From Alphaproteobacteria bacterium (GTDB lineage Bacteria; Pseudomonadota; Alphaproteobacteria; Thalassobaculales; Thalassobaculaceae), in the NCBI GenBank assembly GCA_013203465.1, contig JABMNR010000208.1:1-55800 (forward strand): 55,800 nucleotides of DNA, given 5' to 3'. Both the position numbers and the translations under genes were made by a program. Positions 1 to 55,800 of the stretch are shown piece after piece (within the stretch, counting starts at the first letter, position 1; each line of letters starts with the position of its first letter). Below the pieces are notes generated by a model. That model was not told the DNA's origin, searched no databases, and was given only the letters and a program-made list of their open reading frames with translations.

Positions 1-734
1 CGACCAAGGATATTGCCTTGGCGGAGATCGCCGAACATTTAGCGGACGCGCAAGGCGTGCGGGTTCATCCCACGACGGTTTGGTACTTCCTGTCCAAGCG
101 CGGTCTGACGCATAAAAAAAGACCGGGCACGCGGCCGAGCAGGAGCGCCCGGACGTCCAGGCCCGGCGTCGGGACTGGTTCGACGGTCAACTCGACCTTG
201 ATCCGGAACGGCTGATTTTCATCGACGAGACCGGAGCGAATACCAAGATGGCCCGGCTTCGTGGCTGGTCGGCCAAGGGCGAACGCTGCCGCGCGTCAAT
301 CCCGCACGGGCACTGGAGAACAACGACCTTCACGGCGGGCTTGAGGCTGTCGGGCGTGGCCGCGCCGATGCTGCTGGACGGACCGATGCACGGCACCGCC
401 TTCCTGGCCTATGTCGAGCATGTGCTGGTCCCGGAGCTGACAGACGGCGATATCGTGGTCATGGATAACCTCGCCTCGCACAAAGTCGCCGGCGTGCGCG
501 AGTTGATCGAGGCCACCGGCGCCAGGCTGCTGTACCTGCCGCCCTACAGCCCCGACTTCAATCCGATCGAGATGGCCTTCTCCAAACTCAAGGCCCTGCT
601 CCGAAAAGCCGCCGCCCGCACCAAGGCCGATCTCTGGGACGCTATCGCACACGCCATCGAAGCCTTCACGCCAACCGAATGTGAAAACTACTTCGCCGCC
701 GCCGGATATGATCGAAACTAAATTGAAGGCGCTC
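1..734 (+). mobile_element. IS630-family insertion sequence, right part
   Basis: The left end of the element lies outside the window. It carries a two-frame IS630-type transposase and ends at gcgctc (729-734), followed by a TA dinucleotide (735-736), the expected IS630/Tc1-mariner target duplication. Immediately beyond the end, the minus strand reads as the N-terminal part of a LysR-type regulator, so the element sits inside that gene. The right boundary is inferred from the shared TA-plus-GAGC end logic and the resumption of host coding sequence; the left boundary cannot be checked. Confidence 0.8.
3..721 (+). CDS. IS630-family transposase, two frames joined by a frameshift, 5'-partial
   Basis: Cut-and-paste DNA transposase. 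The first frame (open from the window edge to 215) encodes the C-terminal part of the helix-turn-helix DNA-binding region, with [19 protein letters not shown] typical of the IS630 second helix-turn-helix. The second frame (about 121-721) encodes the DDE catalytic domain: FIDETG (first Asp), [10 protein letters not shown] (second Asp) and [11 protein letters not shown] (Glu), in the usual order and spacing. The two frames meet at a run of seven A residues followed by G (114-121). Reading one base back there joins THKK to [16 protein letters not shown] with no gap, which gives a normal IS630 transposase. This is known of other IS630 elements, where -1 ribosomal or transcriptional slippage makes the fusion. 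The stop is TAA at 719-721, just inside the element end. The alternative is a plain inactivating indel. Confidence 0.85.
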
Positions 735-866
735 TAGCCGATCCTCCAGCGCCTGGACGTGCTTGCTGACCACCGCGCGCGACAGCCCCAGGCGCTCGGC
801 GGCGATGGTGAAGCTCTCCGCCTCGGCGACGGCGACAAAGGTTTCGGTCTGGCTGAGGCGATCCAT
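735..866 (-). pseudogene. LysR-family regulator, N-terminal fragment broken by IS630
   Basis: About 43 residues of a LysR-type transcriptional regulator remain, starting at ATG 866: MDRLSQTETFVAVAEAESF, then AAERLGLSRAVVSKHVQALE, the classic LysR winged helix-turn-helix. The frame then runs into the IS630 end and stops inside the element (666) after unrelated residues. The effector-binding domain is missing here; it may lie beyond the left end of the element, outside the window. The fragment is divergent from the doxX-like and dioxygenase genes, an arrangement in which LysR proteins commonly regulate their divergent neighbour. Loss of the regulator may leave those genes unregulated. Confidence 0.8.
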
Positions 867-990
867 TGTCTACATTCCATAGATAAAAATTTCACATGGG
901 CGCCGATTATATCACGGCGATGCAGCCATACCTTCATCACCGACAGGCCGAGGCGGGTTGGACGCCGGGCCCTTTGGAGGAGGCAGACAG

Positions 991-1416
991 ATGATCGATA
1001 GCAAAACCGCTCCCTACGCCGCGTTGGCTTTGCGGGTCACCCTTGGGGTGGCGTTTCTGGCCCATGCCGGGTTGAAGGTGTTCGTGTTCACTATTCCGGG
1101 CACGGTTGGTTTCTTCGAAAGCATCGGCTACCCCGGTTTCTTCGCCTATCTGGTGATTCTGGCGGAGGTTGGCGGGGGTGCGGCGCTGATTCTCGGGACC
1201 TACACCCGGCTTGTGGCGGTGGCGCTGATCCCGGTGCTGATCGGTGCCGTCGCGCAGCACGCCGGCAATGGCTGGCTGTTCACCAACGAAGGTGGCGGCT
1301 GGGAATTTCCGGCGTTTTGGACCATGACCCTGGTGGTCCAGGCGCTGTTGGGCTCGGGCGCCCACGCCCTGCGGTTGCCGCTGCCGAAGCCGTTGCCGCA
1401 AGCGTTGGCCGCTTGA
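991..1416 (+). CDS. DoxX family membrane protein
   Basis: A 141-residue integral membrane protein with about four hydrophobic segments, of the DoxX/YphA type. The N-terminal ALRVTLGVAFLAHAGLKVF and the acidic-glycine turn LAEVGGGAALILG are typical of the family. DoxX proteins sit in the inner membrane and are linked to thiol or oxidative stress balance, but their reaction is poorly defined. The start at ATG 991 is chosen because GGAGGAGG lies eight bases upstream; the frame is open further upstream without such a site. The dioxygenase-like gene follows 73 bases downstream on the same strand, a pairing seen often with a divergent LysR gene. Here that LysR gene is broken by IS630. Confidence 0.85.
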   Translation: MIDSKTAPYAALALRVTLGVAFLAHAGLKVFVFTIPGTVGFFESIGYPGFFAYLVILAEVGGGAALILGTYTRLVAVALIPVLIGAVAQHAGNGWLFTNEGGGWEFPAFWTMTLVVQALLGSGAHALRLPLPKPLPQALAA

Positions 1417-1489
1417 CCTCTCGATACGCGAGCGGGAGTGTCCGTTGGCCGCTCCCGCTTTCACTCAACGCTGCTTTGAGGATACGACG

Positions 1490-2275
1490 ATGACGACATT
1501 TCCCGCTCTGTTCGTCAGCCATGGCGCACCGACCCTGATCTTGGACGACGTGCCGGCACGCGATTTCCTGGGCCGCGTAGGCGGTGAGTTGGGCCGCCCC
1601 CGCGCCATCGTGGTGGTGAGCGCGCATTACGCGGCACAAACCGTCAAGGTAACGGCCCACGACGCGCCGCCGACGATCCATGATTTCCGGGGCTTTCCCG
1701 AGGCGCTGTACCGGATGACCTATCCGGCGCCCGGCGCGCCCGATTTGGCGGCCGATATCGTCGCGCGGGTTTCGGCGGCCGGGCTGCCGGCGGCGCTTGA
1801 TACCGATTGGGGGTTCGACCATGGCACGTGGGTGCCGCTGATGCTGATGTACCCGGAGGCCGACATCCCGGTGGTGGCGGTTTCGGTCAATCCCGATGGC
1901 GATCCGGCGACCCATGCCCGCCTGGGTGAGGCGTTGGCGCCGTTGCGCGCCGAGGGCGTGCTGGTCGTCGCCTCGGGTTCGTTCACCCACAATCTGTTCG
2001 AAATCCCCCGCCCCAGGCGGCTGACCGGTGGCGACACACCCGCGTGGGTGACCGAGTTCGCGGCGTGGCTGTCCGAGACCATCGTCGACGGGCGGGCCGA
2101 GGACATGCTGGACTACCGCGCCCGGGCACCGCACGCGGAACGCAACCATCCGACCGACGAGCATTTACTGCCGCTGTTCGCCGCCTGGGGCGCGGGCGGC
2201 CGTGGCGCGGGTCGTCGCCTGCACAGCAGCAATACCCTCGGGGTGCTGCAAATGGACGCCTACGCGTTCGGCTGA
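1490..2275 (+). CDS. Extradiol ring-cleavage (DODA/LigB-type) dioxygenase
   Basis: A 261-residue protein of the LigB superfamily, class III extradiol dioxygenases, closest in pattern to bacterial 4,5-DOPA dioxygenases (YgiD-like). It opens with LFVSHGAP, whose His is the usual first metal ligand. VVSAHYAAQ (second His region), DWGFDHGTWVPL and ASGSFTHNL follow in family order. Such enzymes use non-haem Fe(II) or Zn(II) to open catechol rings; the physiological substrate is not evident here. It probably forms an operon with the DoxX gene upstream. ATG 1490 gives the normal N-terminus; an in-frame extension upstream has no homologous look. Confidence 0.85.
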   Translation: MTTFPALFVSHGAPTLILDDVPARDFLGRVGGELGRPRAIVVVSAHYAAQTVKVTAHDAPPTIHDFRGFPEALYRMTYPAPGAPDLAADIVARVSAAGLPAALDTDWGFDHGTWVPLMLMYPEADIPVVAVSVNPDGDPATHARLGEALAPLRAEGVLVVASGSFTHNLFEIPRPRRLTGGDTPAWVTEFAAWLSETIVDGRAEDMLDYRARAPHAERNHPTDEHLLPLFAAWGAGGRGAGRRLHSSNTLGVLQMDAYAFG

Positions 2276-2297
2276 GGCGATCGCCGGTCAGCCGGCC

Positions 2298-2852
2298 TCA
2301 AGCCGCCGTTTTCCATTTGATGCTGCAACCCATGGAGGGGATCTGCTCGGCTGGCCCTTTGCCGGTTTCCGCGATGGCCAGCATCGCCTCGCGCAACTCA
2401 GGCTTGGCGCCGGGGATCAGGGTGGTTTTCGACTCATCCAGCCGGCCGCGGTATTGCAATTCCCGCTTGGCGTTGTAGCCGAAGAAATCCGGCGTGCAGA
2501 CCGCGCCGTAGGCCCTGGCCACCGCCTGGTTCTCGTCCAACAGATAGGGAAAGGTGAAGCCGTGCGCGGCGGCAAAGGCACGCATCTTGTCGGGCGCGTC
2601 GGCGGGATAGGCGCGGTAGTCGTTGGCCATGATCGCGGCCACGCCGATGGCGGCCGCCTGAAGCGTCCTGGCCTCTTCGGCGATGCGGCCGATCACCGAT
2701 TTCACGTAGGGGCAGTGATTGCAGATGAACAGCACCAGCATGCCCCTCGGCCCCGCCACGTCGCTCAGCCGGACAAGGGTGCCGTCCAGGTCGGGTAGGG
2801 CGAAATCCGGCGCGGACAGTCCGAACTCGCAAATCGGCGGCATGGCGGCCAT
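2298..2852 (-). CDS. Thioredoxin-like (AhpC/TSA-type) family protein
   Basis: A 184-residue soluble thioredoxin-fold protein. APDFALPDLDG is the typical AhpC/TSA opening, and MLVLFICNHCPYV carries a C44-x-x-C47 pair at the position of the redox motif. The family is widespread in bacteria as a thioredoxin family protein following the pattern CNHCP; its partner is unknown. No signal peptide is visible, so a cytoplasmic location is likely. GGAGA lies upstream of ATG 2852; an ATG three codons later (2843) is an alternative start. It stands alone, convergent with the dioxygenase gene and followed upstream by a tiny membrane protein gene on the same strand. Confidence 0.8.
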   Translation of the reverse strand: MAAMPPICEFGLSAPDFALPDLDGTLVRLSDVAGPRGMLVLFICNHCPYVKSVIGRIAEEARTLQAAAIGVAAIMANDYRAYPADAPDKMRAFAAAHGFTFPYLLDENQAVARAYGAVCTPDFFGYNAKRELQYRGRLDESKTTLIPGAKPELREAMLAIAETGKGPAEQIPSMGCSIKWKTAA

Positions 2853-2886
2853 CGTTGTCTCCGTCTCGGTACCGCGCGGAAGGCGG

Positions 2887-3036
2887 TCAGACCGCCAACG
2901 TGACCAAAAGCCACGCCGAGGCGGCGATCCCGGCGGCCATCATGGTCCCCACCACCAGAGTATCGGCGAATTCGGCCCGTGCGGCGCGGGCGGTCAGGCT
3001 GCCACGGCATAGGCAGCGACGTTCGCAATCGGTCAT
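2887..3036 (-). CDS. Small single-pass membrane protein, unknown function
   Basis: A 49-residue frame with a strong ribosome binding site (GAGGAGG, six bases before the ATG). The N-terminal half is charged and cysteine-rich (MTDCERRCLCRG), the C-terminal half is one hydrophobic helix (TLVVGTMMAAGIAASAWLLV). The good start signal and the segregated charge and hydrophobicity argue that it is real. It lies 34 bases upstream of the thioredoxin-like gene on the same strand, so the two may be co-transcribed. The three cysteines beside a redox protein gene are suggestive, but no function can be assigned. Confidence 0.55.
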   Translation of the reverse strand: MTDCERRCLCRGSLTARAARAEFADTLVVGTMMAAGIAASAWLLVTLAV

Positions 3037-3201
3037 GGCATCCTCCTCACATAACATCACCCGATCCCTTATAACGTTGGGGCGGGCGAATACCGTCGGC
3101 CACCATGGCGAATATCATGGCGTGCCGAACGTTCCATGCGAAGCCCACCACTGGAATGGGGCGAAACCATGGCATGCGCGACTGGAACGGGAGATAAAAG
3201 T

Positions 3202-4134
3202 ATGGCGCGGCAGCTTCCAGGAACTGGTGAGACGTTTCTCGATCATCTTGGCCATTTCGTGTCGGACATGGAAGAGGCGCATCGGGCGTTGAGCCGGTTA
3301 GGCTTCACTCAGACGCCCTATACCGTGCATCGGACGGCACCGACGCTGGGCGCCGAGCCGGTGGCGTCCGGCACCGCCAATCGCTGCGTGATGTTTCACG
3401 AGGGGTATCTGGAGGTGCTGAGCGTGGTCGACGCGGCGCAGCCGATCGGCGCTCGGACCCAGGCGCAGCTCGATCGCTACATCGGGGTGCACATCGTGGC
3501 GATGAGCGATCCCGATGCCCTGGCCCGGCGGGATCGCTTGGCCGCCGCCGGGTTTCATCCGGAGGCGCCGGTCAACCTGCGCCGGCCGGTGCCGCTTGCC
3601 GAAGCCGACGGACACGACGAGGGCGAAGCGATGGCCGCTTTCACGGTCTGCCGCACCCCGGCGAACGATATGCCCGAGGGCCGGGTGCAAATCTTGTCGC
3701 ATCACACCGAGGGGGCGGTGTGGCAACCGCGCTGGCTGGAGCACGAGAACGGTGTGATCGGCCTGCGCGACGTGGTGATTCTGCCCGTGGACCTTGAGGA
3801 GGCGATCGACCGCTACACCCGGTTCACCGAGACGGCGCCACGGCGTGTGGCCGAGGATTTGATCCGATTTCCACTCGGGCGCGGCGGGGTGGTGCTGAGC
3901 ACCGCGGCACGGGCGGCGGCACTGTTTCCGGGCGCGACCGTCCCGCCGATCCCCGGGGTGGTCGGCTACGGGTTGATCTCGGACGGGTTGGCGGCGACCC
4001 GTTCGTTCCTCGCCGGGCGCGGCTTCGCGATCAGCGATGCCGGCCCCGGTTTGATCGGCCTTGCCTTGCCGTCGTCGATCGGCGGCGCGTGGCTGGTGGC
4101 GGAGCACGAGAGGGCGTTTCCCTGGATGGAGTGA
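3202..4134 (+). CDS. VOC family (glyoxalase-like) protein
   Basis: A 310-residue cytoplasmic protein with a glyoxalase-like domain at each half. The first begins LDHLGHFVSDMEEAHRAL and has NRCVMFHEGYLEVL, with metal-ligand style His and Glu. The second, weaker half starts around GLRDVVILPVDLEEAIDRY. Proteins of this type (PF13468-like) are commonly found as uncharacterised metal-dependent lyases or isomerases in alphaproteobacteria. The start at ATG 3202 has GGGAG nine bases upstream; ATG codons at 3136 and 3169 lack one. It is convergent with the SnoaL-like and denD genes, so its substrate cannot be inferred from neighbours. Confidence 0.75.
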   Translation: MARQLPGTGETFLDHLGHFVSDMEEAHRALSRLGFTQTPYTVHRTAPTLGAEPVASGTANRCVMFHEGYLEVLSVVDAAQPIGARTQAQLDRYIGVHIVAMSDPDALARRDRLAAAGFHPEAPVNLRRPVPLAEADGHDEGEAMAAFTVCRTPANDMPEGRVQILSHHTEGAVWQPRWLEHENGVIGLRDVVILPVDLEEAIDRYTRFTETAPRRVAEDLIRFPLGRGGVVLSTAARAAALFPGATVPPIPGVVGYGLISDGLAATRSFLAGRGFAISDAGPGLIGLALPSSIGGAWLVAEHERAFPWME

Positions 4135-4137
4135 TGT

Positions 4138-4599
4138 CTAGGATTTTGCCGGCCGCTTACCGTGGCTTGGCGACGGCGTGCCGGGGTTGAGTGAAACGTG
4201 GGTGTGAACGCCCTTCCATGGATCGTCGGTCGATGACCGGGCGAACGCGACGGTGGCGCGGCCGGGGCGGTCGAAGCGGGAGCCGTCGGCGTGCAGCCCG
4301 GTCGAGGCGAAGGTGACGATGCCGATCGCGAACAGCCGGTCGGGAGAAACGCCGACCTTGAGGGTTTCCAGGTTCCAGCGGAAATCCTCGATGGCCGGCC
4401 AGACCGAGCGCCACTGCCTATCGGCCAGGTGATCCAACCCCTCGACCACGTCCATGTGGGTGCCGAAGCTGGCGATGTTGTCCTCGAACAGCGCCTTGGC
4501 CGGCGCGAAATCGACATCGGCCACCTGGGTGCCCCAGGTTGCGAACCAGGCGCGGATCGTCGCGCGGTCCTCGGCCGGTACGTCCCAGGTGAAGGCCAT
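4138..4599 (-). CDS. SnoaL/NTF2-like protein downstream of denD
   Basis: A 153-residue protein with the pattern of the SnoaL-like cone-shaped barrel family: an early helix (DRATIRAWFATWGTQVADVD), an FGTHMDVVEGLDHL segment, and late beta strands. Members are small enzymes or ligand-binding proteins; no catalytic residues can be assigned. The start codon overlaps the denD stop (TGATG), so translation is probably coupled and the gene belongs to the tetronate operon. Whether it takes part in that pathway is inference. It is not one of the known tetronate enzymes and does not replace the aldolase-type decarboxylase OtnC, which is absent here. Confidence 0.7.
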   Translation of the reverse strand: MAFTWDVPAEDRATIRAWFATWGTQVADVDFAPAKALFEDNIASFGTHMDVVEGLDHLADRQWRSVWPAIEDFRWNLETLKVGVSPDRLFAIGIVTFASTGLHADGSRFDRPGRATVAFARSSTDDPWKGVHTHVSLNPGTPSPSHGKRPAKS

Positions 4600-5573
4600 C
4601 AGGCCGCTCCCGGGATCACCCCGCCCAGTTCGTCCTCGATGAAGGCCCGGATCACCGGCTCCATGCCGGCGTCGCGGGCGAAGCCCATGGCATCGGCGTG
4701 GGTGGTCTCGAACCGGCTCGGCCAGCCATAGACGATCTTCTCGATCGCGGGGTCGCGTTCCCAGCGCACGCGGGCGGCGACCTCCGGGCCGGCGATCGCT
4801 TCCAGTGCCGCCACCATCTCGCCCACCGTGATGGTGAAGCCGGGCAAGGCGACCGCCCGCCACGGTCCCCAGGCCTCGGCCGGCAGATCATGGGCACGCT
4901 TGGTGTTGGCGACGATGGTGCGCGGGCTGGCCAGCCACATGGCGGTCTCGGGGGTGACCGGACAGACGGCACCCTGGCCTTGCAATGGCTCGCGGATGAT
5001 CGAGCTGGCGAAGGTCGACGCCGCCTTGTTCGGCTTGCCGGGACGCACCACCACGGTGGGATAGCGCAGCGCCCGGCCGTCGATGAAGCCCTTGCGGCTG
5101 TAGTCGTTGATCAGCAACTCGCCAATTGCCTTTTGAATGCCGTAGGAGTTCTGCGGGGTCAGTTGCTGGTTGTCGGTCACCACCTCGGGCAGATCGCCGC
5201 CATAGGCGGCGCAGGAACTGGCGAATACGATCTTCGGCGTGGTGCCGTGGCGGCGGGCGATGTCCAGGATGGTGCGGGTGGCGTCCAGGTTGACCGCCAT
5301 GCCGAGGTCGAAATCCGCTTCGGCCCCGGCGCTGACCACGGCGGCGAGATGGAACACCGCGTCGGTGTCCGGCCGGATCGCCTGAGCCAGCAGGTCCTCG
5401 TCGGTAACATCGCCGGTGATCGCGTCGATCCGGGCGTCGTCGAGCAGATCGGCCGGCGGGTCGACCATATCGACCAGGCTGATGTGTTCCACGCCCATGG
5501 CGTTGTCGTCCAACAGGGCACGGGCCAGCTTGCGGCCGATGAACCCGGCCCCGCCGGTGATCGCGATCTTCAT
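4599..5573 (-). CDS. denD: D-erythronate dehydrogenase (epimerase-type)
   Basis: A 324-residue NAD-dependent extended-SDR protein. MKIAITGGAGFIGRKLA is the Rossmann nucleotide-binding loop, ASSCAAYGG the serine region, and NSYGIQKAIGE the catalytic Tyr-x3-Lys. This epimerase-type family is the D-erythronate dehydrogenase DenD of the tetronate pathway, oxidising D-erythronate to 2-oxo-tetronate. The assignment rests on the adjacent otnI (next upstream in the operon, one base apart) and the divergent otnK. Length fits the family. A related role on another four-carbon or sugar acid is possible. Confidence 0.85.
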   Translation of the reverse strand: MKIAITGGAGFIGRKLARALLDDNAMGVEHISLVDMVDPPADLLDDARIDAITGDVTDEDLLAQAIRPDTDAVFHLAAVVSAGAEADFDLGMAVNLDATRTILDIARRHGTTPKIVFASSCAAYGGDLPEVVTDNQQLTPQNSYGIQKAIGELLINDYSRKGFIDGRALRYPTVVVRPGKPNKAASTFASSIIREPLQGQGAVCPVTPETAMWLASPRTIVANTKRAHDLPAEAWGPWRAVALPGFTITVGEMVAALEAIAGPEVAARVRWERDPAIEKIVYGWPSRFETTHADAMGFARDAGMEPVIRAFIEDELGGVIPGAA

Positions 5574-5574
5574 C

Positions 5575-6348
5575 TCAAAGCCCCTTCATCCAAGATAAAC
5601 CCTCCACCGTGCCCGCCTTGAGCCGGTACTCGCAGCCGACCCAGCCGTGGTAGCCGAGCCGGTCCATCAGATCGAACAGATAGGGGTAGTTGATTTCCCC
5701 CACATTCGGCTCGTGCCGTTCCGGTACCCCGGCGATCTGCACGTGGCGGATGATGTCGCGGTGCGCCTCGAAGGTCTTGGCCAGGTCGCCCTCGACGATC
5801 TGGCAGTGGTAGAAGTCGAACTGCAATCCGACATTGTCCGCCCCCACCGCTTCGATGATCGCCCGCGCCTGGCCCTGGCGGTTGAGGAAATAGCCGGGAA
5901 TGTCGCGGGTGTTGATCGGCTCGATGATCAGGGTCTTGCCGGCGGCGGCCGCCTTTGGAGCGGCGCGTTTGAGGTTGGCGATCAAGGTCTCGGTGCAGGC
6001 GTCCCGGTCGACGCCGTCGGGCATGATGCCGCTCATCACGTGCAGCAGCTCGTTGCCGATCACCGAGGCATAGGCCAGCGCCTTGTCGAGGGCGGCGTCG
6101 AATGTCGCCTCGCGCCCGGGAATGGCGGCGAAGCCACGGTCGCCCGCTCCACAATCGCCCGGCGGCAGGTTGAACAGCGCCTGGCTTAGTCCGGCCTTGC
6201 TCAAGGCGGCGGCGATGGCGTCGGCCTCATGGTCGTAGGGGAACAGGAACTCCACCCCCTTGAACCCGGCCAGGGCGGCGGCGTCGAACCGGTCCATGAA
6301 ATCGACCTCTCCGAACATCATCGAGAGGTTGGCGGCGAATTTCGGCAT
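5575..6348 (-). CDS. otnI: 2-oxo-tetronate isomerase, hydroxypyruvate isomerase family
   Basis: A 257-residue TIM-barrel protein of the Hyi/OtnI family. It shows [20 protein letters not shown] at the N-terminus, a GVEFLFPY strand, [15 protein letters not shown] with the metal-binding Glu, and [14 protein letters not shown] with the Asp-His pair. OtnI converts 2-oxo-tetronate to 3-oxo-tetronate before phosphorylation. ATG 6348 is chosen because the family N-terminus begins there, with GGGGAC just upstream; longer frames extend toward otnK without homology. It precedes denD in the operon and is divergent from otnK by 89 bases, so one intergenic region may control both transcription units. Confidence 0.85.
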
Positions 6349-6437
6349 GGTGTCCCCGTGCGTGGCTCGTATGATTTGGCCCGCACGATAGTCGGGCACG
6401 GACGCCCGGCCAAGCACCTGACCGAAGAGGATTTCCC

Positions 6438-7709
6438 ATGGCTCCGATCCTGGGCTGCGTGGCCGACGATTTCACCGGCGCCACCGATCTGGCCAACATG
6501 CTGGTGCGCGGCGGCATGCGCACGGTGCAGCTGATCGGCGTGCCCGATGCCGGTCGGCCGGTGCCGGATGTCGATGCCATCGTGGTGGCGCTGAAGTCGC
6601 GGACCATCGCGCCGGCCGACGCCGTGGCGCAATCGGTGGCGGCGCTCGACTGGCTGAAGGCGGCCGGCTGCGCGCGGTTTTTCTTCAAGTACTGCTCGAC
6701 CTTCGACAGCACCGACCGGGGCAATATCGGCCCGGTGGCGGATGCGCTATTGGACAGATTGGACAGCGATCGCACCATCGCCTGTCCGGCGTTTCCGGAA
6801 ACCGGGCGAACCATCTTCAAGGGCCATCTGTTCGTCGGCGATCAGCTGTTGTCCGACAGCCCGATGCGGCACCACCCGCTGACCCCGATGACCGAGTCGA
6901 ACCTGGTCGCCGTGCTCGGCCGGCAGACCGCGCGGGGCGTGGGGCTGATCCAGTTCCGTGCGGTGGCGGCGGGTGCCGAGGCGATCCGCGCCCAATTGGA
7001 CGGCTTGGTGTCCAATGGCGACACCTACGCCATCGTCGACGCGGTAACCGACGATCAGCTGCATGTGATCGGCGAGGCGGTGGCCGACCTGCCGCTGATC
7101 ACCGGCGGCTCGGGCGTGGCGCTCGGCCTGCCCGCCGCCTACCGCGCGCGCGGGATGCTAAGCCCGTCAGCCGGGGCCGACGCGGTGCCGGCGGTCAGCG
7201 GCAAGGCGGCGGTGCTGGCCGGGTCCTGCTCGGCGGCGACCCTCGGCCAGATCGCCGAATGGCGGAAGACCCGACCGTCCTACAATATCGACCCGCTGCG
7301 CCTCGCCAACGGCGAGGATGTGGCCGGCGAGGCCCTGGCCTTTCTTCGCCAGCATCTGGAGGCCGGCCCGGCCCTGGTCTACGCCAGCGCGCCGCCGGAG
7401 ACGGTGAAGGCGATCCAAGCCAAGCTCGGCCGCGAGGAGGCGGGCGCCATCGTCGAGCGCGCCATGGCCCATATCGCCACGACCCTGGTGGCCGAGGACG
7501 GGGTGCGGCGGCTGGTGGTGGCCGGCGGCGAGACCTCCGGTGCGGTGGTCAGCGCGCTCGGCGTCACCGGCCTGCGCATCGGCGCCCAGATCGACCCCGG
7601 CGTGCCGGGCACGGTGACCCTGGACACCCCGACGATCGCCCTGGCGCTGAAGTCCGGCAATTTCGGCGGCGTCGATTTCTTCGAGAAGGCGCTGGCGGCG
7701 ATGCCGTGA
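6438..7709 (+). CDS. otnK: 3-oxo-tetronate kinase (four-carbon acid sugar kinase)
   Basis: A 423-residue kinase of the DUF1537/OtnK family. The N-terminal substrate domain opens [18 protein letters not shown] and has [19 protein letters not shown]. The C-terminal nucleotide-binding domain has [26 protein letters not shown] and the typical end [18 protein letters not shown]. OtnK phosphorylates 3-oxo-tetronate at O4; the product is then split by OtnC, a class II aldolase-type decarboxylase that is not in this window. It is divergent from otnI-denD. Length and all the diagnostic blocks fit the family. Confidence 0.92.
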
Positions 7710-7785
7710 GGAATGGATTTAGCCACTCCCTGCAGTCGGCTTAATCCGGTGTGTGCCATCCCACGCCGCGCCTCAGAACGGCCAC

Positions 7786-9153
7786 TTAACGCGCCGCCTC
7801 GATGATCTGTTCCGCCGCGCGCAGACCCGACAAATAGGCACCGTGGGTGGTCCCCGCGTAGTCGAAAACCGTGTGTTCGCCGCAGAGAAACAGGCGTTCG
7901 GCGACCGGGGCCGCCAGTTCGTCGAATTGCGACGGCGTGCCCCCCGGCATCGGGAAGCTGTAGGCGCCCCGCGTTTCCGGGTCCGTCGACCAATGGGTGG
8001 TGAGGGCTTGCACCGGCGTCCCGACGGCATCGCCCCAAACATCGCGCAACACATCCAGCGCGTCGGCGGCCATCGCCGCATCGGTCATGCGATCGGCAAC
8101 CGGTGCGTAGGCGCCGACGCTCAGGCCGAGAAGGATGTTTTCCGGTGAGAAGGTGCGGTAGTTGAGCCAGTAGTTCCAGCGCCCCTTTTCCTCGGTCATG
8201 ACGCCGAAATACTGGGTTTCGGTGTCCCAAAACGGAGTTTGAAATTTGAAGGCGATCTTGGTGACGCTGCCGAAGCCCAGGCCCCGAATGTTGTCGCGGT
8301 AAGCGCGGGGCAGCGGTGGATCGAACGCGATGGTTTCCGCCTTCAGGACGCCCAGCGGAACACTACAAACCACATAATCGGCCGTTAGAGTGCCACCGCC
8401 CGTGGTAACGGTGACGCCGTCATCGCCATAGCCGATGCCGGTGACCGCCGTCGACAGCCGGATGTCCAACCCCGCCGCGATCGGGCTCAGGATTTTATCG
8501 TAACCACTGGTGACCACGACATCGGCCGACGGAAAAGCCGCGTCGTCATCGTGATAGACCGCCGACAGGGTTTCGATGGAGGCCCCTTTGGCGAACTCGG
8601 TATACGCCGACAAGGCCCAAACGACCCCCGGATCATCGAGCGCCCAAGGCGCCAGATCGGCAATCGCGCCGCGAAGGCTTCGTCCGTCTTCCAACTCCAG
8701 TTCGTCGTCGATCTGGTCGAGCACACGGCGCCAATCGCCGTTGATCTTCGTGAGCCTTGCCGCGTCGATCTCCTCACCGTCGGCGTCGAAGACGATCAGA
8801 TCGTCGTCTTCGGTCACAACGGTCTTCGCGCCAACCGCGTCGGCCAGTTGCTTGACCGGGTTTTGGCCGCTGGGTCCGTGGATCCAACCGGCACCGACCT
8901 CGAACGGCGCGCCCAGGGAGTAATCGGTGTGCAAACGCCCCCCGATATGCGGCTTGGCTTCCAGCACCACCACATCGGCGCCTTGGTTCACCAGCGATCG
9001 GGCGGCACCCAGGCCGGAGATGCCCGCGCCAACGACAAGGACCCTCGTACCTTTAAGGGCTTGCGCTCGCGCGGTCCCAAGGGAGGTCGCGGTCAGCGCG
9101 CCGGACGCGAGCAATGCCGCTTTTAGAAATTGCCGACGGTCGAGGGGATTCAT
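7786..9153 (-). CDS. Tat-exported flavin monoamine oxidase family protein
   Basis: A 455-residue FAD-dependent amine oxidase. The N-terminus is a twin-arginine signal peptide (DRRQFLKAALLASGALTATS, then an alanine-rich cleavage region), so the enzyme is probably exported folded with FAD to the periplasm. VLVVGAGISGLGAARSLV is the FAD dinucleotide fold, VLEAKPHIGGRLHT the GG motif, and the C-terminal RLFLCGEHTVFDYAGTTHGA the second FAD-binding motif with the Gly-Ala-Tyr end. Substrates in the family include monoamines, polyamines and amino acids; none can be chosen here. ATG 9153 is the first codon giving a correct signal peptide. The gene is convergent with otnK, and no operon partner is evident. 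Confidence 0.88.
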   Translation of the reverse strand: MNPLDRRQFLKAALLASGALTATSLGTARAQALKGTRVLVVGAGISGLGAARSLVNQGADVVVLEAKPHIGGRLHTDYSLGAPFEVGAGWIHGPSGQNPVKQLADAVGAKTVVTEDDDLIVFDADGEEIDAARLTKINGDWRRVLDQIDDELELEDGRSLRGAIADLAPWALDDPGVVWALSAYTEFAKGASIETLSAVYHDDDAAFPSADVVVTSGYDKILSPIAAGLDIRLSTAVTGIGYGDDGVTVTTGGGTLTADYVVCSVPLGVLKAETIAFDPPLPRAYRDNIRGLGFGSVTKIAFKFQTPFWDTETQYFGVMTEEKGRWNYWLNYRTFSPENILLGLSVGAYAPVADRMTDAAMAADALDVLRDVWGDAVGTPVQALTTHWSTDPETRGAYSFPMPGGTPSQFDELAAPVAERLFLCGEHTVFDYAGTTHGAYLSGLRAAEQIIEAAR

Positions 9154-9258
9154 GTTCTCTAGGGGCGGTCGTGGGTGGTCGACTGGTGACCGTATGCAGA
9201 TTCTACAACAACAACGGCGTCGTTCCCGGCGCACGATGGCGCCGGCGGCGTGGCCGAG

Positions 9259-9618
9259 CTACTTGATCGCCCCGACCGCGCGCAGCGCCTTGAGGTGCAG
9301 GGCGATTAGTCGTTTGGAATCGTCATCCATGCCGGCAAACTTACCGATCACCTCGGTAGCCGATGCGGCCACGGCCGAGGCCGTCGTATTCACGTTGACG
9401 GCGTTGTCTCCTTCGCCCAAGCGCAGGACGAAGCGAAACTGCTGACCGGTGATGATGTTGCCTTCGCCGGGATTGGGGATGCGCAAGCCCTTGAGGTGCA
9501 GCTCTCGGATATCGAGCTCCTCCTCGCCGACAATCGCCGTGCCGAGTTTCACCGCAGGTTTCGCGGCGGTCTTGGAACTACCCTTCGCAGCGGGTTTTTC
9601 TTTGGTTCTGCCAAACAT
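9259..9618 (-). CDS. Small degenerate PilZ-like protein
   Basis: A 119-residue protein with a Lys/Ala-rich N-terminal tail (residues 1-25) followed by a compact beta-rich domain. ELDIRELHLKGLRIPN, then ITGQQFRFVLRLGEG, then a final helix resemble the strand order of a PilZ domain: a DxSxxG-like turn, a GxxV strand and a C-terminal helix. The arginines of the c-di-GMP-binding RxxxR motif are absent, so this would be a non-binding PilZ or a different fold; the resemblance is by eye only. It lies 87 bases downstream of the cyclase-like gene on the same strand and is probably the last gene of that operon. Confidence 0.5.
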   Translation of the reverse strand: MFGRTKEKPAAKGSSKTAAKPAVKLGTAIVGEEELDIRELHLKGLRIPNPGEGNIITGQQFRFVLRLGEGDNAVNVNTTASAVAASATEVIGKFAGMDDDSKRLIALHLKALRAVGAIK

Positions 9619-9705
9619 TTAGCGTTCACCGGTACGTGTTGTGTGGTCGAATTGACCATCACTATATGACACAAAATCATTAAATCTTCCCGAAGAACGC
9701 GTTCG

Positions 9706-10866
9706 TCAAGCCCGGAAAAGATCCTTTACCTTGGCAAGGTCGCGAACATTGAGGCGGTACGGTGTGGCTTCGGCGTCGAAGTCACCCAACGCCTCGGAGT
9801 CGAGTCCGATCGACAGGGATTCACCGCCCTCGAATGTGACCTGAATGATGAGATTTAAGGCGTTGTGCTGGAAGCCGTGCTTGTCGGTGATGGCGTACTG
9901 GGTCACCGAATAGTTGCCCGCCGACAGGTCGGTTCCGGTGATGTAGGAGCGCACAGCGGTAACGGGCTCGCCACCGAATTCCAGGCCGTCCAGCGTGCCG
10001 AATTCGGATGCGGCGCGAGCGAGAAACAACGGGCCATCCAACAGGGTCTTCGACACCCGATCGACGGGACGCCGAAAATTACCCATTAGAATCTGATGCG
10101 ACTCGCATTTTCCGATCAGCCGCGCGGTGTTGATGGTGACGTCGCCGACGATGTACTCGAAGCCACGCGGCGTCTGACCCTCGACCTGATAGTAGGAATA
10201 GTGGCTGCCGATCCCGAAAACCGCGCGCAGGGTCGGCACGAACCGCGCGTCGCCCTTCATGTGGGCGCGCCTGTTGTCGATCATAATCAGCATGAGCGCG
10301 AGATAGGTCCGCAGGTCGGCTTCGATACCTTGTCTTCGATTCCAGACGTAGAAGCCGTCACCGACGGTGGAGCGCGCCAGTTCAACGTCGAGTCCGAGAC
10401 TCTGCAGCCGCTTGTCGGCGCTGTTGATCGAGTACTCAAGGGAATTGAGCTGGGCCACCTGCTCGATCGGTGAAGCCTTGGAGAAACCCACGATGTCGAA
10501 CAGCATGACCCCGCGATAGGGGGTCTGGGTCACCGAATAGCGCCGGAGCACCCGATCGATGGTCGCCGGGGCGATGGCATTCGGCCCGTTGCCAATCGGC
10601 ACCTGGAGTTCGATGCGTGTTGGGCGTGCCCCGAACCCCTTGCAGAGGTCGAGAAAGGCCTCCTCGTCCAGCAACCGGCTCTTCGAGAAGGTGTGGGAAA
10701 TTTCCTCGCCGATCTCGAACGCCTTATAGGTCGGCACGACACATAGATAGACCGTGGAGCCGACGTGGCTCCACCCCACCACCATGTTCCGGCCAAGCCG
10801 CCAGATGGCATTGACCGCGTGGTAAAGTTCCTTGAGTGCGTCGGAGAGGTTCGCCTCGAAGGTCAT
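9706..10866 (-). CDS. Class III nucleotide-cyclase-domain protein with novel flanks
   Basis: A 386-residue soluble protein. The central region (about 115-270) is a class III cyclase homology domain. GVMLFDIVGFSKASP has the first metal Asp, ARSTVGDGFYVWNR the second in the GDGF turn, and VGDVTINTARLIG has the N-x-x-R transition-state pair. All four residues needed for catalysis are visible, so it may make cAMP or cGMP; specificity residues cannot be fixed by eye. The N-terminal ~115 residues and the C-terminal ~110 match nothing recognised; no transmembrane, PAS or HAMP segment is seen. It starts 23 bases after the pentapeptide-repeat gene, so co-expression is likely. A catalytically silent sensor role is possible. 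Confidence 0.75.
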   Translation of the reverse strand: MTFEANLSDALKELYHAVNAIWRLGRNMVVGWSHVGSTVYLCVVPTYKAFEIGEEISHTFSKSRLLDEEAFLDLCKGFGARPTRIELQVPIGNGPNAIAPATIDRVLRRYSVTQTPYRGVMLFDIVGFSKASPIEQVAQLNSLEYSINSADKRLQSLGLDVELARSTVGDGFYVWNRRQGIEADLRTYLALMLIMIDNRRAHMKGDARFVPTLRAVFGIGSHYSYYQVEGQTPRGFEYIVGDVTINTARLIGKCESHQILMGNFRRPVDRVSKTLLDGPLFLARAASEFGTLDGLEFGGEPVTAVRSYITGTDLSAGNYSVTQYAITDKHGFQHNALNLIIQVTFEGGESLSIGLDSEALGDFDAEATPYRLNVRDLAKVKDLFRA

Positions 10867-10889
10867 GCCGCAAGCTCCATGAGCGGCGC

Positions 10890-12143
10890 CTATCCCTTGG
10901 AATTGGCGATCTTGGCGTCGGTCAGGTCGCAGTCGTCAAGACGGGTCTTGAACAGCATCGCATCGGTCAGGTCAGCCGCATTCAAGGCGGCCCCACGCAT
11001 GTCGGCGCCGCGCAGGTCGGACCGCCGCAGCAACGCGGACCGCAGGTTGGTCGGATAGCTCTTGTCGCCGGATTTAAGCCGGCCAAGCTTGGCGTCGCGC
11101 AGATCGGCGCCGTTGAGCTTGGCACCCTCCAGATTGGAGCCGCGCAGATCGGCCCCCTTGAAGCAGCAGTTACGCAGATCGGCCCCCTTGAGCCGGGCGC
11201 CGACCAAAGTCGCCCGCGTGAAGTCGAGGCCCATGAGGATCGCGCCTTCCGCCGACAGCGCCGGCAGGGCCGCGTCCCTGAAACTGGGACCGCCGCGCAT
11301 GTCGACCCCGTCGAGTACCAGGGGCGTGCCTATGGCGCCGTCCGAGGCGACCCACTGCATGTGCCCGGTGATCGCCTGCTCGACGGGAGGATCCAGCTCA
11401 CGGAAGCTTCGGCCGCGCGATTGGTCGGTCAGCACGGAGGAGAGGTCGCAGCCGTCGAACGAGGTGTTCTCGGTCGAGGCGCTGCCAAACACCGCGTCCG
11501 TCAAGTTGGCGCCGCTGAGATCGGCGTGGTCGAGCTTGGCGCCATCCAGCATCGCGCCGGCAAGCGTGGCCCCACGCAGATTCGCATGCACCAGGATCGC
11601 GCCTTGGAGGTCGGCATCGGTGAAATCGGTATGCGTGGCCACCGCCGAGGTCAGATCGGCTCCCTTCAGGTCGGCGCCGGAAAGATCGGCGTTTTCGATG
11701 GTGGTGGCGCCGAGCTTCATGGTGAGCGAGGTAAGGTTGCCCCCTTTCCCCCGCGTGGTGATCGAGCCGTCCCGGAAATCCGCTTTTTGCAGGTTGGCGT
11801 TGCGCAACACCGCGCCGCGAAGATTGGCGCCCCGCAGATCGGCGCCGATCAGGCGTGCCCCTTCCAGGTTGGCTTCGGCGAGATTGGCGCCGAACAGCAA
11901 GGCGCCGTCCAACACGCAATCGGACAGATCGGCTTCCGACAAGTTGGCCCCCGTGAGATCGGCGTCCTTCAGGTTGCTGCCGGTGATAAGCATTCCCGAA
12001 AGATCGAAGTGGATGAGTTGCGCGCGCACCCCTCCAGGTCGCGCCAGGAGAAAATCCTGATGCGCCCTGACCACTTGGGCCAATTCGATGTGCGACAAGC
12101 GATTCGCACGCTTGGCTGATGGGCGAGCCACCCGCGTCCCCAA
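10890..12143 (-). CDS. Pentapeptide-repeat protein with internal duplication
   Basis: About 417 residues, mostly A(D/N)LxG-type pentapeptides (for example ADLTGANLSEADLSD and GADLRGANLRGAVL), which should fold as two right-handed quadrilateral beta-helices. Each repeat block is preceded by a similar capping segment: AQVVRAHQDFLLARPGGVRA near the N-terminus and EQAITGHMQWVASDGAIGTP at mid-protein, both followed by a D(L/M)xG strand. The protein therefore looks like a two-fold duplication. No signal peptide is seen. The frame is open to a TTG at 12167, but a TATACT -10-like box overlaps that codon. AAAGGGG lies eight bases before TTG 12143, and GTG 12131 is another choice, so the start is uncertain. 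It leads the cyclase-like and PilZ-like genes. Confidence 0.8.
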   Translation of the reverse strand: MGTRVARPSAKRANRLSHIELAQVVRAHQDFLLARPGGVRAQLIHFDLSGMLITGSNLKDADLTGANLSEADLSDCVLDGALLFGANLAEANLEGARLIGADLRGANLRGAVLRNANLQKADFRDGSITTRGKGGNLTSLTMKLGATTIENADLSGADLKGADLTSAVATHTDFTDADLQGAILVHANLRGATLAGAMLDGAKLDHADLSGANLTDAVFGSASTENTSFDGCDLSSVLTDQSRGRSFRELDPPVEQAITGHMQWVASDGAIGTPLVLDGVDMRGGPSFRDAALPALSAEGAILMGLDFTRATLVGARLKGADLRNCCFKGADLRGSNLEGAKLNGADLRDAKLGRLKSGDKSYPTNLRSALLRRSDLRGADMRGAALNAADLTDAMLFKTRLDDCDLTDAKIANSKG

Positions 12144-12166
12144 TCTGATATCCCCTTTGGGGGTCA

Positions 12167-12172
12167 AGTATA
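12167..12172 (-). promoter_or_regulatory. Candidate -10 box (TATACT) for the pentapeptide/cyclase operon
   Basis: On the minus strand the gap after the amidohydrolase stop reads ctgTATACTtg, a perfect sigma70-type -10 hexamer, with only weak -35 candidates upstream (TTGATC at a short 14-base spacing). If used, transcription would begin near 12160, past the longest possible start codon of the pentapeptide gene, favouring the later starts. Motif inspection only. Confidence 0.35.
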
Positions 12173-12204
12173 CAGCGGCGCCCCCCGATCAACCAAACGA
12201 CTTG

Positions 12205-13659
12205 TCAGCGTTCCTCGTTGGCGGGGTAGCGGCTACGGCCCCAAAATCCCCGGGGCAGTTCGGTCAACGCTGCGAGGCCGGCGCGCTCGATCATCCGGGA
12301 CGCCTGCTCCCCGGCGTCCAGCATGACCGCCTCCTCGTCGATCGCGGTGAGCCGCCGGTCACGCATCAAGATGCGCCCGGCCACGATCGTGGTGTCGACA
12401 TCCGCGCCGTTGGCGAAGCAGGTGAGCCGATAGAGCGGCATGTTCATCGGCACCAGATGCGGCCGGAACAGATCGACCAGGATCAGATCAGCCTGTTTGC
12501 CTGGCTCCAGCGAGCCGATGGTATCCGCCATCCCGAGCGCGTGGGCGCCGTCGATGGTCACCAGCTCAAGCATTTTGCCGTGCGGCAGGACGGCGGCGTC
12601 GCGGAAGTGCCGCCGGTGATAGTGCATGGTTTGGAACATGTGCCGGAACATGTCGTAGCTCCGATCCGGTGCCGTACCGTCGGAGCCGATGCCGACCACG
12701 ACACCGGCGTCGAGCAGTTCAGGAACCGGGCAGCGACCGGTGACCGAGCGGTTGGACGACGGATTATGGGCGATCTTGGTGCCGGTTTCGGCGAGCAGGC
12801 GAATTTCCTCGGCGTCGATGTCGACCGCATGGCTCATCAGCGTGTCCGGGCCGAGCAGGTTGAACTCCTGATGGGCGATCCGGATGCTGCCCTCGCGATG
12901 ACCGTCCTGGGTGAAGATCAGGCCAAGGCGGCGAGTCAAATCGCGGGTTGCGGCGGCTTGATGCGCCACCTCGGCGTAATGACGGGCGCTATCCTGATCC
13001 GACCCCCGGTGGTGGACCGGGAAGCTGACGGCGATCGTGAGCCGGCCGTTCGCGGCCCCATGCCAACGCCGGGCCACGTCCTCGCAGACACGGAGCTGAT
13101 CCTCGAACCGGATCGGGCGATCGACGCGGCCGCCGGCTTCCAGGTTGGCGTAGGTTTTGGGAAATGGCGGCCGGTTGATGCCGACCGCGACCACCGACCG
13201 GGTGCCGATCGCCTCGATCGCGGCGCAGTGAGCGTCGGCGTAGATCGGCTCGTCCGTGCGCATCACATCGTCGCCGCCACCGAGATAGGACACACCGGTC
13301 GTCGTTCCGCAGCGAATGCGCTCGACCGCCGACAGCGCCGCCTCGGCCCGCCAGAACGCGGTGTCGGAAGCGGTCATGTAGGCGGTGTGACAGGCCTGTT
13401 CCCAGGCGCCGTCCAGGGCCACGCCCAGGGTCTTGATCAGACCGTGCCCGGCGTGGGCGTGCACGTCGATCATGCCAGGGAGAGCGGCCTTGCGTCGGCC
13501 GTCGATCACGGTCGTAGCCGGGTGAGCCGGAGCGATGGCGTCGGTCGCGCCGATCGCGGCGATCCGATCGCCCTCGATCGCGACGCTGCCGTTCTCGATA
13601 ACCCGTCGTTCGGGATCCATGGTTACGATCAGGGTGTTATCGATCCGAATGTCGGCCAT
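12205..13659 (-). CDS. Amidohydrolase (SsnA/AtzA-type deaminase or chlorohydrolase family)
   Basis: A 484-residue metal-dependent hydrolase. LPGMIDVHAHAGHGLIKTLG supplies the HxH metal ligands of the beta-barrel. GLIFTQDGHREG, TLMSHAVDIDAEEIRLL (third His), KIAHNPSSNRSV and VGIGSDGTAPDRSYDMF (final Asp) follow in family order. The composite domain closes with GSLEPGKQADLILVDL. The family includes guanine, 8-oxoguanine and S-adenosylhomocysteine deaminases and atrazine-type hydrolases; the substrate cannot be chosen by eye. ATG 13659 has GAGAGG just upstream. The pentapeptide-repeat gene follows closely on the same strand, but an apparent promoter in the gap makes co-transcription uncertain. 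It is divergent from the stress-protein gene. Confidence 0.85.
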   Translation of the reverse strand: MADIRIDNTLIVTMDPERRVIENGSVAIEGDRIAAIGATDAIAPAHPATTVIDGRRKAALPGMIDVHAHAGHGLIKTLGVALDGAWEQACHTAYMTASDTAFWRAEAALSAVERIRCGTTTGVSYLGGGDDVMRTDEPIYADAHCAAIEAIGTRSVVAVGINRPPFPKTYANLEAGGRVDRPIRFEDQLRVCEDVARRWHGAANGRLTIAVSFPVHHRGSDQDSARHYAEVAHQAAATRDLTRRLGLIFTQDGHREGSIRIAHQEFNLLGPDTLMSHAVDIDAEEIRLLAETGTKIAHNPSSNRSVTGRCPVPELLDAGVVVGIGSDGTAPDRSYDMFRHMFQTMHYHRRHFRDAAVLPHGKMLELVTIDGAHALGMADTIGSLEPGKQADLILVDLFRPHLVPMNMPLYRLTCFANGADVDTTIVAGRILMRDRRLTAIDEEAVMLDAGEQASRMIERAGLAALTELPRGFWGRSRYPANEER

Positions 13660-13757
13660 ATACGCCTCTCAAATTATGTTGGATCGTCGGTGTCACCGGC
13701 TTGTGTACTGCGTATGTTATGATGCGATAAGGACGGAGCATCAGGAAGGAGAGCGCC

Positions 13758-14567
13758 ATGAAACACGTTTTTTTGCCCTTTGGCCGCGACGGCGTGGATC
13801 GCGCTCCGTTGGAGGTCGCCGCCCATATGGCGGAGCGCTACGGCGGTAAGGTCGTCGCGATGTATTACCCTCGCCCTGTCGAAAGCCCGCTGGTCGATCC
13901 CATGGGCGTCGGCATCATCGATTACGCCGATAAGGGCCCCGATCTGGCGCGCGACGCGGAGGAGGCGTTGGGTGCCATGCGGTCGCGTATCGCGGCGTTG
14001 GCGAGCGGTGGCGAGCGGGTACAGCTGCACGAGGAAGCGCTGAAGGCTCGGTTCGGCATCGGCGAGGCCGCGCGCTTGTTTGACACGACCGTGGTCGGCA
14101 AGGCCGAGGAGACCGATTGGCGTGCGGTTTTCGAGACCGCGCTGTTCGAGGGCGGCCGCACGGTGACCCTGGTACCGGTCGGTTGGACCCGGCCGTGCGG
14201 CGAAGCGGTGGCGATCGCCTGGAACCGCAGCACCGAAACCGCGCGCCTGATCGGCCAATCCCTGTCGATGCTGCGCGCCGCCAAGACCGTGACGGTGATT
14301 GAGATCGAGGGTTGGTCGGTGCCCGGACCGGACGGCGCGGCCCTGGCCGCCTATCTGGCGTTGCACGGGATCGACACCAAGGTGGTGAACGGTGAGCGCT
14401 CGATGCGTGGCCCGGGCCTTGATGTGCTCGATCAGGCCGAAGCCATGGGTGCCGACCTGTTGGTCAAGGGGGCTTACACCCAGAGCCGTCTACGTCAGAT
14501 GATCTTCGGTGGTGCCACCAGCGACATCATCGCCGACGCAACGATGCCCGTCGTTTTTGCCCACTGA
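13758..14567 (+). CDS. Universal stress protein, two-domain
   Basis: A 269-residue UspA-superfamily protein spanning two domains. The first starts KHVFLPFGRDGVDRAPLEVA and is degenerate. The second contains the ATP-binding style end GADLLVKGAYTQSRLRQMIF followed by GG, and the typical last strand ATMPVVFAH. USPs modulate survival under nutrient, oxidative or envelope stress and are cytoplasmic. GAAGGAGAG lies upstream of ATG 13758. It is divergent from the amidohydrolase gene and 37 bases ahead of the HlyC-like acyltransferase gene, so the two may share a transcript. Confidence 0.9.
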   Translation: MKHVFLPFGRDGVDRAPLEVAAHMAERYGGKVVAMYYPRPVESPLVDPMGVGIIDYADKGPDLARDAEEALGAMRSRIAALASGGERVQLHEEALKARFGIGEAARLFDTTVVGKAEETDWRAVFETALFEGGRTVTLVPVGWTRPCGEAVAIAWNRSTETARLIGQSLSMLRAAKTVTVIEIEGWSVPGPDGAALAAYLALHGIDTKVVNGERSMRGPGLDVLDQAEAMGADLLVKGAYTQSRLRQMIFGGATSDIIADATMPVVFAH

Positions 14568-14604
14568 CGTCTCGGCGCGACACCGGCAACGGAGACCGAC
14601 GAAC

Positions 14605-15180
14605 ATGAGCGATATTTTGTTTGGAACCGACGGGACTGACGCCGATGCCCGACTTGGGCCGCCATCCGCGGCCCCGGAGCCAGCCGCCGCGCCGGCACCG
14701 GATGATGGTGCCCGCGAGGTGCCGCGCGACGATCTGACGCGGCTGTTGGGGCAGGTGGTGAGCCTGTTGGGACAGTCCCCCGCCCATCGGCATCTTTTCG
14801 TCGGCGATCTGGAGTGGTTGGTGCTGCCGGCGCTGCTCAACCGGCAGGCGCGGATCTGGCGCCGAGAAACCGAACGCGGCGCGGTGCCGGTAGTCTATGC
14901 CTCCTGGGCCCTGGTGAACGCGGAGGTCGAGGCACGTCTCACGCAGGGACAGAACCGGCTGAAGCCGACGGAATGGCGGTCGGGCGACATCCCCTGGCTG
15001 ATCGATTTGGTCGCACCCTATGGCGGTGGTGACAACGCACTCAAGGAACTGGCCGACCAGGTGTTTCCGGGGCGACTGCTCAAGGCGATTGTGCCAGCGC
15101 CGACCGGCGGCTTCGCGGTGCGGGAGATCCGCGGAAGTGACGCGAGCAGCCAGGAAGCCGCTGCCAACCCCGCCGGCTGA
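14605..15180 (+). CDS. Toxin-activating lysine-acyltransferase (HlyC/RTX C family), orphan
   Basis: A 191-residue member of the HlyC family, which transfers acyl groups from acyl-ACP to internal lysines of RTX toxins. After a Pro/Ala-rich tail (1-40) the core shows LLGQSPAHRHLFVGDLEWLV with the candidate catalytic His61, PVVYASWALVNAEVEARL, and SGDIPWLIDLVAPYGG with the candidate Asp134, then FPGRLLKAI. All the blocks of the fold are present. No RTX protein or type I secretion gene is in the window, so the substrate is unknown. ATG 14605 has GGAG ten bases upstream and matches the family length. It probably follows the universal stress gene in one unit. Confidence 0.85.
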   Translation: MSDILFGTDGTDADARLGPPSAAPEPAAAPAPDDGAREVPRDDLTRLLGQVVSLLGQSPAHRHLFVGDLEWLVLPALLNRQARIWRRETERGAVPVVYASWALVNAEVEARLTQGQNRLKPTEWRSGDIPWLIDLVAPYGGGDNALKELADQVFPGRLLKAIVPAPTGGFAVREIRGSDASSQEAAANPAG

Positions 15181-15321
15181 CGGCGGAAACCGACCACCAG
15201 ATCAGGTGTCCTGTGGTTAGACCGGCGTCGGTTGACGGCAGCAGGGCGCCACCGCCTTCGGCTCTTTCCTCTACCGATACCGCAACCGGGTCAGTCCCCG
15301 AGAGGGCACTACGGGCCGGTC

Positions 15322-15338
15322 GTTGACAATGTATACCA
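15322..15338 (+). promoter_or_regulatory. Candidate promoter/operator before the TRAP genes
   Basis: A perfect TTGACA (15322-15327) overlaps a partly symmetric ATGTATACCAT, whose GTATAC core recalls operators of GntR/FCD regulators of sugar-acid and dicarboxylate uptake. It lies 64 bases before the binding-protein start. No regulator gene is adjacent. The surrounding gap (15181-15401) shows nothing else recognisable. Confidence 0.3.
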
Positions 15339-15401
15339 TCGGACGGGATGATCCCCCCCGAACCGGGCCACCAAGGCTCAGGCAACGAGGGGAGGAATTT
15401 G

Positions 15402-16430
15402 ATGCGAAAATCAATCGTCGCCGTCGCGGCGGCGTTGACCGTGGGTTTGTTCGCCGCCGGTGAACTTGACGCCAAGACCTTGAAGGTGCAGGCGAGTTCG
15501 CGCGCGGGCGACTGGGCGCACCGCTTCATGACCGACGGCTGGCAACAGAAGGTCGGCATCATGAGCAGTGGCAGCATCGAGTTGGAGGTGCTGGCGACCA
15601 AGGCGGTGGTGCCGCACCGTGAGACCATCGACGCGGTCGCCAACGGGATTCTCGACGGCGATCTGAACGCGGTGTCCTATTTCGCCGGACGCGATCCGGC
15701 CTTCGGCATCATCGGCGACCTGATCGCCGGCTACGACACGCCGGAGCAGGTCCGCATGTTCTGTCAGGAAGGCGGCGGCAAGGAAATCTTGCAGAAGCTG
15801 TATGACAAGCATGGCGGCGGCAATATCCACGTCGTCGGTTGCGGCCCCTACGCCAAGGAAGCGCTGGTCTCCAAGGTGCCGATCTACGGTGTTGCCGACT
15901 TCAAGGGCGTGAAGATCCGCTCGCCCGAAGGGTTGGCCGCCGATGTGTTCCGTAAGGTGGGCGCGTCACCGACCTCCCTGCCGTTCTCCGAAGTGTATAC
16001 CTCGCTTGAGAAAGGCGTGGTCGATGCCGCCGACGCGTCGGCCTTCGTGAACAACGACGCGTCCGGCATGCATAAAGTGGCGAAGTTCCCGCTGTATCCG
16101 GGCATCCACTCCATGGCCGTCCTGCAGTTCGTCATGAACAAGGGTGTCTGGAACGGCTTGACCGATGCGGAGCGCACGATCCTTGAGACGTGGTACGTCG
16201 CGGCTTACACCACCATGCGCCGGCAGGCCGATCTGCAGGATCGCGAGTTGGTCGCCAATTACAAGAAGACGGGTGAGGTAACGATCATCGACTGGTCGTT
16301 CGAGGAGCGGAAGAAATTCCGTGAAATCGCCGTGGCCGCGTGGGAGGAAGCCGCCGCGAAGTCCGACCTTGCGCGCGAAGCGCTGAACGCGCACCTCTCC
16401 TTCATGAAAAAGATCGGTCTGCTCGACTGA
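15402..16430 (+). CDS. TRAP transporter solute-binding protein (DctP-type)
   Basis: A 342-residue periplasmic binding protein. The N-terminal RKSIVAVAAALTVGLFAAG is a signal peptide ending at about residue 24. TLKVQASSRAGDWAHRF opens the mature DctP fold, and VADFKGVKIRSPEGLAADVF is the family signature that includes the conserved Arg binding a substrate carboxylate. The C-terminal helices resemble those of keto-acid binders. It delivers an organic acid to the fused membrane subunit encoded 97 bases downstream. GGAGGA lies before ATG 15402. The ligand cannot be named. A strong hairpin between this gene and the permease gene may tune the ratio of the two proteins. Confidence 0.9.
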   Translation: MRKSIVAVAAALTVGLFAAGELDAKTLKVQASSRAGDWAHRFMTDGWQQKVGIMSSGSIELEVLATKAVVPHRETIDAVANGILDGDLNAVSYFAGRDPAFGIIGDLIAGYDTPEQVRMFCQEGGGKEILQKLYDKHGGGNIHVVGCGPYAKEALVSKVPIYGVADFKGVKIRSPEGLAADVFRKVGASPTSLPFSEVYTSLEKGVVDAADASAFVNNDASGMHKVAKFPLYPGIHSMAVLQFVMNKGVWNGLTDAERTILETWYVAAYTTMRRQADLQDRELVANYKKTGEVTIIDWSFEERKKFREIAVAAWEEAAAKSDLAREALNAHLSFMKKIGLLD

Positions 16431-16447
16431 TCGGTTTCCATGTTGAA

Positions 16448-16477
16448 AACGGCGGGAGTCATGAGGCTCCCGCCGTT
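16448..16477 (+). terminator. Intra-operon hairpin, probable partial terminator
   Basis: An 11-bp perfect inverted repeat, aacggcgggag and ctcccgccgtt, around an 8-base loop, lying 18 bases after the binding-protein stop and before the permease gene. There is no long T-tract. In TRAP operons such hairpins commonly give partial termination or mRNA protection and so excess binding protein; this is inference here. Confidence 0.6.
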
Positions 16478-16527
16478 ATTCCTGTCGCGATGTTGGGGTT
16501 ATCGGCTTCGGTCGATTTGGGGCGCTC

Positions 16528-18513
16528 ATGATCAAGACCATCAATCGGTTTAGCCAGTTCTCCGGGCTGGCGATCGGCCAGCTTTATCTGCTGTGCGCGG
16601 GGATCACGCTCTGGGAGGTCTTCTCGCGCTACGTCCTGGACGCACCGACCCAGTGGGCCTTCGAGGTCGTGCTGGTACTCTGCGCTACCGCCTGGATGCT
16701 GTCGGCGGGGTACGTGACCCTGAAGAACCGGCACATCGGCATCACCGTTTTCTACCTGATGGCCACCGACCGCGTGAAATGGCGGTTGGATTTATTCGCG
16801 CTGCTGATCGGCGTCATCGCCATCTTCCTGCTGACCAACGACAGCATGGAGCGCGCGCTCAACGCCGTCGACAATGTGGAGCGGGCCGGTAGCGCCTTCA
16901 ACTCGCCCGAGCCAATGATGCTGAAGGCCGCGCTGTTCGTCGGTGCGTCGGTCTATCTGTTGCAGATTCTCGTCAATCTCTACATCCATTTCACCAGCCG
17001 GGTGCTGCGGGCGATCTTCGGCACGATCGGCGTGATTATGGTGCTGCGTCTGGTTCTGGTTGCCGCCGGTCACTACGCCGATGGCTTTTTCCTCGCCGAG
17101 TGGGCCGATGGAATCTCCACCGCGGCCGCCGAGATTCTGGATCCCCGTCAGCTTATTAACATTCGTGCCTATGACATCGGCACGGTCAGCGTCGGCATCG
17201 TAATCGCGCTTCTGGCGTTGATGATGACCGGGATGCCGCTCGGCATCGTCACGTTGATTATCTCGCTTATCTGCGCGCTGCTGTTTTTTGGCCCCAACGG
17301 GCTTTATCTCGTGTCGACCAATGCCTTCGGCCTGTTGGAGGCGTACCCGCTGATCGCGGTGCCGTTGTTCGTGTTGATGGCGTCGATCCTGGAGAAGGCG
17401 GGCATCGCCGAGGATTTGTTCGACGCCATGTCGATCTTCGCCGGCAACCTGCGCGGCGGCGTGGCGGTGCAGACCATCGTGGTGGCGGTGATCATGGCGG
17501 CGATGTCCGGCATCATGGGCGGCGAGATCGTCATGCTCGGCTTGGTCGCCCTGCCGCAACTGCTCAGACTCGGCTACGACCGCAAGCTGTCGATCGGCAC
17601 GATTTGCGCCGCCGGGTCGCTCGCCACCCTGATCCCGCCGAGCATCGTGATGATCGTCTACGGGCTATCGGCCCAGGTGTCGATCGGTGATCTGTTCATG
17701 GCGGGGGCTGTGCCCGGCCTGATGCTGGCGTCGCTCTATGTCGTTTACGTGCTGGTGCGCTGCTATCTCAACCCGTCACTGGCGCCGACCGCCGCCGAGG
17801 TGGCGGCACGCAGTGGCGAGGACAGCAAGCTGTCACCGAATCGCGTCGCCGCGGTCACGATGTCGATCCTGTTGGTCGGCTCCGTCATGGGCTCGATCTA
17901 CGGCGGCATCGCCAGCGTCACCGAAGCGGCCGGCGTCGGCGTCTTTGGCGCCGTGGTGGTGGCCGCCGTCCGGTTCCGCTTCAACTGGGGCATGCTGCAG
18001 GAAGCGTTGTCCCAGACCATGGCCACGGTCGGCACCATCATCTGGTTGATCCTGGGCGCGGTCAGCTTCGTCGGCATCTACAATCTGATCGGCGGCGGCG
18101 ATTTCATGCGCAGCCTGTTCGCGGGGCTGGATTTGCCGCCTTTCGGGATCATCATGGTGATGATGGGGATCCTGATCGTGCTTGGCACCTTCATGGAGTG
18201 GATCGCCATCGTCTTCATCACCGTGCCGATCTTCGCGCCGGTGGTGGTCGACATGGCGCCGGAACTCGGTCTAGAGCCGGAATGGGCGGCGGTCTGGTTC
18301 GGCGTGTTGTTCGTGATGAACATCCAGATCTACTTCCTGTCGCCGCCGTTCGGGCCGGCCTGCTTCTGGCTGAAGTCCGTGGCGCCGCCGGATATCGAGC
18401 TGCAGGAGATCTTCGCCTCGGTGATCCCGTTCATCGGATTGCAGATCATCGGCCTGGCCCTGGTGATGTTCTTCCCGGAGATCGCCCTGTGGTTACCAAA
18501 GGCCCTGTCCTGA
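16528..18513 (+). CDS. TRAP transporter fused small/large permease (DctQM)
   Basis: A 661-residue inner-membrane protein combining both TRAP membrane subunits. Residues 1-200 form the small DctQ-type part with about four helices and the pattern LYLLCAGITLWEVFSRYVLD. From about 205 the DctM-type part follows with about a dozen helices, including MMTGMPLGIVTLIISLICAL, ASILEKAGIAEDLFDAM and LATLIPPSIVMIVYGLSAQV. Transport is sodium- or proton-driven, in partnership with the upstream binding protein. The fused form is longer than a lone DctM (about 430 residues), consistent with natural fusion. Confidence 0.9.
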   Translation: MIKTINRFSQFSGLAIGQLYLLCAGITLWEVFSRYVLDAPTQWAFEVVLVLCATAWMLSAGYVTLKNRHIGITVFYLMATDRVKWRLDLFALLIGVIAIFLLTNDSMERALNAVDNVERAGSAFNSPEPMMLKAALFVGASVYLLQILVNLYIHFTSRVLRAIFGTIGVIMVLRLVLVAAGHYADGFFLAEWADGISTAAAEILDPRQLINIRAYDIGTVSVGIVIALLALMMTGMPLGIVTLIISLICALLFFGPNGLYLVSTNAFGLLEAYPLIAVPLFVLMASILEKAGIAEDLFDAMSIFAGNLRGGVAVQTIVVAVIMAAMSGIMGGEIVMLGLVALPQLLRLGYDRKLSIGTICAAGSLATLIPPSIVMIVYGLSAQVSIGDLFMAGAVPGLMLASLYVVYVLVRCYLNPSLAPTAAEVAARSGEDSKLSPNRVAAVTMSILLVGSVMGSIYGGIASVTEAAGVGVFGAVVVAAVRFRFNWGMLQEALSQTMATVGTIIWLILGAVSFVGIYNLIGGGDFMRSLFAGLDLPPFGIIMVMMGILIVLGTFMEWIAIVFITVPIFAPVVVDMAPELGLEPEWAAVWFGVLFVMNIQIYFLSPPFGPACFWLKSVAPPDIELQEIFASVIPFIGLQIIGLALVMFFPEIALWLPKALS

Positions 18514-18532
18514 TGACACGGAGGAACGCCGC

Positions 18533-18652
18533 ATGACCCCGAACACCGAAGACGACAGCCGCGCCTTCGGCCTCTGGCCGACCATCGCTGGCCTTGGAGT
18601 CGGTCTCGCGATCATCACGATCATGTTCGTCTTGGCCACCGGCTTCAGCTGA
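18533..18652 (+). CDS. Tiny single-pass membrane protein, unknown
   Basis: A 39-residue frame with GGAGG eight bases before the ATG, 19 bases after the TRAP permease stop. An acidic start (MTPNTEDDSRAF) precedes one hydrophobic helix (IAGLGVGLAIITIMFVLATG). Position and start signal suggest it is translated with the TRAP genes. Alternatively it belongs functionally to the cbb3 oxidase genes downstream, though a separate promoter region intervenes. No homology is recognised. Confidence 0.5.
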   Translation: MTPNTEDDSRAFGLWPTIAGLGVGLAIITIMFVLATGFS

Positions 18653-18729
18653 TACGTGAAAATCCACTCTTCGCCTTTGCGCTAATGGGCTGATTCCCGA
18701 GACGCCTGATCTGGTGGGGCGATTCACCA

Positions 18730-18748
18730 ACGGATGGGACCCATCCGT
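18730..18748. promoter_or_regulatory. 19-bp palindrome upstream of ccoN
   Basis: A perfect inverted repeat of nine bases each side of a single base (acggatggg and cccatccgt), 22 bases before the FNR-like box. With a one-base centre it is a poor terminator and looks more like a protein-binding site. No matching regulator is identified. The rest of the 18653-18862 gap holds the FNR-like box and no gene. Confidence 0.35.
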
Positions 18749-18770
18749 GTCGATCGCACCACCAGAACGG

Positions 18771-18784
18771 TTGATCCAGGTCAA
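18771..18784. promoter_or_regulatory. FNR/FixK-type anaerobox upstream of ccoN
   Basis: The sequence TTGATCCAGGTCAA fits the FNR/FixK consensus TTGAT-N4-ATCAA with one mismatch and has the C and G flanks common in alphaproteobacterial FnrL and FixK sites. It lies 79 bases before the ccoN start, as expected for a low-oxygen-activated cbb3 promoter. The activator gene is not in the window. Confidence 0.75.
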
Positions 18785-18862
18785 AGTCACCGTCATCCTG
18801 CTTCCCTAAGGTCCGCTGGCTTGCATGTTGCGGGTCAGATTCTCAATGGGTTAGGGGTGGCC

Positions 18863-20542
18863 ATGCGAGGGAGCGGAGGCGCGGAGAACGCGCTGGGTTT
18901 CGATTGGGCGGTCGGGCTGTCTCTTGGCGCGGGTGCCCTGGTCAGTTTGTTCCTGATGGCCGGCGCGCCGAGTTGGGAGTTCGGGTTTCACGGCTTCCTG
19001 TTCTTCGCGTTCTTCGTCGGCGGCTGCTTCCTGCTGGTGAAGCGGCGCTACGATTACCACGAAGGCCGGATCCCCGAGGGCGAGGTGGTGGACGGGCTCG
19101 CCTATCACGACGGGCCGATCCGCCTGGCGACGCTGGCGGCGATTTTCTGGGGCGTCGCCGGCTTTACCGTCGGCGTGATCATCGCGCTGCAACTGGCCTA
19201 TCCGGTGTTGAATCTGGATCTGCCGTGGACAAATTTCGGCCGCCTGCGCCCGCTGCATACCTCGGCGGTGATCTTCGCCTTCGGCGGCAATGTCCTGATC
19301 GCCACCTCCTTCCACGTGGTCCAACGCACCTGCAAGGCCCGGCTGGCGGGCGATTTGGCGCCGTGGTTCGTGGTCTGGGGCTATCAGCTGTTCATCGCGC
19401 TGGCCGGCACCGGCTATCTGCTCGGCATCACCCAGAGCAAGGAATACGCCGAGCCCGAGTGGTATGTGGATCTGTGGCTGACCATCGTCTGGGTGGTCTA
19501 TCTGCTGGTGTTCCTCGCCACGCTTTGGAAGCGGCGGGAGCCGCACATCTACGTCGCCAACTGGTTCTATCTGGCGTTCATCGTCACCGTCGCGATGCTG
19601 CACATCGTGAACAATCTGGCGCTGCCGGTGTCGTTGACCGGACCCAAGAGCTACACGGTGTTCGCCGGCGTGCAGGACGCGCTGACCCAATGGTGGTACG
19701 GCCACAACGCCGTCGGTTTCTTTCTGACCGCCGGGTTCCTGGGGATCATGTACTACTACATCCCCAAGCGGGCAGAGCGTCCGGTGTACAGCTACCGGCT
19801 GTCGATCGTGCATTTCTGGTCGCTGATCTTCCTCTATATCTGGGCCGGACCGCACCACCTGCATTACTCCGCCCTGCCGGAGTGGTCGCAGACCCTCGGC
19901 ATGACGTTTTCGATCATGCTGTGGATGCCGAGTTGGGGCGGCATGATCAACGGGCTGATGACCCTGTCGGGCGCCTGGGACAAGCTGCGCACCGATCCGG
20001 TGTTGCGGATGATGGTGGTCTCGGTCGCGTTCTACGGCATGAGCACCTTCGAGGGGCCGGTCATGTCGATCAAGGCCGTCAACTCACTCAGCCATTACAC
20101 CGACTGGACCGTCGGCCACGTGCACTCGGGCGCGTTGGGCTGGGTCGGGTTCGTCAGCTTCGGCGCACTCTATTGCCTGGTGCCGATCCTGTGGAAGCGC
20201 GAGCGGCTGTACTCGCTCGCGCTGGTCAGCTGGCACTTCTGGATCGCCTCGATCGGCATCGTGCTCTACATCACCGCGATGTGGGTCTCGGGCATCCTGC
20301 AGGGCTTGATGTGGCGGGCCTACGACAGTCTCGGCTTCCTTCAATATTCATTCGTCGAAACCGTCGAGGCGATGCATCCGTTCTATGTGATCCGGGCGGG
20401 CGGCGGCGTGCTGTTCCTGACCGGCGCCCTGATCATGGTCTACAATTTGTGGCGGACCATCCGCGGCGACGTGGCGGAGGAGGCGGACACAGTGGTTCCG
20501 ACTCCCTCGGCCCAGGCCGCACCCGCCGGCGCGGGGGATTGA
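18863..20542 (+). CDS. ccoN: cbb3-type cytochrome c oxidase subunit I
   Basis: A 559-residue haem-copper oxidase core of the C type. Twelve or so helices carry the haem and copper ligands: [17 protein letters not shown] (low-spin haem His), [14 protein letters not shown] (Cu-B His, with the family Tyr nearby), [13 protein letters not shown] (paired His) and [15 protein letters not shown] (high-spin and low-spin haem His). It reduces oxygen to water at low oxygen tension in the inner membrane. The start at ATG 18863 follows GGGGTGG; the frame is open earlier across the regulatory region and is not used. First gene of ccoNOQPGHIS. Confidence 0.96.
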
Positions 20543-20545
20543 GCC

Positions 20546-21286
20546 ATGTCGATCCTGAGCAATCACGGCACGATCGAGCGCAATTCCATCCTGCTGGTCG
20601 TGCTGATTCTGATCGTGGTCTCGATCGGCGGCATCGTCGAGCTGGCGCCGCTGTTCTATCTGGAAAGCACGATCGAGACGGTGCGCGGCATGCGGCCCTA
20701 TACCCCGCTGGAGCTGGCCGGCCGGAACATCTACATCCGCGAGGGCTGTTACAACTGCCACAGCCAGATGATACGGCCGTTCCGGGACGAGAACGAGCGG
20801 TACGGCCACTACTCGCTGGCGGCGGAAAGCATGTACGACCGGCCGTTCCAGTGGGGCTCCAAACGCACGGGACCGGACCTCGCCCGGGTGGGCGGCCGCT
20901 ATTCCGACGAATGGCACGTGGCGCACATGGTCAACCCGCGCTCGGTGGTGCCGGAGTCGATCATGCCGGGCTACCCGTTCCTGGCGAACACACCGCTCGG
21001 CTACCGCGACATCGCCGATCACCTGCAGGCCAACGCCACCCTCGGCGTGCCCTATGACAGCGCGATGATCGAGAACGCGGCGGCCGATCTCCGGGCGCAG
21101 GCCAACCCGGACGCCGACGGGGCGGAGGACATGCAGGCGCGCTACCCCAAGGCACAGGCACGGGCGTTCGACGGTAATCCGAGCGATGTGACCGAACTCG
21201 ACGCCTTGGTCGCCTATCTGCAAATGCTGGGAACGCTGGTGGACTTCGATGTCTACGAGCCGACGGCCGGCGACAACGAACGGTGA
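20546..21286 (+). CDS. ccoO: cbb3-type oxidase subunit II, mono-haem cytochrome c
   Basis: A 246-residue membrane-anchored cytochrome. One N-terminal helix ([20 protein letters not shown]) is followed by a periplasmic domain with the haem c motif CYNCH ([15 protein letters not shown]), typical of CcoO/FixO, and a downstream Met ligand region ([10 protein letters not shown]). It passes electrons from CcoP toward the CcoN core. It starts three bases after ccoN and is followed by ccoQ. Length is as usual. Confidence 0.96.
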
Positions 21287-21296
21287 GGAGGCGTCG

Positions 21297-21446
21297 ATGA
21301 CCCACGAAATCGTGTCCCGCTTCGCCCAGACCTGGGGGCTCGTCTTTCTGGTCGCGTTGTTCCTGAGCGCCTGTGCCTACGCGTTGTGGCCGGGCAACCG
21401 CGGTCGGTTCGACCGGGCGGCGCGCATGCCGCTCGACGAGGAGTAA
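21297..21446 (+). CDS. ccoQ: cbb3-type oxidase small subunit
   Basis: A 49-residue single-helix protein (TWGLVFLVALFLSACAYALW) followed by a basic tail and an acidic end, in the normal ccoQ position between ccoO and ccoP. CcoQ stabilises the CcoP interaction with the core. GAGGAG lies upstream of ATG 21297. It was assigned from position, size and topology. Confidence 0.9.
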   Translation: MTHEIVSRFAQTWGLVFLVALFLSACAYALWPGNRGRFDRAARMPLDEE

Positions 21447-21449
21447 GCC

Positions 21450-22322
21450 ATGGCGACTTCCCCCGAGAAGGATCCGTTTTCCGGGATCGAGACCACCGGC
21501 CACGAATGGGACGGCATCAAGGAGTTGAACAACCCGCTGCCGCGTTGGTGGTTGTGGATACTGTACGCCTGCGTCGTCTGGGCGGTCGGCTACTGGATCG
21601 CCATGCCGGCCTGGCCGTTGATCTCCAGCTACACCAAGGGCGTGCTCGGCCACTCCCAACGGGTGATCATCGCCGAGAGCATCGAGCAGGCGAAGCAGGC
21701 GCAGGCGCAATGGTTGACCCGGATCGAGGCCGCGAGCGTCGCCGATATCCGGGCCGATCCCGAGTTGCTGGATTTCGCCTTGGCCGGCGGTCGCTCGGCC
21801 TTCGCGGTGAACTGCTCGCAGTGCCACGGCCGGGGCGCGGCCGGTTTCAAGGGCTATCCGAACCTGAACGACGATGCTTGGTTGTGGGGCGGCACCGTCG
21901 AGCAGATTTATTTCACGATCAAGCACGGCATTCGGACCCAGGACGATCCGGATGCCCGGTGGTCGCAGATGCCGGCCTTCGGTAAGGATGGCCTGCTGGA
22001 GCGTGAACAGATCGGCGCGGTGGTCGAATATACGCTGGCGATCTCCGGCCAAGAGCACGACGCCGACCGCGCCGCCCAGGGTCAAGCGGTGTTCGTCGAG
22101 CAATGCGCCGCCTGTCATCTGGAATCCGGCACAGGCAACATCGAGCTGGGTGCCCCCAATCTGACCGACGCGATCTGGCTCTATGGCGGCGACCGGCAAG
22201 CGTTGACGGATGCGGTCGTTAACGCCCGCTTCGGCGTGATGCCGGCCTGGGGGCTCAAGCTCGACGACGCGACCGTGAAGCAGCTTGCCGTCTACGTGCA
22301 CGCGCTCGGCGGCGGTCAATGA
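21450..22322 (+). CDS. ccoP: cbb3-type oxidase subunit III, di-haem cytochrome c
   Basis: A 290-residue membrane-bound cytochrome. The N-terminal HEWDGIKELNNPLPRWWLW and one helix are the CcoP/FixP signature. Two haem c sites follow, CSQCH (122-126) and CAACH (219-223), each with a downstream Met (SQMPAFGKDG and GVMPAWGLKL). It receives electrons from soluble cytochrome c in the periplasm. It lies three bases after ccoQ, within the operon. Confidence 0.96.
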   Translation: MATSPEKDPFSGIETTGHEWDGIKELNNPLPRWWLWILYACVVWAVGYWIAMPAWPLISSYTKGVLGHSQRVIIAESIEQAKQAQAQWLTRIEAASVADIRADPELLDFALAGGRSAFAVNCSQCHGRGAAGFKGYPNLNDDAWLWGGTVEQIYFTIKHGIRTQDDPDARWSQMPAFGKDGLLEREQIGAVVEYTLAISGQEHDADRAAQGQAVFVEQCAACHLESGTGNIELGAPNLTDAIWLYGGDRQALTDAVVNARFGVMPAWGLKLDDATVKQLAVYVHALGGGQ

Positions 22323-22394
22323 TGCCATAATGCGCACCGGGCCTTGACCGGAGCGGTTGGGCCGGGTGTTCCCCTACGCGTGAAGGATCGCGCG

Positions 22395-23915
22395 GTGAAT
22401 CTGATCGATCTGGCGAAAACGGCCGAGATGGCCCCAATCGGCGACGAGGCGAGCGGCACCGCTGTGGGTGGCGTCGAGACCAGCGACGCCGAGGCCGTCA
22501 ACAGGAAGGAGAACCGCCCGCTCTATCAGGCGCGGGTGAAGATCTTTCCCAAGGCGGTGCGGGGCCGCTACCGCACCGTCAAATGGGCGGTGATGGCGGT
22601 GACCCTCGCCATCTATTACCTGACCCCGTGGATCCGCTGGGACCGGGGATTGAACGCCCCTGACCAGGCGGTGCTGATCGATTTTTCCGGCCAACGGTTC
22701 TACTTCTTCTTCATCGAGATCTGGCCGCAGGAGGTGTACTACATCACCGGCTTGCTGATCCTGGCGGCGTTCTCGCTGTTTCTGATCACCGCCCTCGCCG
22801 GCCGGGTCTGGTGCGGCTACACCTGCCCACAGACGGTCTGGACCGACCTGTTCTTGCTGGTCGAAGGCTGGGTCGAGGGGGACCGGGCGCAACGCATCCG
22901 TCTGGACAAGGCGCCGCTGTCGGCGGCCAAGATCGCCCGGCGCACGATCAAACATCTGATCTGGATACTCATTGCCATGGCCACTGGCGGGGCCTGGGTG
23001 TTCTATTTCGGTGACGCGCCGACCCTGCTCCGTGATCTGGTAACCTTGCGGGCCGAGCCGGTGGCCTATGCCGCCATCGGGGTGTTGACCTTCACCACCT
23101 ATTCGCTTGGCGGCCTGATGCGCGAGCAGGTTTGCACCTACATGTGCCCCTGGCCGCGCATCCAGGGCGCGATGACCGACGAGGACAGCCTGATCGTCTC
23201 CTACAAGGACGACCGGGGCGAGCCGCGGCAACCGTTCCGCAAGCGCCAGGACTGGTCGATCCGGAAGGACTGCATCGACTGCAATCAGTGCGTGGCGGTC
23301 TGTCCCATGGGCATCGACATCCGTGACGGCCAACAGCTCGAATGCATCACCTGCGCGCTGTGCATCGACGCCTGCGACAACGTCATGGCCAAGATCGGGC
23401 GGCCGCGCGGGCTGATCGACTACGACACCCTGGTGAACCACGACCGGCGCAAGCGGGGAGAGCCGGCGCGGCTACGGCTGCTGCGGCCGCGCACGGTGTT
23501 GTACGCCGGCTTGATTCTGGTGGTCGGTGTTGTGATGTTGGTCTCCTTGATCACCCGTTCGACCCTGGACGTGAACGTGCAGCACGACCGCAATCCGCTG
23601 TACGTGCGCCTGGCGGACGGCTCCATTCGCAATGGCTACACCGTGAAAATCCTCAACAAGGACCACGCCCCGGCGCGGTTCCGGCTGGCGGTCGACGGCC
23701 TGCCCGAGGCCGCGATTTCCATCGTCGGGCGGGAGCCGGGCGTGGTCGGCGATCTGCCGGTGCCGGCCGATGGGCTCGCCGGATTCCGGGTCTATGTGGC
23801 GGTACCGTCTTCGGCGCTGACCGGCGCTACCCTGCCGATCGACATCCGCGTGGTCGAACAGGACGGCAGGCGTGTGGCAAACAGCCCGTCGATCTTCCGC
23901 GGGCCGGAGCGATGA
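22395..23915 (+). CDS. ccoG: cbb3 oxidase assembly ferredoxin-like protein
   Basis: About 506 residues. Several N-terminal helices contain the FixG/CcoG blocks GRVWCGYTCPQTVWTDLFL and REQVCTYMCPWPRIQ. Two 4Fe-4S clusters follow (CIDCNQCVAVCPMGID and CITCALCIDACDNVM), then a periplasmic Ig-like C-terminal domain. CcoG is a cupric reductase needed for copper loading of cbb3 oxidase. The frame is open to a TTG at 22344, but GTG 22395 has AAGGA at a good distance and is preferred; ATG 22428 is another option. It overlaps ccoH by four bases (ATGA). Confidence 0.93.
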   Translation: MNLIDLAKTAEMAPIGDEASGTAVGGVETSDAEAVNRKENRPLYQARVKIFPKAVRGRYRTVKWAVMAVTLAIYYLTPWIRWDRGLNAPDQAVLIDFSGQRFYFFFIEIWPQEVYYITGLLILAAFSLFLITALAGRVWCGYTCPQTVWTDLFLLVEGWVEGDRAQRIRLDKAPLSAAKIARRTIKHLIWILIAMATGGAWVFYFGDAPTLLRDLVTLRAEPVAYAAIGVLTFTTYSLGGLMREQVCTYMCPWPRIQGAMTDEDSLIVSYKDDRGEPRQPFRKRQDWSIRKDCIDCNQCVAVCPMGIDIRDGQQLECITCALCIDACDNVMAKIGRPRGLIDYDTLVNHDRRKRGEPARLRLLRPRTVLYAGLILVVGVVMLVSLITRSTLDVNVQHDRNPLYVRLADGSIRNGYTVKILNKDHAPARFRLAVDGLPEAAISIVGREPGVVGDLPVPADGLAGFRVYVAVPSSALTGATLPIDIRVVEQDGRRVANSPSIFRGPER

Positions 23916-24424
23916 GCGTGACCGGACCTCGCCCGTTCCGTCTGACCGGCCGGCATGTGCTGATCGCGATCCTGGGGTTCTTCGGCATCGTGATCGCCGT
24001 CAACCTCGCCTTTGTGTTTCTGGCGCTCGACAGTTGGACCGGGCTGACCGACCACGACAGCTACCGCACCGGGGTGTCCTGGAATCAGACCCTGGAGCGG
24101 GATGACGCGCAAAAGGCGCTCGGCTGGACCACGGACATCGAGACACAGGTCAAGACAGGTGTCGCCGGTGATCGCCGGTTCTTCCTGACGCTGACCGTGA
24201 CCGATAAGGCCGGTATGCCGGTGAACGGGCTGGCGATCGACGGCATGGCGCGGCATCCGGTGGCCGAGGCCAAGGATCGGCCGATCGCCGTCGAGGCGCG
24301 GGGGGACGGCGTGTATCTCGGCCGCGCCGAGCTGCCGTCGGCCGGTGATTGGGGCATCCGGTTGATCGCGACGCGGCCCGACGGCTCGACCTATCGGATC
24401 GATACCCTGGCGGTGGTGCGATGA
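23912..24424 (+). CDS. ccoH: cbb3 oxidase assembly protein FixH/CcoH
   Basis: A 170-residue protein with one N-terminal helix (VLIAILGFFGIVIAVNLAFV) and a periplasmic beta-sandwich domain of the FixH family, including the SYRTGVSWNQTLERDDAQKA stretch. CcoH stabilises assembly intermediates of the oxidase. Both ends overlap neighbours by four bases (ATGA), so translation is coupled with ccoG and ccoI. Confidence 0.92.
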   Translation: MSVTGPRPFRLTGRHVLIAILGFFGIVIAVNLAFVFLALDSWTGLTDHDSYRTGVSWNQTLERDDAQKALGWTTDIETQVKTGVAGDRRFFLTLTVTDKAGMPVNGLAIDGMARHPVAEAKDRPIAVEARGDGVYLGRAELPSAGDWGIRLIATRPDGSTYRIDTLAVVR

Positions 24425-26730
24425 CCGTGGCGGACGATATGGCGGCGCGGACGCTGGATGATGCCGTCGCCGCCGGATGCTGTCCGGTCGGGCCGCTGGC
24501 GGGTGTGGCGGCGGGTGTGGCGGCGCGCGTCACGTCGGGCGCCGATCCGGCGGCCTATGTGCGGAACCTCGACGACGGCCACCAGGCCTTGGACGCGGTG
24601 ATGGAGACCCTCGATTGTCCGTCCTGCGTGCCGACGATCGAGACGGCACTCGGGCGGCTCGACGGCGTGCGGACAGCCCGGGTCAACGCCACCCAGCGCC
24701 GGTTGCGGTTGGAGTGGGACCCGGCGCGGGTCACGCTCGATGGACTTCTCGCGACGCTGGAACGGTTGGGGCATCGCGTCGCCCCGTTCGACGCCACCCG
24801 ATTGGGTGGTCGCACGGCGGATGCCGAGGGGCGGGCGTTGCTGCGGGCGCTGGCGGTGGCCGGCTTCGCCTTCGCCAATGTGATGCTGCTCTCGGTCGCG
24901 GTGTGGGCCGGGCTTGCCCAGGACATGGGGCCCGGAACACGGGCGTTTTTGCATTGGATCTCGGCGTTGATCGCGCTGCCGGCGATCGCCTACGCCGGCC
25001 GGCCGTTCTTCCGCTCGGCCATCGGCGCGTTGCGGACCGGGGCGATGAGCATGGATGTGCCGATCGCGCTGGCGGTAACCCTGGCGGCCGGGATGAGCTT
25101 GTTCGAGACCACCCGAAACGGCCCGCACGTCTATTACGACGCGGCGCTTGGCTTGCTGTTCTTCCTGCTGATCGGCCGCTATCTGGACCGCAGCTTGCGG
25201 GCGCGGGCCTTCGCCGCCGCCCAGAACCTGCTGGCGCTCCGCGCGGTGACGGCGCTGGTCGTCGGACCGGACGGCCAGGCGGAGGTTCGGTCGGTTGACC
25301 GGGTGCGCCCGGGCGACCGGGTGGCGGTGGCGGTTGGTGAGACCGTACCGGTGGACGGCGTGGTGGTGGCGGGCCGCTCCGAGGTCGATGCCGCCCTGGT
25401 GACCGGAGAATCGATGCCGGTGGCGGTGACGGTGGGGGCGTCGGTGAACGCCGGCACCATCAACCTGTCACGCCCGATCGAGGTGGAAACCCACGCGGCC
25501 GGCGAGGATACGCTGCTCGCCGAGATCGCCCGCATGATGGACCGCGCCGGGCAAGCCAAGGCGCGCTATGTCCGGTTGGCCGATCGGGTGGCGCGGCTCT
25601 ACGCTCCGGCCGTGCATGTCCTGGCGCTGCTGGCGTTCGTCGGTTGGATGACGGTGGGCGCGCTCGATTGGCGGGACGCCTTGCTGGTGGCCGTCGCGGT
25701 GCTGATCGTGACCTGCCCCTGCGCGCTTGGGCTCGCGGTGCCGGCGGTTCAGGTTGGTGCCGTCGGCCGGCTGCTTAAACACGGCGTCTACGTAAAATCG
25801 GGCGACGCGTTGGAGCGTCTGGCGCGGATCGACACGGTGGTGTTCGACAAGACCGGCACCCTGACCTTGGGGCGACCACGGTTGGCCGGCATGGATGGTG
25901 GCTCCGATGACGATTTGGTTGTGGCCGCCGGTATGGCCCGACGCAGCACCCATCCGCTTGCCCGGGCGTTGACCGACGCCGTGCCGGGCGCGCCTGCCGT
26001 CGATGGCGTGGTCGAGTTTCCCGGCGATGGCTTGGAGGCCGATGTCGGTGGTGAGACCGTTCGGCTTGGCCGGCTGAACTGGGTTGGCGGGAGGGACGGC
26101 GGCGAACCGCCAACGCATGCGGGCCCGGAGATGTGGTTGCGGCGGGCAGCGCGACCGGCGGTGCGGCTGCGCTTCGCCGACACCACGCGGCCGGACGCCG
26201 CCGCGACCGTGGCGGCACTTCAGGCGCGGGGGCTCGATGTGCGGTTGCTGTCGGGCGACCGGCCGCCGGTCGTGGCGGCTCTGGCGGCCGCGCTGGGGAT
26301 CGAGATCTGGCGTGGCGGCTGCCGGCCGGACGATAAGATTCACGTGTTGCAGGACCTGGCCGCCGTGGGCCGACGGGTGGCGATGGTTGGCGACGGCTTG
26401 AACGACGCGCCAGCGTTGGCCACCGCCTTCGTCTCGATCTCGCCGGCGTCCGGCGCCGACATCAGCCAGACCGCCGCCGATCTGGTGTTTCGTGGCGATG
26501 GTTTAGCGCTGGTCGCCGAGGCGCACCGCATCGCGCGGCGCGGCGACCGGCTGGTCAAGCAGAACATCGGCCTCGCGCTGGCCTATAATTTGATCGCGGT
26601 ACCGCTCGCCATGGCCGGGTTGGTCACGCCGCTGATCGCCGCGATCGCGATGTCGGCGTCCTCCCTGGTGGTGACCGCCAACGCGCTTCGGGTACAGGCA
26701 GGCGCGCACGGCTCCAAGGTGGTGCGATGA
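24421..26730 (+). CDS. ccoI: Copper-transporting P1B-type ATPase for cbb3 assembly
   Basis: A 769-residue CcoI/FixI-type ATPase. A Cys-rich start (AAGCCPVGP) precedes a heavy-metal-associated domain with CPSC. The helices include TCPCALGLAVP (metal-site CPC), and the cytoplasmic domains show LVTGESMPV (actuator), FDKTGTLTLG (phosphorylated Asp), STHPLARAL (the HP motif) and VGDGLNDAPALATA (hinge). It exports copper across the inner membrane for insertion into CcoN. ATG 24421 overlaps the ccoH stop; longer frames upstream are spurious. Confidence 0.95.
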   Translation: MTVADDMAARTLDDAVAAGCCPVGPLAGVAAGVAARVTSGADPAAYVRNLDDGHQALDAVMETLDCPSCVPTIETALGRLDGVRTARVNATQRRLRLEWDPARVTLDGLLATLERLGHRVAPFDATRLGGRTADAEGRALLRALAVAGFAFANVMLLSVAVWAGLAQDMGPGTRAFLHWISALIALPAIAYAGRPFFRSAIGALRTGAMSMDVPIALAVTLAAGMSLFETTRNGPHVYYDAALGLLFFLLIGRYLDRSLRARAFAAAQNLLALRAVTALVVGPDGQAEVRSVDRVRPGDRVAVAVGETVPVDGVVVAGRSEVDAALVTGESMPVAVTVGASVNAGTINLSRPIEVETHAAGEDTLLAEIARMMDRAGQAKARYVRLADRVARLYAPAVHVLALLAFVGWMTVGALDWRDALLVAVAVLIVTCPCALGLAVPAVQVGAVGRLLKHGVYVKSGDALERLARIDTVVFDKTGTLTLGRPRLAGMDGGSDDDLVVAAGMARRSTHPLARALTDAVPGAPAVDGVVEFPGDGLEADVGGETVRLGRLNWVGGRDGGEPPTHAGPEMWLRRAARPAVRLRFADTTRPDAAATVAALQARGLDVRLLSGDRPPVVAALAAALGIEIWRGGCRPDDKIHVLQDLAAVGRRVAMVGDGLNDAPALATAFVSISPASGADISQTAADLVFRGDGLALVAEAHRIARRGDRLVKQNIGLALAYNLIAVPLAMAGLVTPLIAAIAMSASSLVVTANALRVQAGAHGSKVVR

Positions 26731-26933
26731 TCGCGCTGACCTACCTGCTGCCGGCGGCGTTGTTTCTCGGGCTGTTCGGGCTGGTGTGCTTTCTCTGGGC
26801 GTTGCGGTCTGGGCAGTTCGAGGATTTGGACGGGGCGGCCCACCGCGTGCTGCACGACGCGCATGACGACCGCCTTGGCCGTCCTCCGGACGACGGCGTG
26901 CCTCCGCGACCGGATCAGCTGCCCGGTTCGTGA
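26727..26933 (+). CDS. ccoS: cbb3 oxidase assembly protein CcoS
   Basis: A 68-residue single-helix protein. LFLGLFGLVCFLWALRSGQF and EDLDGAAHRVL match the CcoS/FixS family (helix, SGQF/YDDL turn). CcoS is required for cofactor insertion into cbb3 oxidase. It overlaps the ccoI stop by four bases and closes the cluster. Its last 19 bases overlap the convergent DUF2189 gene. The C-terminal extension after the family core is Pro/Asp-rich. Confidence 0.92.
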   Translation: MIALTYLLPAALFLGLFGLVCFLWALRSGQFEDLDGAAHRVLHDAHDDRLGRPPDDGVPPRPDQLPGS

Positions 26934-27724
26934 CCCGGTTGCGGCGCCACGCCGTCGATGACATGGCGGTAGGCGTGCCACGTCGCGTGCCCGACCAAGG
27001 GAAAGGTGACGATCAGCCCGATGTAGAGCGTGGCGATCCCGACGGCGATCAACACGACGACAAGCCATCCCCACACCAACAGCGGCCACGGATTGCGGCG
27101 CACGGCGGCGATGCTTTCGAGCATCGCGCTGATGGCGTCCTTGTCGCGGACCAGCAGCATCGGCACCGCGAAGACGGCGGCGGCGAAGACGGCGGTGGCG
27201 ATAGCCCCGCCCACCGCCGTGCCGATCGCCAACATACCGAGCCCCTCGGCCGTGAAGAACACCTGCGTGATCGACTCCTCGAAGCCGGGAAAGGCGGTCA
27301 AGCCGAAGAACAGCGCGTAGATCAGCTGCGCCACGCGGACCCACGCCAGCAGCATCAACATCAACAGCGCGCCAAGAAATGCCAGCTGCGTCGGAGACCG
27401 GGCGGCGACGAACAACGCCGTGCGCAACGTGACGGGCTCTCCGGTCTCGATGCGGCGGCTGATCTCATACAGGCCCACCGCGAGCATCGGGCCGACGAGC
27501 ATGAACCCGGCCGCCATCGGCAGCAGCATGTACTGCAGATCCAGACGGAACAGGCTCCAGGTCAGCAGCCCGCTGACAGCGGCGAAAATCAGACCGTAAG
27601 CCAAGCTAACCTCGGGAGCCCGCCACAGGTCGCGCCACCCAGCGCCCAACCATAACCAAGGGGCGTCGGGCTCAATCTTGTTGCTCTCCTCGGTCCGAGA
27701 GCCGATGCTGTCGATGCCGGTCAT
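26915..27724 (-). CDS. DUF2189 multi-pass membrane protein
   Basis: A 269-residue inner-membrane protein with about six helices; WLGAGWRDLWRAPEVSLAYG, then ALFFGLTAFPGFEES and FPLVGHATWHAYRHVI, are typical of the DUF2189 family, whose members sit near respiratory oxidase genes. Function is unknown. GGAGG lies five bases before ATG 27724; a GTG four codons upstream is less likely. Its 3' end overlaps ccoS. Confidence 0.85.
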   Translation of the reverse strand: MTGIDSIGSRTEESNKIEPDAPWLWLGAGWRDLWRAPEVSLAYGLIFAAVSGLLTWSLFRLDLQYMLLPMAAGFMLVGPMLAVGLYEISRRIETGEPVTLRTALFVAARSPTQLAFLGALLMLMLLAWVRVAQLIYALFFGLTAFPGFEESITQVFFTAEGLGMLAIGTAVGGAIATAVFAAAVFAVPMLLVRDKDAISAMLESIAAVRRNPWPLLVWGWLVVVLIAVGIATLYIGLIVTFPLVGHATWHAYRHVIDGVAPQPGHEPGS

Positions 27725-28006
27725 GCTATCCTCCACCCAAGATCGGCAGGAATTCGAATCCTAAGGTTGTTTCAATGCAGATGATCTGCGTTGGATCAAT
27801 TTATATGGCGTATCGGGGTGTCAGCCGATTAAATTGTGAGTCAGGAGTCGAAAACCGCGAAAAAATCGATAGAATGCTATTGAGTTCCGGCGGAGAGAGT
27901 GCTTGGGGTCGGCGGCTCAACAGTGGGAGATCGGGTTTTCGGTCATCCATTCGGAGCCTCGCTGCCTCAAAACGAGGCGCGAAAAAAAGATAAGAAGGAG
28001 ACACGC
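27725..28006 (+). promoter_or_regulatory. Divergent 5' region before the OmpA-like gene
   Basis: A 282-base gap, visibly more AT-rich than its surroundings, separating the divergent DUF2189 and OmpA-like genes. It contains a 13-bp perfect palindrome GCAGATGATCTGC (27777-27789), a possible operator. No convincing small gene was found: the frame through 27775-27993 lacks a start signal and coding character. AAGGAG precedes the lipoprotein start. The likely role is promoter and leader; no -35/-10 pair can be chosen with confidence. Confidence 0.3.
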
Positions 28007-28882
28007 ATGTTTACGAAGATTATGGGGGGAGCCAAACCGATCCTCGCTACGATCGCGATGCTTGGGCTGGCCGCTTGTGGCGGTATGCAGCTTGATGCGG
28101 CACGGGGGTTGAGCGCTGACGGTGCGTATAACAAGGGTCTGTACAGCGGATACCTGACGCTCTCGGAGATGGAATTCCACGAGGGGGATTACCACGACTC
28201 CGATGTGTTCGCCGGCCGCGCCATGGCGGTCGCCGGCGGGAAGTCTGGTGGCCCGGAGGCGCTTGACGCCCGTCCGATCCCCGCGGTGCACAAGGGTGCC
28301 TTAGCGGAGGCGCGCCGTCGTCTGGTCGCGGCCATCGATGCCGGCGCCATCGACAAGGTTCCGGAGTCGTCGGCCTGGGGTGTCACCATGTTCGACTGCT
28401 GGATGCAGGAAGCCGAGGAAAATTTCCAGCCGGCGGATATCGCTTGGTGCCGTGAGCGGTTCCAGTTGGCGCTCGCGGAGATGGAAAAGGCCGTTGCTGA
28501 GGCACCGAAGCCGAAAGCAGCCGCGCCGGCTCCCGCCGCGCCGGCCGTGACGTTCGTCAACTTCACCGTCTATTTCGATTTCGATAGCGCGGCCATCTCG
28601 CCGGCGACGTTGTCGACCCTGATCGATGCGGCCAACGCGGCCGATGATATGGGCGCGCGTACGGTGGACGTGTCCGGCTATGCCGACCGAGCCGGTTCGG
28701 CCGCATACAACAAGGCGCTCTCGCAGCGCCGGGCCGACGCGGTCGCCGCTGAACTGAAATCACTCAGCACGCTTGGGAAAATGACGTTGCAGGCGTTCGG
28801 TGAGAGCAACAACAAGGTCGTCACGCCCGATGGTGTGAAGGAAGCCAAGAACCGCCGGGTGAAGATCGAGATCCGTAAGTGA
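28007..28882 (+). CDS. OmpA-family outer-membrane lipoprotein
   Basis: A 291-residue lipoprotein. The signal peptide ends at the lipobox LAAC, so the mature Cys is lipidated. A helical middle domain with repeated amphipathic stretches is followed by an Ala/Pro-rich linker (APKPKAAAPAPAAPA). The C-terminal OmpA domain has VYFDFDSAAISPATLSTL, VSGYADRAGSAAYNKALSQR and the closing NRRVKIEI, the peptidoglycan-binding fold (Asp and Arg of the DxxG-type pocket present). It should tether the outer membrane to peptidoglycan. ATG 28007 has AAGGAG upstream, and a rho-independent terminator follows the stop. Confidence 0.9.
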   Translation: MFTKIMGGAKPILATIAMLGLAACGGMQLDAARGLSADGAYNKGLYSGYLTLSEMEFHEGDYHDSDVFAGRAMAVAGGKSGGPEALDARPIPAVHKGALAEARRRLVAAIDAGAIDKVPESSAWGVTMFDCWMQEAEENFQPADIAWCRERFQLALAEMEKAVAEAPKPKAAAPAPAAPAVTFVNFTVYFDFDSAAISPATLSTLIDAANAADDMGARTVDVSGYADRAGSAAYNKALSQRRADAVAAELKSLSTLGKMTLQAFGESNNKVVTPDGVKEAKNRRVKIEIRK

Positions 28883-28910
28883 TCGTGATCTGAACTCCGG
28901 TTCCGATCGG

Positions 28911-28942
28911 CGGGGTGGATGGGCAACTGTCCACCCCGTTTT
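28911..28942 (+). terminator. Rho-independent terminator after the OmpA-like gene
   Basis: A 9-bp GC-rich stem (cggggtgga and tccaccccg) around a 10-base loop, followed directly by TTTT, 29 bases after the lipoprotein stop. Confidence 0.85.
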
Positions 28943-28972
28943 CGTTCCCAGGGTTGTTCGAGCGTATGAGCG

Positions 28973-29380
28973 CTACTGCAACCGAGGGGCACGCGGCTCG
29001 GGAGTCTCGAAAATCGGCTTCTCCGCCACCGGTGAGGCGTGGTGGTGGATCATCTTCCAAGAATCGGCCTCGTGGCGGAACAGGTTGGTCGCGGCCAGCA
29101 CGCCCTCGTCCAAAACCTCGTAGCAAGTAACCACCGCCACATCGCCGTGGAACACCACGTGGGGTTCGCGCAACTCGACCCGTGGAGCCCCCGGATTGCC
29201 GAAGATGCCGACCCAGCTCTCCATTACCGTCTCCCGATCGGTCAGCGGTTGCCAACCCGGGTGCACGCAACTCACATACTTGTGGGTCGACCAGAGCTCG
29301 TCCATGGTTTTGATGTCGCGCATCGAGAAGGCGAGATAGAAGGCCTCGTTCGCGAACAGGACGGCGGCTTCCTGGCTCAT
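28973..29380 (-). CDS. NTF2/SnoaL-like domain protein
   Basis: A 135-residue single-domain protein of the SnoaL-like_3/NTF2 type: ANEAFYLAFSMRDIKTMDEL, then WSTHKYVSCVHPGWQPLTDR, TVMESWVGIF and late strands with a HHHASPV turn. These proteins are often stand-alone ligand-binding or stress-related proteins; no catalytic role can be assigned. ATG 29380 has AGGAG nine bases upstream and gives the usual family length; an in-frame GTG or ATG further out is less likely. It is convergent with the OmpA-like gene and divergent from the cNMP/PilZ gene. Confidence 0.78.
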   Translation of the reverse strand: MSQEAAVLFANEAFYLAFSMRDIKTMDELWSTHKYVSCVHPGWQPLTDRETVMESWVGIFGNPGAPRVELREPHVVFHGDVAVVTCYEVLDEGVLAATNLFRHEADSWKMIHHHASPVAEKPIFETPEPRAPRLQ

Positions 29381-29618
29381 TGCGGCGATACTCCTATCCC
29401 TGGCATCCCGCGGTGGCATTATGATCGATGCAGGCTATCACGCGGTGTTGGTATCGTCATGACGACCTGGTTGCCGGCTGCGGCATCTTGGATCGGTGAG
29501 TTCGCCGTAGGCACCGGTCCCGGCTTAAAATTCAACCGTGTGGGTTGACGGTGGCTGAATTTAGCTAATATTTACCTTTGCTCATATACAGCCCCTCAAA
29601 CTCAAGAGTCTTAATTAC

Positions 29619-30293
29619 ATGCGGTTAGAGACTAAACGACGCCAATTCCCATCGGGTCATGTCTTGTTTCACGAGGGGTCGTACGGTTTCGAGGCCTATA
29701 TTATCGAATCCGGCCTGGTCGAGGTCACTCGGATGTCGGAGGGCCAAAGCCGAGTCATCGGCACCTACGAAGACAATTCCCTTATCGGGCTTCTGTCGAT
29801 CATCGACGGCCAGCCAAGACAAAACACGGCGAGGACACTGACCCGGACCTCGTGCATCGTTCTGCCCGATCTCTACATCAAGGAGAAAATCGACGGCGCC
29901 GGCGACTTCATATCTACCATCATTTCACTGCTCGTTGGTCGCGCGCGGGCCGGAGAGCGTCGTCATTTCCGTCGTCATTCCATCGAGAAGGCCGTCGCGG
30001 TCAGCCTGCCCGACGGGTCGCTGGCGCAGCACCGCACGGTCGATATCTCTATGGGCGGTATTAAGATCACACCGCCGCTTCCCCCCATGTCGGACGCGAT
30101 GGTTCAGGTGAAAATAGCCGACTTGCCGTTTTTCCCGGCGAGGATCCTCGGCTCGAACGCGTCCGGCAGCCGGTTGCAGTTCGATATGAGCGGTGATGAA
30201 CGAATGATGTTGGCCAACCTGATCTTCAAACATTCAGGCCGGGCTGACGAGGCCGAGGCCGGTATCGTCCACTTTGTGGATATGGAGTTGTAG
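29619..30293 (+). CDS. Cyclic-nucleotide-binding domain fused to a PilZ domain
   Basis: A 224-residue cytoplasmic signalling protein. Residues 1-110 form a Crp-type cNMP-binding barrel (FPSGHVLFHEGSYGFEAYII, then IGLLSIIDGQPRQNTART). Residues 112-215 form a PilZ domain with the c-di-GMP motifs RRHFRRH (114-120, RxxxR) and DISMGG (142-147, DxSxxG). There is no helix-turn-helix, so it is not a transcription factor. The canonical Gly-Glu of the cAMP phosphate cassette reads Gly-Leu here, but the Arg two residues after the DGQP turn is kept. cAMP binding is thus uncertain, while c-di-GMP binding looks intact. It stands alone, without a clear ribosome binding site. Confidence 0.85.
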   Translation: MRLETKRRQFPSGHVLFHEGSYGFEAYIIESGLVEVTRMSEGQSRVIGTYEDNSLIGLLSIIDGQPRQNTARTLTRTSCIVLPDLYIKEKIDGAGDFISTIISLLVGRARAGERRHFRRHSIEKAVAVSLPDGSLAQHRTVDISMGGIKITPPLPPMSDAMVQVKIADLPFFPARILGSNASGSRLQFDMSGDERMMLANLIFKHSGRADEAEAGIVHFVDMEL

Positions 30294-30320
30294 ATCGCGG
30301 CACGCCGACGGCGCTTGGCG

Positions 30321-31070
30321 TCAGTAGGTGGCGCGTCCGCCCGAGCAATCGAACACCGCACCGGTCGAGAACGAACAGTCTTCCGAGGCGAGCCAGGTGA
30401 CGAGCGCCGCGATCTCCTCGACCAACCCGAACCGGCCCATGGGAATCTTCGACAGCATGAAGTCGATATGCTCTTGGCTCATCTGATCGAAAATGTCGGT
30501 CTTGACCGCCGCCGGGGTCACGCAGTTCACCGTGATCGGCGTGTCCGCCAGCTCCTTGCCCAGCGACTTGGTCAAGCCGATCACCCCGGCCTTGGCGGCC
30601 GAGTAGGCCGGGGCGTTGGCGTTACCCTCCTTGCCGGCGATCGAGGCGATGTTGACGATCCGGCCATAGTTCCGCGTCCGCATGTAGGGCACCACGGCGC
30701 GGCAGCAGAGAAACACACCGGTCAGATCGATATCGATCACCCGGCGCCAATCCTCGGGGCTGTACTCCCAGGTTTTGACGGTGGGGCCGGTGATGCCGGC
30801 CGAGGTGACCAACACGTCGATCTTGCCGAACTCCCGTTCGACCTCGGCGGCGGCGCGGTCGACCGCGCCGGCGTTGGTCACGTCGACCATCGCGGTATGC
30901 ACCCGGCCCTCGGGAAATTGCGTGGCCGACTCGGACAGTTTGTCGGCGTCCATGTCCCACAGGCTGACTGATGCGCCTGAGCCAGCCAGCCGACGGGCGA
31001 TCGCCAAGCCGATCCCGCGCACCCCCCCGGTGATGATCGCACCGCGGCCGGAAAAATCATACGTCACCAT
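30321..31070 (-). CDS. SDR dehydrogenase, likely 2-keto-3-deoxy-sugar-acid 4-dehydrogenase
   Basis: A 249-residue classical SDR. IITGGVRGIGLAIARRLAG is the cofactor loop and LWDMDADK suggests NAD. The catalytic set is Ser143 in NIASIAG, Tyr156 and Lys160 in PAYSAAKAG. LVTSAGITGP replaces the NNAG motif of many SDRs. Together with the two FAH-family genes upstream in the same operon, the pattern fits L-rhamnose or L-fucose style non-phosphorylative pathways, where an SDR oxidises 2-keto-3-deoxy-sugar acids at C4 before a FAH-type hydrolase splits the diketo acid. The exact sugar is inference. Confidence 0.8.
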   Translation of the reverse strand: MVTYDFSGRGAIITGGVRGIGLAIARRLAGSGASVSLWDMDADKLSESATQFPEGRVHTAMVDVTNAGAVDRAAAEVEREFGKIDVLVTSAGITGPTVKTWEYSPEDWRRVIDIDLTGVFLCCRAVVPYMRTRNYGRIVNIASIAGKEGNANAPAYSAAKAGVIGLTKSLGKELADTPITVNCVTPAAVKTDIFDQMSQEHIDFMLSKIPMGRFGLVEEIAALVTWLASEDCSFSTGAVFDCSGGRATY

Positions 31071-31082
31071 CGCGTTCTTCCC

Positions 31083-32258
31083 CTAAAGCAGGCCACGAGC
31101 CGACAGATTACGCATGAGCGCGCCGGCGCCAAATGTCCAGGGCGGTATCTGGTCGGCTCGGCCTACCCGGTTGATCAGCGCCCCCAGCGTCGGCGTGCGG
31201 ATCGTCACCACATCGCCCAGGTGATGGGTGAACCCCTGCCCCGGCGCGCCTCGATCCTTGGTTGGCGCGAACAAGGTCCCGGTCATCAGCACCAGACCGT
31301 CGGGGTATTGATGGTGTGGGCCAATGGTCGCGGCCGCCAGGTCGGCGACATCGCGGCTGATCCGGCTCATGCTGCTGTGACCGGTCAGGTGGAACCCATC
31401 GGCGCCCTCGACCACCAGATCCAGCTCGGCCGCCCGCACGTCGTCCAGCGTGAACCCGTCATCGAACAATCGGATGAAGGGGCCGACCGCGGCCGAGCCG
31501 TTGTTGTCCTTTGCCTTGCCGAGCAGCAGGGCGCTGCGGCCTTCGACGTCACGCAGGTTCACGTCGTTGCCCAACGTGGCGCCGACGATCGTGCCCTCCG
31601 AGTTGATCACCAGGGTGATCTCCGGCTCCGGGTTGTTCCACTGGGATATGGGATGCAGGCCAACTTCGGCGCCGATGCCGACGCCGGCCATGGCCGGGGC
31701 CTTGGTGAAGACCTCGGCGTCGGGGCCGATGCCGACCTCCAGATAGGCCGACCACATGCCGCGCTCGACCAACGCCGCCTTGAGCTGCATGGCCGCCTCG
31801 GACCCGGGGGTGATCTCGGACAGATCGGTGCCGATGGCGGCCACGATCTCATGCCGGATGGCGTCGGCGGCCGAGGCGTCGCCCTTGGCTTTCTCCTCGA
31901 TCACCCGCTCGATCATGCTGTCGGCGAAGGTCACGCCGCAAGCCTTGATCGCCTGCAGGTCGATCGGAGTGAGAAACCAGGGGTGGCGGTCGTCCCGCCC
32001 GTCATGGGCGGAGTTGGCGAGAATGGCGGCCAGATCGCCGATCACCTCCGCGTCGGCCTCACGCGCGACCGCGCGCGCGTCGCTCCGCCCCATCAGCTCC
32101 GCCGAGGTGGGCACGATCGGGGTCAGGTCGACCACCCTGTCGCCCCGGATCGCCACCACCGATGGACCGCCGACATCCGGGCGCCAGACACGCCCGACCA
32201 ACGTCGCCCGCTGCCGATCATCGGGCAGACAGGTAACGAGCGGGAGGTCGAGCGCCAT
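31083..32258 (-). CDS. FAH-family 2-keto-3-deoxy-pentonate dehydratase-like protein
   Basis: A 391-residue fumarylacetoacetate hydrolase superfamily protein of the long type seen in XylX-like 2-keto-3-deoxy-D-xylonate/arabinonate dehydratases: QRATLVGRVWRPDVGGPSVV at the start, TFADSMIERVIEEKAKGD in the middle, metal-site blocks YLEVGIGPDAEVF and NPEPEITLVINSEG, and LGNDVNLRDVEGRSALLLG. It would turn a 2-keto-3-deoxy-pentonate into the 2-oxoglutarate semialdehyde branch. It lies 19 bases after the second FAH gene and 12 before the SDR gene. Xylose- or arabinose-type dehydratase partners are not in the window, so the role is tentative. Confidence 0.75.
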   Translation of the reverse strand: MALDLPLVTCLPDDRQRATLVGRVWRPDVGGPSVVAIRGDRVVDLTPIVPTSAELMGRSDARAVAREADAEVIGDLAAILANSAHDGRDDRHPWFLTPIDLQAIKACGVTFADSMIERVIEEKAKGDASAADAIRHEIVAAIGTDLSEITPGSEAAMQLKAALVERGMWSAYLEVGIGPDAEVFTKAPAMAGVGIGAEVGLHPISQWNNPEPEITLVINSEGTIVGATLGNDVNLRDVEGRSALLLGKAKDNNGSAAVGPFIRLFDDGFTLDDVRAAELDLVVEGADGFHLTGHSSMSRISRDVADLAAATIGPHHQYPDGLVLMTGTLFAPTKDRGAPGQGFTHHLGDVVTIRTPTLGALINRVGRADQIPPWTFGAGALMRNLSARGLL

Positions 32259-32277
32259 GGCCGGATGCGCCCGCGCC

Positions 32278-33126
32278 TCAGGCGTCGGCGACCAGGTTTT
32301 GCAGCTGTTCGCCCAATCCGGCGATGCCCACGCGCATGGTGTCGCCGGGTTTCAGGAAGACCGGCGTCGGCTTCATGCCCAAGCCCACGCCCGGCGGTGT
32401 GCCGGTCATGATCACGTCGCCGGGGTGCAGGGTGAACATCTGTGACAGATAGTGGATGATGTGCTTGACCGAGAAGATCATGGTCGACGTGTTGCCGGTT
32501 TGCATGCGCGCGCCGTTGACGTCGAGGAACATGTCCAGCGCCTGCGGATCGGCCACCTCGTCGGCGGTGACCAGCCAGGGACCGATCGGCCCGAAGGTGT
32601 CGCAGGACTTTCCCTTGGTCCACTGGCCGCCGCGTTCGGCCTGGAATTCGCGCTCGGAGACGTCGTTGGCCACGCAATAGCCGGCGACGTGCGACAGGGC
32701 GTCGGCCTCGCTGACATATTTGGCGGTCTTGCCGATCACCACCCCCAGCTCGACCTCCCAGTCGGTCTTCTTCGAGGCGCGCGGTATACGGACGTCGTCG
32801 TTCGGCCCTTGGACCGCGCTGGTCGCCTTCATGAAGACGATCGGCTCCTTCGGGATGGCTGCCCCGGTCTCGGCCGCGTGGTCGGAGTAGTTGAGGCCGA
32901 TGCAAACCACCTTCCCCATGCCACCGACGCAGGCGCCGATCCGGGGTGATCCTTCGACCTTGGGTAGGCTTGCCGGGTCGATGCCGTTGAGCTTGCCGAG
33001 GCCGCCGACCGCGATCGTGGCGGCATCCAGGTCCGGGATCACGCCCGACAGGTCGCGCAACGCCCCCGAGGCGTCGAGAATGCCGGGCTTTTCCTGGCCG
33101 GGCCGGCCGTAGCGCAGCAGCTTCAT
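32278..33126 (-). CDS. FAH-family hydrolase, probable 2,4-diketo-3-deoxy-sugar-acid hydrolase
   Basis: A 282-residue fumarylacetoacetate hydrolase family protein of the short type. KVVCIGLNYSDHAAETG is the core entry, PIVFMKATSAVQGPND follows, and DWEVELGVVIG carries the Glu metal ligands, with MTGTPPGVGLGM near the end. It resembles 2,4-diketo-3-deoxy-L-fuconate or rhamnonate hydrolases, which yield pyruvate and lactate, and so would act after the SDR dehydrogenase in this operon. ATG 33126 has GGGGGAGA upstream. The open frame continues far upstream across the divergent gene, but that part has no coding sense. It is divergent from the MDR reductase gene. Confidence 0.82.
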   Translation of the reverse strand: MKLLRYGRPGQEKPGILDASGALRDLSGVIPDLDAATIAVGGLGKLNGIDPASLPKVEGSPRIGACVGGMGKVVCIGLNYSDHAAETGAAIPKEPIVFMKATSAVQGPNDDVRIPRASKKTDWEVELGVVIGKTAKYVSEADALSHVAGYCVANDVSEREFQAERGGQWTKGKSCDTFGPIGPWLVTADEVADPQALDMFLDVNGARMQTGNTSTMIFSVKHIIHYLSQMFTLHPGDVIMTGTPPGVGLGMKPTPVFLKPGDTMRVGIAGLGEQLQNLVADA

Positions 33127-33258
33127 GGTCGTCTCCCCCTGATGTACGGTTGTCGGGCCATTGGCGATGAGGCCCGTTAAGTCGAGCGGAGGGTCGCAAC
33201 TGGCCATGCGTACGTCAAGCGGGCGTGCGTCCCATTCTGCACCTGGAAAGGGGGAACC

Positions 33259-34272
33259 ATGAGCGAGAACACCCACGTGCTGCTGCGGGCCCGTCCCGAC
33301 CCAGCGGTGACCGCCGATCTGTTCGAACCCGTGGCGGTTTCGGTGCCGAAGATTGGCGATGGCGAGGTGCTGATCCGCGTCATCTGGCTGTCGCTCGATC
33401 CGGCGATGCGCGGCTGGATCGCCGAGGCGGCGAACTACAGCACACCGGTGCCCTTGGGTCAGCCGATGACCGGCTTCACCGTGGGCGAGGTGGTGGAGTC
33501 CCGGCATGCTGACTATCCCGTTGGCACCATTGTGCAAGGACGGCAGGGCTGGCGGCGGTTCGCGGTGTCCGATGGTTCCGATATCGACCGGGTGGTCGAT
33601 CCCTCGGTGGCGCCGATCTCGACCGCGCTGTCGGTCCTGGGCCTTAATGGGGCGACCGCCTATATCGGCTTGGTCGAGGTGTGCGACCCCAAGCCGGGGG
33701 AGACGGTGGTCGTGACCACGGCGGCGGGCGCGGTCGGCTCCATGGTCGGGCAGATCGCCAAGGTGCTGGGGTGCCGCGCGGTCGGGATCGCGGGCGGGCC
33801 GGGCAAGACACGCGCCTGCCTCGATGAGTTCGGCTTCGACGCGGCGATCGACTACAAGAACACCGAAGATCTGGGCGCCGCCCTTGATGCGGCCTGTCCC
33901 GATGGCGTCGACTGCTTCTTCGACAACGTCGGGGCCGAGCAGTTCGACCGGGTGATGGAGCGGATCAATCAATCCGCGCGTATCGCGATTTGCGGCACAA
34001 TTGGCATGCCGTCCTTCCCCTTGCCGACCGGTCCACGTTCGAATCGGCAGCTCTTGATTAAGCGGGCGCGGATGCAGGGTTTTTTGATCCTCGACCACTT
34101 CGATCGCTATGATGCCATCATCTTACGGTTGTCGGCGTGGTACCGGGCGGGGCATTTTCGCTACCGTGAAGACATCACGGACGGGATCGAGAACGCGGCT
34201 GGCGCCCTGGTCCGGTTGTTGGCGGGCGGGAATACGGGCAAGGCCTTGGTAAGAGTGGGGGAGGATTCATGA
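33259..34272 (+). CDS. Zinc-free MDR family NADP-dependent oxidoreductase
   Basis: A 337-residue medium-chain reductase of the prostaglandin-reductase/curcumin-reductase type. It has DPAMRGWIAEAANYSTPVPL near the N-terminus, VTTAAGAVGSMVGQIAKVLG as the Gly-rich nucleotide loop, and DCFFDNVGAEQFD with RIAICGTIG, all typical; no catalytic zinc cysteines are seen. It reduces carbon-carbon double bonds of enones or related compounds with NADPH. It begins a four-gene run with ATGA overlaps (GST, dgoK and dgoA follow), though its own role in sugar-acid use is unclear. GGGGGA precedes ATG 33259. Confidence 0.88.
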   Translation: MSENTHVLLRARPDPAVTADLFEPVAVSVPKIGDGEVLIRVIWLSLDPAMRGWIAEAANYSTPVPLGQPMTGFTVGEVVESRHADYPVGTIVQGRQGWRRFAVSDGSDIDRVVDPSVAPISTALSVLGLNGATAYIGLVEVCDPKPGETVVVTTAAGAVGSMVGQIAKVLGCRAVGIAGGPGKTRACLDEFGFDAAIDYKNTEDLGAALDAACPDGVDCFFDNVGAEQFDRVMERINQSARIAICGTIGMPSFPLPTGPRSNRQLLIKRARMQGFLILDHFDRYDAIILRLSAWYRAGHFRYREDITDGIENAAGALVRLLAGGNTGKALVRVGEDS

Positions 34273-34952
34273 GCAAAACCAAGATTCCGGTGCTGTTCGA
34301 GCGGCGCGGCGCGAACGGTATCTGTCCCAGTACCGTGTGCTGGCGCGCGCGCATCGCGTTGGCGATGAAGGGCGTGGAGCACCAGCGGCGACCCATGCGC
34401 TTCGTCGACGCGGATGATTTCGCGGCCGAGGTCGGCACTCGGCAAGTGCCGGTGCTGGTGGACGGCGGGAAGACAATTGTCGGCTCCGACAGGATCGCCA
34501 TGCACCTCGATCAGACGCGTGTCGGCCCGGCGGTGGGTCCCGTGGATGATTCCGGGCCGGGAACCAAGGTTTTGGAGTCGGATTTGGGCAGCCGTATTCT
34601 GCCTTTGGTCGCGCGCGACATGCTCCCGCACTTGGCGCCGGAAGATCGGGACTACTACCGGGCGTCGCGCGAGGAACGGCTTGGCATCTCGTTCGAGGCC
34701 TTGGAGGGCAAGCGGACGGCCGGAGAGCTTGACCTGGCCTTTGCGATCGGCCGCTTGGAAGGGTCTCTCGGCGAGCTCCCGTTTTTTGCCGGCGAGGCGC
34801 CGGGGTGGAGTGATGTCGTCGCGTTCTGCTTCCTGTTCTGGATCGACCATGTCTCGCCGCGCAGCGTGCCGGAGTTGCCGTACACGCTACGCGCCTGGTA
34901 CGAGGGCCGGCGTGACGCTTGGCGGTCGATCTGCCTTGAGCCGGCGGAATGA
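34269..34952 (+). CDS. Glutathione S-transferase family protein
   Basis: A 227-residue GST-fold protein. The N-terminal thioredoxin-like half has STVCWRARIALAMKGVEHQR, then VGTRQVPVLVDGG (cis-Pro block) and IVGSDRIAMHLDQ (glutathione-binding Ser). The C-terminal half is helical with LPFFAGEAPGWSDVVAF, the usual hydrophobic-staple Asp region. The catalytic Ser/Cys is ambiguous between S21 and C24. It overlaps its upstream and downstream neighbours by four bases each. Whether it detoxifies, or isomerises a pathway intermediate, is not known. Confidence 0.82.
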   Translation: MSKTKIPVLFERRGANGICPSTVCWRARIALAMKGVEHQRRPMRFVDADDFAAEVGTRQVPVLVDGGKTIVGSDRIAMHLDQTRVGPAVGPVDDSGPGTKVLESDLGSRILPLVARDMLPHLAPEDRDYYRASREERLGISFEALEGKRTAGELDLAFAIGRLEGSLGELPFFAGEAPGWSDVVAFCFLFWIDHVSPRSVPELPYTLRAWYEGRRDAWRSICLEPAE

Positions 34953-35872
34953 CGGCAACCCGGGCGATCGGGGTCGATTGGGGAACCACCACGTTTCGCG
35001 CGTTTCGGTTTGACGAGCACGGCACGGTGCTGGAGGCGCGGCGCGCCGAGGCTGGAATTCGCGCGATCGACGACGGTGACTTCGAGGGTGCGCTGGAACA
35101 CCTGGTGGGCGATTGGTTGGATGCGGCGGACGCATCACCGGTCGTGCTGTCCGGCATGATCGGCAGCCGCCAGGGATGGATCGAAGCACCGTATCTGCCC
35201 TGCCCCGCCGATCTGGGCGATCTGGCGGACGCCTTGGTTCCGCTCGATCTCGGGCGTGGGCGCCGGGTTCATGTCGCGCCCGGCCTGTCCTGCCACGACG
35301 CCGGCGGCGTGCCGGATGTGATGCGTGGCGAGGAGGTTCAAATTCTGGGCACGATCGATTGCCTGGGCGCCGGGTCCGCCACTCTGTGTCTGCCGGGCAC
35401 CCACTCGAAATGGGCTTGGGTCGAGGGTCGCCGCGTCACCGGGTTCGCCACCTACATGACCGGCGAAGTGTTCGACGTGTTGCGTCGGCACACCATCCTG
35501 GGCACGACGATAGAGCACGCGGCCTGGGATCAGGCCGCCTTCGGCGATGGCGTGGCGCGGGCGGCCGAGGCCGAGGGCGGCGGGTTGCTGCATCAGCTGT
35601 TCGGCGTCCGGGCGTCTGGCTTGTTTGGTGAGCTGTCGCCGGAGACCTCGGGGGCGTTTCTGTCCGGGTTGATCATCGGCCATGAGCTGCGGGCCGCGCT
35701 GGCCGGCCATCGTGGTGGTCCGGTGCATCTGATTGGTGAGGAAGGCCTGGTCCGGCTGTACCGCGCGGCGCTCGCGCATTTCAAGATCGAGGCGATTGAA
35801 GGCCCTTCCGACGCCGCCGCGCGGGGTCTTGGTGTCCTGACGGCTTATCTCCGGGAAAGGAGCATCGCATGA
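34949..35872 (+). CDS. dgoK: 2-dehydro-3-deoxygalactonokinase
   Basis: A 307-residue sugar kinase of the DgoK family. AIGVDWGTTTFRAFRFD is the actin-like phosphate-1 loop, VLSGMIGSRQGWIEAPYLPC the substrate block, and LCLPGTHSKWAWVEGRRVT with FATYMTGEVFDVLRRH the family signature. It phosphorylates 2-keto-3-deoxy-galactonate to the 6-phosphate. dgoA follows with a four-base overlap, completing the De Ley-Doudoroff-type branch for galactonate. A galactonate dehydratase is not visible here. Confidence 0.93.
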   Translation: MTATRAIGVDWGTTTFRAFRFDEHGTVLEARRAEAGIRAIDDGDFEGALEHLVGDWLDAADASPVVLSGMIGSRQGWIEAPYLPCPADLGDLADALVPLDLGRGRRVHVAPGLSCHDAGGVPDVMRGEEVQILGTIDCLGAGSATLCLPGTHSKWAWVEGRRVTGFATYMTGEVFDVLRRHTILGTTIEHAAWDQAAFGDGVARAAEAEGGGLLHQLFGVRASGLFGELSPETSGAFLSGLIIGHELRAALAGHRGGPVHLIGEEGLVRLYRAALAHFKIEAIEGPSDAAARGLGVLTAYLRERSIA

Positions 35873-36510
35873 CCACCATGATCGATTGGCTTGGCCGCTG
35901 CCCACTGGTCGCGATCCTGCGCGGGGTCACCCCGGACGAGGCGGTGGCGGTAGGCGAGGCGCTGGTCGCGTGCGGGATCGTGATCGTCGAGGTGCCGTTG
36001 AACTCGCCGTCGCCGTTCGAGAGCATTCGCCGCTTGGCCGCCGCGCTCGACGGGCGGGCCCTGGTCGGCGCGGGTACGGTGCTTGACGTTGAAGCGGTGG
36101 CCGCGATGGCGGCGGCGGGCGGGCGGTTGGTTGTCATGCCGCACGCCGATGGCCGTGTGGTGCGCGCCGCCAAGCAGGCGGGTCTGCTCGCCGTGCCGGG
36201 TTTCGCCACCCCGACCGAGGCGTTCGCCATGGTCGAGGCCGGCGCCGACGCGTTGAAGCTGTTTCCGGCCGAGGCCAATCCGCCGGCCGTGTTGAAGGCG
36301 ATGCGGGCGGTGCTGCCGCCGGCCATGCCGATCCTGCCGGTGGGCGGCATCAGACCCGACAGCATGGCCGACTACCTCACCGCCGGCGCGTCGGGGTTTG
36401 GCTTGGGCTCGGCGCTGTACAAGCCCGGCGATACGCCGTCCAAGATCGCGGATAAGGCCATGGGCTTCCGGCGCGCCCTCGACGCGCTGACCGGGACGGC
36501 AACCGTTTGA
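35869..36510 (+). CDS. dgoA: 2-dehydro-3-deoxy-6-phosphogalactonate aldolase
   Basis: A 213-residue class I aldolase of the KDPG/KDPGal family. The Schiff-base Lys130 lies in GADALKLFPAEANPP, the catalytic Glu41 in VIVEVPLNSPSPF, and LVGAGTVLDVEAV, PGFATPTEAF and PVGGIRPDSM are the other barrel signatures; PLNSP and FPAEA favour the KDPGal over the KDPG type. It splits KDPGal into pyruvate and glyceraldehyde 3-phosphate. It is the last gene of the plus-strand run and convergent with the HipO-like genes 12 bases away. Confidence 0.92.
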   Translation: MTTMIDWLGRCPLVAILRGVTPDEAVAVGEALVACGIVIVEVPLNSPSPFESIRRLAAALDGRALVGAGTVLDVEAVAAMAAAGGRLVVMPHADGRVVRAAKQAGLLAVPGFATPTEAFAMVEAGADALKLFPAEANPPAVLKAMRAVLPPAMPILPVGGIRPDSMADYLTAGASGFGLGSALYKPGDTPSKIADKAMGFRRALDALTGTATV

Positions 36511-36522
36511 GGCCGTGCGCTT

Positions 36523-37689
36523 CTATACCCGCGTCAACCGATCCTCGACCAACTGGGCCCAATAACTGGCGCCGTGGGCCAGGGCCTCGTCGTTGAAGTC
36601 GTAATCCGGATGGTGCACCCCGGCGGTGTCGCCATTGCCGGCCCAGATGTAGGCGCCAGGCCGCACGTTCAGCATGTAGGAGAAATCCTCGGCCCCCATC
36701 ACCGGGCGCGGTGCCCGGTCGACCCGCTCGGCACCGGCCACCCGCTCGGCCACCTGGGCGGCGACCGCAGCCTGCTCGGCGTCGTTGATGGTGGCGGGGT
36801 ATCCCTTGATATAGTTCAACTCCGCCGTCGCGCCGAAGGTGGCGCTGACCCCGTCCATGATGCGGCCGATCCGCTCCGGTAGGCTTTGCTGGATCACCGG
36901 ATCGAACACCCGGCAAGTGCCGCGCAGCACGATCTGGTCCGGCACGATGTTGAAGGCATGGCCGGCGTGGAACTGGGTGACCGACAGCACCAGCGCGTCG
37001 CGGGGGTTCAGGTTACGGCTGGTGATGGTCTGCAACGCCATCACCATGTGGGCGCCGACCACCACCGGATCGATGCCCTGATGCGGCATGGCGGCGTGGC
37101 TGCCCTTGCCGGTGATGGTGATCTCGAAGTTGTCGCGCGCCGCCATCATCGGCCCCGGCGCCACCGCGAAATGGCCGACCGGGATGCCGGGGATGTTGTG
37201 CATGCCCCAGACCGTGTCGCACGGAAACAGCTCGAACAGCCCTTCCTGCACCATCTTGTCGCCGCCACCGAGGCCCTCCTCGGCCGGTTGGAAGATGAAG
37301 TGCACGGTGCCGTCGAAGTTCTTGTTCTCCGCCAGATACTTGGCGGCGCCGAGCAGCATGGTGGTGTGGCCGTCATGACCGCAGGCGTGCATCACCCCGT
37401 CATTGGTTGAGCGGTGGGGACGCTCGCCCTCGCCCCGCTCCAGGATCGGCAGCGCGTCCATATCGGCCCGCAATCCGATCGAGCGGTCTCCCGTGCCCGC
37501 CTTCAGGGTGCCGATGACGCCGGTACCGGCCATGCCACGATGCACCTCGATGCCCATCGCCTCCAGTTTGGCGGCGACCACGTCGCTGGTGCGGTGCTCT
37601 TGGAACCCGAGTTCCGGATGGGCGTGCAGGTCACGGCGCCACTCGGTCAACTCGGGGGCGAACTCGGCGATGCGGTTGATGATCGGCAT
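36523..37689 (-). CDS. M20 family amidohydrolase, hippurate hydrolase-like (copy 1)
   Basis: A 388-residue metal-dependent aminoacylase/amidohydrolase of the HipO/IAA-amino acid hydrolase type. WRRDLHAHPELGFQEHRTS opens the chain, HACGHDGHTTMLLGAAKYL carries metal ligands, FQPAEEGLGGG the catalytic Glu, and VMGAEDFSYML the terminal metal block; the insertion domain carries KGSHAAMPHQGIDP. It would hydrolyse N-acyl amino acids such as hippurate. A close paralogue follows on the same strand 10 bases upstream, so the pair is a tandem duplication. ATG 37689 follows GAGG. Confidence 0.9.
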   Translation of the reverse strand: MPIINRIAEFAPELTEWRRDLHAHPELGFQEHRTSDVVAAKLEAMGIEVHRGMAGTGVIGTLKAGTGDRSIGLRADMDALPILERGEGERPHRSTNDGVMHACGHDGHTTMLLGAAKYLAENKNFDGTVHFIFQPAEEGLGGGDKMVQEGLFELFPCDTVWGMHNIPGIPVGHFAVAPGPMMAARDNFEITITGKGSHAAMPHQGIDPVVVGAHMVMALQTITSRNLNPRDALVLSVTQFHAGHAFNIVPDQIVLRGTCRVFDPVIQQSLPERIGRIMDGVSATFGATAELNYIKGYPATINDAEQAAVAAQVAERVAGAERVDRAPRPVMGAEDFSYMLNVRPGAYIWAGNGDTAGVHHPDYDFNDEALAHGASYWAQLVEDRLTRV

Positions 37690-37699
37690 GGGGGCCTCC

Positions 37700-38866
37700 T
37701 CAGGCGCGGGCCAGTTCGGTTTCGATCAGGGTGGACCAATAGCTGGCGCCGTGGGCCAGGGCCTCGTCGTTGAAGTCGTAATCCGGATGGTGCACGGCGG
37801 CGCTATCGCCGTTGCCGACCAGGATGTAGGCGCCCGGCACCGCCTCCATCATTGTGGCGAAATCCTCCGAGCCCATCAGCGCATCGATCCCAGTGTTCAC
37901 CCGTTCCGCGCCCGCCACCTTGCGGGCGGCGGCGATCGCGTCGTCGGTCGGCGCGTCGGCGTTGAACGTCACCGGAAAGGTCTTGCGGTAGTCGATCTCG
38001 GCGCTGGCACCATGGGTCGCGCACACCCCGTCGACGACCCGCTGGAACCGTTCCGGCAAGCTGGCATGAATGTCGCGGTCGAGGGTCCGGCAGGTGCCGC
38101 GCAGGGTGACCGCGTCCGGGATCACGTTGAACGCGTCGCCGGCGTGGAACTCGGTGACCGACACCACCAGCGAGTCCTGGGCGGCGATGGTACGGCTGGC
38201 CAGGGTCTGGAGCGCGATCACCACGCTGGAGCCGACGATCACCGGGTCGACGCCTTGTTCCGGCATCGCGGCATGGGCGCCACGGCCTTGGATGCGCACC
38301 TCGAAGATATCGCCGGCCGCCAGCAGGGCGCCCGGCCGGATCGCGAATTCGCCCACCGGCAGCCCCGGCATGTTGTGCATGCCGTAGACCTTTTCGCAGG
38401 GGAATTGCTGGAACAGCCCGTCCTCGACCATCTTGATCGCCCCGCCCAGGCCCTCCTCGGCCGGTTGGAAGATGAAGTGGATGGTGCCGTCGAAATTCTT
38501 GTTCTCGGCCAGGTATTTGGCGGCACCCAGGAGCATGGTGGTGTGACCGTCATGGCCGCAGGCGTGCATCACCCCGTCATTCTGGCTGCGGTACGGCCGG
38601 TCGCCGACGCCGCGCTCCAGGATCGGCAGGGCGTCCATGTCGGCGCGCAGGCCGATCCGCCGGTCGCCCGATCCCGCCTTGAGCACCCCGACCACCCCGG
38701 TGCCGCCCAGGCCACGATGCACCTCGATACCCCATTCCTGGAGCTTGGCGGCGACGATATCGCTGGTGCGGCTTTCCTGGAACCCGAGTTCCGGATGGGC
38801 GTGCAGGTCACGGCGCCATTCGGTCATCTCCGGCGCGAACTCGGCGATGCGGTTGACGATCGGCAT
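37700..38866 (-). CDS. M20 family amidohydrolase, hippurate hydrolase-like (copy 2)
   Basis: A 388-residue paralogue of the downstream gene. The same metal-binding and catalytic blocks are present (HACGHDGHTTMLLGAAKYL, FQPAEEGLGG, ALMGSEDFATMM). The first 60 residues differ from copy 1 at about ten positions by eye, whereas the domain around 230-320 differs more, which may alter substrate range. ATG 38866 is chosen because it aligns with copy 1 and has GGAGG nine bases upstream; an open frame of 35 codons before it is not conserved. Transcription probably reads copy 2 then copy 1. Confidence 0.9.
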   Translation of the reverse strand: MPIVNRIAEFAPEMTEWRRDLHAHPELGFQESRTSDIVAAKLQEWGIEVHRGLGGTGVVGVLKAGSGDRRIGLRADMDALPILERGVGDRPYRSQNDGVMHACGHDGHTTMLLGAAKYLAENKNFDGTIHFIFQPAEEGLGGAIKMVEDGLFQQFPCEKVYGMHNMPGLPVGEFAIRPGALLAAGDIFEVRIQGRGAHAAMPEQGVDPVIVGSSVVIALQTLASRTIAAQDSLVVSVTEFHAGDAFNVIPDAVTLRGTCRTLDRDIHASLPERFQRVVDGVCATHGASAEIDYRKTFPVTFNADAPTDDAIAAARKVAGAERVNTGIDALMGSEDFATMMEAVPGAYILVGNGDSAAVHHPDYDFNDEALAHGASYWSTLIETELARA

Positions 38867-38963
38867 GGACGGAACCTCCCGGAAATAGAGCCTGGGTTGC
38901 TGGTGCGCGTAACCGGGAGTATCGAACCAGAGCAGCACGATCGCAAGCCGGAGACGGTGCCAA

Positions 38964-39506
38964 ATGAGCACGCCACCCGTTCCGACCGTGGAAACCGAGC
39001 GGATGATCCTGCGTGGTTTCCGCGACGACGACCACGCGGCCTACACCGCGATGCGCGCCGACCCGGAGGTGGTGCGCTATCTGATCGGTGGCGAGGCGCT
39101 GATCCCGTTTGCCGAGGAAATCGCCGCCTCCCGCATCGCCGCGTTCAATGAAGGGTGGCGGCGCGGGTACGGGGTGTGGGCGGTTGAGGACCGGGTGACC
39201 GGACAGCTGATCGGCCAGGCCGGTCTCGCCCGGCTTGAACGGTCCGAGCATGTCGAGGTGCTGTATGCCTTCGCCAAACCCTGGTGGGGCCGGGGCCGCG
39301 CCCGCGAGGCGGCGCGCGCGGCGCTGCGGTTCGGTTTCGAGACGGCGGGCCTCGACCGGATCGTCGGTTTCGTGGTGCCGGAGAACGCCGCCTCGGCGCG
39401 GGTGCTGGAAGTCGCCGGCCTGCGCTCGATCGGCACGATCGAGTACAACGGGTTCTCGGTACTCGGTTACGCGATCACCGCCGAGGAATGGCGGCGGACG
39501 AGCTAG
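38964..39506 (+). CDS. GNAT acetyltransferase (RimJ/RimL-like)
   Basis: A 180-residue acetyltransferase. TVETERMILRGFRDDDHAAY is the RimJ/RimL-type opening. EVLYAFAKPWWGRGRAREAA is the acetyl-CoA Arg/Gln-x-x-Gly-x-Gly/Ala block (GRGRA), and IVGFVVPENAASARVLEVAG the conserved Asn/Ser segment. It may acetylate a ribosomal or other protein N-terminus, a polyamine or a drug; nothing decides which. The stop TAG is formed by the end of the double-hairpin element that follows, so the present C-terminus may be slightly altered by that insertion. Confidence 0.88.
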   Translation: MSTPPVPTVETERMILRGFRDDDHAAYTAMRADPEVVRYLIGGEALIPFAEEIAASRIAAFNEGWRRGYGVWAVEDRVTGQLIGQAGLARLERSEHVEVLYAFAKPWWGRGRAREAARAALRFGFETAGLDRIVGFVVPENAASARVLEVAGLRSIGTIEYNGFSVLGYAITAEEWRRTS

Positions 39507-39644
39507 AGCAGATCGTGAGAAATCCGAGCCATTTAGTGGCTCGGATTGCTCTCGTGAATCTGCTCTATCCTATTGAATAAGAGGGCGATTCACGACCAAT
39601 ACCGAGTCACTTACGTGACTCGGTATTGGTCGATCGCGCTCTAG
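39503..39644. repeat. 142-bp double-hairpin, MITE-like repeat with TA-flanked ends
   Basis: It begins CTAGAGC and ends GCTCTAG. TA at 39504-39505 and at 39642-39643 with GAGC ends match the IS630-type target duplication seen at 732-736 (gcgctcTA). Inside are two imperfect palindromes. The first (39504-39567) has arms pairing at TAGAGCAGAT and AATCCGAGCCA around a 5-base loop. The second (about 39576-39643) has a perfect 17-bp stem, gaccaataccgagtcac, around TTAC. The two stems share an AAT(A)CCGAG(T/C)CA core, so they may be old copies of one unit. Both flanking genes end inside it: GNAT at TAG 39504-39506, pCuC at 39641-39643. Confidence 0.7.
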
Positions 39645-40192
39645 TTGGTCTTCCGGTGTGTGCCGTGGACGCCGCGGCTATGGGACGCGCCCATCGCACC
39701 GACCGAGCCGATCTCGACGGTCACCGTGATCTCCCCTGCCCGCTCGAACACCAGCGTCAGCGTAAAGCTCTCGCCTTCCGTCAGCGGCGCCGTCAGCCCC
39801 ATGAACATCACGTGATCGCCGCCGGGCTTGAGCGAGGCCTTGCCGCCGGCGGGAATGTCGACCGCCGCGATCGGCCGCATCTTCATCACACCCCCTTCAT
39901 GCCGGTGGGTGTGCAGCTCGACCCGCTTGGCGACGTCGGCCTTGGCCGCGACTAGGCGATCAGCCCCAGACCCAGCGTTGTGGATCGTCAGATAGGCGGC
40001 GCCGGTCTTCGCCGGCCCGGCCGAGGCGCGGGCGAACGCGGCGGTGACCGAAATGGCCGCGTGCTGCTGGCTGCCGGACGCAAGCTGGGTCATCGCGGCC
40101 GGATGCGTGTGGGGACGCGGGAGATCGTGGGCAGCGGCCGCTATCGGCATCAGAGCGAGCGCCGCGATCAGCGGCCATGCAAGAGGTTTCAT
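39641..40192 (-). CDS. Periplasmic PCu(A)C-type copper chaperone
   Basis: A 183-residue secreted protein. A signal peptide (MKPLAWPLIAALALMPIAAA) precedes a His-rich linker and the PCuAC beta-barrel. The Cu(I) ligand set is visible: VELHTHRHEGGVMKMR (first His and Met) and PGGDHVMFMGL (second His and Met). The family delivers copper to cytochrome oxidases, for instance the cbb3 enzyme encoded at 18.8 kb, or to Cu-A. ATG 40192 gives the signal peptide; a longer frame upstream is not convincing. Its stop codon belongs to the double-hairpin element, which may have clipped or altered the original C-terminus. Confidence 0.88.
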   Translation of the reverse strand: MKPLAWPLIAALALMPIAAAAHDLPRPHTHPAAMTQLASGSQQHAAISVTAAFARASAGPAKTGAAYLTIHNAGSGADRLVAAKADVAKRVELHTHRHEGGVMKMRPIAAVDIPAGGKASLKPGGDHVMFMGLTAPLTEGESFTLTLVFERAGEITVTVEIGSVGAMGASHSRGVHGTHRKTN

Positions 40193-40284
40193 GCGGATCC
40201 AATCTGTCGCGGCGTGGGTCGAGCGGGAGCGTGCCCGCGATACCTGGCGGTTTGGCCATGGAAGATCAAGGCCGTCATGGACGT

Positions 40285-41640
40285 CTACTCCCGGTCGATC
40301 ACATGCAGGTAGGAGCCGAATGTTCGGCCCACCATCAGCCCCAACGGTCCGAGCGCCGTGCCCCTGGCATCGGACGCGACGAAAGGCCGCCCGCCCTCGC
40401 CCTCTTGGCCGCCACCTTCTTGACCGCCACCTTCTTGGCCGAGAGTGGAATAGTGAAACTCGTGCCCGCGCAGCCGCGTGCCGGCTGGCCCGAACGGCGT
40501 GTCCAACCGTGTGGTGATCGCGCGGTAGCCGAGATGCAAACGCCGCTGGTCGAAGCGGGTGACCAACGGCAAGAGCCCGGCCATCCGGTGGCGCGCGCCG
40601 TCGCCGCCGACCAACCCCTCGCCCAGCGCCATGAACCCGCCGCACTCGCCATAAACCCACGCATCGCGCTCGGCGGCGGCGGCAAGCCCGGCGCGGAAGC
40701 TTTCCGCCGTTGCCAGACGTCCGCCGTGCAGCTCGGGGTAGCCGCCGGGCAGGAACACCGCGTCGGCATCGGCGTCCGGCGCCTCGTCCGCCAGCGGTGA
40801 GAAGAAGCCGAGGCCCGCCCCTTGCCGTCGCCAGCCGTCGAGCAGATGCGGATAGAGAAAGGCGAAGGCGTCGTCGCGGGCGATGGCGATGCGGTTGCCC
40901 AGCGGCGGGATGGAAGCGGTGTACGTGCTCGGATTGAACACGGCGGGACGGGCAGCGGCACGTAGCGCGTCCAGGTCCAGATGCCGCTCGGCCAACGCCG
41001 CCAGCCGGTCCAGATAGGCCGACAGCATCGGATCTTCCTGCGCCTGCACCAGACCCAGATGCCGTGACGAACGCTCGATTTCCTCCGTCCGAGGCACGGC
41101 GCCGAACACCGGCATCCCGAGGGGAGCGAGAGCGTCGCGCAACATCCCGGCGTGCCGCTCGCCGCCAACCCGGTTCAGGATCACCCCGGCGATCGGCAGC
41201 GCGGGGTCGAAGGTGGTGAAGCCGTGCACCAACGCCGCGATCGAGCCCGCCTGCCGGGCGGCGTCGACCACCAGGACCACCGGCCAGCCGGTGGCGCGGG
41301 CCAGGGCGGCGGTCGAGCCGTCATCGATCAGGCCATCCGAGGGTGCACCGTCGAACAGCCCCATCACCCCCTCGATCACCACGATGTCGCCGGTGAGGGT
41401 GGCGACCAGGGCGGCGCGGGTCTCGGGCCGCATGGCCCAGCCGTCGAGGGTGGTCGAGGTGCCGCCGGTGGCGGCTTCATGAAACCGAGGATCGATATAG
41501 TCGGGGCCGACCTTGGCGGCGGCGACCGTCTGGCCGCGCCGGGCAAGCGCCGCCATGATCGCCGTGGCGAGCGTGGTCTTGCCGGATCCCGAGGCCGGGG
41601 CGGCGACGATCAAACCGGGCGGCGGTACGGCGGCGTTCAC
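40285..41640 (-). CDS. cobB: Cobyrinate (hydrogenobyrinate) a,c-diamide synthase
   Basis: A 451-residue glutamine amidotransferase fused to an ATP-dependent synthetase. LIVAAPASGSGKTTLATAIM is the P-loop, KVGPDYIDPRFHEAATG the substrate block, and FLPGGYPELHGG with WVYGECGGFMALGEGL (nucleophile Cys) the amidotransferase half. It amidates the a and c side chains of cobyrinate or hydrogenobyrinate. The start is GTG 41640, overlapping the cobA stop by four bases. Near the C-terminus, LGQEGGGQEGGGQEGEGG is an in-frame expansion of a 15-base repeat placed in a surface loop. It is the last gene of the minus-strand run with cobA. Confidence 0.93.
   Translation of the reverse strand: MNAAVPPPGLIVAAPASGSGKTTLATAIMAALARRGQTVAAAKVGPDYIDPRFHEAATGGTSTTLDGWAMRPETRAALVATLTGDIVVIEGVMGLFDGAPSDGLIDDGSTAALARATGWPVVLVVDAARQAGSIAALVHGFTTFDPALPIAGVILNRVGGERHAGMLRDALAPLGMPVFGAVPRTEEIERSSRHLGLVQAQEDPMLSAYLDRLAALAERHLDLDALRAAARPAVFNPSTYTASIPPLGNRIAIARDDAFAFLYPHLLDGWRRQGAGLGFFSPLADEAPDADADAVFLPGGYPELHGGRLATAESFRAGLAAAAERDAWVYGECGGFMALGEGLVGGDGARHRMAGLLPLVTRFDQRRLHLGYRAITTRLDTPFGPAGTRLRGHEFHYSTLGQEGGGQEGGGQEGEGGRPFVASDARGTALGPLGLMVGRTFGSYLHVIDRE
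40401..40445 (+). repeat. 15-bp tandem repeat x3 inside cobB
   Basis: Three consecutive copies of cttcttg(g/a)ccgccac with minor changes (40401-40415, 40416-40430 and 40431-40445). On the coding strand they give three GQEGG-type units within CobB, consistent with slippage-driven, length-variable insertion. Confidence 0.85.
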
Positions 41641-42479
41641 CCGGCGTGCCGGGACCAGTCCAAACCCATCGGGTCGGACTCCAGCACCCGGCCATCGTTC
41701 AGTGCGCCCAACCAGTCGAGACCGCCGCGCAGCCTGACCACCGGGCCGACCACCACGATGCAGGGCGGCGCCATGCCGGCCGTTGCCGCGTCGGTGACCG
41801 CCCGCGCCAGCGTGGTCTCCAACACCTTTTGGTTTGGCGTCGCGGCATTGGAGACGATGGCCACCGGTTCACCCGCCGGCCGGCCGCCAGCCATCAACCG
41901 CTCAGTAATGCCCGCCAGATGCTTCATCGCCATGTAAAACACCAGCACCGGCGCCCCCTTGGCCAAGGCGTCCCAGTCCATGCCGCCGGTCATGTCGCCG
42001 GTGGCATCATGGCCGGTGATGAAGGTCACGGCGTGGTTGGTGTCGCGGTGGGTGACCGGGATACCGGCATAGGCCAGACCACCAATGCCGGCGGTGACCC
42101 CCGGCACGATTCGGAACGGAATTCCCGCCGCCACCAAGCCCAACGCTTCCTCACTGCCGCGTCCGAACACGAACGGATCACCGCCCTTCAGCCGCAACAC
42201 CCGCAGCCCCTGGCGCGCCAACTGGATGAGGCGGAAGGTGATGTCGGCCTGTTTTGGCGAGGGCTTGCCGCCGCGCTTGCCGGCGAACTCTAGGGCGGCT
42301 TCGGGGCGGGCTAGGTCAAGGATCGCCTGATCCACCAACGCGTCGTAGACCACCACGTCCGCCTGACCCAGCGCGTTGACCGCGTGCAAGGTCAACAGAC
42401 CGGGGTCGCCGGGTCCGGCGCCGCACAGCCAAACATGGCCCGGCTCGAACGGCGGTGGGGTATAGGGCACGCGCTCCAT
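41637..42479 (-). CDS. cobA: Uroporphyrinogen-III C-methyltransferase
   Basis: A 280-residue SUMT. VWLCGAGPGDPGLLTLHAVN is the SAM-binding opening, VYDALVDQAILDL, RLKGGDPFVFGRGSEEAL, and IPVTHRDTNHAVTFITGHD are the family blocks. It methylates uroporphyrinogen III at C2 and C7 to precorrin-2, the entry to the corrin path. cobB follows with a GTGA overlap. It is divergent from cbiD with 70 bases between; nothing like a B12 riboswitch is visible there. Confidence 0.94.
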   Translation of the reverse strand: MERVPYTPPPFEPGHVWLCGAGPGDPGLLTLHAVNALGQADVVVYDALVDQAILDLARPEAALEFAGKRGGKPSPKQADITFRLIQLARQGLRVLRLKGGDPFVFGRGSEEALGLVAAGIPFRIVPGVTAGIGGLAYAGIPVTHRDTNHAVTFITGHDATGDMTGGMDWDALAKGAPVLVFYMAMKHLAGITERLMAGGRPAGEPVAIVSNAATPNQKVLETTLARAVTDAATAGMAPPCIVVVGPVVRLRGGLDWLGALNDGRVLESDPMGLDWSRHAG

Positions 42480-42549
42480 ACACCCAGCCTAACCGAGCCA
42501 AGGGCATCGGGCCTAGTCCCGGGGCGACCGCGCGGGGTAGAAATCCGTC

Positions 42550-43629
42550 ATGGTGCGAAAGCCCGACGGACCTCTTCGGCGCGGATGGACGACCGGCGCC
42601 TGCGCGACGGCGGCGACCAAGGCCGCCTACACCGCGCTGTTGGGTGGCGGGTTTCCCGACCCGGTGTCGATCCGGCTGCCCAAGGGGCAGGAACCGGCCT
42701 TCCCGCTGGCCCGAGAAGGACTGGGCGATGGCTGGGCGATGGCGGCGATCGTCAAGGACGCGGGCGACGACCCCGACGTGACCCATGGGGCGACGATCCA
42801 GGTCACCGTGCACCCCGCTGCTCCGGGCACGAGCGTGGTGTTCCGCGCCGGGGATGGGGTCGGCACCGTGACCAGGGCGGGGTTGCCGATCCCGCCGGGC
42901 GAGCCGGCGATCAATCCGGTGCCGCGCCGGATGATGGCCGAGGTGGTGGCCGAGGTCGCGGCGGCTCACGGCGGCTCGGGCGATGTGGAGATCGAGATCG
43001 CGGTACCGGGTGGCGAGGCCCTGGCGGCCAAGACCTGGAATCCCCGGCTCGGTATCGTCGGCGGCTTGTCGATCCTCGGCACCACCGGAATTGTCGTGCC
43101 GTTTTCCTGCGCCGCGTGGATTCACTCGATCCGTCGCGGCATCGACGTGGCGCGAGCCGCCGGGCTCGACCGCGTGGCGGCGTGCACCGGCTCGACCTCC
43201 GAGGCGGCGGTGGCGGCGCTCTACGAGCTGCCGGCGTTCGGCTATCTCGACATGGGCGATTTCGCCGGCGGCTTGCTCAAATACCTGCGCGCGCATCCGG
43301 TGCCCAAGCTGACCATCGGCGGCGGGTTCGGCAAGCTGACCAAACTGGCGCAAGGGGCGCTCGATCTGCATTCTGGCCGCAGTCAGGTGGATTTCGACTG
43401 GCTGGCGGACAAGCTCGCGGCCCTGGGCGGCGACCCGGAGAGGGCGCGCCACGCCAACACCGCGAACCAGGTGCTAGATCAAGCGCTGGCGGCGGGGCTA
43501 CCGCTGGCCGACGCGGTGGCGGCCGACGCGCGGGCCACCGCACTCGGGGTGCTCGATGGCGCGCCGGTGGCGGTCGAGGTGTTGGTGATCGATCGCGCGG
43601 GCGTGGTGGTGGGCCGGGCCGATGGCTGA
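42550..43629 (+). CDS. cbiD: Cobalt-precorrin-5B C1-methyltransferase
   Basis: A 359-residue CbiD. GWTTGACATAATKAAYTALL is the diagnostic opening, followed by GIDVARAAGLDRVAACTGST, LGIVGGLSILGTTGIVVPFS and LTIGGGFGKLTKLAQGALDL. CbiD methylates C1 in the early-cobalt (anaerobic) pathway, where the aerobic route would use CobF. Its presence with cbiG marks this route. The cobK start codon overlaps its end by eight bases. Confidence 0.94.
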   Translation: MVRKPDGPLRRGWTTGACATAATKAAYTALLGGGFPDPVSIRLPKGQEPAFPLAREGLGDGWAMAAIVKDAGDDPDVTHGATIQVTVHPAAPGTSVVFRAGDGVGTVTRAGLPIPPGEPAINPVPRRMMAEVVAEVAAAHGGSGDVEIEIAVPGGEALAAKTWNPRLGIVGGLSILGTTGIVVPFSCAAWIHSIRRGIDVARAAGLDRVAACTGSTSEAAVAALYELPAFGYLDMGDFAGGLLKYLRAHPVPKLTIGGGFGKLTKLAQGALDLHSGRSQVDFDWLADKLAALGGDPERARHANTANQVLDQALAAGLPLADAVAADARATALGVLDGAPVAVEVLVIDRAGVVVGRADG

Positions 43630-44377
43630 CCGCGTGCTGATCCTGGGCGGCACGGCGGAGGCGCGGGAACTGGCGGCGGCGCTGGTGTCAGCTGGCGCGT
43701 TTGAGCCGGTCACCGCGCTCGCCGGGCGGACCGACACCCCGGCGGAGATCGCGGGCACGGTCCGGGTCGGCGGCTTTGGCGGTGTCGACGGGTTGATCGA
43801 GCATCTGCGGGCGGAACGCTATACGGCGCTGATCGACGCCACCCATCCGTTCGCGCGGCAGATATCGGAGCACGCGGCACGCGCGGCGGCGCTGACCGGG
43901 GTGCCGCGTCTGGCCCTGGTCCGTCCGCCGTGGCGGGCCGGAGCTGGCGATCGTTGGATCGCGGCGGCCGACGAGCGCGCGGCGGCCGAGGCGGTGCGCG
44001 ATCTCGACCTTGGGGACGCCACGGTGTTTCTCGCCCTGGGCCGGCAGCGGGTGCAAGACTTCGCGGCGATCGGTGGGCGGTTTCTGCTGCGGACGGTCGA
44101 GCCGATGCCGCCGCCGTTCGAGAGCTTTCGCATGACCGCGGGACGCGGTCCATTCCATCGGGCGGACGAGCAAGCGCTATTCGAGGCGGAAGGTGTGGTC
44201 GTCCTCGTCTGCCGCAACAGCGGTGGTGCCTCGGGGCGGGCCACGCTCGACGCGGCGCGCGACCTCGGCCTGCCGGTGGTGATGATCGACCGGCCGGAAC
44301 CGCCGGAGCCGCCATGTGTCGAGACGGTGGCCGAGGCGTTCGGTTGGCTCAGACGTCGGCGGACCGTGTCGGCCTGA
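43622..44377 (+). CDS. cobK: Precorrin-6A reductase (CobK/CbiJ family)
   Basis: A 251-residue NADPH-dependent reductase. [18 protein letters not shown] is the nucleotide-binding start, [20 protein letters not shown] the substrate-binding block, and [11 protein letters not shown] with [14 protein letters not shown] the C-terminal signature. It reduces the macrocycle of precorrin-6A, or cobalt-precorrin-6A in the route indicated by cbiD. It overlaps cbiD and ends 29 bases into the 3' end of the convergent cobM gene. Confidence 0.92.
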
Positions 44378-45119
44378 GCAGGTGGACATGCGCGCCGTCA
44401 TACAGCGCCGAGTCGCGGAAATCCGATGCCGATAACGCTTGGCCGACCAGAATCAGCGCCGTGCGGGTGATCTTCTCGGCCCGAACCGTCGCGGCGATGT
44501 CGGCCAGCGTGCCGCGCAGCACTTTCTGGTCCGGCCAGCCGACCCGGTAGACCACCGCCACCGGACAGTCGGCGCCGTAATGCGGTTCCAGCGCGCGCCG
44601 TACCTGCCGCAGATTGCGGATCGACAGGTGGATCGCCAGGGTCGCCTTGGTCCGCGCCAACGCTTCCAGCTCCTCGCCCGGCGGCATCGGCGAGGATTTC
44701 ATCGCCGTGCGGGTCAGGATCACCGTCTGGGCGACCTCGGGGATCGTCAGCTCGATGCCGAGCACGGCGGCGGCGGCGGCGTAGGCCGGCACGCCGGGGG
44801 TGATATCGAACGGAATGCCGGCCGCGTTCAGGCGCCGTATCTGCTCGGCGATGGCACCGTAGAGCGAGGGGTCGCCGGAATGCACCCGCGCCACGTCCAA
44901 GCCTTCGGCGTGGGCGATCTCGATCTCGGCCATGATTTGGTCGAGGGTCATGGGGGCGGTGTCGAGCACCCGGGCACCTGCCGGCGCATGAGCGACCACC
45001 GCCTCCGGCACCAGCGATCCGGCGTACAAACAGACCGGACAACGGGCGATCAGGTCGCGCGCCCGGATGGTCAGCAAATCCGGGTCGCCGGGCCCGGCAC
45101 CGATGAAATGCACGGTCAT
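44349..45119 (-). CDS. cobM: Precorrin-4 C11-methyltransferase (CobM/CbiF)
   Basis: A 256-residue SAM-dependent tetrapyrrole methylase. [55 protein letters not shown] and [20 protein letters not shown] are the CobM blocks. It methylates C11. Its start overlaps the stop of the cbiG-cobJ fusion by four bases. Its 3' end overlaps cobK on the opposite strand. Confidence 0.94.
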
Positions 45120-46909
45120 CGCCCGGTCTCTTTCGCGGTCATCGGGCTGCCCGGCTTCCCGGCATAGCCGCGCGGGGTGTAGACCCAGGTACCGCCATCG
45201 CCACGGGCGACCGCGCGGGTGGCCGAGGAGCCGACCAGCACCACGGTCAGCATGTCGATCGCCTCCGGGTCAAGATCGGCGAGTGTGGTCACGCGCACGC
45301 TCTCCTCGGGTCGGCCGAGCGAGCGGGCCAGCACCACCGGGGTGTCGGCCGGGCGGTGATCGGCCAGGATCGCCTTGGCGGCGTGCAGTTGGGTTCGGCG
45401 GCGCTTGGACACCGGGTTGTAGAACGCGATCACGAAATCGCCCTCGGCGGCGGCCCGCACCCGTGCCTCGATCGCCGGCCACGGGGTTAGCAGATCGGAC
45501 AGCGAAATGGTGCAGAAATCGTGACCCAGGGGCGCGCCGATCCGCGCCGCGGCGGCCTGCAGAGCGGAAATACCGGGGGCGACGACCACCTCGACCCGAC
45601 CCCACCCAGGCTGTCCACTTCTGTCCAACAGCTCGAACACCAAACTGGCCATGGCGTAGATGCCGGGATCGCCGGAGGATACCAGCGCCACCCGCCGTCC
45701 GCCGGCGGCCAGATCAAGGGCGGCGCGCGCCCGCTCCTCCTCGGCGCCCAAGGGAAACCCATGCCGCCGCGCGCGACCGGCCGCCGGACCCAACAGGTCG
45801 AGATACAGATCGTAGCCGACCAGATCCTCGGCGTCGGCGACCAGGGCGTCGACCTCCGGGGTGCGCCAAACGGCGGTGCCGGGGCCGGTGCCGACGATGG
45901 CCAAGTGCCCGCGAGGTCGGCCCACCGCCGCCGCATTGATCGGCTCGGACGCCTCGGCGACGGCACAGGTGGCGCGGGCCGATCGGCGCTTCGGGAGGAT
46001 CAGGTTTGCCTCGGCCCCGGCGGCGACGAATGCGGCCCCCTCGGCGACGCCGTGACAGCCGACCTCACGAAACACCACCTCGGACGGATTGACCAGTCGC
46101 GGCGCCTCCTGTTCCAACCGGTCGGCGTCGAAGAACCGGGCCGGCACGCCCAACCGCGCGGCCAGCGCGTGCACCGCCGGCTCGTCCGCCTTCAGGTCAA
46201 GCGAGACCACGCAAGCGATGGACGCAGGCGCCAAATCGGCCTCGGCCAGGGTCGCGCGGACCAAGTTCCAAAGCTCTTCCGGATCGCAGCCGCGCTCACA
46301 CCCGACGCCCAGCGCCAGGACCGCCGGGTGATAGACCAGTCGCTCCGGCCCGCCCTCGGCAGGGTGGATGGTCGACTGCAAGATCACGGCGCCATCCTCG
46401 GCGGTTGGCAGACCACTTGCCGCGATCCAGGGGATATCCCCCTCGATCCTTGCCGTGGCGCTCTCAAGCAGGGCGGCCGCCACGGTCTTATGATCGCCTG
46501 GATTGGCCAGCCGCCAACCGGCGGGCGGGTCGTCCAGGGCGACGCCGAACCGCCGGTCGCTGGCGGTGGTGATCGCCGCCACCCCGCCCAAGGCCTCGGC
46601 CAACCGGCGGGCGAGATCGTTGGCGCCGCGGTGGCCGCCGAGCAGCGGCACCGCGATCGCCCCATCCTCCGACAGTGCCACCACCGGCGGTTCCTCGGTC
46701 TTGCGAGCGATCTCGGGGGCCAGCGCCCGGATGGCGATGCCGGCGGCCCCGACCAACACAATCGGTTGGCCGGCCCGGAACGCGGCGCGCAGCCCCTCGG
46801 CAACACCGCCGGGGGTTTCCCGCACGGTGCCGTCGACGGCGCTGGCCGCGCGATCGGCCATGGGTCGGCCAGCGCGGGTGACATACATGATGATCGGCGT
46901 GGCATTCAT
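45116..46909 (-). CDS. cobJ: Bifunctional CbiG / CobJ: cobalt-precorrin-5A hydrolase and precorrin-3B C17-methyltransferase
   Basis: About 597 residues. The N-terminal part (to about 325) is CbiG-like: [40 protein letters not shown] and [20 protein letters not shown]. It opens the ring-A lactone and releases acetaldehyde in the early-cobalt route. From about 335, [20 protein letters not shown] begins a complete CobJ/CbiH methylase with [20 protein letters not shown] and [16 protein letters not shown]. The fusion is in frame with an Ala/Pro linker. ATG 46909 is preferred to 46915, since it gives the ATGA overlap with cobI and a GAGG at seven bases. Fusions of these two domains are known in alphaproteobacteria. 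Confidence 0.92.
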
Positions 46910-47625
46910 GTCCATGCCTCACCCCGGCTGTGGATGAGGATGGTTGAGAAATACGGCGCGCCGTCCTCGGCCACGGCATCCAGCGGCAGCACCCGTTCGG
47001 TCGCCATGGTGGCGCGCTCGACATAGCGGGCCCGGTCAGCCAATCCCATACGGTTCAGCAAGGCTCGAATCCGGCCGAAGTGCCGACCGACCTTGATCAG
47101 CACGGCGGCGTCGACCAGACGTAACCGCGCCTCCAGCACAGCGTCGTCGAGCGGCGCGGGCAGCACGGCCAGGGTGTCGTTGCGGGCGGCCAGCGGACTG
47201 CCCAGCCGCGCGGCGCAGGCGGTCAGGGACGAGACACCGGGGATCACCTCGACCGAGTGGCGCTCGGCCAGCCGGCCGAACAGATACATGAACGAGCCAT
47301 AGAAGAACGGGTCGCCCTCGCACAGCACCGCGACGTCGCGGCCTGCGTCGAGGGCGGCGCCCAGATCGGCCGCCGCCGCGTCATACACCTCCTGCGCCGG
47401 AAATCGCTCGACCACCATCGGCATACGGATGGCGTATTCCTCGATCCCTTCCGGCAAGTATTCGGCGACGATGGCGCGGGCCAGGCTGTCACCGGTCTCC
47501 GGCGCGGGATAGGCCACGATATCGGCCGCCCGCAGCAGACGCAGCGCCTTGAGGGTGATCAGCTCCGGATCGCCCGGACCGACACCGAGGCCCCAAAGCT
47601 TCCCTCGGCGCGGCCGGCCGCTCAT
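46906..47625 (-). CDS. cobI: Precorrin-2 C20-methyltransferase
   Basis: A 239-residue methylase. GKLWGLGVGPGDPELITLKA is the SAM-binding opening, followed by DIVAYPAPETGDSLARAIVA, AVLCEGDPFFYGSFMYLFGR and EVIPGVSSLTACAARLGSPL. It adds the C20 methyl to precorrin-2 or cobalt-factor II. ATG 47625 overlaps the cobL stop; an 11-codon longer frame is not conserved. It sits between cobL and the cbiG-cobJ fusion with four-base overlaps on both sides. Confidence 0.94.
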   Translation of the reverse strand: MSGRPRRGKLWGLGVGPGDPELITLKALRLLRAADIVAYPAPETGDSLARAIVAEYLPEGIEEYAIRMPMVVERFPAQEVYDAAAADLGAALDAGRDVAVLCEGDPFFYGSFMYLFGRLAERHSVEVIPGVSSLTACAARLGSPLAARNDTLAVLPAPLDDAVLEARLRLVDAAVLIKVGRHFGRIRALLNRMGLADRARYVERATMATERVLPLDAVAEDGAPYFSTILIHSRGEAWT

Positions 47626-48848
47626 GAGGGCGCTCCGTATGGCTTGGTAATCCGCCATTGGGTGACGGGCATGCTGGGGCGCCAGCCATGGAACGGCCCG
47701 ACCGGGTCGGCGCGGTCGATGGCGATCCGCGCCAACTCCCCGCCCAACTCGGCAAACCGGGCGAGCAGCACCGCCTCGCTTTCCAAGGTCACCGCGTTGG
47801 CGACCAGGCGGCCGCCCGGCTTAAGGGCGTGCCAGCAGGTATCGATGACACCGGGGACCGAGGCGCCGCCGCCAACGAAGACGGCGTCCGGCGTGTCCAA
47901 CGCCGTGAGCGCGTCCGGCGCCGTGCCCTCCAGAATCGCCAGGCCGGGCACGCCCAAGCGCTCGGCGTTCTCGGCGATCATCGCCCGGCGTGCTGGCTTG
48001 GGTTCGATGGCGATCGCGTGGTTCAGGGGATCGGCGCGCAGCCATTCGATCGCCACCGAACCGCATCCGGCGCCGACATCCCACAGCAATTGACCTGGAT
48101 AGGGTGCGAGAGCGGCGAGGGTGACCGCCCGCACCTCGCGTTTGGTCATCTGGCCGTCATGACGGAACGCGTCGTCCGGCAACCCGGCCAGCGTGCTGAG
48201 TGGTCGGGCGTTAGGCCCCGCCGTCAGCTCGACCGCGATGGTGTTGAGATCGGCCCCCGGCGAGTGATCCCACGCCTCGGCGCGGCCGTCCGCCCGGCGC
48301 TCGCGTGGCCCGCCCATATGCTCCAGCACGACCATTTCGCTGGCACCGAACCCACGCTCGATCAGGCGGGCGGCCACGGCGCTTGGCGTCGACGCGTCGG
48401 CCGACAACAGGATCAGCCGTGTTCCCGGTTGCAGATGCGGCTCCAGCAAAGCGAGCGGTCGGCCGTGCAGGGTGATCAGCCGGGTCGTATGTTCCGGCCA
48501 GCCCAACCGGGCACAGACCAGCGACCGGGCCGAGGGCGCCGGGATCACCGCCATCTCCGCCATCGGTACGTGGCGGGCAAGGGTGGTGCCGACGCCGAAA
48601 CAGAACGGGTCGCCGGTCGCCAGCACGCAGACCCGGTCTGGTTTGCGCTCCAGGATCGTCGCGACCAGGGTTGTGAGCGGGGACGGCCAGGCGAGGCGCT
48701 CGCGGGTGTCGGTGTCGGGCAGCATGGCGAGATGCCGGTCACCACCGACGATCACCTCGGCTTGATCCAGCAGCGCACGGCCGGCGGGGGACAGGCCGGC
48801 CAAACCGTCCTCGCCAATCCCCAGCACCGAGAGCCAAGGGGTGGTCAT
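47622..48848 (-). CDS. cobL: Precorrin-6Y C5,15-methyltransferase (decarboxylating)
   Basis: A 408-residue fusion of CbiE-type and CbiT-type methylases. The N-terminal half has LSVLGIGEDGLAGLSPAGRA and CVLATGDPFCFGVGTTLARH. The C-terminal half is a Rossmann SAM fold beginning GQMTKREVRAVTLAALAPYP, with LLWDVGAGCGSVAIEWL. It methylates C5 and C15 and decarboxylates the C12 side chain. It lies one base after cobH and overlaps cobI. Confidence 0.94.
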   Translation of the reverse strand: MTTPWLSVLGIGEDGLAGLSPAGRALLDQAEVIVGGDRHLAMLPDTDTRERLAWPSPLTTLVATILERKPDRVCVLATGDPFCFGVGTTLARHVPMAEMAVIPAPSARSLVCARLGWPEHTTRLITLHGRPLALLEPHLQPGTRLILLSADASTPSAVAARLIERGFGASEMVVLEHMGGPRERRADGRAEAWDHSPGADLNTIAVELTAGPNARPLSTLAGLPDDAFRHDGQMTKREVRAVTLAALAPYPGQLLWDVGAGCGSVAIEWLRADPLNHAIAIEPKPARRAMIAENAERLGVPGLAILEGTAPDALTALDTPDAVFVGGGASVPGVIDTCWHALKPGGRLVANAVTLESEAVLLARFAELGGELARIAIDRADPVGPFHGWRPSMPVTQWRITKPYGAPS

Positions 48849-48849
48849 C

Positions 48850-49512
48850 TCATATCCCTTCCCGGGCCAACGCGTTCACCGCCGCGCTCGCCATGGCGCT
48901 GCCGCCGCGCCGACCGAGCAAGGTAATGTAAGGCTGGTCGGTGCCGGCAAGGGCGGTTTTGGCTTCCGCGGCTCCGACAAAGCCGACCGGAAACCCGAGG
49001 ATCACCGCCGGACGTGGCGCGCCCTCGGCCAACAGTTCCAGAAGCCGAAACAGCGCGGTCGGCGCGTTGCCTATCGCCACCACCGCACCCGCCAGGTGGT
49101 CGATCCACAGCTCAACGGCGACGGCGGAGCGGGTCAAACCGGAATCCTTGGCCATCACCGCCACCCGCGCATCGTCGAGGGTGCAGATGACCCGGTTGCC
49201 GGCCGGCAGGCGGGAGCGGGTGATGCCGGCCTCGACCATGCGGGCGTCGGCTAGGATCGGCGCGCCGTCGGCGAGAGCCTGCCGACCAGCGGCAACCGCA
49301 CCCGGCGCCAGCCGCAGGTCCGGGGCGATGTCGGTCATGCCGCAGGCGTGGATCAGCCGCACGGCAACGCCGCGCTCTCCCGGCTCGAAGCGGGCGAGGT
49401 CGGCCTCCCCCTCGACGATCGCGAACGAGCGGCGGGTGATCTCGGCCGGATCGGTGATCCAGTCACGCGTGGCCATCGCGTCGTGCGCCACGCCGACCGG
49501 CCGATCGGTCAT
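48850..49512 (-). CDS. cobH: Precorrin-8X methylmutase
   Basis: A 220-residue CobH/CbiC. EITRRSFAIVEGEADLARFE, VRLIHACGMTDIAPDL (catalytic His), ILADARMVEAGITRSRLPAG and GFPVGFVGAAEAKTALA are the expected motifs. It moves the C11 methyl to C12, giving hydrogenobyrinate or cobyrinate. It overlaps cbiX by four bases and is followed by cobL. Confidence 0.94.
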   Translation of the reverse strand: MTDRPVGVAHDAMATRDWITDPAEITRRSFAIVEGEADLARFEPGERGVAVRLIHACGMTDIAPDLRLAPGAVAAGRQALADGAPILADARMVEAGITRSRLPAGNRVICTLDDARVAVMAKDSGLTRSAVAVELWIDHLAGAVVAIGNAPTALFRLLELLAEGAPRPAVILGFPVGFVGAAEAKTALAGTDQPYITLLGRRGGSAMASAAVNALAREGI

Positions 49513-50552
49513 CCCCCCAGACCCTTGCGCAAGGTCTTCGGCCCCATCGGATGGTCGGCCTGCGGATAGGGATGGTGATGATGGTCGTGCCCGTGCTCAT
49601 GGTCGTGCCCGTGCTCATGGTCGTGCCCGTGATCATGGCCGTGATCGTGTTCGTGTTCGTGGCTGTGGCCGTCGCCGGTACCGATGCCTTCGACGTGATG
49701 ATGGTGGCTCTCCTGCGACAACCCGACCTCGGCCTCGAAGCCCAGTACCTGCTCACGGTATTTGCACATCTGGCAGTTCATGTTGCCGGTGCCTTCCAGG
49801 ATCTCCTCGATCCGGGCCTCGAAGGTGCGCAGCACCATCTCGTGGTCGTTGAGGTAGGGCGCCTTGACGAACTCGATGTTCGGAAACTCCGCCGCCACCA
49901 GATCGGTGTAGTCGTAGATCCGCTCGACCAGAACGCCGGTGAACAGGAAATACGGAAACACCACGATCCGTTTGAAACCGAGCCGCGCGGCGTGGCGCAG
50001 GCCGGGCTCGACCAGCGGAAAGGTCACGCCGGAATAACAGGTCTCGCCCCAGCCGAAGCCCATGCCCTCCCACAACAGCCGCATGACCTTGGTGACGTTG
50101 GAATTGGCGTCCGGGTCGCTGGCGCCGCGCCCGACCACCATCAGCAAGGTGTCGTGGCGCGAGATGTCATCGCCGGCGGCCTTCAACGCTTGCTCGATGC
50201 GGTCGCCGGCGGCGTGCAGCATCCGGGTGTCGATCCCAAGTTCGCGGCCATAGCGGATGGTCATTCCCGGGTTTTGCGCCATGTAGGTGTTCAGCACCGA
50301 AGGGATATCGTTCTTGGCGTGACCGGCGGCGAACAACATGCCCGGCACCGCCAGCACCTCGGTCACCCCCTGGGCGCGCAACGCGTCGAGGCCGTTGCGG
50401 ATGATCGGGGTGGCGAATTCCAGGTAGCCGTAATCGACCGGGTACTTGCCGGCCAGCCGGTCGCGGAGGGCGTGGGCGACCGCGCCGAACTGATCGACCG
50501 CGTTTTGGTTGCGGCTGCCGTGGCCGCAGATCATGACGCCGAGCTTGCTCAA
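49509..50552 (-). CDS. cbiX: Sirohydrochlorin cobaltochelatase, long form with His-rich tail
   Basis: A 347-residue CbiX. The chelatase half begins VMICGHGSRNQNAVDQFGAV (catalytic His) and repeats in the second half with LLMVVGRGASDPDAN and TCYSGVTFPLVEPGL. MNCQMCKY gives a CxxC pair of the kind that holds an Fe-S cluster in long CbiX. A C-terminal tail of alternating His, Asp, Glu and Gly (about 285-335) should bind or store metal ions. It inserts cobalt into sirohydrochlorin, setting the early-cobalt route. The likely start is TTG 50552, with GGGAGAG five bases upstream; ATG 50534 is an alternative. It is the first gene of the cbiX-cobH-cobL-cobI-cobJ-cobM run. Confidence 0.93.
   Translation of the reverse strand: MSKLGVMICGHGSRNQNAVDQFGAVAHALRDRLAGKYPVDYGYLEFATPIIRNGLDALRAQGVTEVLAVPGMLFAAGHAKNDIPSVLNTYMAQNPGMTIRYGRELGIDTRMLHAAGDRIEQALKAAGDDISRHDTLLMVVGRGASDPDANSNVTKVMRLLWEGMGFGWGETCYSGVTFPLVEPGLRHAARLGFKRIVVFPYFLFTGVLVERIYDYTDLVAAEFPNIEFVKAPYLNDHEMVLRTFEARIEEILEGTGNMNCQMCKYREQVLGFEAEVGLSQESHHHHVEGIGTGDGHSHEHEHDHGHDHGHDHEHGHDHEHGHDHHHHPYPQADHPMGPKTLRKGLGG
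49581..49652 (+). repeat. 18-bp tandem repeat x4 coding the CbiX His-rich tail
   Basis: Units of atggtcgtgcccgtgctc at 49581-49598 (repeated exactly at 49599-49616), then two diverging copies (49617-49634 and 49635-49652). On the coding strand each gives a six-residue Asp/His/Glu/Gly block, so the length of the metal-binding tail can change by slippage. Confidence 0.85.
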
Positions 50553-50645
50553 AATACTCTCCCTTCGACCGCTGACAACGCGCCGAAGGGGTGTCGAGCA
50601 CCGCCCAAGAGCTGTTGCCGCGGATATCGCCTACGATGTATCCGG

Positions 50646-50664
50646 CCCCGAGGGAATCTCGGGG
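50646..50664. other. Short GC-rich hairpin in the cbiX/SDR divergent gap
   Basis: A perfect 7-bp inverted repeat, ccccgag and ctcgggg, around GGAAT, in the 182-base gap between the divergent cbiX and SDR genes. There is no T-tract, so it is not a clear terminator. No B12-box-like element was recognised on either strand of this gap. Confidence 0.3.
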
Positions 50665-50734
50665 CGCCCGTCACGACTGGCGTGTCGCGGGCCGTATCGT
50701 CGCTTGTAGACCTTGAGACTGGAGGGCCGCAACC

Positions 50735-51643
50735 ATGACCGCTTTGCCGCAACCGACCATTCCTGCCGGGCATGCGCTTTTCTTCGGTCTTGGGTATACG
50801 GCGCGGCGGTTGGCTGATCGGCTGATGGCGGCGGGCTGGCGGGTGTCCGGCACCGCGCGGTCGGCCGAGAAGATCGCTGCGCTGACAACCTCTGGCATCA
50901 GCGGCTATCTGTTCGACGGCACGGCGCTGATCGCCGGTGCGCGGGCCGCCCTCGCGGGTGTGACCCATGTCATCGATTCTATCCCTCCCACGGCCGAGGG
51001 CGCACCACCGCTGTTGCACCACGCCGATGATCTGCGCGTCAGCGCGGCGTTGCGCTGGGTCGGCTATCTTTCGACCCCAGCGGTCTATGGCGACCGCGCC
51101 GGCGGTACCGCACGGGAGGATGAGCCGCCGACCCCGGGCTCACCTCGCGGGAAACGCCGGGCAGCGGCGGAGCGGGCTTGGCTCGATGCCTTCGAGGGCA
51201 CGGAGGTCGCGGTTCAGGTGTTCCGCATCGCCGGCATCTATGGGCCCGGCGAGGGGCGCAATGCGATCGAGGCGTTGCGGGCAAGCACCGCGCGGATCAT
51301 CGACAAGCCGGGTCAGGTCTTTAACCGCATCCATGTGGACGATATCGGCAGCGTATTGCTGGCGTCGATGGCGCGGCCGCGCCATGGCGGCATCTACAAC
51401 GTCGCCGATGACGAAGCCTGCCCGCCGGGTGATCCGGTGGTGTTCGCCGCCGGATTGTTGGGGGTTGAACCGCCAGCGCCGATCGATTTCGAGACCGCCG
51501 CGTTGTCACCGATGGCGCGCGGCTTCTACGCCGAGTGCAAACGGCTCGACACCACGCGGCTGTCACAAGAACTGGGTGTGCGGCTGACCTACCCGACGTA
51601 TCGTGAGGGTTTGCGGGCGATCTTTGATGCGGGCGACCTGTGA
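50735..51643 (+). CDS. NAD-dependent epimerase/dehydratase-like SDR (YeeZ-type)
   Basis: A 302-residue extended-SDR-like protein. ALFFGLGYTARRLADRLMAA is an atypical Rossmann loop, VGYLSTPAVYGDRAGG carries the Ser/Tyr region, followed by RIAGIYGPGEGRNAIEALR and VFNRIHVDDIGSVLLASMAR. Such proteins are annotated as NAD-dependent epimerases, but many lack a usual Tyr-x3-Lys pair, as here. No function can be given. GGAGGG precedes ATG 50735. It is divergent from cbiX and sits ahead of the methionine gene block on the same strand. Confidence 0.8.
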   Translation: MTALPQPTIPAGHALFFGLGYTARRLADRLMAAGWRVSGTARSAEKIAALTTSGISGYLFDGTALIAGARAALAGVTHVIDSIPPTAEGAPPLLHHADDLRVSAALRWVGYLSTPAVYGDRAGGTAREDEPPTPGSPRGKRRAAAERAWLDAFEGTEVAVQVFRIAGIYGPGEGRNAIEALRASTARIIDKPGQVFNRIHVDDIGSVLLASMARPRHGGIYNVADDEACPPGDPVVFAAGLLGVEPPAPIDFETAALSPMARGFYAECKRLDTTRLSQELGVRLTYPTYREGLRAIFDAGDL

Positions 51644-51741
51644 AGCGGTGAGGTTCCGACCCGTTCCGGCGGCCGCGTTAATCTAGGCCTCGATGCGTCA
51701 GGGATAATGGCAGGTCGATTCAAACTTGCTTTCATCAAGAT

Positions 51742-51757
51742 ATAAAGATATCTTTAT
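51742..51757. promoter_or_regulatory. Palindromic operator just before the ArsR-methyltransferase gene
   Basis: A perfect 16-bp AT-rich palindrome, ATAAAGATATCTTTAT, ending six bases before the start codon at 51764 in otherwise GC-rich DNA. It resembles the sites, as recalled, of ArsR-family methionine-cycle regulators (SahR type), so autoregulation of the downstream metF-metH block is likely. No ribosome binding site fits between palindrome and ATG, so the message may be leaderless. Confidence 0.7.
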
Positions 51758-51763
51758 GTTGCT

Positions 51764-52735
51764 ATGACATATGACGACGACATGAACATTCTTTTGGCCG
51801 GTCTCCGCGCGGTGGCCGAACCGACCCGCCTCCGGATTCTCGGGCTGTGCGCCCATGCCGAACTGTCGGTGACCGAGTTGCTGACAATTCTCGGTCAGAG
51901 TCAGCCTCGGGTGTCCCGCCATCTGAAGTTGATGGTTGAGGCCGGGGTTCTGGAACGGAACCGCGAAGGCGCGCGTGCTTTCTATCGCGCGACGGAGCGT
52001 GGCACGGGCGCGCGGCTGGTACAGGCGCTGGTCGACCTGATCCCCGAGCGGGACGGCGCGGCCCGCGACGATCTTCAGCGGCTCGACGCGATCCGTGAAA
52101 CACGGTCGCAGCGATCCGCCACGTATTTCCGCGAGAACGCCGCCCATTGGCAGGATCTGCGCGGTCTCTACGTGGATGACGAACAGATCGATGCCGCCCT
52201 GGTCGCCGCTGTTGCGGAGGCGCCGGGGGGCGATCTTTTGGATATCGGCACCGGCACCGGCCGCGTGCTGGAGTGTGTGGCCGCGCACGTCGATCAAGCC
52301 ATCGGGATCGATACTGCCCGGCCCATGCTTGAGATCGCGCGCGCCAATCTGGATGCCGCCGGCTTGCGCCGCTGCCAGGTGCGGCTGGCCGACATGTATC
52401 GGCTGCCGTTCCCGGCCGAGCGGTTCGACACCGTGACGATGAACATGGTGCTGCACTACGCCGAGGCGCCGGCCGAGGTCTTGAGCGAGGCGGCGCGCGT
52501 GTTGAAGCCGGGCGGCCGGGTGCTGCTGGTGGATTTCGCGCCGCATGAGTTGGAGGAATTGCGTGAGCAACACGCCCATCGCTGGCTCGGTTTCAGCCAG
52601 GCCGAGATCACCCGCATCGTCGAGCGGGCCGGGCTTGAGCTGGAGCCGGTGCTGACGCTCGAAGGCACGCCGCTCACCGTATGTCTCTGGTGCGCGCGCC
52701 GCCCGTTGGTGTTGTTCGCGGCGACCGGTACGTGA
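51764..52735 (+). CDS. ArsR-family regulator fused to SAM-dependent methyltransferase
   Basis: A 323-residue two-domain protein. Residues 1-90 are an ArsR winged helix (AEPTRLRILGLCAHAELSVT, then QSQPRVSRHLKLMVEAGVLE). Residues 120-323 form a class I methyltransferase with LLDIGTGTGRVLECVA (SAM loop), IGIDTARPMLEIARAN and LKPGGRVLLVDFAPHELEEL. The fusion commonly lies ahead of metF/metH in alphaproteobacteria and may sense SAM or S-adenosylhomocysteine through its methylase fold; whether it methylates anything is unknown. It leads the run with metF (11 bases apart), the paralogue and metH. The perfect palindrome before the start is the probable self-binding site. ATG 51782 is an alternative start. 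Confidence 0.88.
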   Translation: MTYDDDMNILLAGLRAVAEPTRLRILGLCAHAELSVTELLTILGQSQPRVSRHLKLMVEAGVLERNREGARAFYRATERGTGARLVQALVDLIPERDGAARDDLQRLDAIRETRSQRSATYFRENAAHWQDLRGLYVDDEQIDAALVAAVAEAPGGDLLDIGTGTGRVLECVAAHVDQAIGIDTARPMLEIARANLDAAGLRRCQVRLADMYRLPFPAERFDTVTMNMVLHYAEAPAEVLSEAARVLKPGGRVLLVDFAPHELEELREQHAHRWLGFSQAEITRIVERAGLELEPVLTLEGTPLTVCLWCARRPLVLFAATGT

Positions 52736-52746
52736 GGAGGACTACC

Positions 52747-53613
52747 ATGACTGAAGAACCTCGTATTAGCTTCGAATTTTTCCCGCCCAAGGACGCGGCG
52801 GGCGAAGAGAAGCTGTGGGACGCGTTGACCCGGCTGGCACCCTATGCGCCGTCGTTCGTGTCGGTCACCTATGGCGCCGGCGGCACGACCCGCGAACGGA
52901 CAAGCCGGATCGTGACCCGGATTCACAGCGACACGGGAATACACCCCGCGGCGCATCTGACCTGCGTCGGCGCGACGCGGGAGGAGGTCGACGCCACCGC
53001 GCGCGGCTGGTGGGACGCCGGCATCCGTCATGTCGTCGCCCTGCGCGGCGACCCGCCGGTGGATCAAGGCCACTACACACCGCATCCCGGCGGCTATGCG
53101 AACGCCGCCGAGTTGGTCGCGGGGTTGCGTCGGGTCGCCGATTTCGAGATCTCGGTCGGGGCCTATCCCGAGGTGCATCCAGACTCACCATCACGCGCGG
53201 CCGATCTCGACAACCTGAAGCGCAAGATCGACGCCGGGACCACCCGCGCCATTACCCAGTATTTCTTCGAGGCGGAGACGTTTCTGCGCTTCCGCGACAT
53301 CTGCGCCGACGCTGGGATCACCGCGCCGATCGTGCCGGGCATCCTGCCGGTCACCAACTTCAAGACCGTGGTGCGGTTTTCCAAGGCATGCGGCACCTCG
53401 GTGCCGACGTGGATGGCCGAGCTGTTCGATGGATTGGACGACGATCCCGAAACCCGTCAGCTAGTCGCCGCCACCACCGCCTCGGAGCTGTGCCTGACGT
53501 TGATGAAGGAAGGGGTTGGGGATTTTCATTTCTACACCCTCAACCGGCCGCAGCTGACCGCCGCCATCTGCCGCCGTCTTGGCGTGCGCCCGGGGCTGGA
53601 GCAGGCGGCGTGA
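52747..53613 (+). CDS. metF: 5,10-methylenetetrahydrofolate reductase
   Basis: A 288-residue flavoprotein. ISFEFFPPKDAAGEEKLW carries the catalytic Glu. FVSVTYGAGGTTRERT, AHLTCVGATREEVDA, RHVVALRGDPPV and ITQYFFEAETFLRFRD are the MTHFR blocks. It reduces methylene-THF to methyl-THF for methionine synthase. GAGGA precedes ATG 52747. It overlaps the next gene (TGATG). Confidence 0.95.
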   Translation: MTEEPRISFEFFPPKDAAGEEKLWDALTRLAPYAPSFVSVTYGAGGTTRERTSRIVTRIHSDTGIHPAAHLTCVGATREEVDATARGWWDAGIRHVVALRGDPPVDQGHYTPHPGGYANAAELVAGLRRVADFEISVGAYPEVHPDSPSRAADLDNLKRKIDAGTTRAITQYFFEAETFLRFRDICADAGITAPIVPGILPVTNFKTVVRFSKACGTSVPTWMAELFDGLDDDPETRQLVAATTASELCLTLMKEGVGDFHFYTLNRPQLTAAICRRLGVRPGLEQAA

Positions 53614-54569
53614 TGCCCAAGCCATCCTCATTCCTGCGACCGGGTTGCCGCGAACTGCTGGCGGGAAGTCTTGATCGGCTGCTGGCCGACCTGGAGTCGC
53701 CGTGCGCAGAACTTCTGAACATCACCCAGCCCTTGGCGGTTCGGGCGGCGCATGATCGTTATCTCGACGCCGGGGCGACGATGATCCGCACCAACACCCC
53801 GGGCGGCTCGCCGGAACGGTTGGATCGCTACCGGATGCATGACGAGGCGTTCATCGTCTCCTACATGGCGGCCGAGCACGCGGTGAAATCCGCCCGCGCG
53901 GCGGAAGCCGCCACCGGCCGGGCGCGCTGGGTTCTCGGTGTCGCGCGGGTCGAGGGACGAACGCGGCTGACCGGCTTCCTGCCGCTCGACCGGGTTGAGC
54001 GCGCGGCCCGCACCATGGCGTCGGGCTTGGCTGGTGGCGGGGCCGACGCGATTCTGGTGGAAAGCATTCAAGACCCGGCCCGCCTGGCCTCGGCGATCGG
54101 CGGGGTGCGCCGTGGCCTGGCCGACGCCGGCCGATCCCTGCCGATCCTGTTGACCTTGCGGTTCGACCCGTTCTTCGCCTCGCCCACGGCGACGGCGCGC
54201 GATCGGGTGACCGGCGATCTCGCGGCGGCGGCTTCGGCGGCGGCGGGCTTGGGGGTCGACGCGATGTCGGTCGCCCGCGCCAATCTTGCCGACAGTTGGT
54301 TCGACACGGTTCGGGTGTTGGCTCGCACCTATCCGGGCCGACTGTTTGTCGATTGCGATCCCGGGCGGGATGCGTTGGTCCGGTTGCTCGGCGATCCGGC
54401 CCTGGGGCCGCGTGTGACATTGGTCGGTGGCGGGGTATCGCCCGACGACACGGCGGCACTGCGGCGGCTGATCGCGGGACTGCCGAACGACGGCGCGCGA
54501 TCGGCCGGCACGACCGGTTGTGTCAATGACAACATCGCGCTGCCGCTTCGCCGGCCAGGGGAGGCATAA
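53613..54569 (+). CDS. Degenerate homocysteine-methyltransferase-like paralogue of MetH
   Basis: A 318-residue barrel protein aligned by eye with the homocysteine domain of the downstream Met[21 protein letters not shown] and [12 protein letters not shown] match [20 protein letters not shown] and [28 protein letters not shown] keeps the VET-type strand. The catalytic elements are gone: GAMGT reads GSLDR, the zinc Cys in GFNCA has no counterpart, and GGCCGTTP is VGGGVSPDD, losing the Cys-Cys pair. It is therefore not expected to be a zinc methyltransferase. Position between metF and metH, with one- to three-base overlaps, and an intact frame argue it is maintained, perhaps as a partner or regulator. 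The function is unknown. Confidence 0.75.
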
Positions 54570-55633
54570 TGAAAAACCGGACCGCCGCCGCCGTGGCGTT
54601 GAGCCGCTTGGCCGAGCAACGGATTGTCATCCTGGATGGTGCCATGGGCACGATGATCCAGCAGCTCGGGCTGTCCGAGGAGGAGTTTCGCGGTGAACGG
54701 TTCCGCGATCACAAGCACGATGTCAAAGGCGACAACGATCTTTTGAACCTCACCCGCCCGGATGCGATCGAGGGCATTCATCGCGCCTATCTCGATGCCG
54801 GCGCCGACATGATCCAGACCAACACCTTCAACGCGACCTCGATCAGCCAATCCGATTACGGGCTTGAGCATCTGGCGCGCGAGATCAACCGGGTCGGGGC
54901 CGAGATCGCCCGCCGCGCCGCCGATACGGTGTCCGAGGCCGAGGGGCGGCCGGTGTTCGTCGCCGGAGGCCTCGGCCCGACCAACCGCACCGCCTCGATC
55001 TCGCCGGACGTGGCCGATCCGGGCGCGCGCAACGTCACCTTCGACGAACTGCGGGGTGCCTATCACGAGACGACGTTGGGGCTGATCGAAGGCGGGGCGG
55101 ATGTCATCCTGGTCGAGACCATCTTCGACACGCTCAACGCCAAGGCGGCGCTCATGGCGGTCGAGGAAGCGTATGACGAGGCGGGTATCCGGCTGCCGAT
55201 TCTGATCAGCGGCACCATCACCGATAAATCCGGCCGCACCCTGTCGGGGCAGACGCCGGAAGCATTCTGGAACTCGGTCAGTCACGCGACACCGTTCAGC
55301 GTCGGCTTCAATTGCGCGCTCGGTGCCAAGGATTTGCGTGCCCATGTCGCCGAGCTTGCCCGGGTCGCCGATTGCCGGGTGTCGGCCTATCCGAACGCCG
55401 GCCTGCCCAACGAGTTCGGCGGCTATGACGAGACGCCGGAGGAAACCGCCGCCCATCTGGGTGCCTGGGCCCGTGACGGTTTGGTCAATCTGGTTGGCGG
55501 CTGTTGCGGCACCACGCCGGACCACATCCGCGCCATCGCCGAGGCCGTGGTCGGCGCCGCGCCTCATCTGATTCCAGAACGTCCACGCCGCTTGCGGTTG
55601 TCCGGGCTCGAACCGTTCGAATTGAGGACCTGA
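54569..55633 (+). CDS. metH: Methionine synthase, homocysteine-binding subunit (split MetH N-terminal part)
   Basis: A 354-residue homocysteine S-methyltransferase domain. [40 protein letters not shown] and [11 protein letters not shown] match MetH. The zinc ligands are Cys249 (SVGFNCALG) and Cys312-Cys313 (VGGCCGTTP). It binds and activates homocysteine for methyl transfer from methylcobalamin. The frame ends with TGA and a new ATG three bases later starts the folate-binding part, so the enzyme is made as two polypeptides. The start overlaps the previous stop by one base (TAATG). Confidence 0.93.
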
Positions 55634-55636
55634 GCC

Positions 55637-55800
<164 letters not shown>

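Follow-up and report, generated by a model that had tools for sequence, protein, structure and literature searches.

A divergent class III cyclase-like protein family and its recurrent pairing with pentapeptide-repeat proteins in the alphaproteobacteria

A three-gene locus on the minus strand

Three closely spaced genes are found on the minus strand of the window, by which is meant the whole stretch of 55,800 nucleotides of alphaproteobacterial DNA analysed here (Table 1). The genes encode, read along that strand, a pentapeptide-repeat protein (PRP), a cyclase-like protein and a small protein of PilZ fold, with intergenic gaps of 23 bases between the first two and 87 bases between the last two. 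A sequence-only reading of this DNA had described the same open reading frames, strand and spacing, all of which were confirmed, and had assigned the three products to the pentapeptide-repeat, class III cyclase and PilZ-like folds, calls that are borne out by the structure predictions and profile comparisons described below. Neither the cyclase-like nor the small protein has a match in Pfam or NCBIfam at E<=1, none of the three matches a PADLOC model at the same threshold, and a scan of the minus strand of the window for promoters and terminators returned nothing useful.

Table 1. Features of the locus, with the residues assigned to the active site of the cyclase-like protein.
Feature	Position	Strand	Description
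PRP gene	10890..12143	(-)	417 aa, TTG start
Cyclase-like gene	9706..10866	(-)	386 aa, soluble protein
Small PilZ-fold gene	9259..9618	(-)	119 aa
Class III cyclase fold	residues 109-345 of the cyclase-like protein		AF2 model and structure matches
Asp124 codon, first metal-binding Asp	10495..10497	(-)	Asp in 102/105
Asp170 codon, second metal-binding Asp	10357..10359	(-)	Asp in 105/105
Ile245 codon, canonical transition-state Asn position	10132..10134	(-)	Ile in 103/105
Arg249 codon, transition-state Arg	10120..10122	(-)	Arg in 103/105

The pentapeptide-repeat protein

The PRP is recognised by PF00805 (E 2.6e-65) over ten stretches of tandem pentapeptide repeats and scores above the NCBIfam cut-off for Alr5209. 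Its two halves align with one another at a score of 178, compared with a maximum of 161 in 300 shuffles of the pentapeptide blocks, and each half begins with a cap segment of the form H-x-x-[FW]-[LV]; the earlier description of a duplicated pentapeptide-repeat protein is upheld by the family match and the half-to-half alignment alike. The window's own genome carries at least 13 PRP genes (13 clear cases). Separately, PRPs of a group that is sister to the partner PRPs are divergent from a PAS-PAS-GGDEF-EAL gene (L152:2975-4270 and L152:4429-6522, G000:C231), with a YfiR/HmsC-like gene nearby; this arrangement occurs in several genera of the window's family as well as in genome G131 of another family, and is absent in genomes G022 and G013.

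Fold and ancestry of the cyclase-like protein

Relatives of the cyclase-like protein were collected by a scan of genome contigs, which gave 128 loci, 80 of them kept, and an alignment of 53 rows (A1, the window protein and 52 other members) was used for AlphaFold modelling. The resulting AF2 model has a mean pLDDT of 90.2 and a pTM of 0.88. Foldseek places class III cyclases as its best matches (E 2.4e-8), and the VIA-align list is likewise dominated by class III cyclases, the best PDB Z-score being the 13.6 obtained for the guanylate cyclase 3et6_A over 177 residues within positions 109-342. The class III cyclase domain recognised in the sequence-only reading therefore agrees with the predicted structure. 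Conservation extends to the N-terminal part of the protein (residues 1-108) and to its C-terminal part.

Sequence comparison contributes less: a search of PDB sequences, whether queried with the window protein by itself or with the A1 profile, returned no cyclase, PF00211 does not include the protein among its matches in the window's own genome and matches none of the 53 members of A1, and an hhalign comparison of the family profile with eight cyclases encoded in the same genome, although motif-colinear, is weak (E 0.0057, probability 6%). The probable homology of the cyclase-like protein to class III cyclases rests on the predicted structure together with this weak, motif-colinear profile alignment.

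A non-canonical active site

In class III cyclases the canonical transition-state motif is N-x-x-x-R, contained within GDxVNxAxR, and a Lys (in enzymes that use ATP) or Glu (in enzymes that use GTP) stands four residues before the second metal-binding Asp. The register of the active site in the new family was set by sequence spacing and by the profile alignment to the eight same-genome cyclases, and residues were counted over 105 aligned sequences with a mean column identity of about 45%. The segment GDVTINTAR of the window protein has a Gly-to-Arg spacing of 8, identical to that of GDxVNxAxR, and the transition-state Asn position is therefore Ile245, so that the N-x-x-R pair reported previously is out of register; position 246, occupied by Asn in the window protein, is variable (N in 12/105). 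Of the residues earlier said to be kept, both metal-binding Asp (D124 and D170) and Arg249 stand, whereas the N-x-x-R pair was a misreading. Nor is an active site that is intact in the canonical sense supported, given that Asn is replaced by Ile and the base-choosing Lys/Glu by Ser: the latter position is Ser166, four residues ahead of Asp170, with Ser in 97/105 and Thr in 5/105 sequences. With Ser in place of Lys/Glu, use of neither ATP nor GTP can be predicted. Two residues before the first metal-binding Asp the family has Leu rather than an aromatic residue. More speculatively, an invariant D328-K329-H330-G331 segment near the C-terminus might take the place of the canonical triphosphate-binding Lys.

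With two non-canonical positions in its active site, that of the Asn and that of the base-choosing Lys/Glu, the enzyme may be inactive. It is accordingly possible, though on the doubtful side, that the family has lost catalysis and retains no more than the binding of a nucleotide or metal, regulating in concert with the PRP, a reading favoured by the near-universal replacement of Asn by Ile and of Lys/Glu by Ser and by the failure of PF00211 to recognise the family. Against it stands the near invariance of both metal-binding Asp residues and the Arg. Moreover, loss of the Asn need not abolish activity: Rv1900c is described as lacking the transition-state Asn and nevertheless active, the Asn has been reported to be dispensable in some cyclases, and the soluble, cyclase-like DUF2652 proteins (in the mycobacterial set) have Ile in the Asn position and keep the Arg, as does the window family (PMC4886424). 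The DUF2652 proteins differ in retaining a Lys-Glu or Glu-Lys base-choosing pair, which the window family does not (PMC4886424), and the DUF2652 Pfam model matches neither the window protein nor the 52 other members of A1 at E<=1.

Recurrent pairing with PRP genes

The cyclase-like family was found in 26 of the 385 alphaproteobacteria sampled and in one gammaproteobacterial branch, and viral contigs yielded no relative. Within an even alphaproteobacterial sample, a PRP gene adjoins the cyclase-family gene in 19 of 27 usable loci, these being 30 loci less three with short flanks that were removed by hand, and not independent of one another, when about 0.3 would be expected; the chance of adjacency per locus is approximately 1.1% with 13 PRP genes, as in the window's own genome, and approximately 2.7% with 35. 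In the fetched set of 105 loci, the cyclase-like gene has a PRP gene no more than 900 bases away in 44. In the window's clade the two genes follow one another in tandem; outside it the arrangement is mostly tail-to-tail, frequently with 20-100 bases between them. Some paired loci have an additional PRP on the opposite flank of the cyclase-like gene, and the flanking genes other than the PRP differ from clade to clade. Co-transcription alone is insufficient to explain the pairing, given its presence in several different chromosomal settings and in either of two orientations.

Phylogenetic analyses bear on the history of this association. Firstly, the pairing label changes 8 times on the cyclase tree, compared with a mean near 34 when labels are shuffled. 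Secondly, in the PRP tree the partners of the window's cyclase clade, in both orientations, form one group apart from their in-genome paralogues, while those of a second cyclase clade fall elsewhere, suggesting perhaps more than one recruitment. Distances among cyclase-like proteins and among partner PRPs are correlated (r 0.97-0.98), a value that vertical descent alone would also give. Many cyclase-like loci, including the entire gammaproteobacterial branch, have no adjacent PRP, so that the PRP is either not always required or located elsewhere. Also counting against the pair, genome G013 has kept the PRP but has no cyclase-like gene. At one locus (L039:4757-5984) the partner PRP is split over two overlapping frames, 4757-5410 and 5397-5984, reflecting an assembly error or a real frameshift. 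Three genomes of one genus encode longer and very divergent members of the cyclase family (L214-L216; frames of 478-481 aa, E about 1e-31), with no PRP adjacent within the available flanks.

Adjacency might also have arisen without function, had an ancestral PRP locus received a cyclase-like gene by chance and the neighbourhood then been inherited. Related duplicated PRP genes in other alphaproteobacteria (L231-L236, L241, L254) do adjoin other genes, which we take, from N-terminal sequence read by eye, to be mutL-like and pgi-like, the cyclase-like gene of Ferrovibrio sits beside a PRP locus of this type, and PRP genes are numerous. That the pair is retained amid varied flanking genes and in either orientation, together with a chance expectation of only about 1% per locus, nonetheless makes this explanation improbable. 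The pairing across many alphaproteobacteria suggests an undescribed two-protein signalling unit. A search of the open-access literature found no PRP-cyclase pairing in alphaproteobacteria, which is weak evidence of absence, and the word cyclase does not appear in a review of pentapeptide-repeat proteins (PMC8145042).

The small PilZ-fold gene as a probably independent neighbour

The best AF2 model of the small protein has a pLDDT of 67.8, the other four of five being poor (34-44). PilZ domains are the best Foldseek matches to this model (E 3.7e-4), and VIA-align superposes it on the PilZ domain 4xrn_C with a Z-score of 13.7 over 93 residues. In addition, hhalign aligns the small protein over nearly its full length with six PF07238 proteins of the same genome (P 2.6e-4), the profile score being 28.1, compared with 13.5 or less in column-shuffled controls. 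PilZ receptors of c-di-GMP carry RxxxR and (D/N)xSxxG motifs; both are absent from all 10 orthologues of the small protein, which have ELHLKG or similar at the second site. Predicted structure, profile and motif absence thus agree with the earlier view of a PilZ-like protein devoid of the c-di-GMP arginines.

The same reading had joined the three proteins in a single signalling module, in which the PRP served as scaffold or sensor, the cyclase as enzyme and the PilZ-like protein as adaptor. Two genomes of genus g3 do share with the window the placement of all three genes side by side on a single strand, and the link between PRP and cyclase-like protein recurs well above chance and in both orders, as described above, but the small protein is not supported as a third member. 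Across 36 genomes of the window's family, 3 have both the small and the cyclase-like gene, 7 the small gene only, 18 the cyclase-like gene only and 8 neither (Fisher p 0.06, leaning towards avoidance); of the 10 genomes that carry the small gene, 7 thus lack the cyclase-like gene, and of the 21 that carry the cyclase-like gene, 18 lack the small one. Small-gene orthologues of 50-65% identity are present in genera that have no cyclase-family gene, genus g12 keeps the small gene in the same amidohydrolase/universal-stress-type neighbourhood without the cyclase-like gene, and in genome G013 a PRP of 70% identity adjoins the small gene, the cyclase-like gene again being absent. A three-protein module is, in consequence of these scattered homologues, quite improbable, and the small gene is best read as an independent neighbour and not as part of the pair. 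Alignment of the regions upstream of the small gene suggests that it may be under its own control.

Another PilZ-domain protein is encoded in the window at 29619-30293 (+), at a distance of about 19 kb. It joins a PF00027 cyclic-nucleotide-binding domain (E 1.1e-16) to a PilZ domain (PF07238, E 6.1e-8) in which the motifs RRHFRR and DISMGG are present, and might serve to integrate two nucleotide signals. The distance is measured from the cyclase-like gene.

Comparison with known systems

With class III nucleotidyl cyclases (PF00211; 3et6, Rv1264, CyaB) the window family shares the fold, both metal-binding Asp residues and the transition-state Arg; it departs from them in its Ile for Asn, its Ser for Lys/Glu and its escape from detection by PF00211, as well as in its additional N- and C-terminal parts and its PRP partner. 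The window PRP belongs to the same repeat family as other pentapeptide-repeat proteins (PF00805; Alr5209, HetL, MfpA), from which its pairing with a cyclase-like gene sets it apart. The 119-aa protein has the fold of PilZ proteins (PF07238; 4xrn, Alg44) and differs from these by the lack of RxxxR, the replacement of (D/N)xSxxG by ELHLKG and a similarity below Pfam detection.

In the Pycsar pyrimidine cyclases (PycC), too, a class III fold goes together with changed base-choosing residues, at positions comparable to those changed here (PMC11224242). This likeness raises the prospect of an anti-phage system of the Pycsar type, in which the PRP would be an effector or a regulator. The residues at these positions in the window family differ from those of PycC, however, the residue two before the first metal-binding Asp is the Leu noted above rather than an aromatic one (PMC11224242), PADLOC recognises none of the three proteins, and no gene for a cyclic-nucleotide-activated effector, as in Pycsar, is seen beside the cyclase-like gene. 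Given, in addition, a vertically inherited, chromosomal pattern and the lack of relatives in viral contigs, an anti-phage role of this kind is very unlikely.

A proposed two-protein unit and its implications

The best reading of the cyclase-like family is that of a divergent, Pfam-invisible class III cyclase-like protein that works with a PRP partner. We consider the chances about even that the PRP and the cyclase-like protein are a two-gene functional pair, with the cyclase-like protein most likely a metal-dependent nucleotidyl cyclase or a relative that binds nucleotides, and the PilZ-fold gene separate. Under this proposal, the cyclase-like protein would be a soluble homodimer of the class III type, able to bind a nucleoside triphosphate together with two metal ions, and its product would most likely be a cyclic nucleotide or a related molecule, with a base preference that canonical rules would not reveal. 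The PRP, predicted to be a rigid, duplicated beta-helix, would bind the cyclase-like protein, or else that protein's target, and in this way set the activity or location of the former, while the PilZ-fold gene, presumably an older resident of the neighbourhood, would act separately. More tentatively still, and with the odds leaning well against it, the pair may represent an undescribed alphaproteobacterial second-messenger family, in which an enzyme of class III fold uses a non-canonical substrate and depends for its activity upon a dedicated PRP.

A biochemical function is known for only a few pentapeptide-repeat proteins (PMC8145042); for one large group, a recurrent gene partner provides a hypothesis that can be tested directly. 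Since the cyclase-like family is invisible to both Pfam and NCBIfam, its members are likely to be annotated as hypothetical in many genomes. If the second-messenger proposal is true, PRPs would be general partners of nucleotide-signalling enzymes, as the sister PRP beside a PAS-GGDEF-EAL gene might also illustrate. Any product that the cyclase-like family may have would offer a fresh test of substrate choice by class III enzymes.

Follow-up and report, generated by a model that had tools for sequence, protein, structure and literature searches.

A double-hairpin element at the shared stop codons of two convergent genes: a probable IS630-type MITE with a preference for CTAG

Between a GNAT acetyltransferase gene and a PCu(A)C copper chaperone gene of an alphaproteobacterium lies a 142-bp double hairpin (39503-39644), bordered by CTAG on each side. 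The window referred to below is the whole stretch analyzed, 55,800 nucleotides of contig JABMNR010000208.1. We consider it probable, at roughly 85%, that we are dealing with an IS630-type MITE whose target is the TA within CTAG, also where CTAG belongs to a stop codon, and whose insertion restores TAG at either border. The insertion most likely left both proteins unchanged, because the element's own ends spell the stop signal. The features concerned are as follows.

1..736, + strand: IS630-family element of which the contig edge leaves the right portion; its right terminus is GCGCTCTA, then G
38964..39506, + strand: GNAT acetyltransferase gene; TAG stop at 39504-39506 (left border TAG)
39503..39644, no strand assigned: element with its CTAG borders, from sequence and copies
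39503-39509 and 39638-39644: left end CTAGAGC and right end GCTCTAG
39504-39505 and 39642-39643: border TA copies
39506-39641: element body GAGC...GCTC, 136 bp, between the two TA copies
39504..39567, no strand assigned: hairpin A, TAGAGCAGATCGTGAG...CTCTCGTGAATCTGCTCTA, from the fold; single occurrences elsewhere in the genome, e.g. at locus L009
39568..39578, no strand assigned: connector joining hairpins A and B, from the fold and copies; comparable short connectors occur in other genomes
39579..39643, no strand assigned: hairpin B, with outer end GCGCTCTA
39594-39610 and 39615-39631: perfect 17-bp stem of hairpin B, loop TTAC
39641..40192, - strand: copper chaperone gene (PCu(A)C); stops at TAG, read as the complement of 39641-39643 (right border TAG)

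The window also contains two adjacent and clearly similar genes, at 36523-37689 and 37700-38971, which resemble amidohydrolases.

The coordinates, the CTAGAGC ends, the TA at both boundaries and the perfect 17-bp stem given for this element in a preliminary description of the window are correct on the sequence. That description also called the two stems related to each other, which is true of the arm ends (TAGAGC..GAT[TCA]CG in both hairpins) but not of the inner stems, which are different; in a BLAST search of the element against its own genome, each hairpin aligned solely to its own reverse complement and not to the other hairpin. Folded as single-stranded DNA, the stretch 39480-39670 reaches -64.8 kcal/mol versus a shuffle mean of -25.9 (z -12.7), and 0 of 200 shuffles folded equally well.

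Searching the element's own genome at E<=10 gave 35 matches, several of which are the two arms of one copy matching each other. The genome holds several full-length or near-full-length copies (85-89% identity), along with single hairpins of about 65 bp and truncated pieces; the objection foreseen in the preliminary description, that no further copies might exist, thus fails. TA flanks the element on both sides at this locus and in most copies with intact ends, while copies L003 and L005 have each lost one border TA. Being short, non-coding, multicopy and equipped with inverted ends, the element has the properties by which a MITE is recognized, and the earlier MITE-like reading stands: this double hairpin is dispersed, has TA flanks and agrees in its ends with an IS630 group.

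Open reading frames and gene calls confirm that both flanking genes stop in the element's terminal TAGs, and their products were identified by Pfam as Acetyltransf_3 (GNAT, 1.3e-30) and PCuAC (copper chaperone, 5.7e-40). It had been proposed from these stops that insertion fixed the C-termini of both proteins, either cutting the genes short or giving them other stops, and hence new ends. The position of the stops agrees with this idea, as does the variability of GNAT ends among relatives, but we regard it as very improbable and rejected it on the evidence of a rebuilt empty site, the PCu(A)C orthologues and a pair of GlnQ proteins. Removing the body and one TA in silico (138 bp) gives GCGGCGGACGAGCTAGTTGGTC. 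In this rebuilt site, ...GAGCTAGTTGG..., the CTAG carries both stops, one per strand, and both proteins stop at unchanged residues, with the C-termini EEWRRTS (GNAT) and HRKTN (PCu(A)C) that they have with the element in place. The end of PCu(A)C appears to be ancestral: its last residue is the same Asn in 14 of 29 listed relatives and His in 11 of 29, with the stop free of any such element. Orthologues thus end alike with no repeat present, an outcome that the preliminary description had itself named as contrary to its claim. GlnQ gives the clearest case among the related copies: with the element, in genome G015, the protein ends in LSQILAH followed by TAG, and its counterpart in G005, a genome of the same genus that lacks the element, has the very same last residue, LSQILAH followed by TAA. 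GNAT ends differ among 15 relatives, with stops 6 to 105 bases past the alignment, and since they vary, GNAT alone decides nothing on this question. In genome G003, the same convergent pair occurs without the element, with 72 bp separating the stops. None of the genomes compared, among which this one is the sole member of its genus, showed this locus itself as a true empty site.

We therefore favor silent insertion, by a mechanism that would run as follows. The element would be a non-autonomous IS630-type (Tc1/mariner-like) MITE of two hairpins, and its target here would have been the TA of a CTAG formed by the 4-base overlap of the TAG stops of two convergent genes. The TA would be duplicated on insertion, and, as the body begins with G on either strand (GAGC...GCTC), each side would again read TA followed by G, leaving both proteins as they were. 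The mover would presumably be an IS630 transposase. Stops, we infer, would be hit because CTAG is rare inside the genes of these GC-rich genomes and because insertion at TAG or TAA is silent.

Related copies prefer CTAG and repeatedly occupy stop codons, with gene ends that look native. In the element's own genome, a gene ends in a border TAG at 5 of the 16 loci examined. At two of these, genes end there on both sides: the present locus (L001, where the right-hand gene end, at 1639 in AACTAG, is the terminal TAG) and L002, where the stretch 1502-1641 is a second copy with gene stops at both ends, flanked by enoyl-CoA hydratase-like and xylose-isomerase-like genes. An orthologue search for the L002 double-stop site found it in one of 37 genomes, L002's own. 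Twelve further TAGAGC sites lie in the window apart from the element ends and the IS end, and no gene stop coincides with any of them.

An order-level search at E<=1e-6 found matches in 2 of 36 genomes, the element's own and G015, where they are partial; the other 34 gave no match. A locus of G015 (L088) does contain a double hairpin whose ends are the same and whose inner stems differ. We also scanned genome contigs with the end pattern of hairpin A, TAGAGCAGATTCACG...CGATCTGCTCTA, which occurs in at least 116 stretches, in other alphaproteobacteria; the exact 29-base core pattern had no match in genome contigs. The 80 titles among the matches listed name alphaproteobacteria, except for one that gives just "Proteobacteria", and many rows belong to Siccirubricoccus. 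Many pattern matches, among those listed, are double hairpins with a short connector and constant ends. Across loci L121-L236, the hairpin ends are constant and the inner stems are genome-specific, as if each lineage had amplified its own founder. At L144, L183, L189 and L211, elements are nested in or abut each other: a second TAGAGC...GCTCTA unit uses the TA that ends the first, and L211 is a tandem hairpin repeat. The CTAG at an element's end itself seems to act as a target. In the right flank of three loci from different genomes (L140, L174 and L226), GCAGGCTGCTGAAA follows directly after the element's CTA, and may be the terminus of a different insertion sequence likewise using CTAG.

We took a census of gene ends at 117 copies among the matches listed, relying on the exact end motif and on a simple, home-made gene caller based on codon usage; both ends could be assigned in 59 copies, the left end of L204 being doubtful. 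The caller found 57 genes in the window, covering 93% of it and including the GNAT and PCu(A)C genes. Over these 117 listed copies, the terminal TAG is exactly the end of a gene 43 times (31 right, 12 left), and two genes run past it, one ending deeper in the element and one reading through. Against a null in which random truncation would place two thirds of gene ends beyond the border TAG, this 43 to 2 frame bias has a binomial p of 1.4e-18, to be read with the fact that the copies are not all independent: many are from Siccirubricoccus phaeus, and L121 and L236 look like one site. The bias tells against newly created C-termini. The would-be empty site is CTAG in 47 of the 59 listed copies with both borders, compared with 312 of 10512 background TA sites. 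Among extragenic copies with both ends assigned (matches listed), 28 of 58 are stop-associated, versus 53 of 226 background extragenic CTAG sites (Fisher p 3e-4), a background that includes unmasked elements of other kinds. At 27 of the 29 stop-associated ends with both borders, among the matches listed, the empty site would retain TAG or TAA.

Family profiles were compared with 32 proteins, comprising 25 of the 43 from the census, five from other copies in the element's own genome and the two window proteins. In 21 of them the match stops no more than 5 positions short of the profile's end and no more than 50 residues from the end of the protein; five have no profile match and six, L146 and L008 among them, are uninformative or short. 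In L146 and L008 the match falls short of the profile's end, as the idea of new C-termini would have it, and these two are possible truncations.

For the mobility of the element, we turn to the IS630 family. The window IS630 and the element have identical last 8 bases, GCGCTCTA, bearing out the earlier remark that the two end by the same logic, and the window IS630 is a possible source of transposase. Its reading frame falls into two parts, 3-215 and 248-721, near seven consecutive A's, which would fit programmed frameshifting or decay. Its relatives in the same genome sit mostly at contig ends; one IS630 left end there is TAGAGCAACTTT and the window right end is TAGAGCGCCTTC, and ten IS right ends of this genome continue with G in seven cases and A in three. 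In related IS630s at 10 plasmid loci, 15 ends were placed and all start with TAGAGC, although these ends were located by TAGAG/CTCTA, so that agreement in those letters is to some extent built in, which is not so for the TA, the C border or the bases beyond. A C border, making CTAG, is present at 13 of these 15 ends, and 12 bases, TAGAGCAGATTC, are common to the A-hairpin motif and the right ends of two plasmid IS630s. Beyond the termini, similarity between the element and IS left ends is weak: one of three comparisons stands above shuffles (10 of 1000 shuffles reach its score), and the score of the own-genome left end is reached by 189 of 1000. No IS630 was found within the at least 116 pattern loci. 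IS630 is reportedly inclined to transpose to the TA in CTAG, going by the title of a 1991 paper of Tenzen and Ohtsubo. An IS630-family transposase, that of ISY100, duplicates TA in vitro (PMC2170065). Given the common ends, the CTAG borders and the TA duplication of ISY100, IS630-type mobility is, as read from sequence, well supported. Two hairpins with a short connector, in many copies per genome, would also describe a REPIN-like element moved by a RAYT (REP-associated tyrosine) transposase instead of by IS630, but we hold this to be extremely improbable, as the TA borders, the inverted TAGAGC ends and the CTAG preference fit IS630.

Hairpins as strong as these might instead have been retained for a function, as a bidirectional transcription terminator or a 3'-end stabilizer of convergent genes. 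The settings of the copies lend this some weight, with convergent pairs at 43 of the 92 classifiable copies among the matches listed, versus 89 of 588 background pairs. The 117 listed copies comprise 43 in convergent, 39 in tandem and 10 in divergent settings and 25 at locus edges, and the background comprises 89 convergent, 385 tandem and 114 divergent pairs, the unit being gene pairs and not intergenic length. Stop targeting together with the loss of harmful insertions would, however, also yield a convergent bias, and the pairing decays among copies: across seven copies compared, there are 16 broken pair cells, and a double-sided change is seen in merely 2 of 50 pairs, a pattern of decay and not of covariation. 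Nor was an intrinsic terminator (a GC-rich hairpin followed by a T run) found in 39503-39644, and that candidate was rejected. We consequently think retention for such a function unlikely, and the two-way terminator-like structure of the preliminary description is not borne out, there being no terminator-like site in the element and the pairing decaying in the seven copies. Membership in a known RNA family was also rejected, the sole Rfam matches being to eukaryotic miRNA models far below their gathering cut-offs.

Set beside known systems, an element of IS630 type has the TAGAGC-type ends of the group in the window, TA duplication and CTAG borders in common with the IS630 family, but codes for nothing, consists of two hairpins and is hardly similar to the IS in its interior. 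RUP of Streptococcus pneumoniae is likewise a MITE, of about 100 bp, with TA ends and an IS630 (IS630-Spn1) as its proposed mover; we compare it by description, and the available part of the source makes no mention of a stop-codon habit (PMC2229807). The CIR repeats of Caulobacter and Brucella, also compared by description from the same source, are alphaproteobacterial and intergenic with TA ends, but are given there as having no terminal inverted repeats (PMC2229807). MITEPsy1 of Pseudomonas syringae is a MITE with CTAG among its targets, but its target duplication has 4 bases (CTAG or YTAA) and its presumed ancestor is ISPsy2, the part of the source at hand drawing no link to IS630 (PMC3189936). 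A review, in its section 10, gives the insertion sites of prokaryotic MITEs as intergenic and, for one, as 3' untranslated regions (PMC10969869). In the literature searched, whose coverage was limited, we found no description of the hairpin family and its end sequences, nor of the use of stop codons as a "safe harbour."

The insertion chemistry is already known, and the stop-codon pattern is the interesting part. We suggest, tentatively and at a little under even odds, that a broad and fast-changing family of double hairpins in the alphaproteobacteria uses stops, including the shared stops of convergent genes, as safe harbours: ends that start with G would make TA into TAG on both strands, so that insertion at TAG or TAA would be silent for one or two proteins. 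If this is true, each insertion would leave two fresh CTAG sites for later elements, giving rise to nested or tandem elements. An element-supplied stop codon need not mean an altered protein, and caution is due in reading one as such. The CTAG preference reported for IS630 would gain a simple genomic consequence, testable in any annotated genome, and a mobile element may build up harmlessly in compact genomes when its ends encode the signal present at its favorite target.
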